Below, piece by piece: positions 1-56,363 of a stretch of 56,363 nt of DNA; the first letter of the stretch is position 1, and each line of letters opens with the position of its first letter. Source of the stretch: Chloroflexota bacterium (GTDB lineage: Bacteria > Chloroflexota > Anaerolineae > UBA4142); the NCBI GenBank assembly GCA_016219275.1, contig JACRBM010000015.1, positions 1 through 56,363 of the forward strand. The letters run 5' to 3'. Position numbers and translations under genes: made by a program. A model generated the notes under the pieces. That model was not told the DNA's origin. It saw only the letters and a list, made by a program, of their open reading frames with translations, and ran no database searches.

Positions 1-50
1 CCCCCCCCCCGCCCCCCCCCCTGGCCCGGGGGGTGGGGGCCGGGGGGGGC
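1..50. other. Low-complexity poly-C/poly-G contig edge
   Basis: The first ~50 bases are almost only C and then only G, unlike everything downstream. Normal coding sequence resumes at about base 50. This looks like a degraded read or contig end, so residues translated from it should not be trusted. Confidence 0.75.
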
Positions 51-2528
51 CCGCGCATCCTCATCACGACGCGCGATGTTTCGTTCGACGATGCGCGATT
101 TACGCCGTCGCAATTTTGCGCGCACATTGAACTGGGCGGGCTGGCGATGAGCGACGCGCTCGATTTGGCGGCAGACGTGCTGAACGACAACGGGATTGAT
201 CGCACGCGCATCAAGCGCGAAGATTTGATTGAATTGATGGATCGGCTGGGCGGGCATCCCTTGTCGCTCTACCTTGCGTTGCCGCATTTGCGCCGCGTCG
301 CGCCGCGCGATTTGATCGCGCAGTTTGAAACGCTCTTGCCCGGGTTTGTGAACGGCGCGGCGAAGGAACGCAATGAAAGTTTGGCGGTCTCGTTGAATTA
401 TTCGTTGACGCGCTTGGGCGAGCAAACGCGCGCCGCGCTTCCCGCGCTTGCCGTGTTTCAGGGCGGCGCGCTGGAAGATGATTTGTTGGCAATTACGGAA
501 ATTGATGCGGAACTGTGGAAGACCGCGCGCGCGGAATTGCAAGCCGCCGCGCTCGTGAAGATAGAAACATTGCCCAACATTCAATTTCCATTTCTTCAAT
601 TCCATCCCACGCTCTTGCCGTATTTGGCAACCCAACTTGACAATGCGCGTCGCGCCGAATTGCAAGAACGTTATTGGAAACGATATTACGATGTTGCGCG
701 TTACTTGTATCAAACCGACACCCAGCATCCGATTGAAGCGCGCGCGATCGTTGTGCGCGAAATGCCCAACCTCCGCCGCGCACTCGATCTTGCGCTCACT
801 GCCGGGGCGATGGATGAGGCGGTGAATATTGCGGATAGCATTGCGAAATTTCTCAACAACTTTGGTCGTTGGCGCGAACGTGATGCGATGATGGAGAAAG
901 TCAACAGTCAACAGTCGTCAGTCGCCAGTGATGGAAAATTGACGAAAGCGGAATATTTGTTGGACAGTCAGCGCGGGGATGCGTTGCGGCAACAGGGACA
1001 CGCGGCGGAGGCGGAGCGGTTGTTCCGCGATTTGCTCAAGCGGATGGATGCGGGCGCGGCGTATGATGTCGAGTACGACCGCGCGATGACGCATTGGCGT
1101 TTGGGGCGTTGCCTTGCCGCGCAAGGGCGACCGGCGCAGGCAATCGAGTGGCATCGCCAAGCATTGCAAGTGTTCGGGCGGTTGAGCGCGATGGACAAGG
1201 ATGCGAAGAAGATGTGGGCAGTTGTGCAAACTGATTTGGCATATAATCTTGCGGAGAACGGGAATTTTGGCGAAGCAGAAAAGGAATATGAAGCGGCGGT
1301 AAAACTTGCGCGCGAGGTTGATGACTCGCGGCAAGTTGGCGTCGCGCTCGGTCAACTGGGCACGCTGGCGATGCAACGCGGCGACCTGAAGACCGCGCAC
1401 GAACGCTACACCGACGCGCTCAACACCTCCCGCGCATTGGGCGAGCAACAGAGCGAAGCAATTTATTTGCATCAGTTGGGGAGGGTGGCGCAAGAGGCGA
1501 AGCAGTGGGACGAGGCGGAGCGGTGCTATCGTGAGAGTCTGCGGCTTGAAGAGCAAATGAATCACGCCGAAGGTGTCGCGCAAACGTGCAACCAACTCGC
1601 GTGCGTCGCAGAAGGCGCGGGGCGGCTGGAGGATGCGGAGCGGTGGTATTTGCGAACAATCGAATACGCCGATTATTTGCCGGACAAAGGCGCGGCAGTT
1701 TATAACAACCTCGCCAACCTCTACCTCACCCTGCGCCGGCTGGATGAGGCGGAGCGTTACGCGCGCCGCGCGGTGGAAATTGTAGAGGCGTATCAAGTTC
1801 AAACTGAAGTTTGGAAATTTTACCAAATCCTTGCACAAATCGCGGACGCGCGCGGCAAGCGGGATGAAGCGGTGCAGTGGCGGCGCAAGTCGCAGGACAG
1901 TTTCGCGGCGTATGCCGGCGCGGCGTATAAAGTGCCGCAGTGGGCGGGGCAGTTTGTTCAACAAGTTGTCGCGGCGGTGCAAGGAAATGATGAAGCGCGG
2001 AAATCGGCGGAACAATTTTTGGCGCAAATGGAAAATGCCGGTTGGGGAAATCTGGAATCTGCCGTTCGTCGCATCTTGAGCGGCGAAACGGATTTTGAAA
2101 AGTTGCGTGATCCGCTGAATCGCGTGGAAGCGTACATCGTCCGCGAAATTCTTGCGGGTGGGCAAGCCCCCACCCCTGCCCCTCCCCCGTCTGCCAAAAC
2201 CGGGCGGACAGGGGAGGGGGAAACTGCTCCCTCCCCTGCGGAGCGGGGGAGGGTCGGGGTGGGGGTTGAACAACAAGGCATCACGCTCGAACAACTGCTC
2301 GGCACTGTCGTCGCCGCGTGCAAACCGGGCGCGCCCGCCGGACTCGCGGAGCAATTGCACGCGCTCACGCGGCAAATGGCTACGGACGCGCAAATGTCGC
2401 CGGAAATTCGCGCGCTCGGTCGCGCGCTCAACCAAATTCTTTCCGGCGAACGCGCGCCGGATGTATCGGCACTGCCGCAACAATTGGCGGAGGCGGTGCG
2501 CGGAATGTTGCGCGAAATTGAGGAATAG
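3..2528 (+). CDS. STAND/NB-ARC-like TPR protein, 5'-truncated
   Basis: The reading frame is open from the window edge, so the N-terminus, including the P-loop expected of a STAND/NB-ARC ATPase, is missing. Counting from base 33, ILITTRD at about residue 10 resembles the sensor/RNBS-B strand and GGHPLSLYLA at about 73 resembles the GLPL motif of the NB-ARC/winged-helix region. Residues ~310-640 form a long run of TPR-like helical repeats with A/E/Y-rich spacing (for example the DEAERxYR type). Such proteins are cytoplasmic signal switches, often called AfsR-like regulators or TPR ATPases; the exact role is unknown. Two low-complexity stretches, at about residues 291-301 and 709-747, are encoded by dispersed repeats inserted in frame. 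The C-terminal ~85 residues after the second insert are helical and unassigned. Confidence 0.8.
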   Translation, partial: PPPPPPLARGVGAGGGPRILITTRDVSFDDARFTPSQFCAHIELGGLAMSDALDLAADVLNDNGIDRTRIKREDLIELMDRLGGHPLSLYLALPHLRRVAPRDLIAQFETLLPGFVNGAAKERNESLAVSLNYSLTRLGEQTRAALPALAVFQGGALEDDLLAITEIDAELWKTARAELQAAALVKIETLPNIQFPFLQFHPTLLPYLATQLDNARRAELQERYWKRYYDVARYLYQTDTQHPIEARAIVVREMPNLRRALDLALTAGAMDEAVNIADSIAKFLNNFGRWRERDAMMEKVNSQQSSVASDGKLTKAEYLLDSQRGDALRQQGHAAEAERLFRDLLKRMDAGAAYDVEYDRAMTHWRLGRCLAAQGRPAQAIEWHRQALQVFGRLSAMDKDAKKMWAVVQTDLAYNLAENGNFGEAEKEYEAAVKLAREVDDSRQVGVALGQLGTLAMQRGDLKTAHERYTDALNTSRALGEQQSEAIYLHQLGRVAQEAKQWDEAERCYRESLRLEEQMNHAEGVAQTCNQLACVAEGAGRLEDAERWYLRTIEYADYLPDKGAAVYNNLANLYLTLRRLDEAERYARRAVEIVEAYQVQTEVWKFYQILAQIADARGKRDEAVQWRRKSQDSFAAYAGAAYKVPQWAGQFVQQVVAAVQGNDEARKSAEQFLAQMENAGWGNLESAVRRILSGETDFEKLRDPLNRVEAYIVREILAGGQAPTPAPPPSAKTGRTGEGETAPSPAERGRVGVGVEQQGITLEQLLGTVVAACKPGAPAGLAEQLHALTRQMATDAQMSPEIRALGRALNQILSGERAPDVSALPQQLAEAVRGMLREIEE
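900..934. repeat. CAGTCAACAGTC-type repeat inside a gene
   Basis: The short near-tandem string of CAGTC/CAACAG units encodes an NSQQSSVAS stretch between the NB-ARC-like part and the TPR region. Its composition differs from the flanking GC-rich codons. It looks like an intergenic-type simple repeat captured in frame. Confidence 0.5.
2158..2273. repeat. C/G-rich foldback repeat inserted in frame in the TPR gene
   Basis: The stretch contains CCCCTCCCCCGT...GGGGAGGGGG and CTCCCTCCCCTGCGGAG...GGGGGAGGG inverted units and reads as a Pro/Gly/Arg-rich linker of about 38 residues. A clearly related unit lies between nuoCD and nuoI at 47486-47526, where it is intergenic. The copy here therefore appears to have inserted into the gene without breaking the frame. 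Confidence 0.65.
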
Positions 2529-2853
2529 AAATTCACCGCAGAGGCGCGGAGAACGCAGAGAGCGCGGAGAAATTATTTAAAAAAACTCCGCGCCCTCTGC
2601 GACTCTGCGGTAAAAATTTTCACGCATTACGTACCACGCAGAGGGCACCGAGAAATTTTTTTAAAAACTCCGCGTTCTCTGCGACCCTCTGCGACTCTGC
2701 GGTAAAAATTTTCACGCATTACGTACTACGCAGAGGGCACTGAGAAATTATTTTAAAAAACTCCGCGTTCTCTGCGACCCTCTGCGACTCTGCGGTAAAA
2801 ATTTTCACGCATCACGCAATTCGCAATCTGAAATCTAAAATCTGAAATCCGAA
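2529..2853. repeat. Array of ~92-bp repeats with CGCAGAG inverted ends
   Basis: The whole 325-bp gap is repetitive. TAAAAATTTTCACGCATTACG starts at 2611 and 2703, and a TCACG variant starts at 2796, giving a period of 92-93 bp. Each unit contains CGCAGAGGGCAC...CTCTGCGACTCTGCGG inverted arms around an A/T-rich centre. The array ends in short direct repeats of the AATCTGAAATC type just before the next start codon. No gene is seen in it. The units are contiguous and lack unique spacers, so it is not a CRISPR array. Confidence 0.85.
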
Positions 2854-4071
2854 ATGGTTTCCCTTTCCGATAAACTAAAATCTCTCGGCGTCAAAATCGG
2901 CGCAAAGGATTTGCCGCCGCCGCGATCCAGGAATGCGTTCGCGATTGAAAACGTGACCGACGGTCGCGTCGTCGCGACCGAACTTGGCGAAGCGTTCATC
3001 GTCGAGCAAACGTACTCGAGCGCGTACCGTCACGGCAACACCGCGCTCCCGGTCAACGCGTCGCTCGCGACGATTGCGGACTGGGCGAATGAGCCGATGC
3101 TCGCGAAAGGCGACCTGACTCGCTGGGTGTTTCTCGACACCGAAACGTCCGGACTTGCGGGCGGTACTGGCACGTACGCGTTTCTCATCGGGCTGGGTCG
3201 CTTTGAACAAGACGCATTTCGCCTCACGCAAATTTTCATGCGCGATCCCAGCGAAGAACCCGCGACGCTCGCTGCGCTCACCGAGTTTTTGCAACCATGC
3301 GACACGCTCGTCACGTTCAACGGCAAATCGTTCGACGCGCCGCTTCTCCGCAATCGCTACGTTCTCAATCGCGCCGATGTGCCATTCGCGAATGCGGCGC
3401 ACCTCGACCTGCTTCCGCTCGCGCGCCGTTTGTGGCGCGACCGGCTCGAAAGCCGCGCGCTCAAATCGCTCGAAGCGCACATTTTAGGAATGACGCGCAG
3501 CGAAGAAGACATTCCCGGCTTTTTGATTCCGCAAATGTATTTCGATTATTTGCAGAACGGCGACGCGCGACCGCTCACGCGCGTACTGTATCATAACGCG
3601 ATGGATGTCGTCGCGATGGCGGCACTGCTGAGTCACATCGCGCAGATGCTCGACGACCCGCTGACGTTCGCGGTCGAACACGGACTCGACCTCATCGCGA
3701 TTGGCAAGATGTTCGAAGACCTGGGTCGGCTCGACGAGGCGGTAAAGTTGTACGCGCGCGGCTTGGAGCAAGATGTGCCGGAAGAAAATTATCGCGCGAC
3801 CGTGCAACGCTTCGCGCAATTGCAGAGACGACGCGGCGACACGCTCGGTGCGATTGAGTTGTGGCGCGCGGCGGCGGGCACGCGGCAAATCTACGCGTTC
3901 GTCGAACTCGCCAAGCATTTCGAGCATCGCGCGCGCGATTACGAGCAGGCGCTTCACTGGACGCGCGAGGCGCTCACGATTGTCGCGCAATCGCCGCCCG
4001 CGGTGCGCCGTGAATGGCGCGTCGCACTGGAACATCGGTTGGCGCGGGTGGAGCGCAAGTTGGGTAAATAG
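2854..4071 (+). CDS. YprB-type RNase H-fold exonuclease with TPR-like C-terminus
   Basis: 405 aa. Residues ~90-265 form an RNase_H_2/YprB-type DEDD 3'-5' exonuclease fold. FLDTET at 93-98 gives the first acidic pair, LVTFNGKSFD at 152-161 the second motif, and HNAMDVVAM near 250 the last acidic motif. The N-terminal ~80 residues (RHGNTALP... region) match the usual lead-in of this family. Residues ~280-400 are TPR-like helices, as in other YprB homologues. The likely role is nucleic acid processing in the cytoplasm; the substrate is unknown. The ATG lies at the end of the repeat array, with no good Shine-Dalgarno sequence. It is followed by an inverted repeat at 4075-4143. Confidence 0.85.
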   Translation: MVSLSDKLKSLGVKIGAKDLPPPRSRNAFAIENVTDGRVVATELGEAFIVEQTYSSAYRHGNTALPVNASLATIADWANEPMLAKGDLTRWVFLDTETSGLAGGTGTYAFLIGLGRFEQDAFRLTQIFMRDPSEEPATLAALTEFLQPCDTLVTFNGKSFDAPLLRNRYVLNRADVPFANAAHLDLLPLARRLWRDRLESRALKSLEAHILGMTRSEEDIPGFLIPQMYFDYLQNGDARPLTRVLYHNAMDVVAMAALLSHIAQMLDDPLTFAVEHGLDLIAIGKMFEDLGRLDEAVKLYARGLEQDVPEENYRATVQRFAQLQRRRGDTLGAIELWRAAAGTRQIYAFVELAKHFEHRARDYEQALHWTREALTIVAQSPPAVRREWRVALEHRLARVERKLGK

Positions 4072-4074
4072 ACG

Positions 4075-4143
4075 GGTAAACAAGTAGACAGGTAGACAGG
4101 TCACGACGACTTGTCTACCTGTTTGCTTTTCTACTTGTTTACC
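4075..4143. repeat. Imperfect long inverted repeat (GGTAAACAAGTAGA...)
   Basis: GGTAAACAAGTAGA with CAGGTAGACAGGT (4075-4101) is mirrored by ACTTGTCTACCTG...TCTACTTGTTTACC (4110-4143). It could fold into a long hairpin after the exonuclease gene. There is no T-run, so it looks more like a dispersed repeat than an intrinsic terminator. Confidence 0.6.
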
Positions 4144-4193
4144 TTTGCACCACCGTAACGATTCGGTAACGATGACGCGGTATACTGTTGGCA

Positions 4194-4643
4194 ATGAGTC
4201 AAGATCACCGGTCGTCAAAGCAATCTAAATCTGCCGGGGATGCGGCGGTAGATGGATTACTCAACGGAATGCTCGCGGGTCTCGCGGGTGGAGTCGTCGT
4301 CGTGATGGGTGGGCTGGCGAGCGGCGAGCGCGCGTTCGAGGTGTTCGCGCATTTCGATACGCCGCAACGCATGTCGGCGTTTGTCGGCGCGGCGCTTTAC
4401 CTTGGCGTGTCCGGCTTGTTCGGTATTCTGTTTGGGATCGCGCGCGGCGCGTGGTCGCGTCTGCCTGCGCCGACCTGGCTGGTCGGTCTGGGCTATGGTA
4501 TCGTGTTGTTGGGCTTTGATCTGTTGGTCGTGGCGCGCGGAGCTGAAGCGACATTGTCCGCAATTCCGTCGTGGTCGCTCGCGGCATCGCATCTCGTTTT
4601 CGGCGCGATGCTTGGTTGGTTGATTGGTCGCGTGGAGTTGTAG
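4194..4643 (+). CDS. Small multi-pass membrane protein, unknown
   Basis: 149 aa from the ATG at 4194; an in-frame TTG at 4188 is the alternative start. About four hydrophobic segments are visible (residues ~20-40, 58-80, 95-115, 123-145), with GLAGGVVVVMGGLASG and LVFGAMLGWLIGR as examples. No family is recognised. A TATACT box at 4181-4186 lies only ~8 bases before the ATG and there is no Shine-Dalgarno sequence, so translation may be leaderless. The repeat cluster 4645-4722 follows the stop directly. Confidence 0.65.
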   Translation: MSQDHRSSKQSKSAGDAAVDGLLNGMLAGLAGGVVVVMGGLASGERAFEVFAHFDTPQRMSAFVGAALYLGVSGLFGILFGIARGAWSRLPAPTWLVGLGYGIVLLGFDLLVVARGAEATLSAIPSWSLAASHLVFGAMLGWLIGRVEL

Positions 4644-4644
4644 A

Positions 4645-4722
4645 GCAAGTTTCCAACTTGCTCATGGCAAGTTGGAAACTTGCCCTACAGATTCACATGG
4701 CAAGTTGGAAACTTGCCCTACA
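4645..4722. repeat. Three copies of the GCAAGTTTCCAACTTGC palindrome
   Basis: One copy is in one orientation at 4645-4661, and two copies of GGCAAGTTGGAAACTTGCCC followed by TACA lie at 4666-4689 and 4699-4722. Each folds by pairing GCAAGTT with AACTTGC. A fourth copy lies after the next gene at 5253-5275. They fill the gap between two membrane protein genes. Confidence 0.85.
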
Positions 4723-4735
4723 AGAGGGGAGCAAA

Positions 4736-5251
4736 ATGGATATCGTGATGATCGTTTTGCGCTTGGCGCATATTTTCGGTGGTGTGTTCTGGGCGGGCGG
4801 CACGTTCATTCTGGTGGGAAATATCGAGCCGACTGTGCGCGGGCTTGGTCCTGAGGGTGGTCGCTTTATGCAGCGATTTGCCGGCGCGGGCGGCTTTTCG
4901 CGCGCGATGAGCATTGCCGCGGCGACGACGGTGATCGCCGGCGCATTGTTGTACTGGCGCGCTTCGCTTGGTTTTAGCGCGGCGTGGTTCGCGACTGGCT
5001 CGGGCATCACGTTGACAATTGGCGCGCTCGCCGGGATTGCCGGGGCAGTCGTCGGGTTCGCGATCAATGGGCGAACGGCGAATGCGATGGCGGCGCTCGG
5101 CGCGCAAATCGCGTCTGCCGGCGGACCACCCAAGCCAGAGCAACTCGCGCAGATGCAGGCGTACCAAGAAACATTGCGTCAAGGCGGTATGATCGGCGGT
5201 GTGTTGATCGCCATTGCACTCGCGTGTATGTCGGTCGCGCGGTACGTTTGA
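4736..5251 (+). CDS. Four-TM membrane protein upstream of a cytochrome c
   Basis: 171 aa from the ATG at 4736, chosen for the GAGGGGAGC ribosome site at 4724-4732; the upstream in-frame extension is only repeat sequence. The first helix carries RLAHIFGGVFWAGGTF, a His-containing helix seen in small CopD/DUF2269-like membrane proteins, but the match is loose. Further helices lie at ~60-80, 85-112 and 145-165, with a hydrophilic Pro/Gln segment before the last. It is 46 bp upstream of the cytochrome c gene and probably co-transcribed, suggesting a membrane redox or metal-related role (inference). Confidence 0.65.
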   Translation: MDIVMIVLRLAHIFGGVFWAGGTFILVGNIEPTVRGLGPEGGRFMQRFAGAGGFSRAMSIAAATTVIAGALLYWRASLGFSAAWFATGSGITLTIGALAGIAGAVVGFAINGRTANAMAALGAQIASAGGPPKPEQLAQMQAYQETLRQGGMIGGVLIAIALACMSVARYV

Positions 5252-5252
5252 A

Positions 5253-5275
5253 GTAGGGCAAGTTTCCAACTTGCC
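5253..5275. repeat. GTAGGGCAAGTTTCCAACTTGCC repeat copy
   Basis: This is the inverse orientation of the units at 4666-4722, including the TGTAGGG side, placed between the membrane protein and cytochrome c genes. Confidence 0.85.
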
Positions 5276-5297
5276 AATCATTTTTGGAGGAGGAGAG

Positions 5298-6269
5298 ATG
5301 TTCGTCAATATACTCGTGCAACTTGGTTTCATCGCCGTCGTCGTCCTGTTCGCGTTTCTTACTCTGCGCGCGTGGGGCAGCAAGAACGCGATTCTGAAAT
5401 GGGGTGGCGTCGTTCTGTCCGGTTTGCTCACGCTCGTCGCGCTGGCGATTACCGGCGTTGCGTTGATGGGAATGCTGAAAACCTACGCGCCGCCCGGTAA
5501 TCCGGTTTCGAATATCAAGGTGCAAGGCACACCGGAGCAAATCGCGCGCGGCGAAAAATTCGCAAATATGTGCACTGGTTGTCACTCGGTTGGCAACAAA
5601 CTGCCGTTGATAGGCAGCACCCAAAACTTTGCCTTGATTCCAAATGGACCGAACCTAGGTTCGATCTATCCGCCGAACCTGACCCCGGCTGGCGAATTGA
5701 AAGATTGGTCGGACGGCGAAATTATTCGCGCGCTCCGCGAAGGCATTCACAAAAGCGGTCGCCCGCTGATCATCATGCCGTCCGAAGCGTTCCATAGTTT
5801 GAGCGATGCGGACGTGTACGCGTTGGTGGCGTACTTGCGTTCGCAACCGGCGACCAAGAATATACCTGAGAGTGACGCTCCGTCGAATTCTCCCAACATG
5901 CTGGGTGTCTTCATGTTAAGCATAGGTATGTTTAACACGAGCGCGCAACCGCCAATCACGCAACCGATCCCAGCGCCGCCACCTGGGGTGAATCTCGAAA
6001 ATGGCAAGTATCTTACTACCGTCTTGGCGTGCGCGGATTGTCATGGCAAGAGTTACAAAGGCGGTGATCCTAGTGGTTTCGCACCGGTCGGTCCGAACAT
6101 TCTCGCCATCGTACCCGCGTGGAGTGACGCGGATTTCATCAAACTGTTTCGCACCGGCACAGATCCGGCCGGCAAAGTCGTCGCCGAAGAAATGCCGTGG
6201 AAAGATTACGCCAAATTCAGCGACGATGAGTTGAAAGCGATCTTGATGTATCTCAAATCGCTCAAGTGA
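5298..6269 (+). CDS. Membrane-anchored dihaem cytochrome c
   Basis: 323 aa from the ATG at 5298, behind a strong GGAGGAGGAGAG ribosome site. Two N-terminal hydrophobic helices (~5-25 and 35-60) anchor the protein. Two class I cytochrome c domains follow. The first has CTGCH at 92-96 with M160 (LIIMPSEAF) as the likely axial ligand; the second has CADCH at 245-249 with M299 (AEEMPW). A Pro-rich linker (~218-230) separates them, after a hydrophobic stretch at ~200-212 that may be a third membrane-associated segment. It probably carries electrons on the outer face of the membrane. The partner enzyme is not apparent; the upstream four-TM protein is the obvious candidate. Confidence 0.9.
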   Translation: MFVNILVQLGFIAVVVLFAFLTLRAWGSKNAILKWGGVVLSGLLTLVALAITGVALMGMLKTYAPPGNPVSNIKVQGTPEQIARGEKFANMCTGCHSVGNKLPLIGSTQNFALIPNGPNLGSIYPPNLTPAGELKDWSDGEIIRALREGIHKSGRPLIIMPSEAFHSLSDADVYALVAYLRSQPATKNIPESDAPSNSPNMLGVFMLSIGMFNTSAQPPITQPIPAPPPGVNLENGKYLTTVLACADCHGKSYKGGDPSGFAPVGPNILAIVPAWSDADFIKLFRTGTDPAGKVVAEEMPWKDYAKFSDDELKAILMYLKSLK

Positions 6270-6344
6270 AATGATTGTGGCTAGTAGACTGACTATTTGA
6301 TCTTGTCCCGCGAATCAAGTTGCGGCTAAAGCACGTTCAGGTCT

Positions 6345-6423
6345 TGTCATTTCGAGGCACGCTTTTTGTGCCGAGAAATCTCTCCTTGGTCGCGCGAGAT
6401 TTCTCGCTTCGCTCGAAATGACA
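6345..6423. repeat. Foldback repeat with TGTCATTTCGAG ends
   Basis: The ends TGTCATTTCGAG (6345-6356) and CTCGAAATGACA (6412-6423) are a perfect 12-bp inverted repeat, with further internal pairing (GAGAAATC/GATTTCTC). It belongs to the same family as the copy at 6457-6550, which differs by one base in the ends. Confidence 0.85.
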
Positions 6424-6456
6424 ACTGGATAGAATTAAATGGTCAAACCACTAGTT

Positions 6457-6550
6457 TGTCATTGCGAGGCGCGGTTTTTTGCACCGAAGCCGCGAAGCGC
6501 CCGATTCGCTGATTGGGGATTGCTTCGCCGCTTCGCGGCTCGCAATGACA
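6457..6550. repeat. Foldback repeat with TGTCATTGCGAG ends
   Basis: TGTCATTGCGAG (6457-6468) pairs perfectly with CTCGCAATGACA (6539-6550). The inside carries CCGCGAAGCG/CGCTTCGCGG-type pairing. A shortened relative lies at 21592-21621. The family resembles the widely dispersed CATTGCGAGCGAAGCG repeats seen in many bacterial genomes. Confidence 0.85.
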
Positions 6551-6578
6551 CTTGTGGGTAATCACCGGACCGGGGGGA

Positions 6579-6608
6579 TTGACAAATCTTGGAGCAAGTG
6601 AGTAAAAT
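6579..6608 (+). promoter_or_regulatory. Promoter TTGACA-N18-TAAAAT
   Basis: TTGACA at 6579-6584 and TAAAAT at 6603-6608 are 18 bp apart. It points at the flavoprotein gene at 6823. The MITE-like element lies between this promoter and the start codon, so the transcript would carry a ~200-nt structured leader. Confidence 0.65.
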
Positions 6609-6691
6609 TTACTCGCTCTGGGAATGGGCAAGCGTGTGATGCGTTTTCGCTGTGGAAGCGCATCACGCGTTTGATATTTTGCAAAGCCAGG

Positions 6692-6811
6692 GTACCTGCT
6701 CAACCTTGCGAAGGTTTGCAGGCACAATTCTCTTGGAAGCGAATTTGCTGTCGTCGCTCAATTCCTCAGAAAAGTGTCTAGTACCTTCGCAAGGATGGGC
6801 TGAGTAGATAC
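6692..6811. mobile_element. MITE-like element, copy 1, with 8-bp target duplication
   Basis: The 120-bp element has ends GTACCTGCTCAACC (6692-6705) and GGCTGAGTAGATAC (6798-6811), related inverted repeats with a few mismatches. The pairing extends inward through CCTTGCGAAGG (6704-6714) and CCTTCGCAAGG (6784-6794), which are exact complements. It is flanked by AAGCCAGG at 6684-6691 and 6812-6819, an exact 8-bp direct repeat. No ORF is present. The right duplication supplies the weak AGG ribosome site of the gene starting at 6823. Confidence 0.85.
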
Positions 6812-6822
6812 AAGCCAGGTCA

Positions 6823-8280
6823 ATGGAAACGCAGTTCGATGTGATGGTGATTGGCGGCGGTCCCGCTGGGGTTACTGCCGCATTGCGCGCGAGCGAACTG
6901 GGCATGCGCGTCGCGCTCGTCGAGCGCGCACAGTTGGGCGGCACCTGCACGAACGATGGTTGTGTGCCGACGCGCGTGCTCGCCAAAGCCGCGCGCTTGG
7001 TGCGCGAGTCCAAACACTTTGCCGATTATGGTCTGCTGGGCGGCGCAACCCAGGTCGCGTGGGGCACATTGTTGGCGCGCGCCCAACAAACGGTGTATCG
7101 CATTCACGAAAAGAAACAACTCGCGGCGCACATCGCGAATGTCGGTGGACGCGTGTTCGAGAATGTCGGCGATGTGCGCTTTGTGGACGCGCACACGCTT
7201 GCGTTTGCAAATGGCGATGCTTTGCGCGCGGACAAGTTTATCGTCTGCGCCGGCGGACACACGCGGCGACTTGATATTCCTGGCATCGAGTATTGTCTGA
7301 CGCATCGCGATATTTGGTCGCTCAAGCAGTTGCCTGCATCGGTGATCGTGATCGGCGGCGGCGGAACAGGCGCGCAAGTCGCATCAATTCTCGACGCGTT
7401 TGGCGTGCGCGTGTCGCTCGTTTCGCGCGGGCGCATCGTCGAGACGGAAGACGCGAGTGTGTCCAAGTGTGTCCACGAAGCATTCACGCGACGCGGGCTG
7501 AACGTCATCACGGCGATGCAAGCCATCGAACGCATCGAGAAACGCGCCGATGGTTTCACCGTGGAGTATCGGTGCGAGTCTGGGATCGAAGCGGTGCACG
7601 CGGACGTGGTGATGCTCGCGGCGGGCTGGGAAGCGAATGTCGCCGCGATGAATCTCGACGCGGCGGGCGTGAAAACAGAACGCGGCTATATCGCGGTGAA
7701 TGATTTTCAGCAGACCTCTGCGCCGCACATTTTCGCGGCGGGCGATATTACCGGGCGCATGATGCTTGTCCAGAGCGCGGGCTATGAGGGTCGTCTGGCG
7801 GCGGAGAACGCGGTGCTGGGTGTGGGACAACCGTACAAACATCTCATCGTACCGCACGGCGGCTTTACTGATCCCGAGTACGCCGGGGTCGGTCTCACCG
7901 AAGCGCAGGCGCGCGCCAAACATGATGTCGTCGTCAGCATGGTGCCGTACTCCGATTTGGATCGCGCGGTGATTGACGATCACGCGTACGGATTTTTCAA
8001 GTTGATCGTCTCGCGCGAGACGCATCGCGTCCTGGGCGCGCACGTCGTCGGCGAGCAGGCGCTCGAAGTGATTCAACTCGTCGCGGCGGCGATGGCGGCG
8101 GAAACCTGGGTCGAGCAAATCGCGGAACTCGAACTCGCGTATCCGACGTTCACCGCGATTGTTGGGCTTGCCGCGCGCCAAGCGTCGGCGGAACTGGGCG
8201 TCGTGCCGCTCGCGCCGCAGTGGCGCGGCTTGTCGCAACTAGGCGCGCGGCTGGCGGAATGGGAGCGCTCGGATCAATGA
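6823..8280 (+). CDS. Mercuric reductase/lipoamide dehydrogenase-like FAD oxidoreductase
   Basis: 485 aa, class I pyridine nucleotide-disulfide oxidoreductase. The FAD motif VIGGGPAGVTAA is at 9-20, the redox disulfide CTNDGC at 42-47, the NAD(P) motif VIGGGGTGAQVAS near 173-185 and the FAD site IFAAGDIT near 305; a C-terminal dimerisation domain follows. The family oxidises or reduces small disulfides or metals with NAD(P)H in the cytoplasm. The C-terminal HPT..E dyad of true lipoamide dehydrogenase is replaced by YPTFTA, as in MerA-type enzymes. The MerA C-terminal Cys pair and N-terminal HMA domain are absent, so neither substrate can be assigned. Its stop overlaps the next start by ATGA, which couples it to the sensor cluster. 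Confidence 0.88.
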   Translation: METQFDVMVIGGGPAGVTAALRASELGMRVALVERAQLGGTCTNDGCVPTRVLAKAARLVRESKHFADYGLLGGATQVAWGTLLARAQQTVYRIHEKKQLAAHIANVGGRVFENVGDVRFVDAHTLAFANGDALRADKFIVCAGGHTRRLDIPGIEYCLTHRDIWSLKQLPASVIVIGGGGTGAQVASILDAFGVRVSLVSRGRIVETEDASVSKCVHEAFTRRGLNVITAMQAIERIEKRADGFTVEYRCESGIEAVHADVVMLAAGWEANVAAMNLDAAGVKTERGYIAVNDFQQTSAPHIFAAGDITGRMMLVQSAGYEGRLAAENAVLGVGQPYKHLIVPHGGFTDPEYAGVGLTEAQARAKHDVVVSMVPYSDLDRAVIDDHAYGFFKLIVSRETHRVLGAHVVGEQALEVIQLVAAAMAAETWVEQIAELELAYPTFTAIVGLAARQASAELGVVPLAPQWRGLSQLGARLAEWERSDQ

Positions 8281-9551
8281 ACGCACGCGCATTATCAGAT
8301 TTACAATTGACCGGTTGGCGGCTTGTTGGCGCGCGCGCGTTCGGGGCAGCGATGTTCATCGCGATGCCGGTGATTTTCGCGCAATCCATACCGGCGCGTG
8401 CGGCGCAACTGACGACCGTCGCGCTACAACACCAACGCGCGCTCGATCAACTTGGTTTAGGCGTTCGTTTTTTGCCCGCGTATCTTGGCGCGCTCGATCT
8501 AATCACTTTTGCGGCATGCTTCGTCGTCGCGCTGATCATCATTCTCCGCAAATCGGACGACCGCATGACGGTTTTCGTTTCAACGTTTTTGTTGGTCTAT
8601 GGTTTTTCGATTGTTCGTCCGCCGGAATCGCTCGCGGAGATGGAACCGGCTCTGCGCGCGTGGATGAACGGAGTCCGCACGATTGGCGCGGGCGGCGCGC
8701 TCATTTTTACGTTCCTGTTTCCGGATGGACGATTCGTTCCGAGGTGGACGCGCTGGATCGCCGCGTTGTGGGGCGCGTGGGCGGCGAGTTACACGTTCTT
8801 TCCCGAAAGCGCGCTCAACCCCGAGCTGTGGCGCAATCCGCTTCGCGCGCCGATCTTCCTGGGCGTCTTTTTAATCGGGCTGATCGCGCAAGTGTATCGC
8901 TACGCGCGCGTCTCGACGCCCGCGCAACGACAACAGACCAAATGGGTCTTGCTCGGTTTGATATTCTTCCTGCTGGGGTACGCGTTGTTTTTCCTGCCGC
9001 CGATTTTTGCGCGCGCGTTGATCGAAGATTCCATGCTGCGTTTGGGGTACACGTTGATCGGCGTGCCGGTGTTTTATTTCGGCGCGTTGATGTTCCCCTT
9101 GTTGTTGGCGTTCGCGATTTCGCGTTATCGCTTGTGGGACATTGATCTCGTCGTCAGTCGGACGCTGGTGTACACCTTGCTCACGCTCGCGCTCGGCGTG
9201 ATCTACTATTCGAATGTCGTGTTGTTGCAGCAAATTTTTCGCGTGCTCACCGGTCAGTTGCAGTCGGAACTCGTCACGGTCATGTCAACCCTCGCGATTG
9301 CCGCGCTGTTCAATCCGCTCCGCCGCCGTGTGCAAGATGGAATTGATCGCCGCTTCAATCGGCGCAAGTACAATGCGGCGCGCGTGCTCGCGGCGTTCAG
9401 CGCGACGGCGCGCGATGAAGTAGACATGGCGAAATTGCAAGACGCCTTGGAGACGGTCGTCAACGAGACGATGCGACCGGGTTATGTGTCGTTGTGGCTC
9501 AAGCCGACCGCGCAAGACGCCGCGCGTTCGACCGGGACGGCTGGCGAATGA
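8277..9551 (+). CDS. Membrane sensor paralogue 1 (multi-TM plus truncated GAF start)
   Basis: 424 aa from the ATG at 8277, which overlaps the previous stop (ATGA) and has GGAG at 8262-8265. About seven hydrophobic helices fill residues ~15-325, with the shared landmarks LFPDGRFVPRWTRW, QRQQTKWVLLG and SRYRLWDIDL. The tail has the linker DRRFNRRKYNAARVLAAFSA, a helix, and ends on VSLWLKP, which looks like the first strand of a GAF domain. In many Chloroflexota histidine kinases and phosphatases this N-terminal module is fused to a complete GAF and an output domain; here the output is missing. It probably senses a membrane or extracytoplasmic signal and passes it to the protein encoded at 12138. 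First of three tandem paralogues. Confidence 0.8.
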   Translation: MNARALSDLQLTGWRLVGARAFGAAMFIAMPVIFAQSIPARAAQLTTVALQHQRALDQLGLGVRFLPAYLGALDLITFAACFVVALIIILRKSDDRMTVFVSTFLLVYGFSIVRPPESLAEMEPALRAWMNGVRTIGAGGALIFTFLFPDGRFVPRWTRWIAALWGAWAASYTFFPESALNPELWRNPLRAPIFLGVFLIGLIAQVYRYARVSTPAQRQQTKWVLLGLIFFLLGYALFFLPPIFARALIEDSMLRLGYTLIGVPVFYFGALMFPLLLAFAISRYRLWDIDLVVSRTLVYTLLTLALGVIYYSNVVLLQQIFRVLTGQLQSELVTVMSTLAIAALFNPLRRRVQDGIDRRFNRRKYNAARVLAAFSATARDEVDMAKLQDALETVVNETMRPGYVSLWLKPTAQDAARSTGTAGE

Positions 9552-10789
9552 CGGCGACGCGTTGGGAGGATCACGCGCGGCTGGCTGGAACCTGGGTGTG
9601 GTTGGCGCGCGCAGGATGGCTCGTCGTCGCGACGCTGATGGTGGGCGTCAGCATCGCCTTCGTGCCGGTGCGGTGGGAGCAATTCCTCCGGCTCTTTGAA
9701 CAAGACGCGGCGACGCTCGCGCAATGGGGCTGGCGCGCGGAAATCGGCGCGATGTTTCGCACGCTCGTTGGCTTGATCTTGCTGACGAGTAGCGCGGCGC
9801 TCGGCGGATTTGTGTTCTGGCGGCGGTCGGACAATTGGGTCGCGATGTTGACCGCGTTAATGTCCGTGTCGGTCGGCGCGCTCTTTAACAATTTGACCGC
9901 GTGGGTTACGATTCCGCCCGCGTGGTTTTTTCCGGTGAGCATCGTGCGCGTCGGCGCGCCCATGTTGGTTTTCCTCGCCACGTATCTTTTTCCCGATGGA
10001 CGCTGGGTGATGCCCGGTTCGCGACTGTTCTGCGCGTTGTCGGTACTCGTGACCTTGTCCTGGACCGTGTTGCCGGATTCGCCGTTCAATATTTACAATC
10101 CCGCGCAATACACCAGCGGTGTCATCGTGACGGCGGGCATGATGTTGGTGGGGCTGATCGCCCAAGTCTATCGGTTCTCCCAGACGCGTAGCCCGATTTT
10201 GCAACAACAGACCAAGTGGATCGTATTTGGTTGGGTCTTTATTTCGATTGCGTTTGGATTCGTCTATTTGCCGCCGGTATTTTTCCCGGAACTGGGTCAA
10301 CCCGGCGCGTCGCGGTTATTGTTCAATCTTTTCGCCGAACCGGTCTATCAAGCGAGTCTATGCGTATCGTTCGTCACCGCCGCCGTCTCCATCTTGCGTT
10401 ATCGGCTGTACAACATTGATGTGATCGTGCGCCGCGCGTTAGTCTACTCGGCAATGACGACGATTTTGTTGCTGGTGTATTGGGCGAGCGTCCTCGTTCT
10501 GCAGCAACTCTTTCGCGCGTTCATCGGACAAACGTCCGAACTGGCGATCATCATTTCGACGCTGGGTCTCGCCGCGCTGTTTCAACCGTTGCGACGCGCG
10601 GTGCAAGACGCGATTGATCGCCGGTTCTACCGGTCCAAGTACGATGCCGCGCACGTGCTTGCGGCATTCAGTACGACCGCGCGCGACGAAGTAGACCTGG
10701 ATCGCTTGCAGAGCGAATTGCTGCGCGCGGTGGATGAAACGATGCAACCTACGTACGTTTCGTTGTGGGTCAAACCGCGGAGCGAGTGA
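9548..10789 (+). CDS. Membrane sensor paralogue 2
   Basis: 413 aa from the ATG at 9548, again overlapping the upstream stop as ATGA. The layout is the same as its neighbours: ~7 membrane helices, YLFPDGRWVMPGSR, ILQQQTKWIVFG, LRYRLYNIDVIVRRALVYS, then the DRRFYRSKYDAAHVLAAFS linker, the helix DEVDLDRLQSELL and an abrupt end after VSLWVKP. There is no kinase, phosphatase or HATPase motif. The tight coupling suggests that the three sensors are made in fixed ratio, or that they are recent duplicates with different ligands. Function is inferred from the family and context only. Confidence 0.8.
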   Translation: MTATRWEDHARLAGTWVWLARAGWLVVATLMVGVSIAFVPVRWEQFLRLFEQDAATLAQWGWRAEIGAMFRTLVGLILLTSSAALGGFVFWRRSDNWVAMLTALMSVSVGALFNNLTAWVTIPPAWFFPVSIVRVGAPMLVFLATYLFPDGRWVMPGSRLFCALSVLVTLSWTVLPDSPFNIYNPAQYTSGVIVTAGMMLVGLIAQVYRFSQTRSPILQQQTKWIVFGWVFISIAFGFVYLPPVFFPELGQPGASRLLFNLFAEPVYQASLCVSFVTAAVSILRYRLYNIDVIVRRALVYSAMTTILLLVYWASVLVLQQLFRAFIGQTSELAIIISTLGLAALFQPLRRAVQDAIDRRFYRSKYDAAHVLAAFSTTARDEVDLDRLQSELLRAVDETMQPTYVSLWVKPRSE

Positions 10790-10793
10790 GGCA

Positions 10794-12023
10794 ATGAAAT
10801 TATCTTTTAGCGCGTGGATGCTCGCGGTCGCGTTGACGCTCGGCATTTTCATCGCCGCGATTCCGGCGCGGTACGCGCAACTCACGACGGTCACGCCGCT
10901 GGGCGATGATCCGCTGGTGATGTTGGCGACGACTGAAGCGGCGTTCATTCAAGACGCGGGTTGGTCGGTCGAACAGTACGCGTTGTACTTTATCGCGCTG
11001 GAAGTTTTGTTCGCGGCGGTGTTCGCCGCGCTCGGCGCGCTGATCGTGTGGCGCAAACGCGATCAAGGATTGGCGCAGTTCGCGTCGCTCACGCTCATCA
11101 CGTTCGGTGTGCTCGTGCCGGCGACGCTGCGCGCGGTGGACGTGCCCGGATCGCGTTTGGAATGGGTGGTGCACGCGATTCAAAGTCTGGGTTGGCTGGC
11201 GTTCATGGCGTGCTTGTATCTTTTTCCAAACGGACGTTTCGCGCCGCGTTGGACGCGGTGGCTACTCGCGCCCTTTGGCGTGTGGGCGGTCGCGTGGGTA
11301 TTCGTGCCGGCGGCGAATCCGTTCAATTGGTCGCTGGCGTGGATGTTGATCGCGTTCCTGGGTTCGTTCAGCACCGGCGTCCTCGCGCAAATGTATCGCT
11401 ATGTCTTTGTCTCGTCGCCGCTCGAACGCGCGCAGACGCGTTGGGTCGTGTTCGCGTTTGCGCTTGCCACGCTCGGCATTCTCGCGTTTCTCGCGCCGAC
11501 GATCCTGTCTCCGGCGACGCGCGAACCGGGAAGCGCGCGCGTGATTTATCACATGATCGGCGTGCCGGTCTTTGCATTCTCGTTGCTCCTGATTCCCGCG
11601 TCCATCGGTATCGCGATTTTGCGTTATCGGCTGTGGGATATTGATCTGTTGATTCGCCGCACGTTGATCTATGGCGTGTTGTCGGCGGCGTTGCTCGCGT
11701 TGTATTTCGGAAGTGTGGTCGCGCTGCAACAACTTTTCCGCGCGATGACCGGCGAGCAATCGGACGTCGCGATCATTCTTTCGACGCTCGTCATTGCCGG
11801 GGCGTTCAATCCGTTGCGGCACGTACTGCAGGACGCGATTGATCGGCGATTCTATCGGCGCAAGTACGACGCGGCGCGCGTTCTCGATGCGTTCGGCGCG
11901 ACCGCGCGCGACCAGGTTGAGTTGAACGCGTTGACCCAGCATTTGCTTCACGTCGTCGAAGAAACGATCCAACCGACGAGCGCGAGTCTGTGGCTGAAAT
12001 CGGATCGCCGCGAAAAAATGTAA
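10794..12023 (+). CDS. Membrane sensor paralogue 3
   Basis: 409 aa from the ATG at 10794, with GTGAGG just upstream and 4 nt after the previous stop. N-terminal SAWMLAVALTLGIFIAAIPA is a likely first helix. YLFPNGRFAPRWTRW, RAQTRWVVFAFA and LRYRLWDIDLLIRRTLIY mark the shared core. The C-terminal linker DRRFYRRKYDAARVLDAFGA runs into DQVELNALTQHLLHVVEETI and ends on SASLWLKSDRREKM, the point where a GAF domain would continue. The following 114 bp contain a dispersed repeat, after which the next gene begins inside a GAF-like sequence. This may be an originally fused gene split by repeat insertion. Confidence 0.8.
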   Translation: MKLSFSAWMLAVALTLGIFIAAIPARYAQLTTVTPLGDDPLVMLATTEAAFIQDAGWSVEQYALYFIALEVLFAAVFAALGALIVWRKRDQGLAQFASLTLITFGVLVPATLRAVDVPGSRLEWVVHAIQSLGWLAFMACLYLFPNGRFAPRWTRWLLAPFGVWAVAWVFVPAANPFNWSLAWMLIAFLGSFSTGVLAQMYRYVFVSSPLERAQTRWVVFAFALATLGILAFLAPTILSPATREPGSARVIYHMIGVPVFAFSLLLIPASIGIAILRYRLWDIDLLIRRTLIYGVLSAALLALYFGSVVALQQLFRAMTGEQSDVAIILSTLVIAGAFNPLRHVLQDAIDRRFYRRKYDAARVLDAFGATARDQVELNALTQHLLHVVEETIQPTSASLWLKSDRREKM

Positions 12024-12040
12024 TTGGAATCTATAGATTT

Positions 12041-12089
12041 CGCAGATTCCACAGATTGTTCTTTTCTGTGAAATCGGTGTAATCTGTAG
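12041..12089. repeat. CAGATT/AATCTG inverted repeat between sensor 3 and the phosphatase
   Basis: CGCAGATTCCACAGATT (12041-12057) and AAATCGGTGTAATCTGTAG (12071-12089) form an imperfect inverted repeat, within a run of AATCTATAGATT-like units. It occupies the space between the two halves of the apparent GAF domain. Confidence 0.6.
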
Positions 12090-12137
12090 TTGCTTACTCT
12101 GAGTAATGACGCGTTGTCTTTTTGAAATGGAACATGG

Positions 12138-13730
12138 ATGGCAAGTTTTTTGCGACGATTGAGCCAGATTTTTTTTCGCAAGTCGAACGGCGCGGCGCGC
12201 GACCAAGCGTTCGCGGCTACATCCGCGCGCGGGGCAGTGACGCCGTTTGACCTGGATATCGCGCCGGACGATCCACTCCTCGCGTATTTACAGCAGAGCT
12301 CGAACGCGGTCGAAGTGGGGCGCGTGAATCTCGAATCGGCGGCATTGCGCGCGTTGAAACAAGCCGGCGTCAAGGTCGTCGTGCCGCTCGTCAGTCAAGG
12401 CGAGTTGATCGGTTTGTTGAACCTGGGTCCGCGTTTGGGCGAGCAAGAGTATTCGAGCGGCGATTTCAATTTGCTCGACAATTTGGCGACGCAAGCCGCG
12501 CCGGCGGTGCGCGTGGCGCAATTGGTGCAGCAGCAACAGTTCCAAGCGCAAGAGCGCGAGCGCATGGCGCAAGAGTTACGCGTAGCGCGCTTGATTCAGC
12601 AAACCTTGTTGCCCAAGCAACTCCCGCACGTCGCCGGGTGGCGGCTCGCGGTGCATTATCAACCGGCGCGCGAAGTCGGCGGCGACCTCTATGATTTTTT
12701 CGAATTGCCGGATGGACGGCTGGTTATCGCGGTGGGCGATGTGACGGACAAGGGCGTGCCCGCCGCGCTCGTGATGGCGACGACGCGCGCGGTGTTGCGC
12801 GGCGCGGCGCGGCGCGAACTTTCGCCGAGCGAGGCGCTGGAACGTTCGAACAATTTGCTTTGCCCGGAAATGCCGCCCGCGATGTTCGTCACGTGTCTCT
12901 ATGCGATTCTCGATCCGACGACCGGACGCTTGCAGTACGCGAACGCCGGACACAATCCGCCGTACCGCCGGCACGACGGCGCGGCGGACGAGTTGCGCGC
13001 GACCGGGATGCCCCTTGGGCTGATGCCGGGAATGAAGTACGAAGAAAAAGAAACCGTGCTCGTCCCCGGCGATAGTGTTCTGCTGTACAGCGACGGTTTG
13101 ATCGAAGCGCACAACGCGCGGCGTGAGATGTTTGGTTTCGCGCACTTGCGTGAGCTGGTCGCGCAACACGCGTCCGGTAGTTCGACGTTGTTGCCGTTTT
13201 TGATGGAGCAGTTACGCCAATTCAGCGGCGCGGGCTGGGAACAGGAAGACGATATCACCATGCTGATGCTGGAACGTTTGCATTTTACCGATGCCGACCG
13301 ACGCGATTTGAAAACGCGCGACGAATTTACGTTGCCGAGTGAGCCAGGAAACGAACGCGTCGCGATGGCGCGCGTCGCGAATGTCGCGCGCGGGCTGGGT
13401 TTGCCGAACGCGCAACTCGACCGCCTCAAGACGGCGGTCGCGGAGACGACGATGAACGCGATCGAGTACGGCAATCGCAATCATGCGGATGTGCCGGTGG
13501 AAATTCGCGTTGCCGCGTCGGACGAGTTGCTCGCGATTTACATCACCGATCAAGGCACGGGTGTGCCCGGCGGCGAACCGCCCACGCCGAACCTCGAAGC
13601 GAAACTCGCCGGTCTGCAATCGCCGCGCGGCTGGGGTTTGTTCCTCATCAAAAAAATGGTTGATGAGATGAACGTCATCGCAGGGGACAAGCACACCGTC
13701 GAACTGATCGTCCGCATCAAGGATGGGTGA
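12138..13730 (+). CDS. GAF-SpoIIE/PP2C phosphatase-HATPase (RsbU-RsbW-like fusion)
   Basis: 530 aa. Residues ~40-130 are the C-terminal two-thirds of a GAF domain (PLVSQGELIGLLNLG at 83-97). A coiled segment QQQQFQAQERERMAQELRVA (~131-150) leads to a SpoIIE-type PP2M phosphatase at ~165-375, with GGDLYD at 181-186 and GDVTDKG at 200-206 as metal-binding motifs. Residues ~395-530 are an anti-sigma-type HATPase: ETTMNAIEYGN near 435, DQGTG near 471, GWGLFLIK near 498. One protein thus holds both the phosphatase (RsbU role) and the kinase/anti-sigma (RsbW role). Its likely clients are the two STAS proteins just downstream. The GAF lacks its first strand, which the upstream sensors carry. The start at 12138 has GGA spaced 6 nt upstream; an ATG at 12134 is out of frame. 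Confidence 0.88.
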   Translation: MASFLRRLSQIFFRKSNGAARDQAFAATSARGAVTPFDLDIAPDDPLLAYLQQSSNAVEVGRVNLESAALRALKQAGVKVVVPLVSQGELIGLLNLGPRLGEQEYSSGDFNLLDNLATQAAPAVRVAQLVQQQQFQAQERERMAQELRVARLIQQTLLPKQLPHVAGWRLAVHYQPAREVGGDLYDFFELPDGRLVIAVGDVTDKGVPAALVMATTRAVLRGAARRELSPSEALERSNNLLCPEMPPAMFVTCLYAILDPTTGRLQYANAGHNPPYRRHDGAADELRATGMPLGLMPGMKYEEKETVLVPGDSVLLYSDGLIEAHNARREMFGFAHLRELVAQHASGSSTLLPFLMEQLRQFSGAGWEQEDDITMLMLERLHFTDADRRDLKTRDEFTLPSEPGNERVAMARVANVARGLGLPNAQLDRLKTAVAETTMNAIEYGNRNHADVPVEIRVAASDELLAIYITDQGTGVPGGEPPTPNLEAKLAGLQSPRGWGLFLIKKMVDEMNVIAGDKHTVELIVRIKDG

Positions 13731-13731
13731 A

Positions 13732-14082
13732 ATGGATCCAAGTCCGTTTGCGGCGAAGGTGCGCGCATTATCGCGAATGCGCGCCATCGAAATGTCAGGC
13801 GAGATTGACGGCTCGCAAAGCGATCAACTGATGGCGCTATTCAATCAAGTGGTGATCCAAAAACCGTCCGCGGTTCTTTTAGATTTTACAGAGATTGGGT
13901 ACATCAATAGCAAAGGTATTGCGGCAATTGTGGCGATGTTGACCCGCGCGCAACTCGCCCAAGTCCGTCTGTTGGCGTGCGGCTTGAGCGAGCACTATCG
14001 AGAGATTTTTCAAATTACGCGGCTGTCTGATTTTATCGAAATTTATTCGGATCAGGCGACGGCAATGAATTCCGTCAAGTAA
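13732..14082 (+). CDS. STAS-domain anti-sigma factor antagonist 1
   Basis: 116 aa, single STAS domain of the RsbV/SpoIIAA type. VLLDFTEIGYINSKGIAAIV carries the conserved phosphorylatable Ser (NSKG), which the HATPase would phosphorylate and the SpoIIE domain dephosphorylate. The ATG at 13732 lies 2 nt after the phosphatase stop; an alternative ATG at 13723 overlaps it. Cytoplasmic, part of the partner-switching operon. Confidence 0.85.
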   Translation: MDPSPFAAKVRALSRMRAIEMSGEIDGSQSDQLMALFNQVVIQKPSAVLLDFTEIGYINSKGIAAIVAMLTRAQLAQVRLLACGLSEHYREIFQITRLSDFIEIYSDQATAMNSVK

Positions 14083-14091
14083 GGAGGGGAC

Positions 14092-14439
14092 ATGGCAGGG
14101 AAAGCGACGGTCACGGCGCGCAACGTGCGCGAAGGAGTGAGCATTCTCGACATTCAGGGTGAGATCAACGCGTTCGCGGAGAACGCGCTGATGGATGCGT
14201 ACACGCAAGCGACGAGCGCGAACGCGCGGGTGATCATTTTGAATTTCACCGGCTTGGAGTACATGAACAGTTCCGGCATCGGTCTCTTGGTAACACTGCT
14301 CATTCGCGTGAATCGGCAGAAACAGAAATTGTTGACGTACGGACTCAACGAACACTATCAGCAAATTTTTGGACTGACGCGCTTGAACGAAGCGATTCGC
14401 ATCTGCCTTTCGGAAAGCGATGCGCTGGCGAACGCGTGA
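14092..14439 (+). CDS. STAS-domain anti-sigma factor antagonist 2
   Basis: 115 aa STAS protein with a very strong ribosome site (AAGGAGGGGAC) before the ATG at 14092. VIILNFTGLEYMNSSGIGLL contains the phosphoacceptor Ser in NSSG. Two different antagonists next to one combined phosphatase/kinase suggest either two output branches or a heteromeric switch. It shares the NEHYQQIFGLTRL-type C-terminal helix with the first STAS protein (SEHYREIFQITRL), so the pair probably arose by duplication. Confidence 0.88.
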   Translation: MAGKATVTARNVREGVSILDIQGEINAFAENALMDAYTQATSANARVIILNFTGLEYMNSSGIGLLVTLLIRVNRQKQKLLTYGLNEHYQQIFGLTRLNEAIRICLSESDALANA

Positions 14440-14443
14440 ACCT

Positions 14444-15076
14444 ATGAAAATCTATGACATCTCAATTCCAATGACGCCGACGATGCCGACGTATCCCGGC
14501 GATCCCACCGTGAGCATCGAGCCGGTTTTGCGAATCGCGCACGGTGATAATGCGAATGTCTCGCGCTTGACGTTTGGCAATCACACTGGCACGCACGTAG
14601 ACCCGCCAGTGCATTTCATTCCCGGCGGCAAGACGGTTGACCAACTCGATTTGAACACGCTCGTTGGTTCCGCGCGCGTCGTAGACTTGACGCGCGTAAA
14701 AAAGATCATTACTGCCGCCGATTTGGAACGCGCGCGGATTCCGCGCCGTGTGACGCGCGTGCTCTTCAAAACGCGTAACTCGGCGATGTGGCGACGCGCG
14801 GGCTTTCAAAAAGATTTTATCGCGCTCGCGCCCGACGCGGCAGTGTGGCTGGTCGCGCGCGGGGTTAAGCTGGTCGGCATTGATTACCTCAGCGTCGAAG
14901 CGTTCGGCGTACCAGAACCGGCAACGCACCGCACGTTGCTGGGCGCGGGAGTGATTGCGGTTGAGGGATTGAACTTGAGCGGGATCACGGCGGGAACGTA
15001 CAAACTGGTGTGCTTGCCGATTAACGTGCAAGGTGGCGATGGTAGTCCGGCGCGCGCGATCTTGATCGAGGAATGA
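14444..15076 (+). CDS. Metal-dependent cyclase/hydrolase, kynurenine formamidase-like
   Basis: 210 aa from the ATG at 14444, 4 nt after the STAS stop; the longer in-frame start at 14420 would overlap it. The family signature NHTGTHVDPPVHF at ~47-59 gives the HxGTHxDxPxH metal site, and the N-terminal DISIPMTPTMPTYPGDP is typical of the PF04199 cyclase family. Members hydrolyse N-formylkynurenine, isatin or related amides, or cyclise polyketides; the substrate cannot be told. Its tight link to an anti-sigma circuit is unexpected and may reflect a shared operon rather than a shared function. Confidence 0.82.
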   Translation: MKIYDISIPMTPTMPTYPGDPTVSIEPVLRIAHGDNANVSRLTFGNHTGTHVDPPVHFIPGGKTVDQLDLNTLVGSARVVDLTRVKKIITAADLERARIPRRVTRVLFKTRNSAMWRRAGFQKDFIALAPDAAVWLVARGVKLVGIDYLSVEAFGVPEPATHRTLLGAGVIAVEGLNLSGITAGTYKLVCLPINVQGGDGSPARAILIEE

Positions 15077-15162
15077 CGCGGCGCGTGTGACCCATGCACG
15101 CATTGATTGACCCAGTTTGCAATCGAATTTGACGTTTGCGCGAGATATGCGCGGGGATACAA

Positions 15163-15239
15163 GGGCGAAGCATTCGCCGCCGTGGTTCAGTTTTGGCAAG
15201 TGCACTTTGAAGTACCAGCATCGGCGAATGCCTCGTCCC
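15163..15239. repeat. GGGCGAAGCATTCGCC foldback repeat, copy 1
   Basis: GGGCGAAGCATTCGCC (15163-15178) is mirrored by GGCGAATGCCTCGTCCC (15223-15239). A longer and cleaner copy lies at 51323-51419. The rest of the 196-bp gap holds no recognised gene. Confidence 0.7.
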
Positions 15240-15272
15240 AACGATATCAAATCAATCTGAGGTGAAATGCAA

Positions 15273-16034
15273 ATGCGAGAAAATGTAGTGCGCGCGATGC
15301 TCAAACGCGGCGAGTCCGTGTACGGCATGATGATCTCCGAGTTCGACAGCCCGGTGATTCCGGTCATTATGGCAGATGCAGGGCTAGACTTTGTCATTCT
15401 CGACATGGAGCACGGCTCGTTCACGTTGACGAGTGCGTTGCACATTTTGCAAATGGCGCGCCTGGCGAACATTACGCCACTCGTGCGCGTGCCGGATGGG
15501 ATGTACCACGTCATCGCGCCAGTGCTCGATGCGGGCGCGCAAGGCATCGTCGTGCCGCGCGTCGAAACGCGCGAGGTCGCCGAACGTTCCATCGCGGCGA
15601 TGCGCTATCCGCCGCTTGGCGTGCGCGGCATCTACGGCGGTAAGGCGAACAATGATTACCAGCCGGTTAAGTTGATGGAGTACACGCGTCACGCGAACGA
15701 CAACATCCTCGCGATCATTCAAATCGAATCGAAAACCGCGGTCGAACGCGCGGACGAATTGCTCGCGACCCCAGGTCTGGACGGTGTGCTCGTCGGACCC
15801 TGGGACTTGGCATCCTCGCTCGGCATTGACCCAAGCGATGCGATGGTCGAGACGATGGTGCAACGCGCGCTCGATGCAACCAAGCGGCACCACGTCGCGT
15901 GCGGCATTCATGTCGGCGATCCCAGGGTCATCAAGCAGTGGCAAGCGCGCGGGATGACGTTTCTCTCGTGCCTCGGCGATCTCGAAATGTTGCGGAACGC
16001 CGCATACGCGCTGAACAAGGCATTGCGCGGATAA
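15273..16034 (+). CDS. HpcH/HpaI family aldolase
   Basis: 253 aa from the ATG at 15273, which is better spaced from GAGGTGA (15259-15265) than the ATG at 15267. The TIM-barrel aldolase signatures are VILDMEHG near 45, VPRVETREVAE near 95, IQIESKTAVE near 150 with the metal-binding Glu, and GPWDLASSLG near 174 with the Asp. The class II family cleaves 2-keto-3-deoxy-type sugar acids or 4-hydroxy-2-oxo acids to pyruvate and an aldehyde, using a divalent metal in the cytoplasm. It is separated from the cyclase by a repeat-bearing gap and followed by an intrinsic terminator. Confidence 0.88.
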   Translation: MRENVVRAMLKRGESVYGMMISEFDSPVIPVIMADAGLDFVILDMEHGSFTLTSALHILQMARLANITPLVRVPDGMYHVIAPVLDAGAQGIVVPRVETREVAERSIAAMRYPPLGVRGIYGGKANNDYQPVKLMEYTRHANDNILAIIQIESKTAVERADELLATPGLDGVLVGPWDLASSLGIDPSDAMVETMVQRALDATKRHHVACGIHVGDPRVIKQWQARGMTFLSCLGDLEMLRNAAYALNKALRG

Positions 16035-16098
16035 CGCGCGAGGCGATTCGTAGATTCCGGCTCTCGCGCTATCGTCGTCAAGAAAAAGATTGGGAACT

Positions 16099-16150
16099 TT
16101 GGATTTTGTAGGGACGTTCGCGGAGCGTGCAACGGCTCTACAAAATCCAA
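16099..16150. repeat. Perfect 13-bp inverted repeat TTGGATTTTGTAG
   Basis: TTGGATTTTGTAG (16099-16111) and CTACAAAATCCAA (16138-16150) are exact inverse complements around GGACGTTCGCGGAGCGTG. It looks like a foldback dispersed repeat, not a terminator. Confidence 0.75.
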
Positions 16151-16186
16151 TTCTAAAAATAATCCCCAACATCTCGAGAAACAATC

Positions 16187-16218
16187 AGCCCGTCTCGATT
16201 TATCGAGGCGGGCTTTTG
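16187..16218 (+). terminator. Intrinsic terminator after the aldolase gene
   Basis: AGCCCGTCTCGA and TCGAGGCGGGCT form a 12-bp stem (one G-T pair) with a TTTA loop, ending in CTTTTG. It separates the signalling cluster from the convergent sialidase-like gene. Confidence 0.85.
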
Positions 16219-16267
16219 TACGTGAACTTGTCAATCGAAACGGACACAGTCCTACGCGGATGGCATC

Positions 16268-18097
16268 CTAATCATCGTCCCATTCGAATTGGGCAAAGTA
16301 GATGTCTTCTTCGACCGTGTCGTTCAAGCCGCGCGTATCTGCCCACACGACGTATGGTTTGCCTTTGGCATCCGTCGCGACCCACATGTAATCGCCGAGA
16401 AAACCGGCTTCGATGGGGTTGTTTGCAGGAGTGAGATTGGGCATGGAGCCGGTGGTCAGTCTCTTGTACTTGACGGATGGATTGGGAGAGGCGGGGTTCT
16501 TGATCCGCGCGAGCGTGATGTCGTTGCAGCCGGTCGTTTCGCAATTGCCGTACGAACGATCATAGTACGCGGCGTACAGCGTGCGACCATCTGGCGTTAT
16601 CGCGCTCCACGGTTGCCACTGCGCGCTCGCGTTGAACTTGGACTTGGGGGTGATGTTGAACGGCGCGCTCCAGGTCGTGCCGCCATTCGTCGAGTAGGAA
16701 TAGAACACGTCGTTGTCGCAGGGTGGGGTCGCCGTGGAGGCAGAGCCGGTGCATGTTCCGCCCCCGTTGCGAAAGTCGGACCACGAGACGAACAATTTGC
16801 TGTTCTTGTCCACCGACGTCGAAATCGAAGTGAACTCTGGCACGCGATACCCGTTGGGTGGGAGACACTGGCGACCGGCTGGGCAGCCCGCCGCGCTCGG
16901 ACCCGTCGGGTGATTATCAATCAAATCTCCCACTTTGACTGGCGCGCTCCAACTTGCCGCGAGCGCGCAATTCGCGGCAGCCGGACATTTGACGAACAAG
17001 ACTTGATTGACACCGACGAGCGGTGTGTTCGCGTTGCCGAACGCGACATAGATCGTTCCGTCCGGACCGACGATGGGATGCGATCCTTGATCCTGGTCGC
17101 ATTGGTTGGGTTGACCGGTCGTGCCGCTGCCGACGGTGCAGGCGGTGGTGTTTTTCCCACTGATCTCGACTCCGGGCGACCAGGTCGCGCCGCCATTGGT
17201 AGATTGGCTAAAGTAGATCGGACTATTCGTCGCGGTAAAGCGCGTCCAGGTTGCGTAGACATTGTTTTTCTTCGGACTGGATGCGTTGGCATCCGCGACG
17301 ATGTACTCTTTGTCGTGAAAGACATTCGGGTTATTGTCGTTCGCGACGACTCCTACCGGCGTATCGCGGTAGGTCTGGAACGACAGACTCGCGTCGGGCG
17401 AATGATAGAACGCACCGCCAATGCCGGCATTCGACTTGACGACGACGAATGCGCTTGCGGCTGAGTTGATGTCGAACAAAATTCCGCCGACGTAGGCGTT
17501 GCCGTTCGCGTCGAAGGTGGCAGTCGGATCACTGCACGCATCCGCGGTGTGCCCGTCCGCTAGGATGAATTGCCAGAAGGGTGGGACTTGATCGCCCCAG
17601 GTTCGTCCGCCATCAAACGACCAGTCGTAGCCGCAGTGGTTGAAACCGATGCGGCTATCATTCTGACCGGCGATGAGGTTGCGCGGATTCGTTGGGTTGA
17701 TCGCGATCACCTCTTCCGCTTGCCGGCGAAGCGAACAGTCTTGATTGACGCGGATGTTGAGCAAACCATCCGGTCCCTTGAAGACATTCTGGCATCCTTG
17801 CGTGCCGGAACTCGACAAGTTCTTGGGGCGCTTGTCGTCATGACCCTGGGCTTTCGCTTCCGCGGCGCGCTTTGCCAATTCGCCGGACGCTTCGAGCACA
17901 GCATACATCGTGCCAGACGATATACGCATTTCGTGTTTGCTGGTCTTGATTTCGCCGCGTTCAATTTGCAGTTGCCGCGCAAGAATTTTGTTGGCGGGTC
18001 CCTGAGATTGGGCGGTGGGCGCCGTGTCCGGCATGGCGACGAACACCAAGAACATCATCGCCGACAGCATGACTGCCAGCGCTATTTTGGTTCGCAT
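16268..18097 (-). CDS. Secreted BNR-repeat (sialidase-fold) protein
   Basis: 609 aa from the ATG at 18097, chosen for the AAGGAGGAGC ribosome site just upstream. The N-terminus RTKIALAVMLSAMMFLVFVA is a signal peptide ending near AQS (~30). Asp-box/BNR motifs WSFDGGRTWG, STNGGATWS and STNGGTTWSAP mark a beta-propeller of the exo-sialidase superfamily. Several Cys in the propeller suggest disulfides, as expected outside the cell. The C-terminus contains YVVWADTRGLND, frequent in these secreted propellers. Catalytic sialidase residues cannot be confirmed, so it may bind or cleave glycans or be a non-enzymatic propeller. It is transcribed alone, towards the aldolase operon. Confidence 0.85.
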   Translation of the reverse strand: MRTKIALAVMLSAMMFLVFVAMPDTAPTAQSQGPANKILARQLQIERGEIKTSKHEMRISSGTMYAVLEASGELAKRAAEAKAQGHDDKRPKNLSSSGTQGCQNVFKGPDGLLNIRVNQDCSLRRQAEEVIAINPTNPRNLIAGQNDSRIGFNHCGYDWSFDGGRTWGDQVPPFWQFILADGHTADACSDPTATFDANGNAYVGGILFDINSAASAFVVVKSNAGIGGAFYHSPDASLSFQTYRDTPVGVVANDNNPNVFHDKEYIVADANASSPKKNNVYATWTRFTATNSPIYFSQSTNGGATWSPGVEISGKNTTACTVGSGTTGQPNQCDQDQGSHPIVGPDGTIYVAFGNANTPLVGVNQVLFVKCPAAANCALAASWSAPVKVGDLIDNHPTGPSAAGCPAGRQCLPPNGYRVPEFTSISTSVDKNSKLFVSWSDFRNGGGTCTGSASTATPPCDNDVFYSYSTNGGTTWSAPFNITPKSKFNASAQWQPWSAITPDGRTLYAAYYDRSYGNCETTGCNDITLARIKNPASPNPSVKYKRLTTGSMPNLTPANNPIEAGFLGDYMWVATDAKGKPYVVWADTRGLNDTVEEDIYFAQFEWDDD

Positions 18098-18324
18098 GTT
18101 GCTCCTCCTTCCAGGATTTGTGAATAACATGGGCAATTTTCAGTCACGCGATAAATAGATATTTTTCGCTATCCGCCTCCGAGATAGAACCACATCAAAT
18201 CGTGGAGTTGGCTTGCTCATCTTTTTAGCCACAGAAAATTTCCGTGTGTTTCTGTGTGGCGCGAAGCGTATGGCAGAATGGATGTCCACGATTCGGTAGG
18301 GGGCTACACTGCCTCCTTTCTGCC

Positions 18325-18362
18325 AAACAAAAAGAAGAGTCTACCTAGAAATGGACTCTTCT
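18325..18362 (-). terminator. Minus-strand intrinsic terminator
   Basis: Read on the minus strand, AGAAGAGTC and GACTCTTCT form a perfect 9-bp stem around a 12-nt loop, followed by TTTTGTTT. No annotated minus-strand gene ends here. Confidence 0.65.
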
Positions 18363-18544
18363 ATCTGATTGGAACGATTGAATTGAATAGGAATGCAAAA
18401 CAGAAAACAACGCACGCGCCAAACGAGCTGCGTAAGTTTCCGCACGGATACACACGAACAGAGCACTCAGTTAGGACGTGTATCACGATAACTCCGCTGT
18501 CATCACGGGAGACATGCTCACTCATCAAGCATGCCAAGAATATA
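18325..18544 (-). ncRNA. Candidate small RNA or attenuated leader
   Basis: The unit runs from a likely minus-strand start near 18544 to an intrinsic terminator at 18362-18325, about 220 nt. It can form CATGCT/AGCATG and GATACAC/GTGTATC hairpins. It has no ORF above about ten codons. It could be a stand-alone small RNA or the prematurely terminated leader of the sialidase-like gene, whose ATG is ~230 nt past the terminator. No known RNA family is recognised. Confidence 0.35.
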
Positions 18545-18550
18545 GCGGCG

Positions 18551-18578
18551 ATTATAGCGAAAACGTGTCATTCGTCAA
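18551..18578 (-). promoter_or_regulatory. Minus-strand promoter TTGACG-N16-TATAAT
   Basis: Read on the minus strand, TTGACG (18578-18573) and a perfect TATAAT (18556-18551) are 16 bp apart. It drives the unit that ends at the terminator at 18325-18362. Confidence 0.6.
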
Positions 18579-18610
18579 TGCCCCATTGTTCTAAAAATCG
18601 CAAGGGGAAC

Positions 18611-18638
18611 TTGCCAAGCCGGATAGCGTCATTATAAT
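18611..18638 (+). promoter_or_regulatory. Promoter TTGCCA-N16-TATAAT
   Basis: TTGCCA (18611-18616) and TATAAT (18633-18638) are 16 bp apart. The start point would be near 18645, leaving only a very short leader with the GGAGG of the lipoprotein gene. Confidence 0.6.
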
Positions 18639-18655
18639 CAGACACGGAGGTGAAA

Positions 18656-19354
18656 ATGAAACCTTTTCCATTCCTGGTTGTCCTGGCATTCGGCGCGATC
18701 ATCGGATGTTCGGCGCAACCAACTATTGTGCCGTTGGCTAAAATCGAAACGCCCATGGTGTTGAAAATATCTACGGATGTACCGACCACAAGCGCGCCAA
18801 CCGTTGCTTCTGCTCCGAAGAGTCCTAGCCCCAGTTTGACCGCACCATCCACACCATCGCGTCTCACGCCCCCGGCAACCACAATTCCCAGCCCCGGACT
18901 TACCCAGACGCCGCCTGCTGCAACGGGCGTTCCGGCGACTCAAACCCAGGCAAGTGCTCTGCCTAGTGGAACAACGAAAACATACTCGAATGCTAAACTG
19001 GGGATCACGCTCGATTATCCGGGCGATTGGTCGGTAACTGAGTCGGCGAACGGCGCAAAATTCACATCGCCGCGCGGCGAGACGATTGACCTGGGATTGG
19101 TGGACACACACAACCAGTTGCCCGAAGATTTTCTGATCGAGACACAACTACCGAATATGCGTTGTCTCAACAGCACCAATTTACATGGCGTCACGATTCG
19201 CAATTGTTTGGATACGGTGTCGTTCAGTTACACTGCGCATCTGATTCTCAAACTGCCGAACGGCGTAACGCGCCTCGTCGTGATTTACATGCGCGCCAAA
19301 TCCCCCAATCCAGTCTTTGACGCGATGATTGCCTCCGCGCGGATCACACCCTAG
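18656..19354 (+). CDS. Lipoprotein with Thr/Pro linker and PsbP/photosystem-like fold
   Basis: 232 aa from the ATG at 18656, with GGAGG at 18646-18650; the in-frame GTG at 18650 lies inside the ribosome site. The signal peptide ends in a lipobox AIIGC with Cys18, so the protein is anchored to the outer face of the membrane. A Thr/Pro/Ser-rich linker spans ~25-105. The C-terminal ~125 residues begin SNAKLGITLDYPGDWSV, the opening strand of PsbP-like domains (the YPxxW type). Ligand and role are unknown. It has its own promoter and is followed by a perfect hairpin. Confidence 0.75.
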   Translation: MKPFPFLVVLAFGAIIGCSAQPTIVPLAKIETPMVLKISTDVPTTSAPTVASAPKSPSPSLTAPSTPSRLTPPATTIPSPGLTQTPPAATGVPATQTQASALPSGTTKTYSNAKLGITLDYPGDWSVTESANGAKFTSPRGETIDLGLVDTHNQLPEDFLIETQLPNMRCLNSTNLHGVTIRNCLDTVSFSYTAHLILKLPNGVTRLVVIYMRAKSPNPVFDAMIASARITP

Positions 19355-19363
19355 AGCAGGGCG

Positions 19364-19403
19364 TTCAGATTCCCAAAGTTTTTGGAAACTTTGGGAATCT
19401 GAA
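19364..19403. repeat. Perfect 18-bp hairpin after the lipoprotein gene
   Basis: TTCAGATTCCCAAAGTTT (19364-19381) pairs perfectly with AAACTTTGGGAATCTGAA (19386-19403) around TTGG. There is no T-run, so it is probably a dispersed foldback repeat, although it could act as a transcript end or processing signal. Its right arm may overlap a weak promoter (TTGGGA 19391, TATAAA 19413) for the methyltransferase. Confidence 0.75.
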
Positions 19404-19451
19404 TAGCGCAACTATAAACTCAAGTGGAATTCGTCCTAAATGAAAGGAACC

Positions 19452-20243
19452 ATGCCCAGTCTCGTCTTCGACCAAGCCGTTTCGTTCTACGACAAAACGC
19501 GCGCCGATCCTGAATGGGTTGCGAACGCGATTACCGATTCGCTCATCAAACTAGGCGAGATCACAACCAGGTCACGCGTGCTGGAAATTGGTATCGGCAC
19601 GGGACGCATTGCGTTGCCGGCGCTTGGACGCGGCATCCCCATCACCGGGATTGATCTGTCGCGCGCGATGATGGCAGAGTTGGAGAAAAAGATCGCGGGG
19701 CAGAATCATCGCGTCGCGCTTGTGCAAGCGGACGCGAACGGGTTGCCGTTTCGCGATGCCGCGTTCGATTGTGCGTACGCGGTGCACGTCTATCACGTCG
19801 TCGCGAATTGGCAGCGCGCATTGCGTGACGCGTGGCGCGTCGTCAAGCCAGGCGGTCATTTGCTCGTCAATTATCACGATCACGAACCGCGCGCAGTGTT
19901 CAGTCGGATGCGCGCCAAACTTGCTGAGATGGCGCGCGCCGCCGGTGTCGAGACGCGCCGACCGGGCGCGCAATCGTCGGACGAACTGCGCGATGAATTG
20001 AATCAATTCACCAAAACGCGCGTCGTCGAAATCGCGCGCTGGCATGAGACGGTTGTGCCGGCGCAAATGATTCAAGGTCTTGCCGCGAAAAGCGTGTCCG
20101 AGACCTGGCTCATTCCCGATGATTTGCTCGCGCGACTCATCCCGCGTGTACGCGCGTGGGCGCAAGCCGAGTTGGGTGATCTATCGAACGAAATCATCGA
20201 ACATGAAAAATTCGTCTGGATCATTTCGCAAAAACTGGGCTGA
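19452..20243 (+). CDS. Class I SAM-dependent methyltransferase
   Basis: 263 aa from the ATG at 19452, with AAAGGA at 19443-19448; the ATG at 19440 would lie upstream of this site. Rossmann-fold motif I is VLEIGIGTGRIALP (~40-53), the acidic motif II is ITGIDLSRAMM, motif III is VQADANGLPFRDAAFDCAY, and WRVVKPGGHLLV is the post-motif strand. This is the UbiE/Methyltransf_11 layout. The N-terminal FDQAVSFYDKTR segment is also typical. The substrate is unknown, and nothing in the neighbourhood indicates one. Confidence 0.85.
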   Translation: MPSLVFDQAVSFYDKTRADPEWVANAITDSLIKLGEITTRSRVLEIGIGTGRIALPALGRGIPITGIDLSRAMMAELEKKIAGQNHRVALVQADANGLPFRDAAFDCAYAVHVYHVVANWQRALRDAWRVVKPGGHLLVNYHDHEPRAVFSRMRAKLAEMARAAGVETRRPGAQSSDELRDELNQFTKTRVVEIARWHETVVPAQMIQGLAAKSVSETWLIPDDLLARLIPRVRAWAQAELGDLSNEIIEHEKFVWIISQKLG

Positions 20244-20265
20244 GGCAATGGGTCGCCAAACCCCC

Positions 20266-20294
20266 TTGACCAATCATTTGATCGCAATTAAAAT
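20266..20294 (+). promoter_or_regulatory. Promoter TTGACC-N17-TAAAAT
   Basis: TTGACC (20266-20271) and TAAAAT (20289-20294) have ideal 17-bp spacing. It sits between the methyltransferase stop and the exported protein at 20345. Confidence 0.6.
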
Positions 20295-20344
20295 TCGAGC
20301 GTGTGATTCTTCAGGCATCAGCCCTGACTAGATTGAAAATGTGA

Positions 20345-21370
20345 ATGGCTGACAACCGCCGATCTTCAACTGGTTTGATTGTTCTCGCGGTATTCATCAT
20401 CGCGCTAGGCGTGTTTCTCTGGGCATTGTTCAACTTTCTCGGCTCAGTGAATCGCGCTGAAACTGCATCGGTTACAACCACAACGCCGACCGTGGGCACA
20501 ACCTTTACGCCGATTTCGCGCGCAACCGACACGCCGATCGCGCCCACGGCAACGCCTACGCGCGTTCAACCCTCGCCCACCGCGATTCTACCTACGGCAA
20601 CGTCCACACGCGCCGCGCCATCGCCCACCGCGACCGCGCCGCGCGTAGCGCCATCCCCGACTTTAATTGCCCCTGCGCCAGTGGCGCTCACCAAGCAGAC
20701 GTACAGTACATTGACGATTCAATCTGCGGTGACGGATCGCCCCGCGGCATCGCATGCTGATCTCAATTTGAAATTGCGTGGCTTTGCGCCGTTCAAATCG
20801 GATCTCGAATTGATGGACTTGGAGGGCGCGACCGATGGTGCTGCGCCGCAGTTATCGAGTCTCTTGACCGGTAGCCGCGATCCGGTGGTCAAGGCAGTTT
20901 ATCGCGTCAATAACTGGGATTGGGGTTGCAATTGCAAAGCCAAACCGATTGACGATCCCGATGTGACGTTAGTCGGATTTGGAGTTACACCTGGGGAACC
21001 GATTCACGTACCGCACGCTAACATTGACATCGGTAACAAGAATCAAGTCATGGTGTTGTATGCCGACGCGGACAGCATCACGCTCGTTTATACGCGCAAT
21101 GACAATGTGACCCAGGGTTACATCGTGCACGTTGCGGGCGTCGCAATTGAGCCCGACCTGCTTGCGCTATATCAGCAGTTGAACAGTGCGGGACGCGCGT
21201 CATTGCCCGCGCTCAAGGAATACCAGGTGTTGGGCGTCGCGCCGACCAACGAAATCAGGATTGCGGTACGCGATACCGGCGCCTTTATGGATCCACGGTC
21301 GCGCAAGGATTGGTGGCGCGACAAACCCAAGCCACAATTGCCGCCGAGTATGATGAAACCCCGTCCCTAG
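20345..21370 (+). CDS. Signal-anchored exported protein with Thr/Pro linker, unknown
   Basis: 341 aa. One membrane helix (residues ~10-33, TGLIVLAVFIIALGVFLWAL) anchors the protein. Residues ~40-120 are a Thr/Pro/Ala repeat linker (ATPTR, SPTAI types). The C-terminal ~220 residues are globular, with VNNWDWGCNCKAKPIDDPD, YTRNDNVTQGY and MDPRSRKDWW as distinctive strings. Similar sequences are, to my recollection, found in other Chloroflexota proteins of unknown function; no enzyme motif is recognised. The two close Cys (GCNC) could bind metal or form a disulfide. It has its own promoter and a strong terminator, so it is a single-gene unit. Confidence 0.75.
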   Translation: MADNRRSSTGLIVLAVFIIALGVFLWALFNFLGSVNRAETASVTTTTPTVGTTFTPISRATDTPIAPTATPTRVQPSPTAILPTATSTRAAPSPTATAPRVAPSPTLIAPAPVALTKQTYSTLTIQSAVTDRPAASHADLNLKLRGFAPFKSDLELMDLEGATDGAAPQLSSLLTGSRDPVVKAVYRVNNWDWGCNCKAKPIDDPDVTLVGFGVTPGEPIHVPHANIDIGNKNQVMVLYADADSITLVYTRNDNVTQGYIVHVAGVAIEPDLLALYQQLNSAGRASLPALKEYQVLGVAPTNEIRIAVRDTGAFMDPRSRKDWWRDKPKPQLPPSMMKPRP

Positions 21371-21397
21371 CGCGGCGAAAGAAATGTATGCCGAATT

Positions 21398-21432
21398 CGC
21401 GGCGCATCCAGAATGATGCGCCGCGTTTTTTT
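21398..21432 (+). terminator. Strong intrinsic terminator
   Basis: CGCGGCGCATC (21398-21408) and GATGCGCCGCG (21415-21425) form a perfect 11-bp stem with a 6-nt loop, followed by seven T. Confidence 0.92.
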
Positions 21433-21441
21433 ATCTGCTTT

Positions 21442-21579
21442 GTAACTACTCAGCCATCGTTCCTTTATCCGCGAATTACGCGAATCTTCGCAATTTTTTT
21501 CTTCTTATTCGCGCAATTCGCGTTATTCGCGGATAAATTTGTTTTCATCGGCGTAAATGTGGGTTGGCTGAGTAGTTAC
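21442..21579. mobile_element. MITE-like element, copy 2, with 8-bp target duplication
   Basis: The 138-bp element has perfect 15-bp terminal inverted repeats, GTAACTACTCAGCCA (21442-21456) and TGGCTGAGTAGTTAC (21565-21579). TCTGCTTT occurs immediately on both sides (21434-21441, 21580-21587), an exact 8-bp target duplication. Inside, TTTATCCGCGAAT and ATTCGCGGATAAA form a second nested inverted repeat. It has no ORF, so it would need a transposase in trans. The ends match those of the element at 6692-6811. Confidence 0.92.
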
Positions 21580-21591
21580 TCTGCTTTGAAC

Positions 21592-21621
21592 TGTCCTTGC
21601 GAGCGAAGCGACGCAATGACA
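21592..21621. repeat. 30-bp foldback related to the TGTCATTGCGAG repeats
   Basis: TGTCCTTGCGAG and CGACGCAATGACA surround CGAAG. It is an internally shortened relative of the repeats at 6345-6423 and 6457-6550. Confidence 0.7.
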
Positions 21622-21665
21622 CCCTTGTACGTGATCGCCAGTTTTTTGTCCTTGACAAGGTGTGT

Positions 21666-21693
21666 TATAATTGTACTAGTTGAAATAGTACAA
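21666..21693 (+). promoter_or_regulatory. -10 box and operator of the GntR/YtrA-like gene
   Basis: TATAAT at 21666-21671 overlaps a perfect inverted repeat TTGTACTA-N7-TAGTACAA (21671-21693). A TTGACA at 21652 is too close to pair with the TATAAT. The operator sits at the expected transcription start, 17 bp before the ATG, so the regulator very likely represses its own operon. Confidence 0.75.
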
Positions 21694-21709
21694 TTCCGAA
21701 AGGCGGGCA

Positions 21710-22105
21710 ATGGAACTGCGAATTGACCCGGACAGCGCGGTACCGATCTACTTGCAGGTCGTCCATTCGATCAAGCATCAAGTGGCGACGGGAAAGCTAA
21801 AGCCCGGCGAGCAACTGCCGACGGTGCGCGAACTCGCGACGAACTTGCGGATCAATCCGAATACGGTTGCGCGCGCGTACGATTTGCTCGACAGCGATAG
21901 CGTGATCACCACCCAACAGGGGCGCGGCACGTATGTGCGCGAAAAACCGGACAGCGTGCACTTGTCGCGCGTGCGGCAGGAACAGTTGAAAGCGCTGATG
22001 GACGGCGCGGTTGGCAAGGCGTTGAGTTTGGGGTACACGCTCGACGAAGTTCGTGAATCGTTCGACGCGCAAATCACGCGTTGGGCGCGCATCAAAAAAG
22101 CATAG
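21710..22105 (+). CDS. GntR-family regulator, YtrA subfamily
   Basis: 131 aa with AAAGGCGGG before the ATG. Residues ~10-75 are the GntR winged helix-turn-helix: VPIYLQVVHSIKHQVATGKL, QLPTVRELATNLRINPNTVA as the recognition region, and TTQQGRGTYV as the wing. The short ~55-residue helical C-terminus without a ligand domain is typical of the YtrA subfamily, which controls ABC exporters and membrane stress genes. It begins a run of membrane-protein genes (slipin, SdpI-like, DUF4870), with an ABC-2 exporter beyond a terminator. The perfect operator upstream implies autoregulation. Confidence 0.9.
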   Translation: MELRIDPDSAVPIYLQVVHSIKHQVATGKLKPGEQLPTVRELATNLRINPNTVARAYDLLDSDSVITTQQGRGTYVREKPDSVHLSRVRQEQLKALMDGAVGKALSLGYTLDEVRESFDAQITRWARIKKA

Positions 22106-22117
22106 GAGGAATTCAAA

Positions 22118-23053
22118 ATGGCAAACAAGACAGATTTGATCAAACGCACGCGTTCGCTCGCCGAACTGCGGCAAACCAACCCAGTCGCGGGCGCGTTATT
22201 CACCGTGATTCTCTTGATCGGCGTCGCGGCGAGCGCGCTCACCGGGGAATTCGCGCGGAACCAAGCGCCGATTTGGATGTTGCTCGCGCTCGTCGTCGGC
22301 GTGTACTTTTTATTCGCGCTCAAGATCGCGAATCAATGGGAACGCGCCATCGTTCTCCGCTTTGGTAAATTCAAGCGACTTGCGGGTCCGGGCATGTTCT
22401 GGATCGTACCGATCGTCGAAACCGCGCCGACCTGGGTGGATCAACGCGTGATGGTAACGCCGTTCAAAGCGGAACGCACACTCACGCGCGACACGGTGCC
22501 GGTGGATGTGGACGCTGTCCTGTTCTGGATTGTGTGGGACGCGCAAAAAGCCGCGCTCGAAGTGGAAAATTATCGCGACGCGATTTCGTGGGCGGCGCAG
22601 ACCGCGTTGCGCGACATTATCGGCAAGATGATGCTCGCGGATATTCTCGTCGGGCGCGAAAAGATTGACGCGGAATTGCAGACGATCATTGATCAACGCA
22701 CGACGCCCTGGGGCGTGACCGTCCAATCGGTCGAGATTCGCGATGTCATCATTCCGCAAGAGCTTGAAGACGCGATGAGTCGCCAAGCGCAAGCAGAACG
22801 CGAGCGCCAGGCGCGCGTGATCCTCGGCGAATCGGAAAAACAGATCGCGGCGAGTTTCGCGGACGCGGCGCAGGCGTACTCGGGCAATCCGACTGCGTTG
22901 CATTTGCGCGCGATGAATATGCTGTTCGAAGGACTGAAAGAAAAAGGCGCGCTCGTGATCGTGCCGAGTAGCGCGGTGGATACGATGAATCTCGGTGGGT
23001 TGAGCGGATTGACGGCGCTCGCGCAAAACGCGTCCAAAGAAGTGCGAGGATGA
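22118..23053 (+). CDS. Slipin (SPFH/band 7 protein)
   Basis: 311 aa, with GGAGG 12 nt after the regulator gene. Two N-terminal helices (~25-42, 50-68) are followed by the SPFH domain: ANQWERAIVLRFGKFKRLAGPGMFWIVP opens it and LRDIIGKMMLADILVGREKI is the conserved core. The C-terminal QAQAERERQARVILGESEKQ is the usual coiled coil, followed by a short tail. Slipins form membrane microdomain scaffolds, often paired with an NfeD protease-partner gene; none is present here. Co-transcription with a YtrA-type repressor suggests induction by envelope stress (inference). Confidence 0.9.
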   Translation: MANKTDLIKRTRSLAELRQTNPVAGALFTVILLIGVAASALTGEFARNQAPIWMLLALVVGVYFLFALKIANQWERAIVLRFGKFKRLAGPGMFWIVPIVETAPTWVDQRVMVTPFKAERTLTRDTVPVDVDAVLFWIVWDAQKAALEVENYRDAISWAAQTALRDIIGKMMLADILVGREKIDAELQTIIDQRTTPWGVTVQSVEIRDVIIPQELEDAMSRQAQAERERQARVILGESEKQIAASFADAAQAYSGNPTALHLRAMNMLFEGLKEKGALVIVPSSAVDTMNLGGLSGLTALAQNASKEVRG

Positions 23054-23054
23054 C

Positions 23055-23270
23055 ATGAGCGAACGAGCGGGCTGGGAATATCGTGTTCAGACGATTGGGC
23101 GGTTCTGGGGCACCGGCGACGAACAAATCGAAGCGACGCTGAACGAGTGGGGCGAAGAGGGCTGGGAGGCGATCAATGTGTACACGCCGGAAGGAAGCGG
23201 CAAGGTAACGATTGTCGCCAAGCGACCGCTCACACTCGCGACGCGGCGGCAACGTTCGATGCCAGGGTAG
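23055..23270 (+). CDS. DUF4177 small protein
   Basis: 71 aa, starting 1 nt after the slipin stop. WEYRVQTIGRFWGTGDEQIEATLNEWGEEGWEAI has the DUF4177 pattern (Y-x-V, then LN..G..GWE), followed by a beta strand KVTIVAKRP. The family is widespread and of unknown function. Its coupling to the slipin suggests a joint role. Confidence 0.8.
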   Translation: MSERAGWEYRVQTIGRFWGTGDEQIEATLNEWGEEGWEAINVYTPEGSGKVTIVAKRPLTLATRRQRSMPG

Positions 23271-23406
23271 ATAACGGAGTGGAAACGGATAAGCGGATAA
23301 CGGATAGTGATGCACAATACGCGATACGCGATACGCTATTTGCCATTCGCCATTCGCCATCTGATATTCGCTATCCGCTATCCGCCGTCCGCAACTTGGA
23401 GGCACG
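23271..23406. repeat. GCGGATA/TATCCGC repeat-rich spacer
   Basis: The spacer holds short units GCGGATAACGGATA, ACGCGATACGCGATACGC and CCATTCGCCATTCGCCAT, then CGCTATCCGCTATCCGCC, so it can fold back. No gene is seen. Confidence 0.65.
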
Positions 23407-24240
23407 ATGTTGAATTTTGGTCTAATGATGGGGGCGATTCTTTTTATCGCGGGCGCGGCAACGTACGTGTTCGCGCCGCGCGTTGGACCGAACCCGATCT
23501 TTGGCGTGCGCGTCGGATATTCGTATGCGAGCCGCGCGGTGTGGGACAAATCGAATCGGTTTGGCGGCGCGTTGCTCGCGGCGATTGGCGTGTTGCTTTT
23601 GGTGCTCGCGTTGATTTTGTGGGGGCTGGGTATTGCGGAACAACCAGGAGTTGCGATTCTGACCGGCGTGATGTTCGTGACGTTGCTCGGTTCGGTCGTC
23701 GTGATGTTTGTGTACGCGCGGCGTCTCGCGTTGGGCGAGCCGATCGCACGCGCAATCGCGCCAGTGAAATTTCGCTGGGCGTACATCACGCCGGTGCTCG
23801 TCACGTTTTTGATCCTGATCGCGTTGCTCGCGTATTTTTACCCCCTGTTGCCCCAAGCGCGGATGGCGACGCACTTTAACATCAACGAACAGCCGAACGG
23901 CTGGATGTCGCGCGCGAGTTTTGTCGAAATGATTGTCGGGCTGGGCTTGCTGATGCTCGCGATCAACGTCGGCGTCGTTCTGCTCGCGACGCGCGAGCCG
24001 CTTGTCGCGTTCGGACGGTGGGGCGCGCATTGGCAGATTGACCCGGCACGCGGTTTGACGTATATGAGCATCGCGTTCGCGCTGACGAATCTGATCATTC
24101 TTGCCGCGACGGCGGACACGATTGCGTTCAACCTGCGCGGCGCGCATCTGTTTCCCTTGTCGCTCTTTTTGTGGATGCTGATTCCGTTCATCGCGATTTT
24201 GATCGCGCTGTTCTTTGTGCTCGCACGACGCAAGGTGTAA
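23407..24240 (+). CDS. SdpI/DUF1648-type membrane protein
   Basis: 277 aa with ~7 membrane helices. The N-terminal part has NPIFGVRVGYSYASRAVWDK, the SdpI-family signature between helices. The middle has MATHFNINEQPNGWMSRASF, the DUF1648 motif (HFN..G.P.GW.S). The two parts are in reverse order to SdpI itself, where DUF1648 comes first. SdpI is an immunity/signal protein that sequesters a repressor at the membrane; whether this protein does the same is unknown, but a YtrA-type repressor gene begins this cluster. Confidence 0.8.
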   Translation: MLNFGLMMGAILFIAGAATYVFAPRVGPNPIFGVRVGYSYASRAVWDKSNRFGGALLAAIGVLLLVLALILWGLGIAEQPGVAILTGVMFVTLLGSVVVMFVYARRLALGEPIARAIAPVKFRWAYITPVLVTFLILIALLAYFYPLLPQARMATHFNINEQPNGWMSRASFVEMIVGLGLLMLAINVGVVLLATREPLVAFGRWGAHWQIDPARGLTYMSIAFALTNLIILAATADTIAFNLRGAHLFPLSLFLWMLIPFIAILIALFFVLARRKV

Positions 24241-24290
24241 CCGGAATACGACATTTGCGTAGATAGGGGTGTAGAGAAAGCGAGGTTACG

Positions 24291-24734
24291 ATGTTGAGGG
24301 AAAATACAATTACGCGCGACGAACGATTGAACGCGACGTTGGCGCACGCGAGTATTTTGCTAGGAGTATTCAGTCGCGGCATCCTGGGTGTGGTGCTCGC
24401 CGCATTGATTTGGATTACGCAACGCGGCAAATCGAACTTTGCCGCGCGTCACGCGTTACAAGCGACGGTGTATCAACTGCTGGGCATCGTCATCGCATTG
24501 GCGTTATGGATTGGCTGGGGCGTGCTCTTCACGGGTTCGATCTTTGTGCCGGTGCTGATCAATCCACAACACCCCGAACCGCTGATGGCATACACGATGA
24601 TTCCCGCGTTCGGGTTGATCCTGGCGCCGTTCGCCGTGATGTTCGCGTGGTTTTTGTACGGACTGTACGCCGCGTGGCAAGTGTGGCACGGCAAAGATTT
24701 TTCGTACTGGTTGATCGGCGAGCACATCAAATGA
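24291..24734 (+). CDS. DUF4870 (Tic20-like) membrane protein
   Basis: 147 aa with three to four helices. NFAARHALQATVYQLLGIVI matches the DUF4870 core (the F..HA.QA motif), and LYGLYAAWQVWHGKDFSYW is the typical end. Small integral membrane protein of unknown function. It is the last gene before the bidirectional terminator at 24735-24775. Confidence 0.85.
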   Translation: MLRENTITRDERLNATLAHASILLGVFSRGILGVVLAALIWITQRGKSNFAARHALQATVYQLLGIVIALALWIGWGVLFTGSIFVPVLINPQHPEPLMAYTMIPAFGLILAPFAVMFAWFLYGLYAAWQVWHGKDFSYWLIGEHIK

Positions 24735-24775
24735 AAGCAAAACCCCGTACTCTTGCAGAATACGGGGTTTTGCTT
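24735..24775. terminator. Bidirectional-type terminator hairpin
   Basis: AAGCAAAACCCCGTA (24735-24749) pairs with TACGGGGTTTTGCTT (24761-24775), a 15-bp perfect stem with A- and T-rich flanks. It ends the GntR-slipin cluster just before the ABC exporter genes. Confidence 0.8.
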
Positions 24776-24791
24776 TATGATGCCAGTCGTT

Positions 24792-25796
24792 ATGGAACCG
24801 ATCATCAAAATTCACGGACTGGGCAAAGTTTACCAGTCGAAAGAACGCGCAGGGCTGTTTCGCTCGCGCGTGAAAGAAATCTCCGCACTCAAAGATGTCA
24901 ACCTCGACATTTTCCCCGGCGAATCGTTCGGCTTGCTCGGTCCCAACGGCGCGGGCAAGACGACGTTGATCAAATGTCTGACGACTTTGCTCTTGCCGAC
25001 GCACGGCACCGCGTGGCTCAACGGCTATCAACTCGAACGTGACGAGAACGCGATTCGTGCGAGTATCGGTTGCATGTTGATGGGCGAGCGCGGGCTGTAC
25101 TGGAAACTGACCGGACGCGAGAATCTCGAATTCTTTGGCGCGCTGTACCAGATTCCGCCGGATGTGTGTAAACGCCAAGCCGATAAAATCATCGCGCTCT
25201 TGAATCTTGGCGACATTATTGATCGCGCGGTCGAGACGTTCTCGTCCGGGCAAAAGATGAAACTGGCGTTCGCTAAAGCGTTGCTCAACGACGCGCCGAT
25301 CCTGATCCTGGACGAGCCGACGAACACGCTCGACTTGCCGAGCGCGCGCGAGTTGCGCGGCATCGTGCGCGAATTGAATCGGCAGGGGCGCACGGTCGTT
25401 TACACGACGCACGTGATGAGCGAGGCGGAAGAGTTGTGCGACCGCGTCGCGATCATTGATCGCGGACAAGTGATCGCGCTTGGCACGATTGCCGAACTGA
25501 AAGCGAGTTTGAATCGCGAGGGCGTGACCAAAGTCGAGGGAGTGATTCCGGAGGACGCGCTACGCGCGGTGCATGCGATTGACGGCGTGGCGAGCGCGGC
25601 ATTATCGTCCAATAATGGATTGCAAGAGTTGGTCGTCGTTAGTCCGAATCCGCGCGCGCTCTTGCCGCTGTTGATTCGCGCGTTGATGGACAATGGCGCG
25701 GTGCTCGAGCAAATCGCGCCGACCGAAGTGACGCTCGAAGATGTGTTCATCGCGAAAACCGGGCGAACGCTGGCGGAAGATACGCGGGTGAAATGA
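24792..25796 (+). CDS. ABC-2 type exporter ATP-binding protein
   Basis: 334 aa from the ATG at 24792; in-frame ATGs at 24777 and 24780 are less likely because they lie at the terminator hairpin. Walker A GPNGAGKTT is at 50-58, the signature FSSGQKMKL near 150, Walker B ILILDEPTNTLD near 170, and the H-loop His in YTTHVMSEAEELCDR near 200. The C-terminal ~95 residues form the extra domain seen in DrrA/NatA-like ATPases. It drives the two permeases that follow with overlapping starts. The substrate is unknown. Confidence 0.92.
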   Translation: MEPIIKIHGLGKVYQSKERAGLFRSRVKEISALKDVNLDIFPGESFGLLGPNGAGKTTLIKCLTTLLLPTHGTAWLNGYQLERDENAIRASIGCMLMGERGLYWKLTGRENLEFFGALYQIPPDVCKRQADKIIALLNLGDIIDRAVETFSSGQKMKLAFAKALLNDAPILILDEPTNTLDLPSARELRGIVRELNRQGRTVVYTTHVMSEAEELCDRVAIIDRGQVIALGTIAELKASLNREGVTKVEGVIPEDALRAVHAIDGVASAALSSNNGLQELVVVSPNPRALLPLLIRALMDNGAVLEQIAPTEVTLEDVFIAKTGRTLAEDTRVK

Positions 25797-26695
25797 GCCG
25801 ATTGCCCAATGTGCCAATAAACCAATTCGTCGCAATGAGCGCATCGTTGACGCGATTCTCGTTCGCGAACAAATTCCGCCTCATCTGGGCAGTCGTGATG
25901 ATGCGTGTGCGCGTCATGTCGCGCTATCCGGGCTGGCGCTTGCTCGACATCATCATGCCGACGTTTATCGCGGCGATGCCGATTTTGCTGGGGCAAGCGA
26001 TTGGCGGCGGCGCGGCGCAAGCGGCGGCGAACTTTCAGCAAAATACCGGCACCGCGAATTACGTTGCGTATCTGCTCATCGGCTCGAACGTGTTTATGAT
26101 GGTGAGCGGGACGATGTGGAACGTCGGTTATTGGTTGCGCCGCGAACAAGAGACTGGAACGCTCGAGGCGCTGTACCTCGCGCCGACCGGACGCGGCGCG
26201 ATTCTCGCGGGTATCGCGCTGTACGGCAATTTGCGGATGACGCTCAATTTTATTCTCGCCTTCACGCTCGGCTCACTCGTGTTTCGCGTCAATCCGCTGC
26301 AAGGCGACATTCTGCTCGCGCTCGTGTTCATTCTTGTCGGATTGATTCCGCTGTTCGGCATTAGCTTGCTGTACGGCGCGATAATTTTACGCGTGAAAGA
26401 AGCGAACGCGCTGATTCGACTCGCGCAGTGGGCGGCATCGTTTTTGATGGGCTTGTTCTTTCCAATCGCGATTTTCCCACCCTGGCTCAAAATGGTTGCG
26501 TTGATGTTTCCACCAACATGGATGAACAACGGCGTGCGCGCAAGTCTGCTCGGCGTTGGATTTTTCTTCGAACGTTGGTATTTGGATCTGGCGATGCTGG
26601 GTGTGTTCTGCGTGCTCGCGCCCTGGGTCGGGTATTGGCTGTTCACGCGCACCGAACGCGACGTGCAACGCGGCGCCGGCATTGGTGAGTTTTGA
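25793..26695 (+). CDS. ABC-2 exporter permease 1
   Basis: 300 aa from the ATG at 25793, which overlaps the ATPase stop (ATGA). Six predicted helices fill the protein. The conserved REQETGTLEALYLAPTGRGA, just after helix 2, is the family hallmark (E.GTLE.L...P), and NALIRLAQWAASFLMGLFFP precedes the last large loop. The first ~35 residues are hydrophilic and may start instead at the ATG at 25832. Confidence 0.88.
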   Translation: MSRLPNVPINQFVAMSASLTRFSFANKFRLIWAVVMMRVRVMSRYPGWRLLDIIMPTFIAAMPILLGQAIGGGAAQAAANFQQNTGTANYVAYLLIGSNVFMMVSGTMWNVGYWLRREQETGTLEALYLAPTGRGAILAGIALYGNLRMTLNFILAFTLGSLVFRVNPLQGDILLALVFILVGLIPLFGISLLYGAIILRVKEANALIRLAQWAASFLMGLFFPIAIFPPWLKMVALMFPPTWMNNGVRASLLGVGFFFERWYLDLAMLGVFCVLAPWVGYWLFTRTERDVQRGAGIGEF

Positions 26696-26698
26696 AGA

Positions 26699-27553
26699 AT
26701 GCCAAATACCACAATCTCCAATCGCCAAGCTCTAATTTCCAATTTCCAAATTTATCTCGCGATGGTGCGTAAGCAAGTGACGGTGATGACGCGCTATCCG
26801 GTGGATTTTATCACGAGCTTCGCGCAAATTTTTCTCATCATCCTCGTGTTCACGTTTGCCGCGATCATGTTCGAGCCGCGCGGAAGCGGTTCGGGTGAGG
26901 CGGGCGGTTCGGGCGCGGTGATGATGTACGGTTTCATCTTGTTCATGTTCGTGAGCGATACGCTCTGGACGATTGGGTACAACATTCGCGAGGAGCAGTA
27001 TCAAGGCACGCTCGAATCGTTGTATCTCACGCCGGCGTCCAAGTTCGCGTCGCTCGTGTCGCGCGTGACAACGATTGTGCTGTGGACGGGTGCGCTCTCG
27101 ATTGCCGCCGTCGCGTTCGTGCAAACATTCCTGGGTCGCTTGCCGTTCAACAACGCCTGGCTCGCCGCGTTCTTGTTGTTGTTCACCTTGTCCGGCACGT
27201 TCGGCATCGGGTTTGCGTTCGCCGGCTACACGTTGCTCGTCAAGGAATCCGCGCAGACGACCGCGAACTTGCTCGAATTTGGTTTTATGATTTTGTGCGG
27301 CATGTTTTTTCCGTTTCGCGCGCTGCCCGATGTATTGCAACCGATCTCACGCGCGCTGCCGCTCAGTTACGCCGTGGACGCGTTCCGCTCGACGTTGATG
27401 GGTTATCCGCGCGGCTATCCCGAACTCGCGCCGATTGAAATCGAAATCCCGATCGTTATCGCATTTGGCATTTTGTCGCCGCTGATCGGTTACTGGGTCT
27501 ATCACCTTGCGGAACGACGCGCCCGAATCACCGGCAGTCTCGCTGAATTCTAA
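26699..27553 (+). CDS. ABC-2 exporter permease 2
   Basis: 284 aa, six helices, with EEQYQGTLESLYLTPASKFA as the family motif. ESAQTTANLLEFGFMILCGM and LPLSYAVDAFRSTLMG are the later conserved parts. The first ~21 codons are CCAAT/CTCCAAT-type repeat sequence; the native start may be the ATG at 26762 (MVRKQVTVMTRYP). With permease 1 it forms a heterodimeric channel in the membrane. Its stop overlaps the convergent MFS gene. Confidence 0.87.
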   Translation: MPNTTISNRQALISNFQIYLAMVRKQVTVMTRYPVDFITSFAQIFLIILVFTFAAIMFEPRGSGSGEAGGSGAVMMYGFILFMFVSDTLWTIGYNIREEQYQGTLESLYLTPASKFASLVSRVTTIVLWTGALSIAAVAFVQTFLGRLPFNNAWLAAFLLLFTLSGTFGIGFAFAGYTLLVKESAQTTANLLEFGFMILCGMFFPFRALPDVLQPISRALPLSYAVDAFRSTLMGYPRGYPELAPIEIEIPIVIAFGILSPLIGYWVYHLAERRARITGSLAEF

Positions 27554-28740
27554 AGACCTGCAGGGTTTTCGCGCAAGCGACCCTGCGGGTCTTGCGTTTT
27601 TACTGGCATCACCGCCGCGATGATGAGCAAGCCGGCGAGACCGGCGGCGAGGAAGGGAACCGCGTTTCCTCCGAGCGTGATGAACCACGCGCCAATCGTC
27701 GGCGCGAATCCGCCGACCAAGCCGGTCGTCGTCGAGATGAGTCCGTACACCGACGAGCGCGATTCGCGCGTCGTGACGGCGGCTTGGATGCTTGCCTGTG
27801 CGATGAAGAGTGATTCGCTCGCGACGAACGCGATGACGAGTGGAACGATGCCCCACTGCCACGTTGGCGCGAGTCCCCACAACGCCGCGCTGATGCCCAT
27901 GCCGAGCGCACTCAGCGCGAGCACGCGCCGCGCGCCGAAACGCGTGCTCGTGCGCCCCAGCAAAATACCGACGAGCGCGGCGGCGCTGCCGACCGAAAAC
28001 AGCAAATTGATTTCGGCTTCGGTGTTGCCCCACGCGTCGCGTGCGAGAATCGCAAAGAATGGACCGAAGGTTAGCGCGTTCGCGAACGCGAACAGCGCGC
28101 CCAGCACGATGATCCACAACAGATTGCGCGTCAACGCCGCGCGTAGATTCAAGCGCGTGCTCGTCGGAGTTTTTCGCACGGTCTCACGCAATCCCCAGAA
28201 GCGGACGATGCCGGTGAGTGCGGTGATGATGCCTGACAAGATGATCAGAGTGGACACACCGAAAATGCCGAGCAATCCCGCTCCGATGAGTGGACCGGTA
28301 ATCAAGCCGAACAGGACCGACGCTTCCGTGAAACTGTACGAACGTGCTGCGTGCTCTTCGCCGGACGATTCGGTGATGAGCGCGGATAGAGGGGGCCATT
28401 GCATCGAACTGAACGCGTTCATCGCGATGAGCGCGGCGACAGTCATCTGCCAATCGGCGCTCAGCCCCGCGCCGGTTAGAAACACACCCATCAAAAAAGT
28501 GAGCACACCCGCGAGCCGCGCGCGCCCAAACCGATCGGCGAGCGCGCCGCCGACCATCGCGAAGAAGGTGCGCGCAATGAAAATGCCGGTGAACGCGAGT
28601 CCGATCTCTTGCGCGTTCGCGCCGAGCGCGCGCAGGTGCAGCGGCAAGATCGCGTCCCACATAAATCGCGCGAACACATTGAGATACATCGTCGCGCACA
28701 AGATGACGAGATTGCGATTGAGTCCGAGTTGATTCAGCAT
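27550..28740 (-). CDS. MFS transporter
   Basis: 396 aa from the ATG at 28740; longer in-frame starts add a hydrophilic leader not seen in the family. About 12 membrane helices in two halves. The A-motif-like loop GGALADRFGRARLAG follows helix 2, and the repeat-half equivalent is LGRTSTRFGARRVLA. This is the MDR-like, proton-driven MFS layout, so export of a small molecule is likely (inference). The last ~15 codons (KTQDPQGRLRENPAGL) are encoded by the hairpin that terminates the opposite operon, and the stop overlaps the exporter gene by 4 bp. Confidence 0.88.
   Translation of the reverse strand: MLNQLGLNRNLVILCATMYLNVFARFMWDAILPLHLRALGANAQEIGLAFTGIFIARTFFAMVGGALADRFGRARLAGVLTFLMGVFLTGAGLSADWQMTVAALIAMNAFSSMQWPPLSALITESSGEEHAARSYSFTEASVLFGLITGPLIGAGLLGIFGVSTLIILSGIITALTGIVRFWGLRETVRKTPTSTRLNLRAALTRNLLWIIVLGALFAFANALTFGPFFAILARDAWGNTEAEINLLFSVGSAAALVGILLGRTSTRFGARRVLALSALGMGISAALWGLAPTWQWGIVPLVIAFVASESLFIAQASIQAAVTTRESRSSVYGLISTTTGLVGGFAPTIGAWFITLGGNAVPFLAAGLAGLLIIAAVMPVKTQDPQGRLRENPAGL
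27554..27601 (+). terminator. Terminator of the ABC exporter, inside the convergent MFS gene
   Basis: AGACCTGCAGGGT (27554-27566) pairs with ACCCTGCGGGTCT (27580-27592), one mismatch or wobble, followed by TTGCGTTTTT. The hairpin lies within the last codons of the minus-strand MFS gene. Confidence 0.8.
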
Positions 28741-28870
28741 GGTTGACCCAGGTAAGCGTGAATGGTTTAGTGTCGGTAGACGAAATTCGATCAGACTCTG
28801 CACCTCACTCGGGTTCGTGTGTTCGCGGACTAGCCACAAGTCCTATTCCCGTGACGGTACTAGAATCCGA

Positions 28871-28899
28871 TTGCTACTTTATCAGAACCGGATTAAGAT
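28871..28899 (+). promoter_or_regulatory. Promoter TTGCTA-N17-TAAGAT
   Basis: TTGCTA (28871-28876) and TAAGAT (28894-28899) are 17 bp apart, upstream of the exported protein at 28950. The rest of the 209-bp gap shows nothing recognisable. Confidence 0.45.
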
Positions 28900-28949
28900 G
28901 ACAAATGTAAGCAGTGGATTTTGGGATGCCAGGTTCAGGCGGTGTGGCT

Positions 28950-30098
28950 ATGCTCAAGCTAGACGATCGGCAAGATACGATTGATGGCAAAGCGCGATCA
29001 ACCAAGCGCGACGATTCGCCCGGTGATGAAACCGCGCAAATTGATCAAGTCGCTTTGCTGCGCTTCGCCGCCTTAATGGATCAGTCTAGCGATGCCGGAT
29101 CGGAAGCCGAACCGGCTTGGCTGCGCGATTCATCGCCGGCGGATCAGACGGCAGACGCGCTGCCAGAGTCCGCGCCGGCGTGGTTGCGCGGCACCGCATC
29201 GCCGGATCAACCGGAAGAATCCAGTCCTGAGTCGGCTTGGTTGTCGGGACAAAAGTCAGATGGCAGTTCCGATCAATCTGTTGTGCCTGACTCGGAAGCG
29301 AACCGCGCCGGCGATGCGATTGCAAAATCGCTACGGCATGCGTTCGAGGAAAGCGGATCGGTTCCTACAGAGTCAAGCCCTGAACTCGAGCCATCCGCTC
29401 AAACCAAGCCGGCGCCGGAGCGTTTTCTGAACAGTCTCAACCAACAACGTCGTCCGATCATGGTTGGCGTTGTCAGCGCACTTGTTTTCTGCTGCTCGCT
29501 TGGCTGGGTTGGCTTTGTCAACAGTCCTCTATTTGCCGCCGCATTTCCAACCGCGACGCCGCGCAAAGTAACGGCTAAAGCAGAATGGCCCGCCACATGG
29601 ACGTTGACTCCCACGCGCACCGCGACGGCGACGAGTACTCCGCCCGCGACGGCAACCGCTACTCAAACACCCAAGGCAACGCGCGTATTGCCCACGCGCA
29701 CACCGCGTCCTTTGGCATCTCCAACCATCACGACGAGTCCATACTTGTTCACATCCATTTTCCGGGGTTGCCAACATTCTGGTGGGACGTATATCGAAGG
29801 GACGGTCAACAGTTTGGTTGGCGAGGTGTATGGAGCGCGCGTATCACTCGGCGCTTCGCCCGGCGGCACTATAATTCAAACCATCGTGACGGGAAAAGAT
29901 AAGAGTCCGGGGTATTACACGTTTGTCATCCGGGCAAATGGACCATATCCGGGTACCTTTTACGTCTGGGTTACGGATGTGGCGGGCAAGCCATTGTCGG
30001 ACCCGAACAGCGGACGGGTCGTGACCAATTCCATTAAGAATAGTGATGATCCGGCATCGTGTTGGCAAGCCTTTATTGATTTCGCCGCCACGCGCTGA
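28950..30098 (+). CDS. Single-pass membrane protein with PxWL repeats and exported domain
   Basis: 382 aa from the ATG at 28950, with AGGCGGTG upstream; a GTG at 28914 and an ATG at 28926 are alternatives. The cytoplasmic part (~1-165) is acidic and carries three spaced PAWL/SAWL units (EPAWLRD, APAWLRG, ESAWLSG) alternating with SPDQP-type spacers. One membrane helix follows (RPIMVGVVSALVFCCSLGWV). A Thr/Pro linker (~225-260) leads to a C-terminal ~115-residue domain, probably a beta sandwich (EGTVNSLVGEVYGARVSLG). WL repeats of this kind recur in Chloroflexota proteins, but I know no function. A strong terminator follows. Confidence 0.72.
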   Translation: MLKLDDRQDTIDGKARSTKRDDSPGDETAQIDQVALLRFAALMDQSSDAGSEAEPAWLRDSSPADQTADALPESAPAWLRGTASPDQPEESSPESAWLSGQKSDGSSDQSVVPDSEANRAGDAIAKSLRHAFEESGSVPTESSPELEPSAQTKPAPERFLNSLNQQRRPIMVGVVSALVFCCSLGWVGFVNSPLFAAAFPTATPRKVTAKAEWPATWTLTPTRTATATSTPPATATATQTPKATRVLPTRTPRPLASPTITTSPYLFTSIFRGCQHSGGTYIEGTVNSLVGEVYGARVSLGASPGGTIIQTIVTGKDKSPGYYTFVIRANGPYPGTFYVWVTDVAGKPLSDPNSGRVVTNSIKNSDDPASCWQAFIDFAATR

Positions 30099-30118
30099 TG
30101 GTTCTCACGCCGATGCCC

Positions 30119-30155
30119 GAGTCCAGGTTTCTCCAAGAAACCTGGACTCTTTGTG
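30119..30155 (+). terminator. Intrinsic terminator
   Basis: GAGTCCAGGTTTCT (30119-30132) pairs perfectly with AGAAACCTGGACTC (30136-30149) around CCA, followed by TTTGTG. Confidence 0.87.
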
Positions 30156-30167
30156 TACTAAATGAAT

Positions 30168-30196
30168 TTGGTTCGCCGCGCCGGTTCGTGTATACT
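30168..30196 (+). promoter_or_regulatory. Promoter TTGGTT-N17-TATACT
   Basis: TTGGTT (30168-30173) and TATACT (30191-30196) with 17-bp spacing lie upstream of the TauE/SafE gene. Confidence 0.5.
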
Positions 30197-30247
30197 GCAA
30201 ACCTATTGACGTTGGAGAACGTATTCTATTGAGGAGCGCGCGCAAAA

Positions 30248-30982
30248 TTGGATGTGAGTTCGCTGATTGTTTTCACCGTGGTCTTGCTCGCGACGTTCAC
30301 GCAAAGTTTAACCGGTTTTGGTTCGGGACTGGTGACAATGGCGTTCTTGCCGGCGGTGATCGGCATCCGTTCGGCGTCGCCGCTCGTCGCGTTGTTTGCC
30401 GGCACGCTCGAAGCCATTTTGTTTTGGCGCTTTCGCGGTTCAATCAATCTGCGCGCGTTGTGGCGATTGATGATTGGCGCGGTGATTGGAATTCCACTCG
30501 GCATTCTCGGCGCGCGGTTCATCAACGAGCGTGTTGTTCTGGCGATTCTGGGCAGTGTGCTCGTCGCGTATCCGTTGTACGCGTTCTTTACGCCGAAATT
30601 GCCCCGTCTGCCGGAGGGGAAACTGACCTTCGGTTTCGGCGTGATTGCCGGAATGCTGGGAGGCGCGTACAACACTTCGGGACCGGCGGTGATCATCTAC
30701 GGCGATAGTCGCGCGTGGTCGCCCGCCGAGTTCAAAGCAAATTTGCAAATGTTCTTTTTGCTCAACGACGCGGTGACGATTGCGAGTCACGCGTTGAGTG
30801 GAAACATGACGCCGTTCGTTCTGCAAAACTATTTGCAGATTTTACCGGCAATCGCGGTTGGGATGCTCGCCGGGTTTCATGCCGAACGATGGATCAACCC
30901 GGTGCGCTTTCGTCAGCTGGTGCTCGCGCTCTTGATTCTACTCGGTGTGCGAATGATGCTGATGGCATATCTTGGGGTGTAA
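30248..30982 (+). CDS. TauE/SafE family sulfite/anion exporter
   Basis: 244 aa. The start is a TTG at 30248, supported by GAGGAG at 30232-30237; a GTG at 30254 is possible. About eight helices, with the family motif TQSLTGFGSGLVTMAFLP in the first repeat and GVIAGMLGGAYNTSGPAVII in the second, the characteristic G-x-G-x-x-x-P pattern of TauE/SafE (PF01925). Members export sulfite, sulfoacetate or related anions across the inner membrane. Expressed from its own promoter, with no sulfur genes nearby to suggest the substrate. Confidence 0.87.
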   Translation: MDVSSLIVFTVVLLATFTQSLTGFGSGLVTMAFLPAVIGIRSASPLVALFAGTLEAILFWRFRGSINLRALWRLMIGAVIGIPLGILGARFINERVVLAILGSVLVAYPLYAFFTPKLPRLPEGKLTFGFGVIAGMLGGAYNTSGPAVIIYGDSRAWSPAEFKANLQMFFLLNDAVTIASHALSGNMTPFVLQNYLQILPAIAVGMLAGFHAERWINPVRFRQLVLALLILLGVRMMLMAYLGV

Positions 30983-31007
30983 AGTTTGGATTGGCGCGCA
31001 AATGGGC

Positions 31008-31036
31008 TTGACAAGATGGGCAACCGTGTGTACCAT
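31008..31036 (+). promoter_or_regulatory. Promoter TTGACA-N17-TACCAT
   Basis: TTGACA (31008-31013) and TACCAT (31031-31036) are 17 bp apart and ~70 bp before the first peptide-binding protein gene. Confidence 0.6.
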
Positions 31037-31105
31037 TGCCCGCAATTAACGCGCGCCGTATCAATGACTCGCGCTCCGCAACGAGCGCGCGGATGGGAGG
31101 GAAAG

Positions 31106-32818
31106 ATGGAGAACAAAGGTAGCAATCGTTGGCTCATTGGTGTGATTGTAATTCTCGTCGTCGCGCTGATTGGCGCGGTGTGTGTGAGCGCAGGCGCATT
31201 GTTGTTCCTGTCGCAACAACCGGCGACGAGCCAAAATACCAATCCTGTGCCGGGCGCGCAACCTGCCGCACCCGGTCGTACCGCGGTGGTACCGACACGT
31301 GCACCCGCGTCTGCCGCCGGCAAAAATACTTTGCGAATACCGGGTGCGGAACCGCCGACGCTTGACCCCGCCCTGACCGGCGATGCATCGTCCGCCGAGT
31401 ACGTGGTGGAGATTTTTAGCGGCTTGGTATACCTCGATAGAAATCTCAAGGTCGCGCCAGACCTTGCCGAGACCTGGAAGGTGAGCGATGACGGCAAGAC
31501 GTACACGTTCACCATTCGCAAGAATGCGACGTTCCACGATGGTCGCCCGGTGACCGCGCAAGATTTCAAATACTCGCTTGAGCGCACGACGAATCCCGTG
31601 ATTGCCTCGCCGACAGCGGAAACCTACCTGGGTGATATTGTCGGCGTCAAAGAAAAACTCAATCGTAAGGCGCAAGACGTGAGCGGCATCAAAGTCGTGG
31701 ACGATTATACCTTGGCGATCACGATTGATGCGCCGAAAGCATATTTCCTCGCCAAGCTCACGTTCCCGACCGCGTATGTCGTGGACAAGAATAATGTCGA
31801 ACGCGGCGGTCGTACGTGGACCGACAAACCGAACGGCACTGGTCCCTACAAATTGCAAGAGTACGCGCGCAGTCAACGGATCCTCCTGACCAAGAACGAC
31901 AGTTTCTACCTCGATCCCAAACCGCAAGTCCAAACAGTCGAGTACATTCTCGGCGGCGGCTCGGCGATGACGATGTACGAGAACGGCGATCTGGAAGCCG
32001 TGCCGATTGGCATCAGCGACATCGAGCGCGTGAGCGATACGAACAGTCCGCTCAACAAGGAACTTTCGATCAATCCGCAGTTGAGCACCGGCTTTTTGGT
32101 GTTCAATGTTCGCAAGCCGCCGTTCGACGATCCCAAGGTTCGCCAAGCGTTCGCGCTCGCGATTGATCGCCAGAAGCTTGTGGATGTGGTGTATCGCAAG
32201 ATGGCGTCGCCGGCGAGTACGATATTGCCGCCCGGTATGCCGGGCTATACCGAACCCAAAGGCGCAACGGCGTTCGATCCTGCCAAAGCCAAGCAGTTGT
32301 TGAGCGAATCCAAGTATGCCGGCAAACTGCCGGAAATCGTGTGGACGACGAGCGGTGGCGGTGGAAGCACGCCGCAAGGTGTGCAAGCGATGACCGCGAT
32401 GCTGAAAGAAAACCTGGGCATCTCCGTTTCGATTGAGCAGACCGATTGGGCAACGTTCATCAATCAGTTGAACGATCCGGCGAAGAATCCATACCAGGTT
32501 TTCGACATTGCCTGGATCGCCGATTACGCCGACCCGCAAAACTTTTTGGATATTCTGTTCCGCTCGAACAGCATCCAAAACTGGGCGGCGTACGGCAATC
32601 CCGAAGTGGACAAGGTGCTCGATCAAGCTGCGCTGGAAAAAGATGCCGCCGCGCGTTTCAAATTGTACGAACAAGCCGAGCAATTGATTCTGGCGGATTA
32701 TCCAATCGTGCCGCTGACGTACTCGCGCGATTACTGGCTCACCAAGCCGTATGTCAAAGACATGCTCTACCCGCCCTTGATCATTCCGCGTCTGCGTTAC
32801 GTCTCGCTGACAAAGTAG
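31106..32818 (+). CDS. Peptide ABC transporter substrate-binding protein 1
   Basis: 570 aa from the ATG at 31106, behind GGGAGGG. An N-terminal membrane segment (LIGVIVILVVALIGAVCVSA) anchors the protein or serves as a signal; there is no proper lipobox. A Pro/Ala linker leads to an SBP_bac_5 (DppA/OppA) domain: EPPTLDPALTGD near 90, LAETWKVSDDGKTYTFTIRK near 120, NGTGPYKL near 245, and FNVRKPPFDDPKVRQAFALA near 335. It captures peptides or similar ligands outside the cell for the permeases encoded next. First gene of the importer operon. Confidence 0.92.
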   Translation: MENKGSNRWLIGVIVILVVALIGAVCVSAGALLFLSQQPATSQNTNPVPGAQPAAPGRTAVVPTRAPASAAGKNTLRIPGAEPPTLDPALTGDASSAEYVVEIFSGLVYLDRNLKVAPDLAETWKVSDDGKTYTFTIRKNATFHDGRPVTAQDFKYSLERTTNPVIASPTAETYLGDIVGVKEKLNRKAQDVSGIKVVDDYTLAITIDAPKAYFLAKLTFPTAYVVDKNNVERGGRTWTDKPNGTGPYKLQEYARSQRILLTKNDSFYLDPKPQVQTVEYILGGGSAMTMYENGDLEAVPIGISDIERVSDTNSPLNKELSINPQLSTGFLVFNVRKPPFDDPKVRQAFALAIDRQKLVDVVYRKMASPASTILPPGMPGYTEPKGATAFDPAKAKQLLSESKYAGKLPEIVWTTSGGGGSTPQGVQAMTAMLKENLGISVSIEQTDWATFINQLNDPAKNPYQVFDIAWIADYADPQNFLDILFRSNSIQNWAAYGNPEVDKVLDQAALEKDAAARFKLYEQAEQLILADYPIVPLTYSRDYWLTKPYVKDMLYPPLIIPRLRYVSLTK

Positions 32819-32827
32819 CAAAGTGTG

Positions 32828-32886
32828 AGCGATGACGAGTGACGCGTGGCGGCGAACCTGCCGCGCGTCACTCGCCACGCGTCATC
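32828..32886. repeat. GATGACG...CGTCATC inverted repeat
   Basis: GATGACGAGTGACGCGTGG is partly mirrored by GCGTCACTCGCCACGCGTCATC, so the gap between binding protein and permease can fold back. No T-run follows, so it may limit downstream expression or be a dispersed repeat. Confidence 0.6.
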
Positions 32887-32899
32887 AGGTATAAAGCCA

Positions 32900-33880
32900 A
32901 TGGGGGCATTTATCATTCGCCGGCTCGTGTGGTTGCCGGTGGTGCTGTTCTTCGTCTCGATCATCACGTTTGCGCTTGGGTTGTACGGTCCGGGCAACCC
33001 AGTGAATGTGATGGTTGGTTTGCATGCGACGCCCGATACGATTGCGCGTTTGAAGCAAGAGTACGGGCTGGATCAACCCTTTTACGTACAATATCTCAAC
33101 TATGTCGTCAACGCGTTGCAAGGCAACTTTGGTTACTCGCTCGTCAAGTTTCGCGATCAGCCGGTCGGCGGGTTGATTGCCGAGCGCTTGCCAGTCACGA
33201 TCCAATTGAATTTAGTCGCGATGCTCCTGGGTAGCGTCATCGGCATTCCATTGGGATTGCTCGCCGGTATGTATCGCGGCACCTGGTTCGATTTAGCCGT
33301 GCGCGCGTTGTCGTTGGTGGCGGTTTCGATTCCACTGCTCTTTCTCCTGCCCTTCCTCACGTTTATCTTCTCGCGTCGGCACGACCTGGTGTTGGCGGCG
33401 TCGGATCTCAGTTTTTCTATCGGTCCGATGTTGCCGATGGTCGCCGGGCGCTGGGAAGGTATCTTTAGCGCGAAGGTCATTTTGCCGGTGCTGATCGAGT
33501 CTATGAGTTTTGTCGCGGTGTTGACGCGGCAGATGCGCGCCGGCATGATTGACGTGCTGGGACAAGATTACGTTCGCACCGCGCGCGCCAAGGGTTTGCG
33601 CGAGCGACTCGTCATCGTGCGCCACGCCATGCGGAACGCACTGATTCCCATCGCGACGATCCTGGGTCTGAGTTTAGGCGGCTTGGTCGAAGGATCGTTC
33701 CTCGTCGAGAATTGGTTCGGCATTCCCGGCATCGGTCAGCTTGCGTTCGACGCGTTTACCTCGCGCGAGTATTACACCATCATGGCGATCACCTTGATGA
33801 TCGCGGTCGCATACGTGTTCGCGAACATGTTCGTGGATTTTCTCTACCCGATTCTTGATCCGCGGATCAGAAGGACCTAA
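32900..33880 (+). CDS. Peptide ABC transporter permease (DppB type)
   Basis: 326 aa from the ATG at 32900; the upstream in-frame extension is repeat sequence. Six helices. The N-terminal FIIRRLVWLPVVLFFVSIIT and the loop DQPFYVQYLNYVVNALQGNFGYS are typical of DppB/OppB. The EAA-like motif is YVRTARAKGLRERLVIVRHAMRNAL (~233-257). It forms half of the membrane channel with the next gene, whose start overlaps the stop (TAATG). Confidence 0.92.
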   Translation: MGAFIIRRLVWLPVVLFFVSIITFALGLYGPGNPVNVMVGLHATPDTIARLKQEYGLDQPFYVQYLNYVVNALQGNFGYSLVKFRDQPVGGLIAERLPVTIQLNLVAMLLGSVIGIPLGLLAGMYRGTWFDLAVRALSLVAVSIPLLFLLPFLTFIFSRRHDLVLAASDLSFSIGPMLPMVAGRWEGIFSAKVILPVLIESMSFVAVLTRQMRAGMIDVLGQDYVRTARAKGLRERLVIVRHAMRNALIPIATILGLSLGGLVEGSFLVENWFGIPGIGQLAFDAFTSREYYTIMAITLMIAVAYVFANMFVDFLYPILDPRIRRT

Positions 33881-34833
33881 TGGCAGCCGCATCTGTCCTT
33901 CCTCAAGCCAACGCCAAACGCGCGCGGTCACCCTGGATGGAACTGCTGTGGAAAATCGCGCACGATGTTCCCGCGTTGCTCGGCTTGTTGGTTGTCATCG
34001 CGTTTTTTGCGCTGGCATTGCTCGCGCCTCTGCTCGCGCCGTATCCGTACGACAAACAGAACTTGGATCTGATCGAAAAAGGTCCGAGCGCGGCACATTG
34101 GCTCGGCACGGACGCGCTGGGACGCGATATGCTCAGTCGCTTGATTTACGGCGCGCGATCATCGGCGTTTGTCGTGCTGTTGGTCACGGTTGTCAATCTG
34201 CTTCTGGGCGTTCCGCTCGGCGCGCTGGCGGGTTATATCGGCGGCTGGGTGGACAACCTGATCATGCGCGCCTGCGATATTCTATTTGCATTCCCCGGTT
34301 TGCTCTTTACGTTCTTGATCGCGGCGAGTGTACGCCCTGCGGTGCTCAGTTGGGCGCGTGACGTGGGTTTGACAGAATTGGCAAGAAGTGGTTATCTAGA
34401 CTATGGCGTGGTTATTCTCGCGCTCGGTTTAGTCGGGTGGGCGGGCTTGGCGCGTTTTGTGCGCGGTCAAGTGCTCACCGTCAAAGAGCGCGAATACGTC
34501 ATCGGCGCGCAAGCCGTCGGTGTGCCGACGAGCAAACTGATTCTGAATCACATTTTACCGAACGCGCTCGCGCCGATCATCGTCTCGATTTCGATGGGGA
34601 TGGGCTTTATCGCCTTATCCGAAGGTTACCTAAGTTACCTCGGCATCGGCTTGCAGCCGCCGAATCCCAGTTGGGGCAACATCATGGCGGAAAACGCTGG
34701 ACGGTATTGGCGCATCTATCCGCAAGCGTTGTGGCTCGTGATGATTCCCGGCGCATTCTTTACGCTGATCGTTCTGGCGTTTAGTTTTCTGGGTGATGGG
34801 TTGAACCAAGCATTGAACCCCGAAGTGGATTGA
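33880..34833 (+). CDS. Peptide ABC transporter permease (DppC type)
   Basis: 317 aa with the OppC-type N-terminal extension, first helix at ~30-50, and the APYPYDKQNLDLIEKGPSAAHWLGTDALGRD segment that is conserved in DppC/OppC. The EAA motif is YVIGAQAVGVPTSKLILNHILPNAL. It is translationally coupled to the DppB-type gene by a shared base (TAATG). The loop between helices 3 and 4 has an insert around ARDVGLTELARSGYLDYG. Confidence 0.92.
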   Translation: MAAASVLPQANAKRARSPWMELLWKIAHDVPALLGLLVVIAFFALALLAPLLAPYPYDKQNLDLIEKGPSAAHWLGTDALGRDMLSRLIYGARSSAFVVLLVTVVNLLLGVPLGALAGYIGGWVDNLIMRACDILFAFPGLLFTFLIAASVRPAVLSWARDVGLTELARSGYLDYGVVILALGLVGWAGLARFVRGQVLTVKEREYVIGAQAVGVPTSKLILNHILPNALAPIIVSISMGMGFIALSEGYLSYLGIGLQPPNPSWGNIMAENAGRYWRIYPQALWLVMIPGAFFTLIVLAFSFLGDGLNQALNPEVD

Positions 34834-34920
34834 ATCTCTATTCTCGATTTATGATTTTCAATTGGCGATTGTGGGGCTCCAGTTCGCAAATCATAAATCA
34901 TAAACCATAAATCATAAATT
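34834..34920. repeat. ATAAATC/GATTTAT repeat spacer
   Basis: Four near-tandem CATAAA(T/C) units at 34889-34918 are mirrored by TCGATTTATGATTTTCAATTGG further left. It separates the permease genes from the ATPase genes; no gene is present. Confidence 0.65.
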
Positions 34921-34937
34921 CTCTCAACGGAGTGAGT

Positions 34938-35936
34938 ATGGGCACACTGCTCGAAGTCAAAGACCTACGCACGGAATTTCACACCCAGGACGGCGTCGTC
35001 CATGCCGTCAATGGGGTCTCGTTCGCGGTGGATGAAGGCGAAACGCTGGGATTGGTTGGCGAATCGGGATGCGGCAAATCGGTTTCGATGTTGTCCGTGA
35101 TGCGCTTGATTCCGATGCCGCCTGGCAAAATCGCGAGCGGGCAAGTCAATTTTCAAGGACGCGATTTGCTCAAGGTGGACGACGAAGAAATTCGCTCGGT
35201 CCGCGGCAACAAAATCGCGATGGTCTTTCAAGACCCGATGACCTCGCTCAACCCGGTGCTGACGATTGGCACGCAGATCAGCGAGGCGCTCGAATTGCAC
35301 ATGGGCATGACCAAAGAACAAGCGCGCAAACGCTCGGTTGAATTGTTGGAGATGGTGGGCATCCCCGAAGCCAAAAATCGGCTCGACGATTACCCGCACC
35401 AATTCTCCGGCGGTATGCGCCAACGCGTGATGATCGCGATGGCATTGTCCTGCTCGCCGCAATTGCTCATCGCCGACGAACCGACGACCGCGCTGGATGT
35501 GACGATTCAGGCGCAAATCATTGATATCGTCAAACGCTTGAAACGTGAACTCGGCATGGCGATCATTTGGATCACGCACGACCTGGGTGTCATCGCCGGT
35601 CTCGCCGACCGCATTAACGTGATGTACGCCGGGTACGTTATCGAGAGCGCGCCGGTGAAAGAAATTTTCGGCGACCCGTTGCATCCGTACACGCTCGGCT
35701 TGCTTGGCTCGATTCCGCGCTTGGATGAAAAACGCAAATCGAAGCTCACACCGATTGAAGGTTTGCCACCCGATTTGATCGCGATGCCCAAGGGGTGTCC
35801 GTTCTACGATCGGTGTCGCTATCGCACCGAGAAATGCGCGAACGAAAATCCGGTGTTGGAACCGGCGGCGGTCCGACACTTTGTCGCGTGCTGGCATTGG
35901 CAAGATGTGCGCAAGTCCCGCGGCGCGCAAGCATAA
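34938..35936 (+). CDS. Peptide ABC transporter ATPase (DppD/OppD type)
   Basis: 332 aa from the ATG at 34938, with GGAG at 34929-34932; the GTG at 34932 lies within the ribosome site. Walker A GESGCGKS is at 41-48, the Q-loop at [10 protein letters not shown], the signature FSGGMRQR near 158, Walker [13 protein letters not shown] near 178 and the H-loop at WITHDLG. The C-terminal oligopeptide/dipeptide extension carries [15 protein letters not shown], the Cys cluster that binds a [4Fe-4S] cluster in some DppD/OppD homologues. Cytoplasmic motor with the next gene. Confidence 0.93.
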
Positions 35937-35962
35937 GAAAGAATCGAGATCAGGAGAACAAA

Positions 35963-36949
35963 ATGGCAACCAATGGCAACACCGCCCTCGTCCAAGTGCG
36001 GGGCTTGAAAAAGTATTTTCCGATCACCCAGGGCATCATCATCCAGCGCAAAGTCGCAGATGTGAAAGCGGTGGACGGTTTGGATTTCGATATTCACAAA
36101 GGCGAGACGCTCGGCTTGGTGGGCGAGTCGGGGTGCGGCAAGTCCACGACGGGGCGCACGATTCTGCAATTGTATCGTCCGACCGAGGGGAGCGTCGTCT
36201 TTCAGGGCAAAGACCTGGCGCAGTTGAAAGGCGAAGACCTGCGTAAGATGCGGCGCAACATGCAGATGATTTTCCAGGACCCGTACGCATCGTTGAATCC
36301 GCGCATGACGGTCGGCGACATTATTGGCGAGCCGCTTGAAGTGCACAACATCGCCAAAGGCAAGGACAAGAAAGCGCGTGTCGAAGATTTGCTCAAGGTC
36401 GTCGGGTTGAATCCGTACTTTGTGAATCGCTATCCGCATGAATTTTCCGGCGGTCAGCGCCAGCGCATCGGCATTGCGCGCGCGCTCGCCGTGCAACCGG
36501 ATTTCATCGTATGCGATGAACCGATCAGCGCGCTCGATGTTTCGATTCAGGCGCAAATCATCAACCTGTTGGAAGAACTGCAACAACAATTCAATCTAAC
36601 CTACTTGTTCATCGCGCACGACTTGTCGGTGGTGCGGCACATTTCGGATCGCATTGCGGTGATGTATCTCGGCAAGATCGTCGAACTGACAGATCGCGAC
36701 GCGTTGTACAAAGATCCCAAGCATCCGTACACGAAAGCGTTGCTCTCCGCCGTGCCGATTCCGGATCCAGTTGTGGAAGAGAAACGCGAGCGCGTGATCT
36801 TGACCGGCGATGTGCCTAGCCCGGTGAAACCGCCGAGCGGCTGTCGCTTCCACACGCGTTGTCCGATCGCGATTGAGAAATGCAAGAGCGTGGATCCCGA
36901 ATGGCGCGATGCGGGTAGCGATCACTGGGTCGCGTGTCACCTGGCATAG
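35963..36949 (+). CDS. Peptide ABC transporter ATPase (DppF/OppF type)
   Basis: 328 aa from the ATG at 35963, with CAGGAGA upstream. Walker [10 protein letters not shown] is at 54-62, the signature FSGGQRQR near 160, Walker [13 protein letters not shown] near 180, the H-loop at FIAHDLSV. The C-terminus has [15 protein letters not shown], again the Cys-rich oligo_HPY region. It pairs with the DppD-type ATPase to energise peptide uptake. Confidence 0.93.
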
Positions 36950-36993
36950 CCAGGACTCGCGAAATCTTTCATCGCGATGAACGGGAGCGTTCG

Positions 36994-37560
36994 ATGGTTG
37001 TGCGAACGGCAGAGACCACAGCTGAAAAGTTGATCAGTGGCGTAGACCTCTTGGAGATGGGCAACATCGGTCGCTGTGAACTCGTCGCGGGGAGAATCGT
37101 GATGCGGAGTCCAACCGGAGATCAACATGGAAGCGTCGAAGGAAATTTCTACGATGTGTTGCGGTCGTTTGTGCGTCCCCAGCGGTTGGGTGTAGTCCGC
37201 GTTGGCGAAGTGGGCATCTACACGCGACGCAATCCCGATACGATTCGCGCGGCGGATGTTCTGTACATTTCCTACGACCGGTACACCCAACGAACCGCGC
37301 GTGCGTTCCTCGATGTCGCGCCCGAGTTGATCGTCGAAGTCATGTCGCCGGATGATCGGTGGACGGACATGAATCGGAAACTGCAAGAGTACTTTGCCAT
37401 CGGCGTCAAACTGGTCTGGGTAGCGGAACCCGATTCGCGCACGGTGTATGCTTATCGTTCGATCACCGACGTGCGTGAGTTTACCGAACGCGATACGCTG
37501 CCGGGCGATGACGTGCTCGTCGGTTTCAGTATCCCGGTCGCCGCGCCCTTCGCGGAGTAA
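36994..37560 (+). CDS. Uma2-family (DUF820) putative endonuclease
   Basis: 188 aa from the ATG at 36994, with GGGAGC upstream. The Uma2/DUF820 PD-(D/E)xK fold is shown by CELVAGRIVMRSPTGDQHG, ADVLYIS, PELIVEVMSPDDRWTDMNRK (catalytic E and K) and GVKLVWVAEPDSRTVYAY. The family is very abundant in Cyanobacteria and Chloroflexota, and its biological role is unsettled. It lies between the transporter ATPases and a second binding protein and ends in a terminator, so it is probably a passenger rather than part of the importer. Confidence 0.88.
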   Translation: MVVRTAETTAEKLISGVDLLEMGNIGRCELVAGRIVMRSPTGDQHGSVEGNFYDVLRSFVRPQRLGVVRVGEVGIYTRRNPDTIRAADVLYISYDRYTQRTARAFLDVAPELIVEVMSPDDRWTDMNRKLQEYFAIGVKLVWVAEPDSRTVYAYRSITDVREFTERDTLPGDDVLVGFSIPVAAPFAE

Positions 37561-37599
37561 GATTCGAGTAGATCGAAACAAGTAGTGCACATTGTCGAG

Positions 37600-37625
37600 G
37601 GCGACGCATTGCGTCGCCTTTGTTA
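37600..37625 (+). terminator. Terminator after the Uma2 gene
   Basis: GGCGACGC (37600-37607) pairs with GCGTCGCC (37611-37618), followed by TTTGTTAATT. The stem resembles the GGCGACGCATGCGTCGCC palindrome at 48192-48215. Confidence 0.75.
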
Positions 37626-37733
37626 ATTGCATCCAAGACAAGGTTATGCTTTCTCCAAAAATCTTTCGACCTGATTCTATCTACAAGTGGCGTGTGGTAA
37701 GTTTTCCAATCAACCTGTTTAGGAACTTGATCC

Positions 37734-37784
37734 TGTGGTGCGGACGGCTCGTCCGCACGGGCGGGCAATCTGCCCGCCCCACAG
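37734..37784. repeat. Double foldback repeat (GTGCGGACG, GGGCGGGCA)
   Basis: CTGTGG...CCACAG encloses two hairpins, GTGCGGACG/CGTCCGCAC and GGGCGGGCA/TGCCCGCCC. It lies just before the GTG start of the second binding protein and reads through in frame, which makes longer start sites look possible. Confidence 0.75.
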
Positions 37785-37789
37785 AGCGC

Positions 37790-39511
37790 GTGACATACAG
37801 CTTGATCGTCGCGTTCATCCTCGCGTCACTCGTCGCCTGTGTCGCGCCCACGCCCACCCTAATCGTGCCGACGGTCGTTCCCAAAGCGACGAACACGGTC
37901 GCTGCACCGACGAGCACACCTACCCCAACTGAAACTCCCGCCCCAACCTCCACGCCGATCCCGGTGACATTTGTTTTCGGTTCGCCGAGCGACCCGGTGT
38001 GTCTTGACCCCGCGGTTATCACCGATACAATTTCCGCGCGCGTGACGAATCAGATTTTCGAGGGCTTGGTCAAGTACGATCGCGAAACGACGAACGTCGT
38101 CCCAGGTCTCGCGGAAAAATGGAGTGTGTCCGACGACGGCAAGGTATGGACGTTCACGCTGCGTCAAGGCGTCAGGTATCACGACGGTACTGAATTCAAT
38201 GCCGACGCAGTTGTCCGGAATTTCGACTATTGGAAAAACTCGCGCAACGCGTGGCACAGCGCGCAGGTAAAAGCCGGGCAAACGTTCGACTATTTCGAAG
38301 CGCAGTTCGGCGGCTTTGATGGTCAAAGCATCATCACCAAATTCGAAACGATTGATAACGCGACCGTGCGCGTCATATTGCGCGAGCCGCAAGGCGCGTT
38401 CCTCAACAATCTCGCGATGTTCGTGTTCGGGATGTGGAGCCCGACCGCGCTCAATCGCGCCGGCGCGAACGTGTGCGCGATGCCGGTCGGCACGGGTCCG
38501 TACAAGTTCGTCGAGTGGCGGCGCAACGAGCAAGTCACACTCGAAGCGTTTGTGAAATACTGGGATCAGCCGAATGCCGCGCGCACACCACGTGTGATCA
38601 TTCGCACGATACCCGACGAGGCGGCACGCTTGCAGGCGCTTGTGAGCGGTGAGATTCAAGGCGCAGAAGTGGTGGACACGAGCCAGATTGCGACGGTCCA
38701 ATTCGACAATCGCTACAAACTAGTCTTGCGTCCGTCGAATGTTACCGCGTATCTCGCATTCAATTTCAAGATCAAGGAATTCCAGGACGCGCGCGTGCGG
38801 CAAGCGTTTGCGATGGCGTTCGACAAAGCCGCGCTCGTGACCAAGGCATTTGCCGGTACCGGGTTGGTCGCGAAGGAATTTCAACCACCGGCGTTGTGGG
38901 GCTACAATCGCGAGATAGACGATTGGAAGTACGATGCTACCGCCGCGAAAAAATTCCTCGCCGATGCCGGTTTTCCGAATGGCATTTCGGAAGTGACGCT
39001 CGACGGCAAAAAAGTTCCGCTCGAATTGTGGTACCCGCCGATTGCGCGACCGTACCTGCCGAATCCCAAAGACACGGCGACGACCATCGCGACAGATTGG
39101 GCGAAAGCAGGCATCCACGCGCAAACGCAGACGATGAACTGGGCGACGTATCTCGAGCGGCGCAGCGCCGGGCAACTGCCGCTGTACATCCTGGGTTGGT
39201 CGAGCGACAATGGCGATCCCGATAATATGCTGTGCTACTTTTTTTGCATGGACGATAAGGATACGCCCATCGCGCGCGAAGGTTTCTTTGCCGACAAGTT
39301 GATCTCGGATACGCTCAAGCGCGGGTCGGTGACGACCGATCCATCCACGCGCGTAAAATTGTATCAGCAAGTTGAGAAACTGATTCACGACCGCGTATTA
39401 CGCGTGTTTATCGCGCACAACCAGACCCCACTTGTTTTGCTCGCGAATGTCGAGGGCTACGCGCCTCATCCACTCGCGGCGGAGTATTGGAACACGCTGG
39501 TCGTCAAGTGA
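37790..39511 (+). CDS. Peptide ABC transporter substrate-binding lipoprotein 2
   Basis: 573 aa from a GTG at 37790. This start is chosen because it begins the signal peptide TYSLIVAFILASLVAC, whose lipobox LVAC puts the acylated Cys at 17; an upstream ATG at 37646 would read through a repeat. A Thr/Pro linker leads to an SBP_bac_5 domain: DPVCLDPAVITDTISA, LAEKWSVSDDGKVWTFTLRQ, PVGTGPYKFVEWRRNE and ARVRQAFAMAFDK. It probably delivers peptides or other ligands to the upstream permeases. It diverges clearly from proteins 1 and 3, so a different ligand is likely. Confidence 0.88.
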   Translation: MTYSLIVAFILASLVACVAPTPTLIVPTVVPKATNTVAAPTSTPTPTETPAPTSTPIPVTFVFGSPSDPVCLDPAVITDTISARVTNQIFEGLVKYDRETTNVVPGLAEKWSVSDDGKVWTFTLRQGVRYHDGTEFNADAVVRNFDYWKNSRNAWHSAQVKAGQTFDYFEAQFGGFDGQSIITKFETIDNATVRVILREPQGAFLNNLAMFVFGMWSPTALNRAGANVCAMPVGTGPYKFVEWRRNEQVTLEAFVKYWDQPNAARTPRVIIRTIPDEAARLQALVSGEIQGAEVVDTSQIATVQFDNRYKLVLRPSNVTAYLAFNFKIKEFQDARVRQAFAMAFDKAALVTKAFAGTGLVAKEFQPPALWGYNREIDDWKYDATAAKKFLADAGFPNGISEVTLDGKKVPLELWYPPIARPYLPNPKDTATTIATDWAKAGIHAQTQTMNWATYLERRSAGQLPLYILGWSSDNGDPDNMLCYFFCMDDKDTPIAREGFFADKLISDTLKRGSVTTDPSTRVKLYQQVEKLIHDRVLRVFIAHNQTPLVLLANVEGYAPHPLAAEYWNTLVVK

Positions 39512-39584
39512 TTTGACCAATCGGCGTCTCTTTGCTAAATTGGTCGCGAATTTGACTGCAACCCCAGGAGAGATTATTTCGCTC

Positions 39585-41336
39585 ATGCGCCGATTATTTT
39601 TTGTCTTGTTGGTCGCGTTGTGGGTAACGGGGTGCGAAGGCGTCACCGTACCGACCACGCCGTCGCAAGTTTCACCGCAACCGTCAGCTATCCATCAACC
39701 CGCACAGACCGCCACGCCCGCGATTCCACGTCCCCGTGTGCTCCGCATCAATCTCGGTGTTCGTCCCGATTTGCTCGACCCGCAACGCGCGTCCACGAAC
39801 AATGAACTTGCGATTCTGCGACTCGTCTACGAAGGATTGACGCGCGTGGACGAAAAAGGCAAGGTGTTGCCGGGCGCGGCGGCATCCTGGGAATTTAGCA
39901 ATAGCGGCAAGACGCTCACCTTTCATCTGCGCGATGGCTTGGTGCGTGCGGACGGCGCGCCGATCCTCGCCAGCGATTTTGAATTCGCGTTTCGTTACGC
40001 GCTCGACCCGCGCGTGGGCGGCGCGTCGCCCTCGTTGCTCGACGATGTGCGCGGCGCGCTCGCCGCGTACACGCTCGATCCGAAATCGAAACCGGAGGAC
40101 ATTGAAAAGGCGTTGAGCAACGTCGGCATCAAAGCGACCGATGAGCGAACGCTCGTCGTCAACTTTGATCAGCCGACCGGCTATTGGCTCACGCTCGCGT
40201 CAACCTGGGTCGGTTATCCAAGCGAGCGAAACAAGGTTGATCAAGACCCGGACGCGTGGTGGATCAAGCCGGAAAATCACAACGGCAATGGTCCGTTCAA
40301 GATAGTCGAGATTCAAGATTCGTACATTCGCCTGATCCCAAACGAAAATTACTGGGGCGACAAACCGAAACTTGACCGGCTGGAATTTTATTTTCAGTCG
40401 GACGCCGATGCTATCGAAAGTTATCGTCGCGGCGAGTTGGAGATCGTGCGATTGACGATGGACAACTGGACGCAGGCGCAAGCGGACAGCGCGTTGAACA
40501 AGGATTTATTGCGAATGCCGGCGGCGCGCGTGACCTACATCGGCTTTAACGTGAAAAAAGCGCCGTTCACGGACAAGAACGTGCGCCGCGCGTTTTCGTA
40601 CGCGTTGGACCGCGACGGCTTTGTGCGCGATGTGCTCAAGGGTTTGGGCAAGCCGTACACATCGTGGATTCCGCCGGGCATTCCAGGGTACGATGCGAGC
40701 GCGACCGTGCCGGGGTACGATCCGAGCGCGGCGCAACGCGCGTTGATTGACAACGGCTATGGGACGGCGGACAAGCAGAAAATTGATTGCGCTAAACTTG
40801 GCGTGATCAAATTGTCGTACAGCAACACGCCGCGCACCCAGGTGTTGTTCAGTCTCATCGCCGCGAATCTCACGCGTGTGTTCGCCTGCCCGGTTCTGCT
40901 CGATCCTGTCGAACCGAACGCGTATCCGGTCTACGTGCGCGATCCGAAAACGACGCCGCAGTTATTTTTGATTCCGTGGGAAGGCGAGTATTTGCATCCG
41001 CAAGACTGGTTGTTTTTGCAATCGTGCAAAGGCGTGTACGCGCAACGCATCGGTTATTGCAACAAGGATTTTGACGCGGCGTTGGCGGCGGCGAACCAAG
41101 AACTCGATGCCGAACAGGCGCTTGAAAAGTACAAAGCCGCGCAACGAATTTTTATTGGCGATATTGCCGGCGCGTTTTTGTGGAACAATGAAAACGCGTA
41201 TCTCGTCAAGCCGTACGTGCTTGGCGTGCGCGAGCATCTCGGCGCGTTGGACGCGGCTTGGGCGGGGCAGTCTGGTCCAGTGAATACTTATGCAATTGAC
41301 ACGACCAAAGTCGGCGCGGCGTATCCGACGAAGTAG
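39585..41336 (+). CDS. Peptide ABC transporter substrate-binding lipoprotein 3
   Basis: 583 aa from the ATG at 39585, which opens the signal peptide RRLFFVLLVALWVTGC (lipobox VTGC, Cys17). AGGAGA is 13 nt upstream, rather far. The SBP_bac_5 domain shows RPDLLDPQRASTNNELAIL, GKTLTFHLRDGLVRADG, NGNGPFKIVEI and KKAPFTDKNVRRAFSYALDR. It is the third binding protein of this cluster and follows protein 2 by only 73 bp, probably on the same transcript. Confidence 0.9.
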   Translation: MRRLFFVLLVALWVTGCEGVTVPTTPSQVSPQPSAIHQPAQTATPAIPRPRVLRINLGVRPDLLDPQRASTNNELAILRLVYEGLTRVDEKGKVLPGAAASWEFSNSGKTLTFHLRDGLVRADGAPILASDFEFAFRYALDPRVGGASPSLLDDVRGALAAYTLDPKSKPEDIEKALSNVGIKATDERTLVVNFDQPTGYWLTLASTWVGYPSERNKVDQDPDAWWIKPENHNGNGPFKIVEIQDSYIRLIPNENYWGDKPKLDRLEFYFQSDADAIESYRRGELEIVRLTMDNWTQAQADSALNKDLLRMPAARVTYIGFNVKKAPFTDKNVRRAFSYALDRDGFVRDVLKGLGKPYTSWIPPGIPGYDASATVPGYDPSAAQRALIDNGYGTADKQKIDCAKLGVIKLSYSNTPRTQVLFSLIAANLTRVFACPVLLDPVEPNAYPVYVRDPKTTPQLFLIPWEGEYLHPQDWLFLQSCKGVYAQRIGYCNKDFDAALAAANQELDAEQALEKYKAAQRIFIGDIAGAFLWNNENAYLVKPYVLGVREHLGALDAAWAGQSGPVNTYAIDTTKVGAAYPTK

Positions 41337-41413
41337 CCGTGATTTTGGATTTCTGATTTTCGATTTTTCCTGGCGTCAATCACTGGGACTGCTTTTTGCG
41401 AGGTCGCAAGTCC

Positions 41414-41441
41414 TTGACTTTTCTCTTTCCTGTGCTACACT
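41414..41441 (+). promoter_or_regulatory. Promoter TTGACT-N16-TACACT
   Basis: TTGACT (41414-41419) and TACACT (41436-41441) are 16 bp apart, ~50 bp before the Tyr/Pro-rich exported protein gene. Confidence 0.6.
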
Positions 41442-41493
41442 ATGGCTGTCAGTGGCGTTTAGCCAGAATTGCTAAAGCCAGAAAAGAGGAGCC

Positions 41494-42216
41494 ATGTCAA
41501 AGAAGACATTTTTCGCGGCGTTCGTCGCGGCGCTACTCGTTCTCATCGCAAGTGAAACTCCAAATGTTGCCGCGCAAGTACCGCTCGCGCACGGGGCGAC
41601 GTATCTTGACAACCAGTGGCATACGACTAGTCCCGACGCCACTTTGTGGTACGCGTTTGTTTCTGCCGGTGATCGCAACACGGTGACGCTTAGACTGATG
41701 AATGGCGTACAACTGGGAATGCTGTTCAACGTGTACGCGCCGGACAAGCCGAGCGATCAGCCGATTGGGCGCGGTACATCATCGCTTGTCCCCTGCAATA
41801 ACGGCGACAAGTGTCCTTCCCCTGATCTCACCTGGACAGGTGGGGCAATCAGCGCCGGGACGTACTATGTCGAGGTCATCAACAAGACCTCAGTCGCAAA
41901 GAGTTTTCTGCTTACTAGTTCAAACTTGGGAGTAACAACGCCGGCCCAAACGACCGTCGTCTATGTGTCTCCATACATCGCGCCCTACACGTCGCCGTAC
42001 GTTCAGCCATACGCGCCGCCTTCGTATGTTCAGCCAAATGTGCCGCAATACACCCAGCCATACGGCGTGCCATACTATGGTCAGCCGTATGCTCAACCGT
42101 ACTACATGCCTGGGTCTGTCTCGCCGGCTCCACGCTATCCCAAGTCAAGCTGTTGCTATCCGTACTACTCGCCTTATTACCACACTCCCCAGTACGGTTA
42201 TCCATACTATCGCTAG
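41494..42216 (+). CDS. Exported protein with Tyr/Pro/Gln-rich repeat tail
   Basis: 240 aa with AAAGAGGAG before the ATG. The signal peptide KKTFFAAFVAALLVLIASETPNVAAQ is cleaved near 28. Residues ~30-150 look like a small beta-sandwich (ISAGTYYVEVINKTSVAKSF), reminiscent of PPC-type pre-peptidase domains. The last ~85 residues are a low-complexity tail of PYxxPYxQPYA units ending in a CCYPYY and YPYY segment. Such tails often stick to cell walls or polymers. The function is unknown; it has its own promoter and a strong terminator. Confidence 0.75.
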   Translation: MSKKTFFAAFVAALLVLIASETPNVAAQVPLAHGATYLDNQWHTTSPDATLWYAFVSAGDRNTVTLRLMNGVQLGMLFNVYAPDKPSDQPIGRGTSSLVPCNNGDKCPSPDLTWTGGAISAGTYYVEVINKTSVAKSFLLTSSNLGVTTPAQTTVVYVSPYIAPYTSPYVQPYAPPSYVQPNVPQYTQPYGVPYYGQPYAQPYYMPGSVSPAPRYPKSSCCYPYYSPYYHTPQYGYPYYR

Positions 42217-42267
42217 TTTGTGCAGGCACTCGACGTTTCGACAGAATGCCTTCAAGTATTTGCAAAT

Positions 42268-42307
42268 AAAAATCCGTTCTCGCGTTTCGCAGAGAACGGA
42301 TTTTTTT
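42268..42307. terminator. Bidirectional terminator between convergent genes
   Basis: AAAAATCCGTTCTC (42268-42281) pairs with GAGAACGGATTTTT (42292-42305), with T-runs on both strands. It can end both the Tyr/Pro-rich gene (plus) and the gene at 42370-42786 (minus). To its right, 42310-42369 holds a CTGTGTGCTTCTGTGG repeat fragment. Confidence 0.9.
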
Positions 42308-42369
42308 CGTGGGAACTCACAGATGCCTACGGAAGATTTCCGCGTGCTTCTGTGTGCTTCTGTGGCGGA

Positions 42370-42786
42370 TCAGATGTACCACAGATCGCCCTCGAACTCA
42401 AAGCCGATGCTTTCCTGTTGCCACTCTTTTTTCTTGGCGAGCAACCACGCGAGAAATTGCTCGCGCTTGTCGAGATAGTGATCGCCCTTGCCATAGCCGG
42501 TCAGCACGGCAATGTCTTCCTCGATGATTTCGCCGCGCCGATCCATATAGTGTCCGCGCACCATCGTTTCGCGGCAGCCGCCGAACAACCGCACCAACTC
42601 GTCCGCGGTTTTGCGGATTCGCTTTTGAAACACGCGTTTCGGAATGCGTTTGTCGAACAGCGTGGATGGAACATAGACGACGCATTCGATTGGGAGATGC
42701 ACTACATCGCGCGGTTTGGTCTTGAACGGAAACCGCGAGACCCATTCGTCGTCGAGGCGTGGTTTGCTGGCGCGTGATTTGGGCAT
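42370..42786 (-). CDS. Conserved-looking small basic protein, unknown
   Basis: 138 aa on the minus strand, with AAGGA seven nt before the ATG. It is hydrophilic, with many Arg/Lys. FPFKTKPRDVVHLPIECVVYVPS, LVRLFGGCRETMVRGHY and EEDIAVLTGYGKGDHYLDK are candidate strands and helices; no family is recognised. It starts 4 nt after the lamin-tail membrane protein gene and is probably co-transcribed with it, ending at the bidirectional terminator. The plus-strand ORF covering the same bases is judged a shadow. Confidence 0.6.
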   Translation of the reverse strand: MPKSRASKPRLDDEWVSRFPFKTKPRDVVHLPIECVVYVPSTLFDKRIPKRVFQKRIRKTADELVRLFGGCRETMVRGHYMDRRGEIIEEDIAVLTGYGKGDHYLDKREQFLAWLLAKKKEWQQESIGFEFEGDLWYI

Positions 42787-42790
42787 AGGG

Positions 42791-44575
42791 TTATCCTTGG
42801 GCGGTGGCTTTTTGAACGCGTTGGAAATAGTACCATAACCCCGCGCTCAAAATGCAAAAGCCAATTACGGTCAGCGACAAGACGATCATATTCGATTGCT
42901 GGAAGGCATGGACGAAATCGCCGTTCGGGTTGAGCATCGTTTGGAAGAACACCGTCGTGGTCAGCGCGAACAGGATGACCCAGAGCCAACGATTGTATTG
43001 AAAGATGCCTTTGCCATGTAAATACTTGATCGGCAACATTTCAAAGAACACCGATTGAACGCCGAGCGCAAAGATCAGCAACAACGTGGTATGCAACCAT
43101 GCCCCTTCATCAATCAGCGGCGTCAACAACCACGCGGCAATTGCCAGGATGCCCATCGCACCGAGCGCGATAAAATGTGATGGGATCTCAAAGTGCGGAT
43201 CATCCACATCTTCGATGCCGGCGGGATTACCGAACAACAACCCAGGTGTCAGCCCGGAGAATCGCGAGAACATCGCCGAGAGAATCGAGAGCAAAAGATT
43301 TCCGCCATGCAAGCGAATCGTTCCGCGCGAGCCGCGGCGGCGCAGATAGGCATATTGCGCAAGGTCGTCAATGACGCCGATAACCCCGGCGGACAAGGCG
43401 AGCGCGGCGATCAACAGCCAGCCCGCTGGTTGTGTGATATCGAAACTGGGATCGAGATACGCGAACACGATGCCGTAAAGCACGAGCATGAATCCCAGTT
43501 TGATCACCCAGCCCAGCAAACTGAGACGCCATTTAGCGAACGTGTCGTCGAACTGGGTTGCCGCATTGCGAATGCCGTAGATCACCGGGCGAATCGGCGC
43601 AAACCATGCCGCAATTTCCGGTTCGTGCGATTCGAGCACGTCGTTCAACATGTTGCCGAAAAAGCCCATCGCGAGCGCGAGGACGAGCGCGAGCAGAAAA
43701 TTCGTGATCAACGCCGCGACATTCAAGGCGCCAAATAACGAAGGTGTCGCGATGTGATCGCGGAAATAACTGCTTGCGCCGGCGACGAGCGGACAGTTCG
43801 CCGTGTTCGGCGTTGGCTTGCAATCGGCGAGCCACAATCCCGCGCCATCCACCGAACGCGCGTAGACTTGATTATCGCGCAGACGGCTGTGCCGCGTTGT
43901 ATCGGCGACCGCACCGTTCGGGTAGACAAGTTGCACATCGTCGCTTTGCGAGTTCAATGTCAACCCGGTTTGCGCGCGTGTGAACACCCGGAAACCGCGT
44001 GGCGCAATCGTCGTGCCTGACGGAATGATGTACGCTCCGCCGCCGTTTGCCGTGTGCGCAAGTTGCCAACCGCTCAAATCCACGGACGAATCGCCAAGGT
44101 TGTAAAGTTCGATCCATTCGTTTTCCGCGTTCCGATCTGGCACGCGATACTCGTTGAGCACGATAGTCGTCGGAAAGGTCGGCATCGCGAGAACCGTAGC
44201 AGGTGGCAACGGAGTTGAGGTTGCCACGACGACTGGCTCTGGCGCCGTTGCCGTTTGTGTAGCCAATGGTATGTTGGGACCAGCGCTCGGCTCCGGCGAA
44301 GGAATCGTCGAGACCGTAACTCTGGTTGGCTCAGGTGTGCTTGTCGGAGCGGGAGTCGGAACCGGCGCGCGAGTGGGATCATCCCGCCGGTCAGCCAAGG
44401 GTTCCCGTGGCTCGCGCGGCTCTTGTGGCTCAGGTTGTTGCGGCGGTTCTTTTGGCGGTGGACAACCCGTGCGCCCGCACTGCGCGCTTGCCGGCAAAGC
44501 CAGGGGCGCGGCGAGCGCCAACAACACGAACGCGCCGAGCAGAGCGATCATCAATACGAAAAAAATTCTTGGCAT
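42791..44575 (-). CDS. Lamin-tail domain plus multi-pass membrane protein
   Basis: 594 aa from the ATG at 44575, with GAGGA upstream. A signal peptide (PRIFFVLMIALLGAFVLLAL...) is followed by a long Pro/Glu/Thr linker (~35-130). Then comes a lamin-tail (LTD) domain at ~138-240, shown by IVLNEYRVPDRNAENEWIEL and DLSGWQLAHTANGG. The C-terminal ~330 residues contain about eight helices, with GLTPGLLFGNPAG resembling the FGLLP-type membrane modules found next to LTD domains in other bacteria. The LTD faces outside. The role is unknown; surface adhesion or envelope assembly is a guess. Confidence 0.75.
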   Translation of the reverse strand: MPRIFFVLMIALLGAFVLLALAAPLALPASAQCGRTGCPPPKEPPQQPEPQEPREPREPLADRRDDPTRAPVPTPAPTSTPEPTRVTVSTIPSPEPSAGPNIPLATQTATAPEPVVVATSTPLPPATVLAMPTFPTTIVLNEYRVPDRNAENEWIELYNLGDSSVDLSGWQLAHTANGGGAYIIPSGTTIAPRGFRVFTRAQTGLTLNSQSDDVQLVYPNGAVADTTRHSRLRDNQVYARSVDGAGLWLADCKPTPNTANCPLVAGASSYFRDHIATPSLFGALNVAALITNFLLALVLALAMGFFGNMLNDVLESHEPEIAAWFAPIRPVIYGIRNAATQFDDTFAKWRLSLLGWVIKLGFMLVLYGIVFAYLDPSFDITQPAGWLLIAALALSAGVIGVIDDLAQYAYLRRRGSRGTIRLHGGNLLLSILSAMFSRFSGLTPGLLFGNPAGIEDVDDPHFEIPSHFIALGAMGILAIAAWLLTPLIDEGAWLHTTLLLIFALGVQSVFFEMLPIKYLHGKGIFQYNRWLWVILFALTTTVFFQTMLNPNGDFVHAFQQSNMIVLSLTVIGFCILSAGLWYYFQRVQKATAQG

Positions 44576-44736
44576 GGCATCCTCGATCATTACAGAGCGA
44601 GCGGATAAAATCGTAGAGACTTGCGGAGAGAACGAGGCAGAACGTGCTGGGGCTGTTCGGTCGGCAAGTCGTCACCTGGGTTGATCGAGCATCAGCACTC
44701 GATCCATGAGCATGGATTCGCAACAAACGCACGACG

Positions 44737-44765
44737 ATACTAATGCAATCGGTTGTGAGTGTCAA
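44737..44765 (-). promoter_or_regulatory. Minus-strand promoter TTGACA-N17-TAGTAT
   Basis: Read on the minus strand, TTGACA (44765-44760) and TAGTAT (44742-44737) are 17 bp apart, ~160 bp upstream of the lamin-tail gene. Confidence 0.65.
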
Positions 44766-44856
44766 TAGGGACGACTATCCCCAATCAAAATTCTCGCGTT
44801 TTTTTAATACCGTTTTTATTGGTGGACGATTCTCTCTCGCGCGATTCTTACTGGTT

Positions 44857-44884
44857 TGCCGATATAATCGGATAATGATATAAT
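44857..44884 (+). promoter_or_regulatory. nuoB promoter TTGCCG-N16-TATAAT
   Basis: TTGCCG (44857-44862) and TATAAT (44879-44884) are 16 bp apart. A second TATAAT at 44863-44868 could give an alternative start. Confidence 0.6.
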
Positions 44885-44925
44885 GGATTGCGTACGAGAA
44901 ATTATACTCCAATGAGGGAGAGACT

Positions 44926-45654
44926 ATGGCTGATGGTACACCGCAAACATCCGGCATTCAAGTTTCGCGCAGCGAAGAAGAGTGGCTCGAAGATCAAGTG
45001 CGTCGCTCGGTCTGGGTGACGCAGTGGGACAAGGTGATTGACAAACTGATTGACCCGCTTTACAACTGGGGACGCCGCAACTCGGTTTGGCCCATGGGTT
45101 TTGGCTTGGCGTGTTGCGCGATTGAAATGATTTGCACCTCGGCGAGCCGATTCGACATCTCGCGATTTGGCATGGAACTATTTCGCGCGTCGCCGCGTCA
45201 AGCCGACTTGATGCTCGTTTCCGGCACGGTGACGAAAAAGATGGCGCCCGCGGTCGTCCGCCTCTACAATCAAATGGCGGAACCCAAGTACGTCCTCGCG
45301 ATGGGCGCGTGCGCCAGCGCGGGCGGTCCTTTCAAAGAAGGTTACAGCGTGGTGTCCGGCGTGGACAAACTCGTGCCGGTGGATGTGTACGTCCCAGGTT
45401 GTCCGCCCACCCCGCAAGCCCTGCTCTATGGTTTGATGCAACTCCAAAAGAAAATTGACAAGCAATCCGTTCGCGAGGTCGCGTGGTATCGCAAAGGTGA
45501 AACCGAAGGCGTCCCCGAACCGGTGCTCGGTCCCGATCTGTTCGATCCGCGCCGCGCCGAAGAAATCACCGCGCTCGCGCGTGATCCGCAATCGCTCGCC
45601 GCGCGCGCCGTCAAGATTCAAACCAAAGCCGATGCCAAGGCAGAGAAAAAATAA
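44926..45654 (+). CDS. nuoB: NADH-quinone oxidoreductase subunit B
   Basis: 242 aa, with AGGGAGAG before the ATG. It carries the N2 [4Fe-4S] cluster of complex I, bound by tandem C63-C64 (GLACCAIEM), C129 (GACAS) and C159 (VPGCPPTP). [24 protein letters not shown] is the highly conserved quinone-site region. It is ~70 residues longer than the shortest NuoB proteins because of N- and C-terminal extensions (the latter Lys/Ala-rich). It starts a small complex I cluster; nuoA is not upstream. Confidence 0.96.
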
Positions 45655-45655
45655 T

Positions 45656-45702
45656 AAAGTTGAAAGCCAAGTCCACAGTACTTTTCACTTTCGACTTTAA
45701 CC
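45656..45702. repeat. AAAGTTGAAAG/CTTTCGACTTTA repeat
   Basis: AAAGTTGAAAG near 45656 is mirrored by CTTTCGACTTTAAC near 45690, in the short gap between nuoB and nuoCD. It is likely a dispersed foldback repeat. Confidence 0.55.
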
Positions 45703-45718
45703 TGAGGAGTTTCTGACA

Positions 45719-47482
45719 ATGGCTGTCAACGCGCCACCTGCTCCAACTGAAAAACAAGTTACGACTGCTTTTGACGCGCCGAGCGTCGCCGAAAAAATCA
45801 AAATCAAGTTTCCCGATGCGGTCGAATCCGCGGCGGGGCAGAACCTCGTCATCAAAGGCGAGCGTTTGCTCGACGCCGCGCGCATTCTACACGACGAACT
45901 GGGATTCGATTATCTCCACAACGTCACAAGCGTAGATTTCCCAGATCGTTTCGAGGTCGTTTATCAACTGTCTTCCATCGAACGGCAGGGCGTACCGCTG
46001 ACGCTCAAAGTCAACGCGCAGCGTCAAGACCCGGCGGTGCCGTCGCTGGTGTCGGTGTATCGCGGCGCGGACTTTCAGGAACGCGAAGTCTACGATATGA
46101 TGGGCATTCGGTTCCTGGGTCATCCGAACCTCCGTCGCATTTTGATGTGGGATGGCTTTGAAGGTTTCCCGCTCCGCAAAGATTACCACGAGCCGTACTA
46201 CGAAGACGACAAGAAACCGTTCGGCACGCGTTGGGATCAAGGGCATCACGTCATCGCCGAAGACCGCAATCCTTGGCATGACAATGTGATCTATCCCGCG
46301 AATTTTGACGCGGTGTCGTACAAACCACAGCGCGACACGGTGCGAACCGTTGGCGCAGCAGAAGCAGTCGCAACCAAACTCAAGACCGACAAAATCGTTT
46401 TGAACATCGGACCGCAACACCCTTCGACGCACGGCGTGTTGCGTTTGAAAACGACGCTCGACGGCGAAACGATTGTCGCGGTCGAGCCAGTGCTGGGTTA
46501 CTTGCATCGCAATCACGAAAAAATCGGCGAGCGCAACACGTTCCTCGGTAACATTCCGTTCACCGACCGCCTCGATTATTTTACCTCGATGAACAACAAT
46601 CACGCGTACGTGATTGGCGTTGAAAAATTGATGGGTCTCAAGGTGCCCGAACGCGCCGAATACATTCGCATTATCATGGCGGAGTTGACGCGTTTCGTCA
46701 GTCACCTTTCGTTTCTCGGGTTTCTCTTCAACGACCTGGGCGCGTTCTACACGCCGCTCCTGTACGGTTTGGAAGAACGCGAGCTGGTGCTCGATTTGTT
46801 CGAAGCCGCGTCTGGCTCGCGCATGATGTGCAACTATATGCGCTTTGGCGGCGTCGCGCGCGAATTGCCCGATGGCTTTCTCGACAAAGTGAGTTATCTC
46901 GCGAACGAGCGTTTCCCGCGCGTGATGGATGAGTTTGACCGATTCCTGACCGGCAACGAAATTTTCCTTGCGCGCACCCAGGGCGTAGGCGTTCTCACGC
47001 GCGAGCAAGCGATCAATTACAGCACCGCCGGGCCGGTCTTGCGCGGATCGGGCGTCAAGTACGATGTGCGCCGCGCCGAGCCGTACTCGATTTATGATCG
47101 GTTCGAGTTCGATATTCCGACCGGCACGACCGGGGACGTGCACGCGCGGTTCATGATGCGGTTCTGGGAAGCGCACCAAAGCATTCGGATTCTGCAACAA
47201 GCGCTCAAGCAAATTCAGCCGGGCGAAATCATGACCGGTAAAAAGAACTATCAGGTGCGCGTGCCCAAGGGCGAAGTCTACGGACGCGGCGAGAATCCCA
47301 AAGGCGAACTGGGATTCTACCTGGTCAGCGATGGCAATCCCAATCCGTACCGTTATCACGTTCGCTCACCATCGTTTATCAACCTGACTTCGATGAATGA
47401 GATGTCGGTTGGACACAAAGTGGCTGACCTGATCATCATTCTTGGCTCGCACGATGTTGTGATGGGCGAAGTGGACCGATAG
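45719..47482 (+). CDS. nuoCD: NADH-quinone oxidoreductase fused subunits C and D
   Basis: 587 aa. Residues ~20-175 are NuoC (30 kDa): VSVYRGADFQEREVYDMMG and LRRILMWDGFEGFPLRKDY are its signature. Residues ~215-587 are NuoD (49 kDa): NIGPQHPSTHGVLRL opens the quinone-binding cavity, GYLHRNHEKIGE and EYIRIIMAELTRFVSHL follow, and the end is LGSHDVVMGEVDR. The two are joined by a ~35-residue linker. The fusion, also known in other bacteria such as E. coli, sits in the hydrophilic arm facing the cytoplasm. The ATG follows CTGAGGAG. Confidence 0.96.
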   Translation: MAVNAPPAPTEKQVTTAFDAPSVAEKIKIKFPDAVESAAGQNLVIKGERLLDAARILHDELGFDYLHNVTSVDFPDRFEVVYQLSSIERQGVPLTLKVNAQRQDPAVPSLVSVYRGADFQEREVYDMMGIRFLGHPNLRRILMWDGFEGFPLRKDYHEPYYEDDKKPFGTRWDQGHHVIAEDRNPWHDNVIYPANFDAVSYKPQRDTVRTVGAAEAVATKLKTDKIVLNIGPQHPSTHGVLRLKTTLDGETIVAVEPVLGYLHRNHEKIGERNTFLGNIPFTDRLDYFTSMNNNHAYVIGVEKLMGLKVPERAEYIRIIMAELTRFVSHLSFLGFLFNDLGAFYTPLLYGLEERELVLDLFEAASGSRMMCNYMRFGGVARELPDGFLDKVSYLANERFPRVMDEFDRFLTGNEIFLARTQGVGVLTREQAINYSTAGPVLRGSGVKYDVRRAEPYSIYDRFEFDIPTGTTGDVHARFMMRFWEAHQSIRILQQALKQIQPGEIMTGKKNYQVRVPKGEVYGRGENPKGELGFYLVSDGNPNPYRYHVRSPSFINLTSMNEMSVGHKVADLIIILGSHDVVMGEVDR

Positions 47483-47485
47483 CAC

Positions 47486-47526
47486 TGACCCCTACCCTAA
47501 CCCTCCCCCGTCAAACCGGGGAGGGA
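47486..47526. repeat. CCCTCCCCCG/CGGGGAGGG foldback repeat
   Basis: CCCTCCCCCGTCAAACCGGGGAGGG folds into a G/C hairpin, preceded by CCCCTACCCTAACC. It is related to the C/G-rich insert in the TPR gene at 2158-2273. Confidence 0.75.
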
Positions 47527-47544
47527 AAATGCGGAGGACTGACG

Positions 47545-48183
47545 ATGAGTTTCGGATTAGGCGTACTGCGCGGAATGGGTGTGACCTTGCGCCGCGCGAT
47601 CAAGACATATCAAGGCGATTTCAAACATCTCGGCAAACCATACGAGCCGACCGCGTTCGCGGAACGACAGAGTGTCAAGGGGAGCGGCATCTTTACGGTG
47701 CAGTATCCCGAAGAAAAACTCAAGCCGCCGGAAAATTTCCGGTTCGTGCCGTTTCTCGTTTACGATCCCAAGTTGGATGAAAAGGGCAAGCCGGTCATTG
47801 ACGCGGCGACCGGCAAAGAAGCGATCGGTTACGAACGATGTACCTCGTGCGGCATTTGCGCCAAGGTGTGTCCGCCGCAATGCATCTGGATTGTGCGCGC
47901 GACGAAACCCGAAGGCAAGCCGCGACCAAAATGCACCGAGTTTTACATTGACATTGATGTCTGCATGAACTGTGGCATGTGCGCCGAGTTCTGCCCGTTC
48001 GATGCGATCAAGATGGATCACGATTATGAGTTGGGCGACTACGAACGACACGTCGGACACATCCACGATATTACGCGCTTGATGAAATCTTCGACGTACC
48101 ACGCGCAAATTCATCCGCTGGATGCGGCGCGTGAGGAAGCGGACAAGAAAGCGAAAGAAGCGGCGAAAGCCAAAAAGACGTAA
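47545..48183 (+). CDS. nuoI: NADH-quinone oxidoreductase subunit I
   Basis: 212 aa. Two [4Fe-4S] ferredoxin motifs carry clusters N6a/N6b: C99-x2-C102-x2-C105-x3-C109 (ERCTSCGICAKVCP) and C140-x2-C143-x2-C146-x3-C150 (VCMNCGMCAEFCP). The N-terminal GLGVLRGMGVTLRRAIK is the membrane-associated helix of NuoI. Between ~70 and 98 is an insert, YDPKLDEKGKPVIDAATGKE, that is longer than usual. The C-terminus is a Lys/Ala-rich helix. It completes the nuoB-nuoCD-nuoI cluster; the other subunits must be encoded elsewhere. Confidence 0.95.
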   Translation: MSFGLGVLRGMGVTLRRAIKTYQGDFKHLGKPYEPTAFAERQSVKGSGIFTVQYPEEKLKPPENFRFVPFLVYDPKLDEKGKPVIDAATGKEAIGYERCTSCGICAKVCPPQCIWIVRATKPEGKPRPKCTEFYIDIDVCMNCGMCAEFCPFDAIKMDHDYELGDYERHVGHIHDITRLMKSSTYHAQIHPLDAAREEADKKAKEAAKAKKT

Positions 48184-48191
48184 TTTCATGG

Positions 48192-48215
48192 GGGGGCGAC
48201 GCATGCGTCGCCCCC
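48192..48215. repeat. Perfect 24-bp palindrome after nuoI
   Basis: GGGGGCGACGCA and TGCGTCGCCCCC are exact inverse complements with no loop. It could be a dispersed repeat or act as a transcript end for nuoI; there is no T-run. Confidence 0.75.
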
Positions 48216-48231
48216 TACCGATAACTGGACG

Positions 48232-48720
48232 ATGGCAACTCTGAGCGTAGGACAGGTCGCCCCGGCGTTTTCGTTGCGCGGGGCGGACGGTACAGATTTT
48301 GAACTGAATCAACACGGCGCGCGGCTCACGCTCGCCGTCTTTTTCAAGACGACGTGTCCGACGTGCGTGCTGGCGTTTCCGTACTTTGAAAAAATGCACC
48401 AGACTTTATATGATGCCGGGTTGGTGGTGTGGGGCATTTCGCAAAACGACCGCGCGCGGTCGGTCGAATTCGCACGACGATACGGTAGCACATTTCCTAT
48501 TTTGATTGACGACGCTTGGCGCGTGTCCAACGAGTTCGATCCGGAATTTGTGCCGACCGCGTTCTTGATTGATCGCGCCGGCAAAATTGTCGAGCGCGTG
48601 GTCGCGTTCGACAAAGCAGGGTTGAATCGCGTGGCGCATTCGGTCGCCACGACATTGAGCGTCGCGGTACCCGTGATCGCGCCGGACAAGGATGGCAATC
48701 CGCCGTTTCGTCCCGGCTGA
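48232..48720 (+). CDS. Thioredoxin-fold redoxin (AhpC/TSA or TlpA-like)
   Basis: 162 aa. VGQVAPAFSLRGADG is the redoxin N-terminal strand, and FFKTTCPTCVLAFPYFEKM carries a CPTC pair (Cys 48 and 51) at the position of the thioredoxin CxxC. VPTAFLIDRAGKIVER is the cis-Pro region. No signal peptide is present, so it is probably cytoplasmic, reducing thiols or peroxides. The C-terminal ~25 residues are an extension without a known motif. Confidence 0.85.
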   Translation: MATLSVGQVAPAFSLRGADGTDFELNQHGARLTLAVFFKTTCPTCVLAFPYFEKMHQTLYDAGLVVWGISQNDRARSVEFARRYGSTFPILIDDAWRVSNEFDPEFVPTAFLIDRAGKIVERVVAFDKAGLNRVAHSVATTLSVAVPVIAPDKDGNPPFRPG

Positions 48721-48789
48721 GGTGCGGCACATCACAAGCATGGCTAGGTGAGCCATTAAGATCGAAATTCTGATACCGAGACATTGCCA

Positions 48790-49023
48790 ATGCATTTTGA
48801 AATCATCGGCGAGATCACTGATATTGAAATCATTGCGGTTGGAAGTAGTATTCGTATCCTGGCGATGCTTCGTGAGCAATACGGGACCGCCCGATGGAGA
48901 AAGCTCAAGGGAATCGCAGCCGTACGTTTGTGGAATGGCGAGATTCGTCGTGCCGAAGTGCATTGGTTTGAAGCGCACGGCATCGGTAAACGAAAAATGA
49001 GAGTAAAGCGTTATTTGGATTGA
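48790..49023 (+). CDS. Small conserved-looking protein, partner of the next ORF
   Basis: 77 aa from the ATG at 48790; a TTG at 48784 is also in frame. It is strongly basic at the C-terminus (GIGKRKMRVKRYLD), with IEIIAVGSSIRILAMLREQYG and WRKLKGIAAVRLWNGEIRRAEVHWFEAHG as the main body. A beta-rich RNA- or protein-binding fold is possible. I recall similar proteins in Cyanobacteria and Chloroflexota, but no function. It is 4 nt before the next small ORF, so the two are probably a pair. Confidence 0.65.
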   Translation: MHFEIIGEITDIEIIAVGSSIRILAMLREQYGTARWRKLKGIAAVRLWNGEIRRAEVHWFEAHGIGKRKMRVKRYLD

Positions 49024-49027
49024 ACCT

Positions 49028-49339
49028 ATGGATAAACTACGCAAAGTGACACCTCGATTTGCAATTTGCATTCGGAGTGATGACGCGGATATGTTGACGC
49101 CGCGAATGCTGTACCAAATCTTGCCCGATGCAAGCGCCGCGCGCTCTGGATATGTTCGCGTGATTGATAACGAGGGCGAAGATTATTTGTACCCGGCAAA
49201 GGATTTCATTCTCATTGATCTTCCCCGCGTGGTGGAACGCACTCTGAAGCGAATCGCACTTTCGGGTGCGCCGGCAACATCTGCAGAACGACCGATAGCG
49301 ACGATGCGACAGAAACGGCTAAAACAAAAAGCCGCGTGA
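49028..49339 (+). CDS. Small conserved-looking protein, second of pair
   Basis: 103 aa. FAICIRSDDADMLTPRMLYQILPDASAARSGYVRVIDNEGEDYLYPAKDFI resembles a widespread unannotated family with the same layout (VLPD then RVIDESGEDYLYP). A short helix FIL..LPRVVERTLKRIA follows and the C-terminus is basic. Tight coupling to the preceding ORF suggests a two-gene module, possibly but not demonstrably toxin-antitoxin-like. The stop is 28 nt before the peptide deformylase gene. Confidence 0.7.
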   Translation: MDKLRKVTPRFAICIRSDDADMLTPRMLYQILPDASAARSGYVRVIDNEGEDYLYPAKDFILIDLPRVVERTLKRIALSGAPATSAERPIATMRQKRLKQKAA

Positions 49340-49366
49340 TGCGCGGCAAAGATAAGCAGGAGAACG

Positions 49367-49966
49367 ATGGCAATTCACGAAATACTCATGTCGGATCACC
49401 CGGTGCTCCGGCAAAAAGCCAAAAAGGTCAAACGCGTGGACGCGTCCACGCAGAAACTCATAGACGACATGTTCGACTCGATGCGCGAGGCGCGCGGGCT
49501 GGGTCTCGCCGCGCCGCAAATCGGCGTGGGTTTGCGCGTGCTCGTGATCGAAATGCCCGAGGACGAAACCGACGATAGTGTTCAGGCGCTGCCACGCGAC
49601 CATCGCAAAGTGGAATACAGCGGACAACAAATCGCGCTCGTCAATCCGGAAATCGTCAAAGCCGAAGGCGAGCAGTTCGGCGAAGAAGGATGTCTCTCGA
49701 TTCCCGGTTATGTTGGGATGGTGCGCCGCGCGATGAAAGTGACCGTCAAAGGTCTCGACCGCAAGGGCAAAGAGACGCGCATCAAAGGCGAAGGTCTGCT
49801 CGCGCGCGCGCTGCAACACGAAGTAGATCATCTCGACGGAATTTTGTTCACCGACCGTCTCGAAAAACCGGAAGACTTGTACCGCGTCACCGAGAACCAC
49901 GAGCGCGTGCCGGTGTTTCAGGGCGGCGCAACCCAATCCTCGAAGAAAGAGTTATCACCCGCGTGA
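49367..49966 (+). CDS. def: Peptide deformylase
   Basis: 199 aa, with AGGAGAACG before the ATG. It removes the N-formyl group from nascent proteins with a metal-activated water. All three motifs are present: GLGLAAPQIG (45-53), EGCLS (107-111, metal Cys109) and HEVDH (151-155, metal His151 and His155, catalytic Glu152). There is an extra loop EDETDDSVQALPRDHRKVEY at ~65-84 and a C-terminal tail beyond the usual end. The stop overlaps the GTG start of the DUF362 gene. Confidence 0.96.
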   Translation: MAIHEILMSDHPVLRQKAKKVKRVDASTQKLIDDMFDSMREARGLGLAAPQIGVGLRVLVIEMPEDETDDSVQALPRDHRKVEYSGQQIALVNPEIVKAEGEQFGEEGCLSIPGYVGMVRRAMKVTVKGLDRKGKETRIKGEGLLARALQHEVDHLDGILFTDRLEKPEDLYRVTENHERVPVFQGGATQSSKKELSPA

Positions 49967-51237
49967 GTAATAAAAGCAAAGTCGCCATTCTCAGAACGTC
50001 CCCGCGCACCGTGCTCGCAGATTACCACCGCTTGATGAACCTCGCCGGTTATCACCAAGTCATTGATCGTCAAGCCGATACCGCGCTCAAGGTCAACATC
50101 TCCTGGCACTTTTTCTTTCCCGGTAGTTCGACGACGCCCTGGCAATTGGAAGGCGTGATTCGCGCGCTGAATCAAGACGGGTACGACCCGAATCTGATTC
50201 ACGCGTGTCACAATCGTACCGTCGTGATTGACGCGCACCTGGGCGAGCGCGAGAACAAGCAGCTCAACGTCGTCGAGCGTCACGGTTTGCGAAACATCCA
50301 TCTCTACGAGGGCGAAGAGTGGATTCACATTCGCGATGCAGTCGGCGATCTCACGGAAAAATTCTTGTGCCTCAACGATGTGTATCCCGGCGGATTCTAC
50401 ATTCCGAAACGATTCATCGGCGAGAACATCATCCATCTGCCGACGGTCAAGACGCACATTTTCACGACGACGACCGGCGCGATGAAGAACGCGTTCGGCG
50501 GCTTGCTCAACGAGCGGCGGCACTGGACGCACCCGGTCATCCACGAGACCTTGGTTGACCTGTTGATGATTCAAAAGAAAATTCATCGCGGTGTGTTCGC
50601 GGTGATGGATGGCACGTTCGCCGGCGATGGTCCTGGTCCGCGTTGCATGACGCCGCATGTCAAGAATGTTTTGCTCGCGAGTTCGGATCAAGTTGCGATT
50701 GACGCGGTCGCGGCGAAGTTAATGGGTATGGATCCGCTCTCGATCAAGTTCATTCGCCTCGCGCACGAACGCGGGCTGGGTTGTGGCGACCCGCGCGAAA
50801 TCGAAATCACTGGCGACGTGAGCGCGGCGAATGAGAACTGGCAATTCGTCGGACCGTTCCAAAAGATGACGTTCGCTTCGCGGATGCAACACAAAATTTA
50901 TTGGGGTCCGCTCAAGAAACCGATCGAGTGGAGTCTCAAGACGGTGCTCGCGCCCTGGTCGTACATCGCGAGCGTGGTTTATCACGACAGTTTCTGGTAT
51001 CCGTTTATCGCGAAACGACAGATGGATCAGGTGCTCGGTAGTGAGTGGGGCAAGTTGTTTCGCAATTGGGAAACGCTCACGCCGGACGAGCAAGGTTTTC
51101 CATCGGTGGGCGACGATTCAGCACAGTTGCATCGCGTCGGATGGAAAGCGTTCTATCGTTCGTTGGGTGTGCTCGGTACGACCGTCAGAGAAGCGCCCGA
51201 GTTCGCCGCGCGAAAACGCCGAACGACCAACGCGTGA
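49963..51237 (+). CDS. DUF362-domain protein
   Basis: 424 aa from a GTG at 49963 that overlaps the deformylase stop (GTGA); longer starts would overlap that gene. DUF362 hallmarks are KVAILRTSPRTVLADYHRLM, VKTHIFTTTTGAMKNAFGGL, VFAVMDGTFAGDGPGPR and LASSDQVAIDAVAAKLMGMD. Members are often linked to ferredoxin domains; this one has no Fe-S motif. It is soluble. The function is unknown. It is followed by a strong terminator. Confidence 0.85.
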   Translation: MSNKSKVAILRTSPRTVLADYHRLMNLAGYHQVIDRQADTALKVNISWHFFFPGSSTTPWQLEGVIRALNQDGYDPNLIHACHNRTVVIDAHLGERENKQLNVVERHGLRNIHLYEGEEWIHIRDAVGDLTEKFLCLNDVYPGGFYIPKRFIGENIIHLPTVKTHIFTTTTGAMKNAFGGLLNERRHWTHPVIHETLVDLLMIQKKIHRGVFAVMDGTFAGDGPGPRCMTPHVKNVLLASSDQVAIDAVAAKLMGMDPLSIKFIRLAHERGLGCGDPREIEITGDVSAANENWQFVGPFQKMTFASRMQHKIYWGPLKKPIEWSLKTVLAPWSYIASVVYHDSFWYPFIAKRQMDQVLGSEWGKLFRNWETLTPDEQGFPSVGDDSAQLHRVGWKAFYRSLGVLGTTVREAPEFAARKRRTTNA

Positions 51238-51273
51238 GACGAACGATGCCCCGCGTGTAACAATCCGATGTGT

Positions 51274-51310
51274 GACCTGCGCGGTCGAGCGAAGCCGCGC
51301 AGGTCTTTTT
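51274..51310 (+). terminator. Strong terminator after the DUF362 gene
   Basis: GACCTGCGCGG (51274-51284) pairs with CCGCGCAGGTC (51295-51305) with a 10-nt loop, followed by TTTTT. Confidence 0.92.
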
Positions 51311-51322
51311 CGTGCGCGTGTT

Positions 51323-51419
51323 GGGGCGAGGCATTCGCCAAATCATGTTCGTGCGACAAGGTGGTTAGCATTGTGCGGTTAATCTCTCGATCATCGCGAT
51401 TGTGCGAATGCCTCGCCCC
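51323..51419. repeat. GGGGCGAGGCATTCGC foldback repeat, copy 2
   Basis: GGGGCGAGGCATTCGC (51323-51338) and GCGAATGCCTCGCCCC (51404-51419) are perfect 16-bp inverted ends around ~65 bp. It is the cleaner relative of 15163-15239 and lies just upstream of the sdh promoter. Confidence 0.88.
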
Positions 51420-51427
51420 TACGCCCT

Positions 51428-51456
51428 TTGACTTTTCTTTTTCGACTGCGTATAAT
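51428..51456 (+). promoter_or_regulatory. sdh operon promoter TTGACT-N17-TATAAT
   Basis: TTGACT (51428-51433) and a perfect TATAAT (51451-51456) at 17 bp spacing. The transcript would start near 51463 with a ~30-nt leader to the GTG at 51495. Confidence 0.8.
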
Positions 51457-51494
51457 CTCAAGCGGTTTCATCGAACGTCTGCGAGGAGGCATTC

Positions 51495-52400
51495 GTGTTC
51501 AATGCACTGAGGGTTGGTTATAGCGTCCTGCGCTATCGCGGCGGCATTGGTCAGTGGGCATGGGCGATCAATCGCGTCGCGGGCTTGGGCGTTTTGCTTT
51601 TTCTCGCGCTCCACATCTTTGATATTTTCCTCGTCGGCTTTCCGGAACTATTCGAAGAATTGCTCGTCATTTACAAAGGACCGATCCCGCGTATCCTCGA
51701 AGTGTTCCTCGTTTTCGGTTTGCTCTATCACGGCGTCAACGGGTTGCGTCTGATTCTGATGGATTTCAAACCGACCACGGCGCGGTACCACATCAAACTT
51801 TTCTACATCCAAATCGTGATTTTCCTCATCCTCTTCGTTCCCGCGAGCGTCGTGATGCTCGGCGAATTCTACGGCGTTGTGGGCAGCATCGCGATGACGC
51901 TTGCGTTGCTCGCACTGCCGCTCGTCATCGCGTACGCGGCGACGCGCGCGCCGCTCGGCGCGGTGAATACAGAAGTGAGTGGCGGCAATTATCAAGACGC
52001 GCTCACGCGGCTCGCGTCCTCGCGTGGCAAACCGCGCAGTGGATTCGAATTCAATATGTGGTTGTTCATGCGCGTCTCTGGTTTGTTGCTGATCGTCATC
52101 GCGTTGTTCCATGTGTTCTGGATGCACTTTGTCATCGGCGTCGAGAAAATCACCTTCGCGACGATTGTCGAACGCTGGACCGGACCGCAAGGCGCGTTCT
52201 GGCGCTTGTACGATTTGCTCCTGCTTGCGTTTGCGTTCACGCACGGCGTCAATGGTACGCGCAATGTGATTGATGATTATTTTCATTCGCCGGGTTGGCG
52301 CGCATTCATTCGCATCGCGCTTATCGTGTTTTGGTTTGTGCTGATGGGCATGGGCGCGTTCATCATTTTCACATTCACACCTGGGACGTTACCGAGGTAA
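51495..52400 (+). CDS. sdhCD: Fused succinate dehydrogenase membrane subunits C and D
   Basis: 301 aa from a GTG at 51495, behind a strong AGGAGG (51484-51489). The N-terminal half matches actinobacterial-type SdhC: WAWAINRVAGLGVLLFLALHIFD with His40 and LLYHGVNGLRLILMDF with His79. The C-terminal half matches SdhD: WLFMRVSGLLLIVIALFHVF with His206, His211, and THGVNGTRNVIDDYF with His250. An extra helix pair (~103-150) and a soluble linker (~155-185) join them. About seven helices in total bind haem b and quinone. This is a fusion of two normally separate genes. Confidence 0.88.
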   Translation: MFNALRVGYSVLRYRGGIGQWAWAINRVAGLGVLLFLALHIFDIFLVGFPELFEELLVIYKGPIPRILEVFLVFGLLYHGVNGLRLILMDFKPTTARYHIKLFYIQIVIFLILFVPASVVMLGEFYGVVGSIAMTLALLALPLVIAYAATRAPLGAVNTEVSGGNYQDALTRLASSRGKPRSGFEFNMWLFMRVSGLLLIVIALFHVFWMHFVIGVEKITFATIVERWTGPQGAFWRLYDLLLLAFAFTHGVNGTRNVIDDYFHSPGWRAFIRIALIVFWFVLMGMGAFIIFTFTPGTLPR

Positions 52401-52402
52401 GG

Positions 52403-52900
52403 GTGGAACGCGGTCAACTGGTCGCCGCTCTGCGCGAGTATGGCATTCGCTTTTTGGCTGATGGCGAGGCGCACGTGGAACGTGTTGCGCCGCCCATGTT
52501 GATTGCCGAGTTGGCGCGCGCCAAAGACGCGCGTCTGCATCTTGCGTTGACCGACTTGTTCTTACTGCATCCGTCATTTGCGAATTTTGTGCGACTCGTC
52601 GTGCCGGGACTTGACGGCGATGCCGCGCGCGAGTTGCAAGCGCGTTACATGGCGGCAGTTTACCTGCAACGCATGTGGAGCACGCGACTCAGTTTCTATT
52701 TGGACGCGTTTCAGCTGTTACCCGATTTGTTTTCGCGCGAGTTGGGCTTGCCAGCGCCGGACGAACGATTCGGCAAAGTCGGCTTAGTTGCGCTTGCCCA
52801 GTGGCATGCGCGCGCGGCGAATGTTCCGTACAATTACTTGGCATCGTATAATAAATCGGCGGATTTGCTCTTTGGTCAGTTATTGGCAGAGGCGAAGTGA
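52403..52900 (+). CDS. Unknown protein paired with the downstream nucleotidyltransferase (antitoxin-like)
   Basis: 165 aa from a GTG at 52403, 2 nt after the sdhCD stop. VERGQLVAALREYGIRFLADGEAHVERVAPPM and IAELARAKDARLHLALTDLFLLHPSFANFV suggest an all-helical protein with a possible helix-turn-helix; SYNKSADLLFGQLLAEAK ends it. No family is firmly recognised. It overlaps the next gene as GTGA. The two-gene pattern, a small partner upstream of a nucleotidyltransferase, is that of toxin-antitoxin or minimal nucleotidyltransferase modules, and this is the basis for the antitoxin-like label. Confidence 0.65.
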   Translation: MERGQLVAALREYGIRFLADGEAHVERVAPPMLIAELARAKDARLHLALTDLFLLHPSFANFVRLVVPGLDGDAARELQARYMAAVYLQRMWSTRLSFYLDAFQLLPDLFSRELGLPAPDERFGKVGLVALAQWHARAANVPYNYLASYNKSADLLFGQLLAEAK

Positions 52901-53450
52901 GTTCACGACAATCGGTTGATCGCAAACGCATCGAACAGTTCCTGCGTCGGTTGGGTGAACGCTTTCGTCATCCCGGTCAGGTCTATCTTGTCGGCGGAAC
53001 GACGTTGGTGTTTGAAAATTTTCGCGCACAGTCGCTCGACATTGAGTTGACATTCCAAGTTGCGTCCCAGGATCACGCCGCGTTGATTCAAACGATCCGC
53101 GAACTGAAAGACCAACTTGGCTTGAACGTCGAAGAAGTGTCGCCCGGCGATTTTATCCCGTTGCCGGCGGGTTATCGGGACCGCGCGATTTTTATCGGGA
53201 GATTCGGACAACTGGATGTTTTCCATTTCGACTTGTACAGCACGGCGCTCAGTAAAATCGCGCGCGGTACGGAAGAGGATTTCAGCGATGTCATCGCGCT
53301 TGTACTCACGGGGCGTATCGAGATGCCATTGCTGGAAAATTATTTCCGCGACATTTTGCCGCGTTTAGCGACTGAGAGTTTGAAGCAAGACCCGGACGAA
53401 TTCCAACGCAAATTCCAAGTTGTGCGTGATATGATTCAACGAGGCAACGA

Positions 53451-53454
<4 letters not shown>
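52897..53454 (+). CDS. Nucleotidyltransferase-fold protein (DUF6036/AbiEii-like)
   Basis: 185 aa from a GTG at 52897 (GTGA overlap with the previous stop). VYLVGGTTLVFENFRAQSLDIELTF has the nucleotidyltransferase pattern: GGTT at 33-36, then D48-I-E50 as the acidic pair. QLDVFHFDLYSTALSKIARGTEEDFSDVIAL is the usual following segment in DUF6036/AbiEii-type proteins. Such proteins are toxins or modifying enzymes that transfer nucleotides to RNA or protein. It is followed by sdhA with an ATGA overlap, so it is part of the same transcript. Confidence 0.78.
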
Positions 53455-55226
<1,772 letters not shown>

Positions 55227-55889
55227 ATGCGTTGGGCGGCAGATCGCGTACGAACGTATCCGTTGTTCGATTGGTTGATGCGCAGGAGATTTTGGATAGC
55301 GGTTTGCATCGTCGTACTGATTCTTTTACTCTTCACTCCCCAAGTTCTGATAACATGGCGGTTCAAAGATAAAATCTATACTCAATCGGACAACTTGCCA
55401 AAGCGCGAATATGGTGTCGTGTTCGGTGCGAGTGTGAATAGCGATTACAGTCTCACCGATGTTACGCGCGAAAGAATCGAAGCGGCGATATTGCTCTATC
55501 GGCAAGGCGCGATTCAAAAGCTCTATGTTTCAGCCGACAATCGGCATAATCAAGAAGCGGATGCCATCGCACGATACGCAATGAGCAGTGGAGTGTCTGT
55601 CGAAGACATACGGATAGACCGACTGGGCGACACTACAAACGATACGTGCCGACATTTCGCGCAGTTGAAAGCAGAAGGTGTTTTACTGACCCAGGAGTTT
55701 CATCTGCCGCGTGCGATGTACCTGTGCGAATCGAATGGAGTTGCGCCAATCGGGTTAGCGGTCAATCGTCTCGGCATCCTGGCGCAAAGAGGCGATGGCT
55801 GGGTGGACATATATACGATTCGATTGAGCAGATATGTGCGTGAGTCAATGCTCACCTGGGCGTTCATGGTTGGAATGTACGACCGGTGA
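55227..55889 (+). CDS. ElyC/SanA/YdcF family protein (DUF218)
   Basis: 220 aa; the ATG follows the sdhA stop directly. One N-terminal helix (~22-42, IAVCIVVLILLLFTPQVLI) anchors it. The DUF218 motifs are VVFGASVNSDYSLTDVTRER, LLYRQGAIQKLYVSADNRHN, RIDRLGDTTNDT and LLTQEFHLPRAMYLC. Members act at the envelope and are linked to cell wall or vancomycin sensitivity phenotypes in enterobacteria. The base composition is less GC-rich than the sdh genes. Confidence 0.85.
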   Translation: MRWAADRVRTYPLFDWLMRRRFWIAVCIVVLILLLFTPQVLITWRFKDKIYTQSDNLPKREYGVVFGASVNSDYSLTDVTRERIEAAILLYRQGAIQKLYVSADNRHNQEADAIARYAMSSGVSVEDIRIDRLGDTTNDTCRHFAQLKAEGVLLTQEFHLPRAMYLCESNGVAPIGLAVNRLGILAQRGDGWVDIYTIRLSRYVRESMLTWAFMVGMYDR

Positions 55890-55969
55890 TCCAGCCGGGT
55901 GTTCTGTTTGTGTAGTTTCAATCGAAAGGGCTGAACTACTAAATCGGGGACGAACGACGGAAGGTCATA

Positions 55970-56245
55970 GTGCACAAGCGACTTTATTCGCGAGCGTTGT
56001 TGACCATCGCGTTAATGTTGTCAAGTATCTTGGTCACCGAGAATGCTTTCGCCGGGGGCGTCATTCCAACTCTGTCGGCACAGGCAGGGAATGGATTTAT
56101 CTCCGTCAAGTGGACGACGATCAATGAGAGTAGTGTTGCCGGGTTCAACGTTTGGCGGAGCGAAAATTTCGGTGGTCCGTTTATTCAAATCAATGTTTGG
56201 TTAATCCCAGGTTGTGGTGGTTGTCTTAACCGTCATTTCACATAA
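55970..56245 (+). pseudogene. Exported fibronectin-like protein truncated by a putative IS
   Basis: 91 aa from a GTG at 55970, with GGAAGG upstream. The signal peptide RALLTIALMLSSILVTENAFAGG is followed by FISVKWTTINESSVAGFNVWRSENFGGPF, the start of a fibronectin/CARDB-like domain of secreted Chloroflexota proteins (W.T..E....GF...RS). The sequence then stops matching after INVWLIP and ends in an unrelated short tail, GCGGCLNRHFT. Probably the 5' part of a larger gene interrupted at about 56207-56215. Confidence 0.6.
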
Positions 56246-56363
56246 CCGATATGAGTAATTTTCACATAACCTCTGTTAGAATGAGTGTACCATTTCAATT
56301 CAGGAGGTTCACTCATGACGCGCACTTTAACTGTTCGCAAACCAACTCGGCGTGAAGTCCACG
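56207..56363 (+). mobile_element. Putative insertion sequence, left end, truncated by the window
   Basis: The sequence changes character near 56207. Two direct copies of TTTCACATAACC lie at 56236-56247 and 56260-56271, 24 bp apart, as expected of transposase binding sites near an IS end. A gene start with a perfect AGGAGG follows at 56315. The element runs off the window, so the right end and any target duplication cannot be checked. Confidence 0.45.
56315..56363 (+). CDS. Probable transposase, N-terminal fragment
   Basis: The first 16 codons after AGGAGG (56302-56307) and the ATG at 56315 read MTRTLTVRKPTRREVH. The short basic start resembles those of IS630-type transposases, but this is too little sequence for a firm family call. 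It runs off the end of the window. Confidence 0.4.
   Translation, partial: MTRTLTVRKPTRREVH

What the first reader, a model, noticed from the sequence alone, without database searches (positions are those of the whole stretch)
21434..21587. Second copy of the same MITE family with perfect 15-bp ends and another 8-bp duplication
GTAACTACTCAGCCA ends and TCTGCTTT duplications are exact. The ends match the 6692-6811 element (GTA-N-CT-R-CTCA-R-CC), while the interior is a different nested palindrome. Two independent 8-bp duplications establish the duplication size and show that the family was mobile. The interior itself resembles an unrelated CCGCGAAT foldback repeat, so the element may be a repeat captured between IS ends.
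Basis: seen in the sequence. Interest (0 to 1): 0.65.

Follow-up and report, generated by a model that had tools for sequence, protein, structure and literature searches.

The report
IS66-type mini-transposon carrying a captured palindrome
The 138-bp element is a recently multiplied non-coding hitchhiker transposon with the ends of an IS66-family (ISBst12-type) insertion sequence around a palindromic repeat that also spreads on its own, and the same ends enclose about twenty different palindromes in related bacteria, which suggests how such scattered palindromes move.

Summary
It is a MITE. Its genome (6.16 Mb, probably Anaerolineae-like Chloroflexota) holds about 18 loci with it. 18 records carry an identical internal sequence, and all 11 intact loci whose two flanks could be read or paired have an 8-bp duplication (9 exact, 2 with 7/8). 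The ends belong to single-ORF IS66 transposons (ISBst12 group): full IS66 elements in the same genome and in relatives carry GTAACTRCTCAGSC-type ends with 8-bp duplications, and ISDge4, seen to transpose, has the same kind of ends and duplication size. The 6692-6811 element shares only the ends. Beyond the window, such ends bracket about 20 interior families in 46 of 298 genomes of the class; 44 of 60 sampled elements have duplications of at least 7/8, and the interiors are strongly palindromic. In one genome, many apparently bare palindromes are decayed IS66 MITEs. How a palindrome gets between the ends is not shown. I found no published account in the papers searched.

The parts
21434..21441 (.). 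left 8-bp target duplication TCTGCTTT
   Evidence: read; exact direct repeat with 21580-21587
21442..21579 (.). 138-bp MITE (family A)
   Evidence: about 18 loci in the genome; DNA fold z -9.1
21442..21456 (+). left terminal inverted repeat GTAACTACTCAGCCA, IS66/ISBst12-type end
   Evidence: matches ends of single-ORF IS66 elements and ISDge4 (PMC12898284)
21460..21540 (.). captured foldback core (ATCCGCGAAT...ATTCGCGGAT), approximate borders
   Evidence: borders are those of bare genomic copies aligning to element positions 19-99
21565..21579 (-). right terminal inverted repeat; in IS66 relatives the TGA of this end is the transposase stop codon
   Evidence: L111 and L108 sequences
21580..21587 (.). 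right 8-bp target duplication TCTGCTTT
21398..21434 (+). terminator-like hairpin plus T-run just upstream; the insertion lies immediately behind it (context, not part of the element)
6692..6811 (.). MITE family B: same end type, different palindromic interior (CCTTGCGAAGG), TSD AAGCCAGG at 6684-6691/6812-6819

Best explanation
21442-21579 is a non-autonomous transposon (MITE) of the ISBst12 group of the IS66 family. It has no gene. An IS66-family DDE transposase acting in trans recognises the roughly 12-15 terminal bases GTAACTRCTCAGSC and inserts the element, duplicating 8 bp of target (shown from sequence: ends, duplications, many copies; inferred: the trans action). The interior is not a shrunken transposase gene but a dispersed foldback repeat that was captured between two IS66 ends. 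After capture the composite multiplied as a unit in this genome (18 records with an identical internal sequence). How the palindrome entered is inferred, not shown: either it landed inside a shrunken IS66 copy, or two IS66 ends came to lie on both sides of it by deletion or recombination. The hairpin may help by keeping the two ends close together (speculation).
For: Exact ends and duplication. About 18 loci; 11 of 11 intact, testable loci have an 8-bp duplication (9 exact, 2 at 7/8), 7 of these recovered by pairing contig ends. Full IS66 in the same genome: C66 copy, 458 aa, ends GTAACTGCTCAC, TSD TAACTGCC; a second multicopy IS66 whose left and right ends sit at contig edges that pair by 8-bp duplications. 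Relatives' single-ORF IS66 elements with GTWACTACTCAGCC-type ends (L107, L111, L146, L157), many with exact 8-bp duplications. Both tested proteins match NCBIfam transpos_IS66 and Pfam DDE_Tnp_IS66. ISDge4 was seen to transpose with ends GTGACTACTCAGCA/GTAACTGCTCAGCA and an 8-bp repeat (PMC12898284). Capture: bare core copies in the same genome and relatives have no convincing IS66 end pair, and the core also sits in a shell with CAAYACCTTCGCCAA ends and 5-6 bp duplications. The A composite also exists in another genus, G005, at 84% identity.
Against: No autonomous IS66 with exactly GTAACTACTCAGCC at both ends was found in this draft genome; the multicopy resident differs at 2 of 14 end bases. 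IS66 genes and such MITEs co-occur only modestly across the class (12/46 vs 30/252 for strong IS66 hits, odds ratio 2.6, p 0.014), and some genomes rich in MITEs (G001, G082) show no IS66 gene, possibly through assembly loss. Homology between MITE and IS66 is limited to the terminal ~15 bases. No empty site was tested. No transposition assay.
Confidence: 0.88

Rival explanations
1. The palindrome was part of the MITE from the start; bare copies elsewhere are old MITEs whose ends have decayed, so nothing was captured.
For: True in part for another palindrome in another genome: 9 of 20 non-matching TCATTKCGAG sites in G281 carry degenerate IS66 end pairs against 2 of 390 control windows, and 6 of 20 against 0 of 390 with a duplication too.
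Against: For this core no bare copy in the own genome or relatives shows a convincing degenerate IS66 end pair (L349 scored 9/12 on both ends but with a 2/8 duplication and inside the other shell), and the core sits in a second shell with other ends and another duplication size.
Confidence: 0.1
2. The ends belong to a different IS family with 8-bp duplications (e.g. ISL3 or IS256), and the likeness to IS66 ends is chance or convergence.
For: 8-bp duplications are not unique to IS66 (own knowledge); one resident IS66 protein has a far weaker secondary hit to ISL3.
Against: Identical 12-14 base ends plus 8-bp duplications on many full IS66 elements in several phyla and in the same genome.
Confidence: 0.03
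3. The palindrome is itself a mobile element that inserted into an IS66-type mini-element, so insertion into, rather than capture by, created the composite.
For: The core is dispersed independently and in two shells; many different palindromes sit whole between IS66 ends.
Against: No duplication or boundary typical of an insertion was identified at the core borders; no mobility enzyme for the core was sought or found.
Confidence: 0.3

Closest known systems
IS66 family, ISBst12 group (single ORF), e.g. ISDge4 of Deinococcus geothermalis (PMC12898284)
   Same: Terminal bases GTRACTRCTCAGCA versus GTAACTACTCAGCCA, 8-bp target duplication, single-ORF transposase in the presumed autonomous partners
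   Different: The element here carries no transposase; its interior is an unrelated palindrome
Bacterial MITEs in general (review PMC10969869)
   Same: Short, non-coding, terminal inverted repeats, target duplications, high copy number, hairpin
   Different: MITEs are usually described as internally deleted IS copies; here the interior is an independently dispersed repeat, and the same end type encloses about 20 interior families. IS66 is not mentioned in that review
MITEAba12 (PMC6382973)
   Same: Mobile bacterial IS-derived MITE (abstract listed)
   Different: Only the abstract was seen; parent family and interior were not compared here
Rickettsia palindromic elements and similar dispersed palindromes (lead from memory; RPEs are mentioned in PMC10969869)
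   Same: Short dispersed palindromes of unclear mobility; the TCATTGCGAG...GAAGCAATC type found between IS66 ends in relatives looks alike from memory
   Different: No sequence comparison with RPEs was made; the core in the window (ATCCGCGAAT) is another sequence

Membership tests
IS66/ISBst12-group MITE | Terminal inverted repeats matching IS66 ends (GTAACTRCTCAGSC type) | tested here: met
   ISDge4 ends
IS66/ISBst12-group MITE | 8-bp target duplication | tested here: met
   own locus exact; 11 of 11 testable intact loci
IS66/ISBst12-group MITE | IS66 transposase in the same genome | tested here: met
   C66 copy and collapsed multicopy IS66
IS66/ISBst12-group MITE | Autonomous partner with identical ends in the same genome | tested here: inconclusive
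   Resident multicopy IS66 matches 12 of 14 end bases; closer ends were seen only in relatives or other taxa; the draft assembly collapses IS copies
IS66/ISBst12-group MITE | Interior derived from the parent IS by deletion (usual, not required) | tested here: not met
   Interior is a dispersed palindrome found without the ends
IS66/ISBst12-group MITE | Mobilised in trans by IS66 transposase | not testable with these tools
   needs an assay
REP / RAYT elements | GTAG/CGTC-tagged 20-40 bp palindromes with a RAYT gene | not tested
   Only the abstracts of PMC3733652 and PMC2817692 were seen; the element instead has long inverted ends with 8-bp duplications

The most novel reading that the evidence does not exclude
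ISBst12-group IS66 transposases are the common vehicle by which many of the scattered palindromic repeats of Chloroflexota (TCATTKCGAG, TCATTCCCGC, CCTTGCGAAGG and others) spread: the palindromes are interchangeable cargo that lodges again and again between a pair of 12-base IS66 ends, and 'orphan' palindromes are often the decayed remains.
Probability: 0.35. Interest if true: 0.75.

Novelty: new variant of a known kind. Interest (0 to 1): 0.55.

Why it matters
How short dispersed palindromes spread in bacteria without genes of their own is often unknown. Here the ends of a defined transposase group (IS66/ISBst12), with 8-bp duplications, enclose about 20 different palindromes in genomes of one class (46 of 298 have such elements), and in one genome many palindromes that look bare are decayed copies. 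That turns a vague question into a directly testable one: which bases of the ends suffice, and does a palindromic interior improve transposition?

Tried and rejected
Loose end matches in the window are near chance and were not used. Rfam gave nothing at the locus. No solved structure matched the IS66 transposase by sequence. Literature searches for the motif letters returned only unrelated papers in the listed hits; searches on IS66 plus MITE and on Chloroflexi MITEs found no report of palindromes between IS66 ends. The idea that all bare cores are decayed MITEs was tested and not supported for this core, though it holds in part for TCATTKCGAG in G281. Snap-back duplication of one end by template switching was considered and set aside: the bases between end and palindrome arm differ on the two sides in family A.

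Full report
Observation. The bases are as described: TCTGCTTT, then a 138-bp element with 15-bp perfect inverted ends, then TCTGCTTT. It is the only site in the window with inverted ends flanked by an exact 8-bp repeat under the criteria used, and 100 Markov shuffles produced none. The strand folds far better than shuffles (z -9.1). It lies just behind a terminator-like hairpin with a T-run at 21398-21434 and upstream of a GntR-type regulator gene.

Copies and duplications. The end motif occurs 46 times in the 6.16-Mb genome, and the full element at about 18 loci, 91-97% identical to the window copy. Eighteen records carry an identical internal sequence. Many copies lie exactly at contig ends, where the assembler could not cross them. 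Matching the outer flanks of such contig ends restores seven insertion sites with 8-bp duplications (cctattcc, gaattttt, gccggcgg, aaaaaaac, cagaaaag, gatttcat exact; tcgataa[t/c] 7/8). With the four internal loci, all 11 testable intact sites have a duplication, 9 of them exact.

Parent. The genome has one complete IS66 gene at C66 (458 aa) framed by GTAACTGCTCAC ends and TAACTGCC duplications. It also has a multicopy IS66 visible only as left and right ends at contig edges, six pairs of which match by 8-bp duplications; a complete relative (491 aa from its ATG) is in G006. Relatives carry IS66 elements with GTTACTACTCAGCC ends (L107) or a GTATCTACTCAGCCA right end in which the transposase stop codon lies (L111). 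Among related single-ORF IS66 elements from Chloroflexota, Cyanobacteria and archaea, GTAACTACTCAGCC-type ends with exact 8-bp duplications recur. ISDge4, seen to transpose in Deinococcus geothermalis, has GTGACTACTCAGCA/GTAACTGCTCAGCA ends and an 8-bp repeat and is assigned to the ISBst12 group (PMC12898284). The ends are therefore IS66/ISBst12-type.

Interior. Element positions 19-99 recur at some fifteen other places in the genome and in many relatives without the ends. None of the bare copies examined, own or relatives', shows a convincing degenerate IS66 end pair. Several bare copies belong to a second ~120-bp shell with CAAYACCTTCGCCAA ends and 5-6 bp duplications (e.g. TATGTG, TCAAGA, AATGA, GCATT). 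The core has therefore been carried by two unrelated transposon shells. A related IS66-ended composite exists in another genus of the family, G005 (84%), with the same left side and a different right spacer, so the composite is probably older than the recent burst here.

The 6692-6811 element. It shares the ends and the 8-bp duplication, but its interior is a CCTTGCGAAGG palindrome of an older, diverged family. At least three further loci of this genome (C83, C88, C94) have such ends, in part degenerate, around a TCATTTCGAG or TCATTTCGACC palindrome, C83 with the duplication ATCCGGGC; C40:258679 is another, without an 8-bp duplication.

The wider pattern. The pattern GTNACTRCTCA-(56-115)-TGAGYAGTNAC hit 46 of 298 genomes of the class, with the reversed control almost silent. 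Of 60 elements fetched with flanks, 44 have duplications of at least 7/8 and 32 exact 8/8. Eighty-two interiors, from this genome and relatives, fall into about 20 similarity groups and fold far more strongly than their flanks (median z -5.0 against -0.25, p about 4e-27). In G006, 22 copies have ends matching its resident IS66. In G281 a sample of 20 TCATTKCGAG sites that had not matched the strict pattern still contained 9 degenerate end pairs (control 2 of 390), 6 with duplications (control 0 of 390). IS66 genes and the MITEs co-occur modestly (odds ratio 2.6, p 0.014 for strong hits); several MITE-rich genomes show no assembled IS66.

Limits. The genome is a draft; collapsed repeats hide the autonomous copies. 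The sampled elements were drawn from the first listed places per genome, and the G281 sample is from one contig. No empty site and no assay was possible. The class name (Anaerolineae-like) is inferred from titles of related records, not from the window's own record. The likeness of some interiors to Rickettsia palindromic elements is from memory and untested.

Verdict. A MITE of the IS66/ISBst12 kind, with a captured palindrome. What is unusual is the breadth: the same short ends enclose many different palindromes across a class.

Noticed in passing
L348, L350, L353, L354, L050, L051, L085 (own genome and a relative): A second mini-transposon shell, ends CAAYACCTTCGCCAA, ~120 bp, 5-6 bp duplications, carries the same ATCCGCGAAT core; its parent transposase was not sought.
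   Followed up: partly
G281 (class relative), L314-L333: Many TCATTTCGAG palindromes that look bare are decayed IS66-ended MITEs with remnants of 8-bp duplications.
   Followed up: partly
G227: 225 hits of the IS66-ended short-element pattern in one 3.4-Mb genome, with no IS66 gene listed for it; not examined.
   Followed up: no
L024 (C56) and L039 (C99): Two family-A copies are broken at the same point of one end by TG[AG]CAATGTCAGAT, perhaps another IS that targets the MITE end; in C56 an IS66 end follows directly.
   Followed up: no
own genome contigs C9, C14, C17, C27, C28, C33, C37, C41, C44, C56, C89, C93, C94, C98: A multicopy IS66 (ends GTAACTGCTCAGGC) is visible only as its ends at contig edges; whole copies are missing from the draft assembly.
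   Followed up: yes
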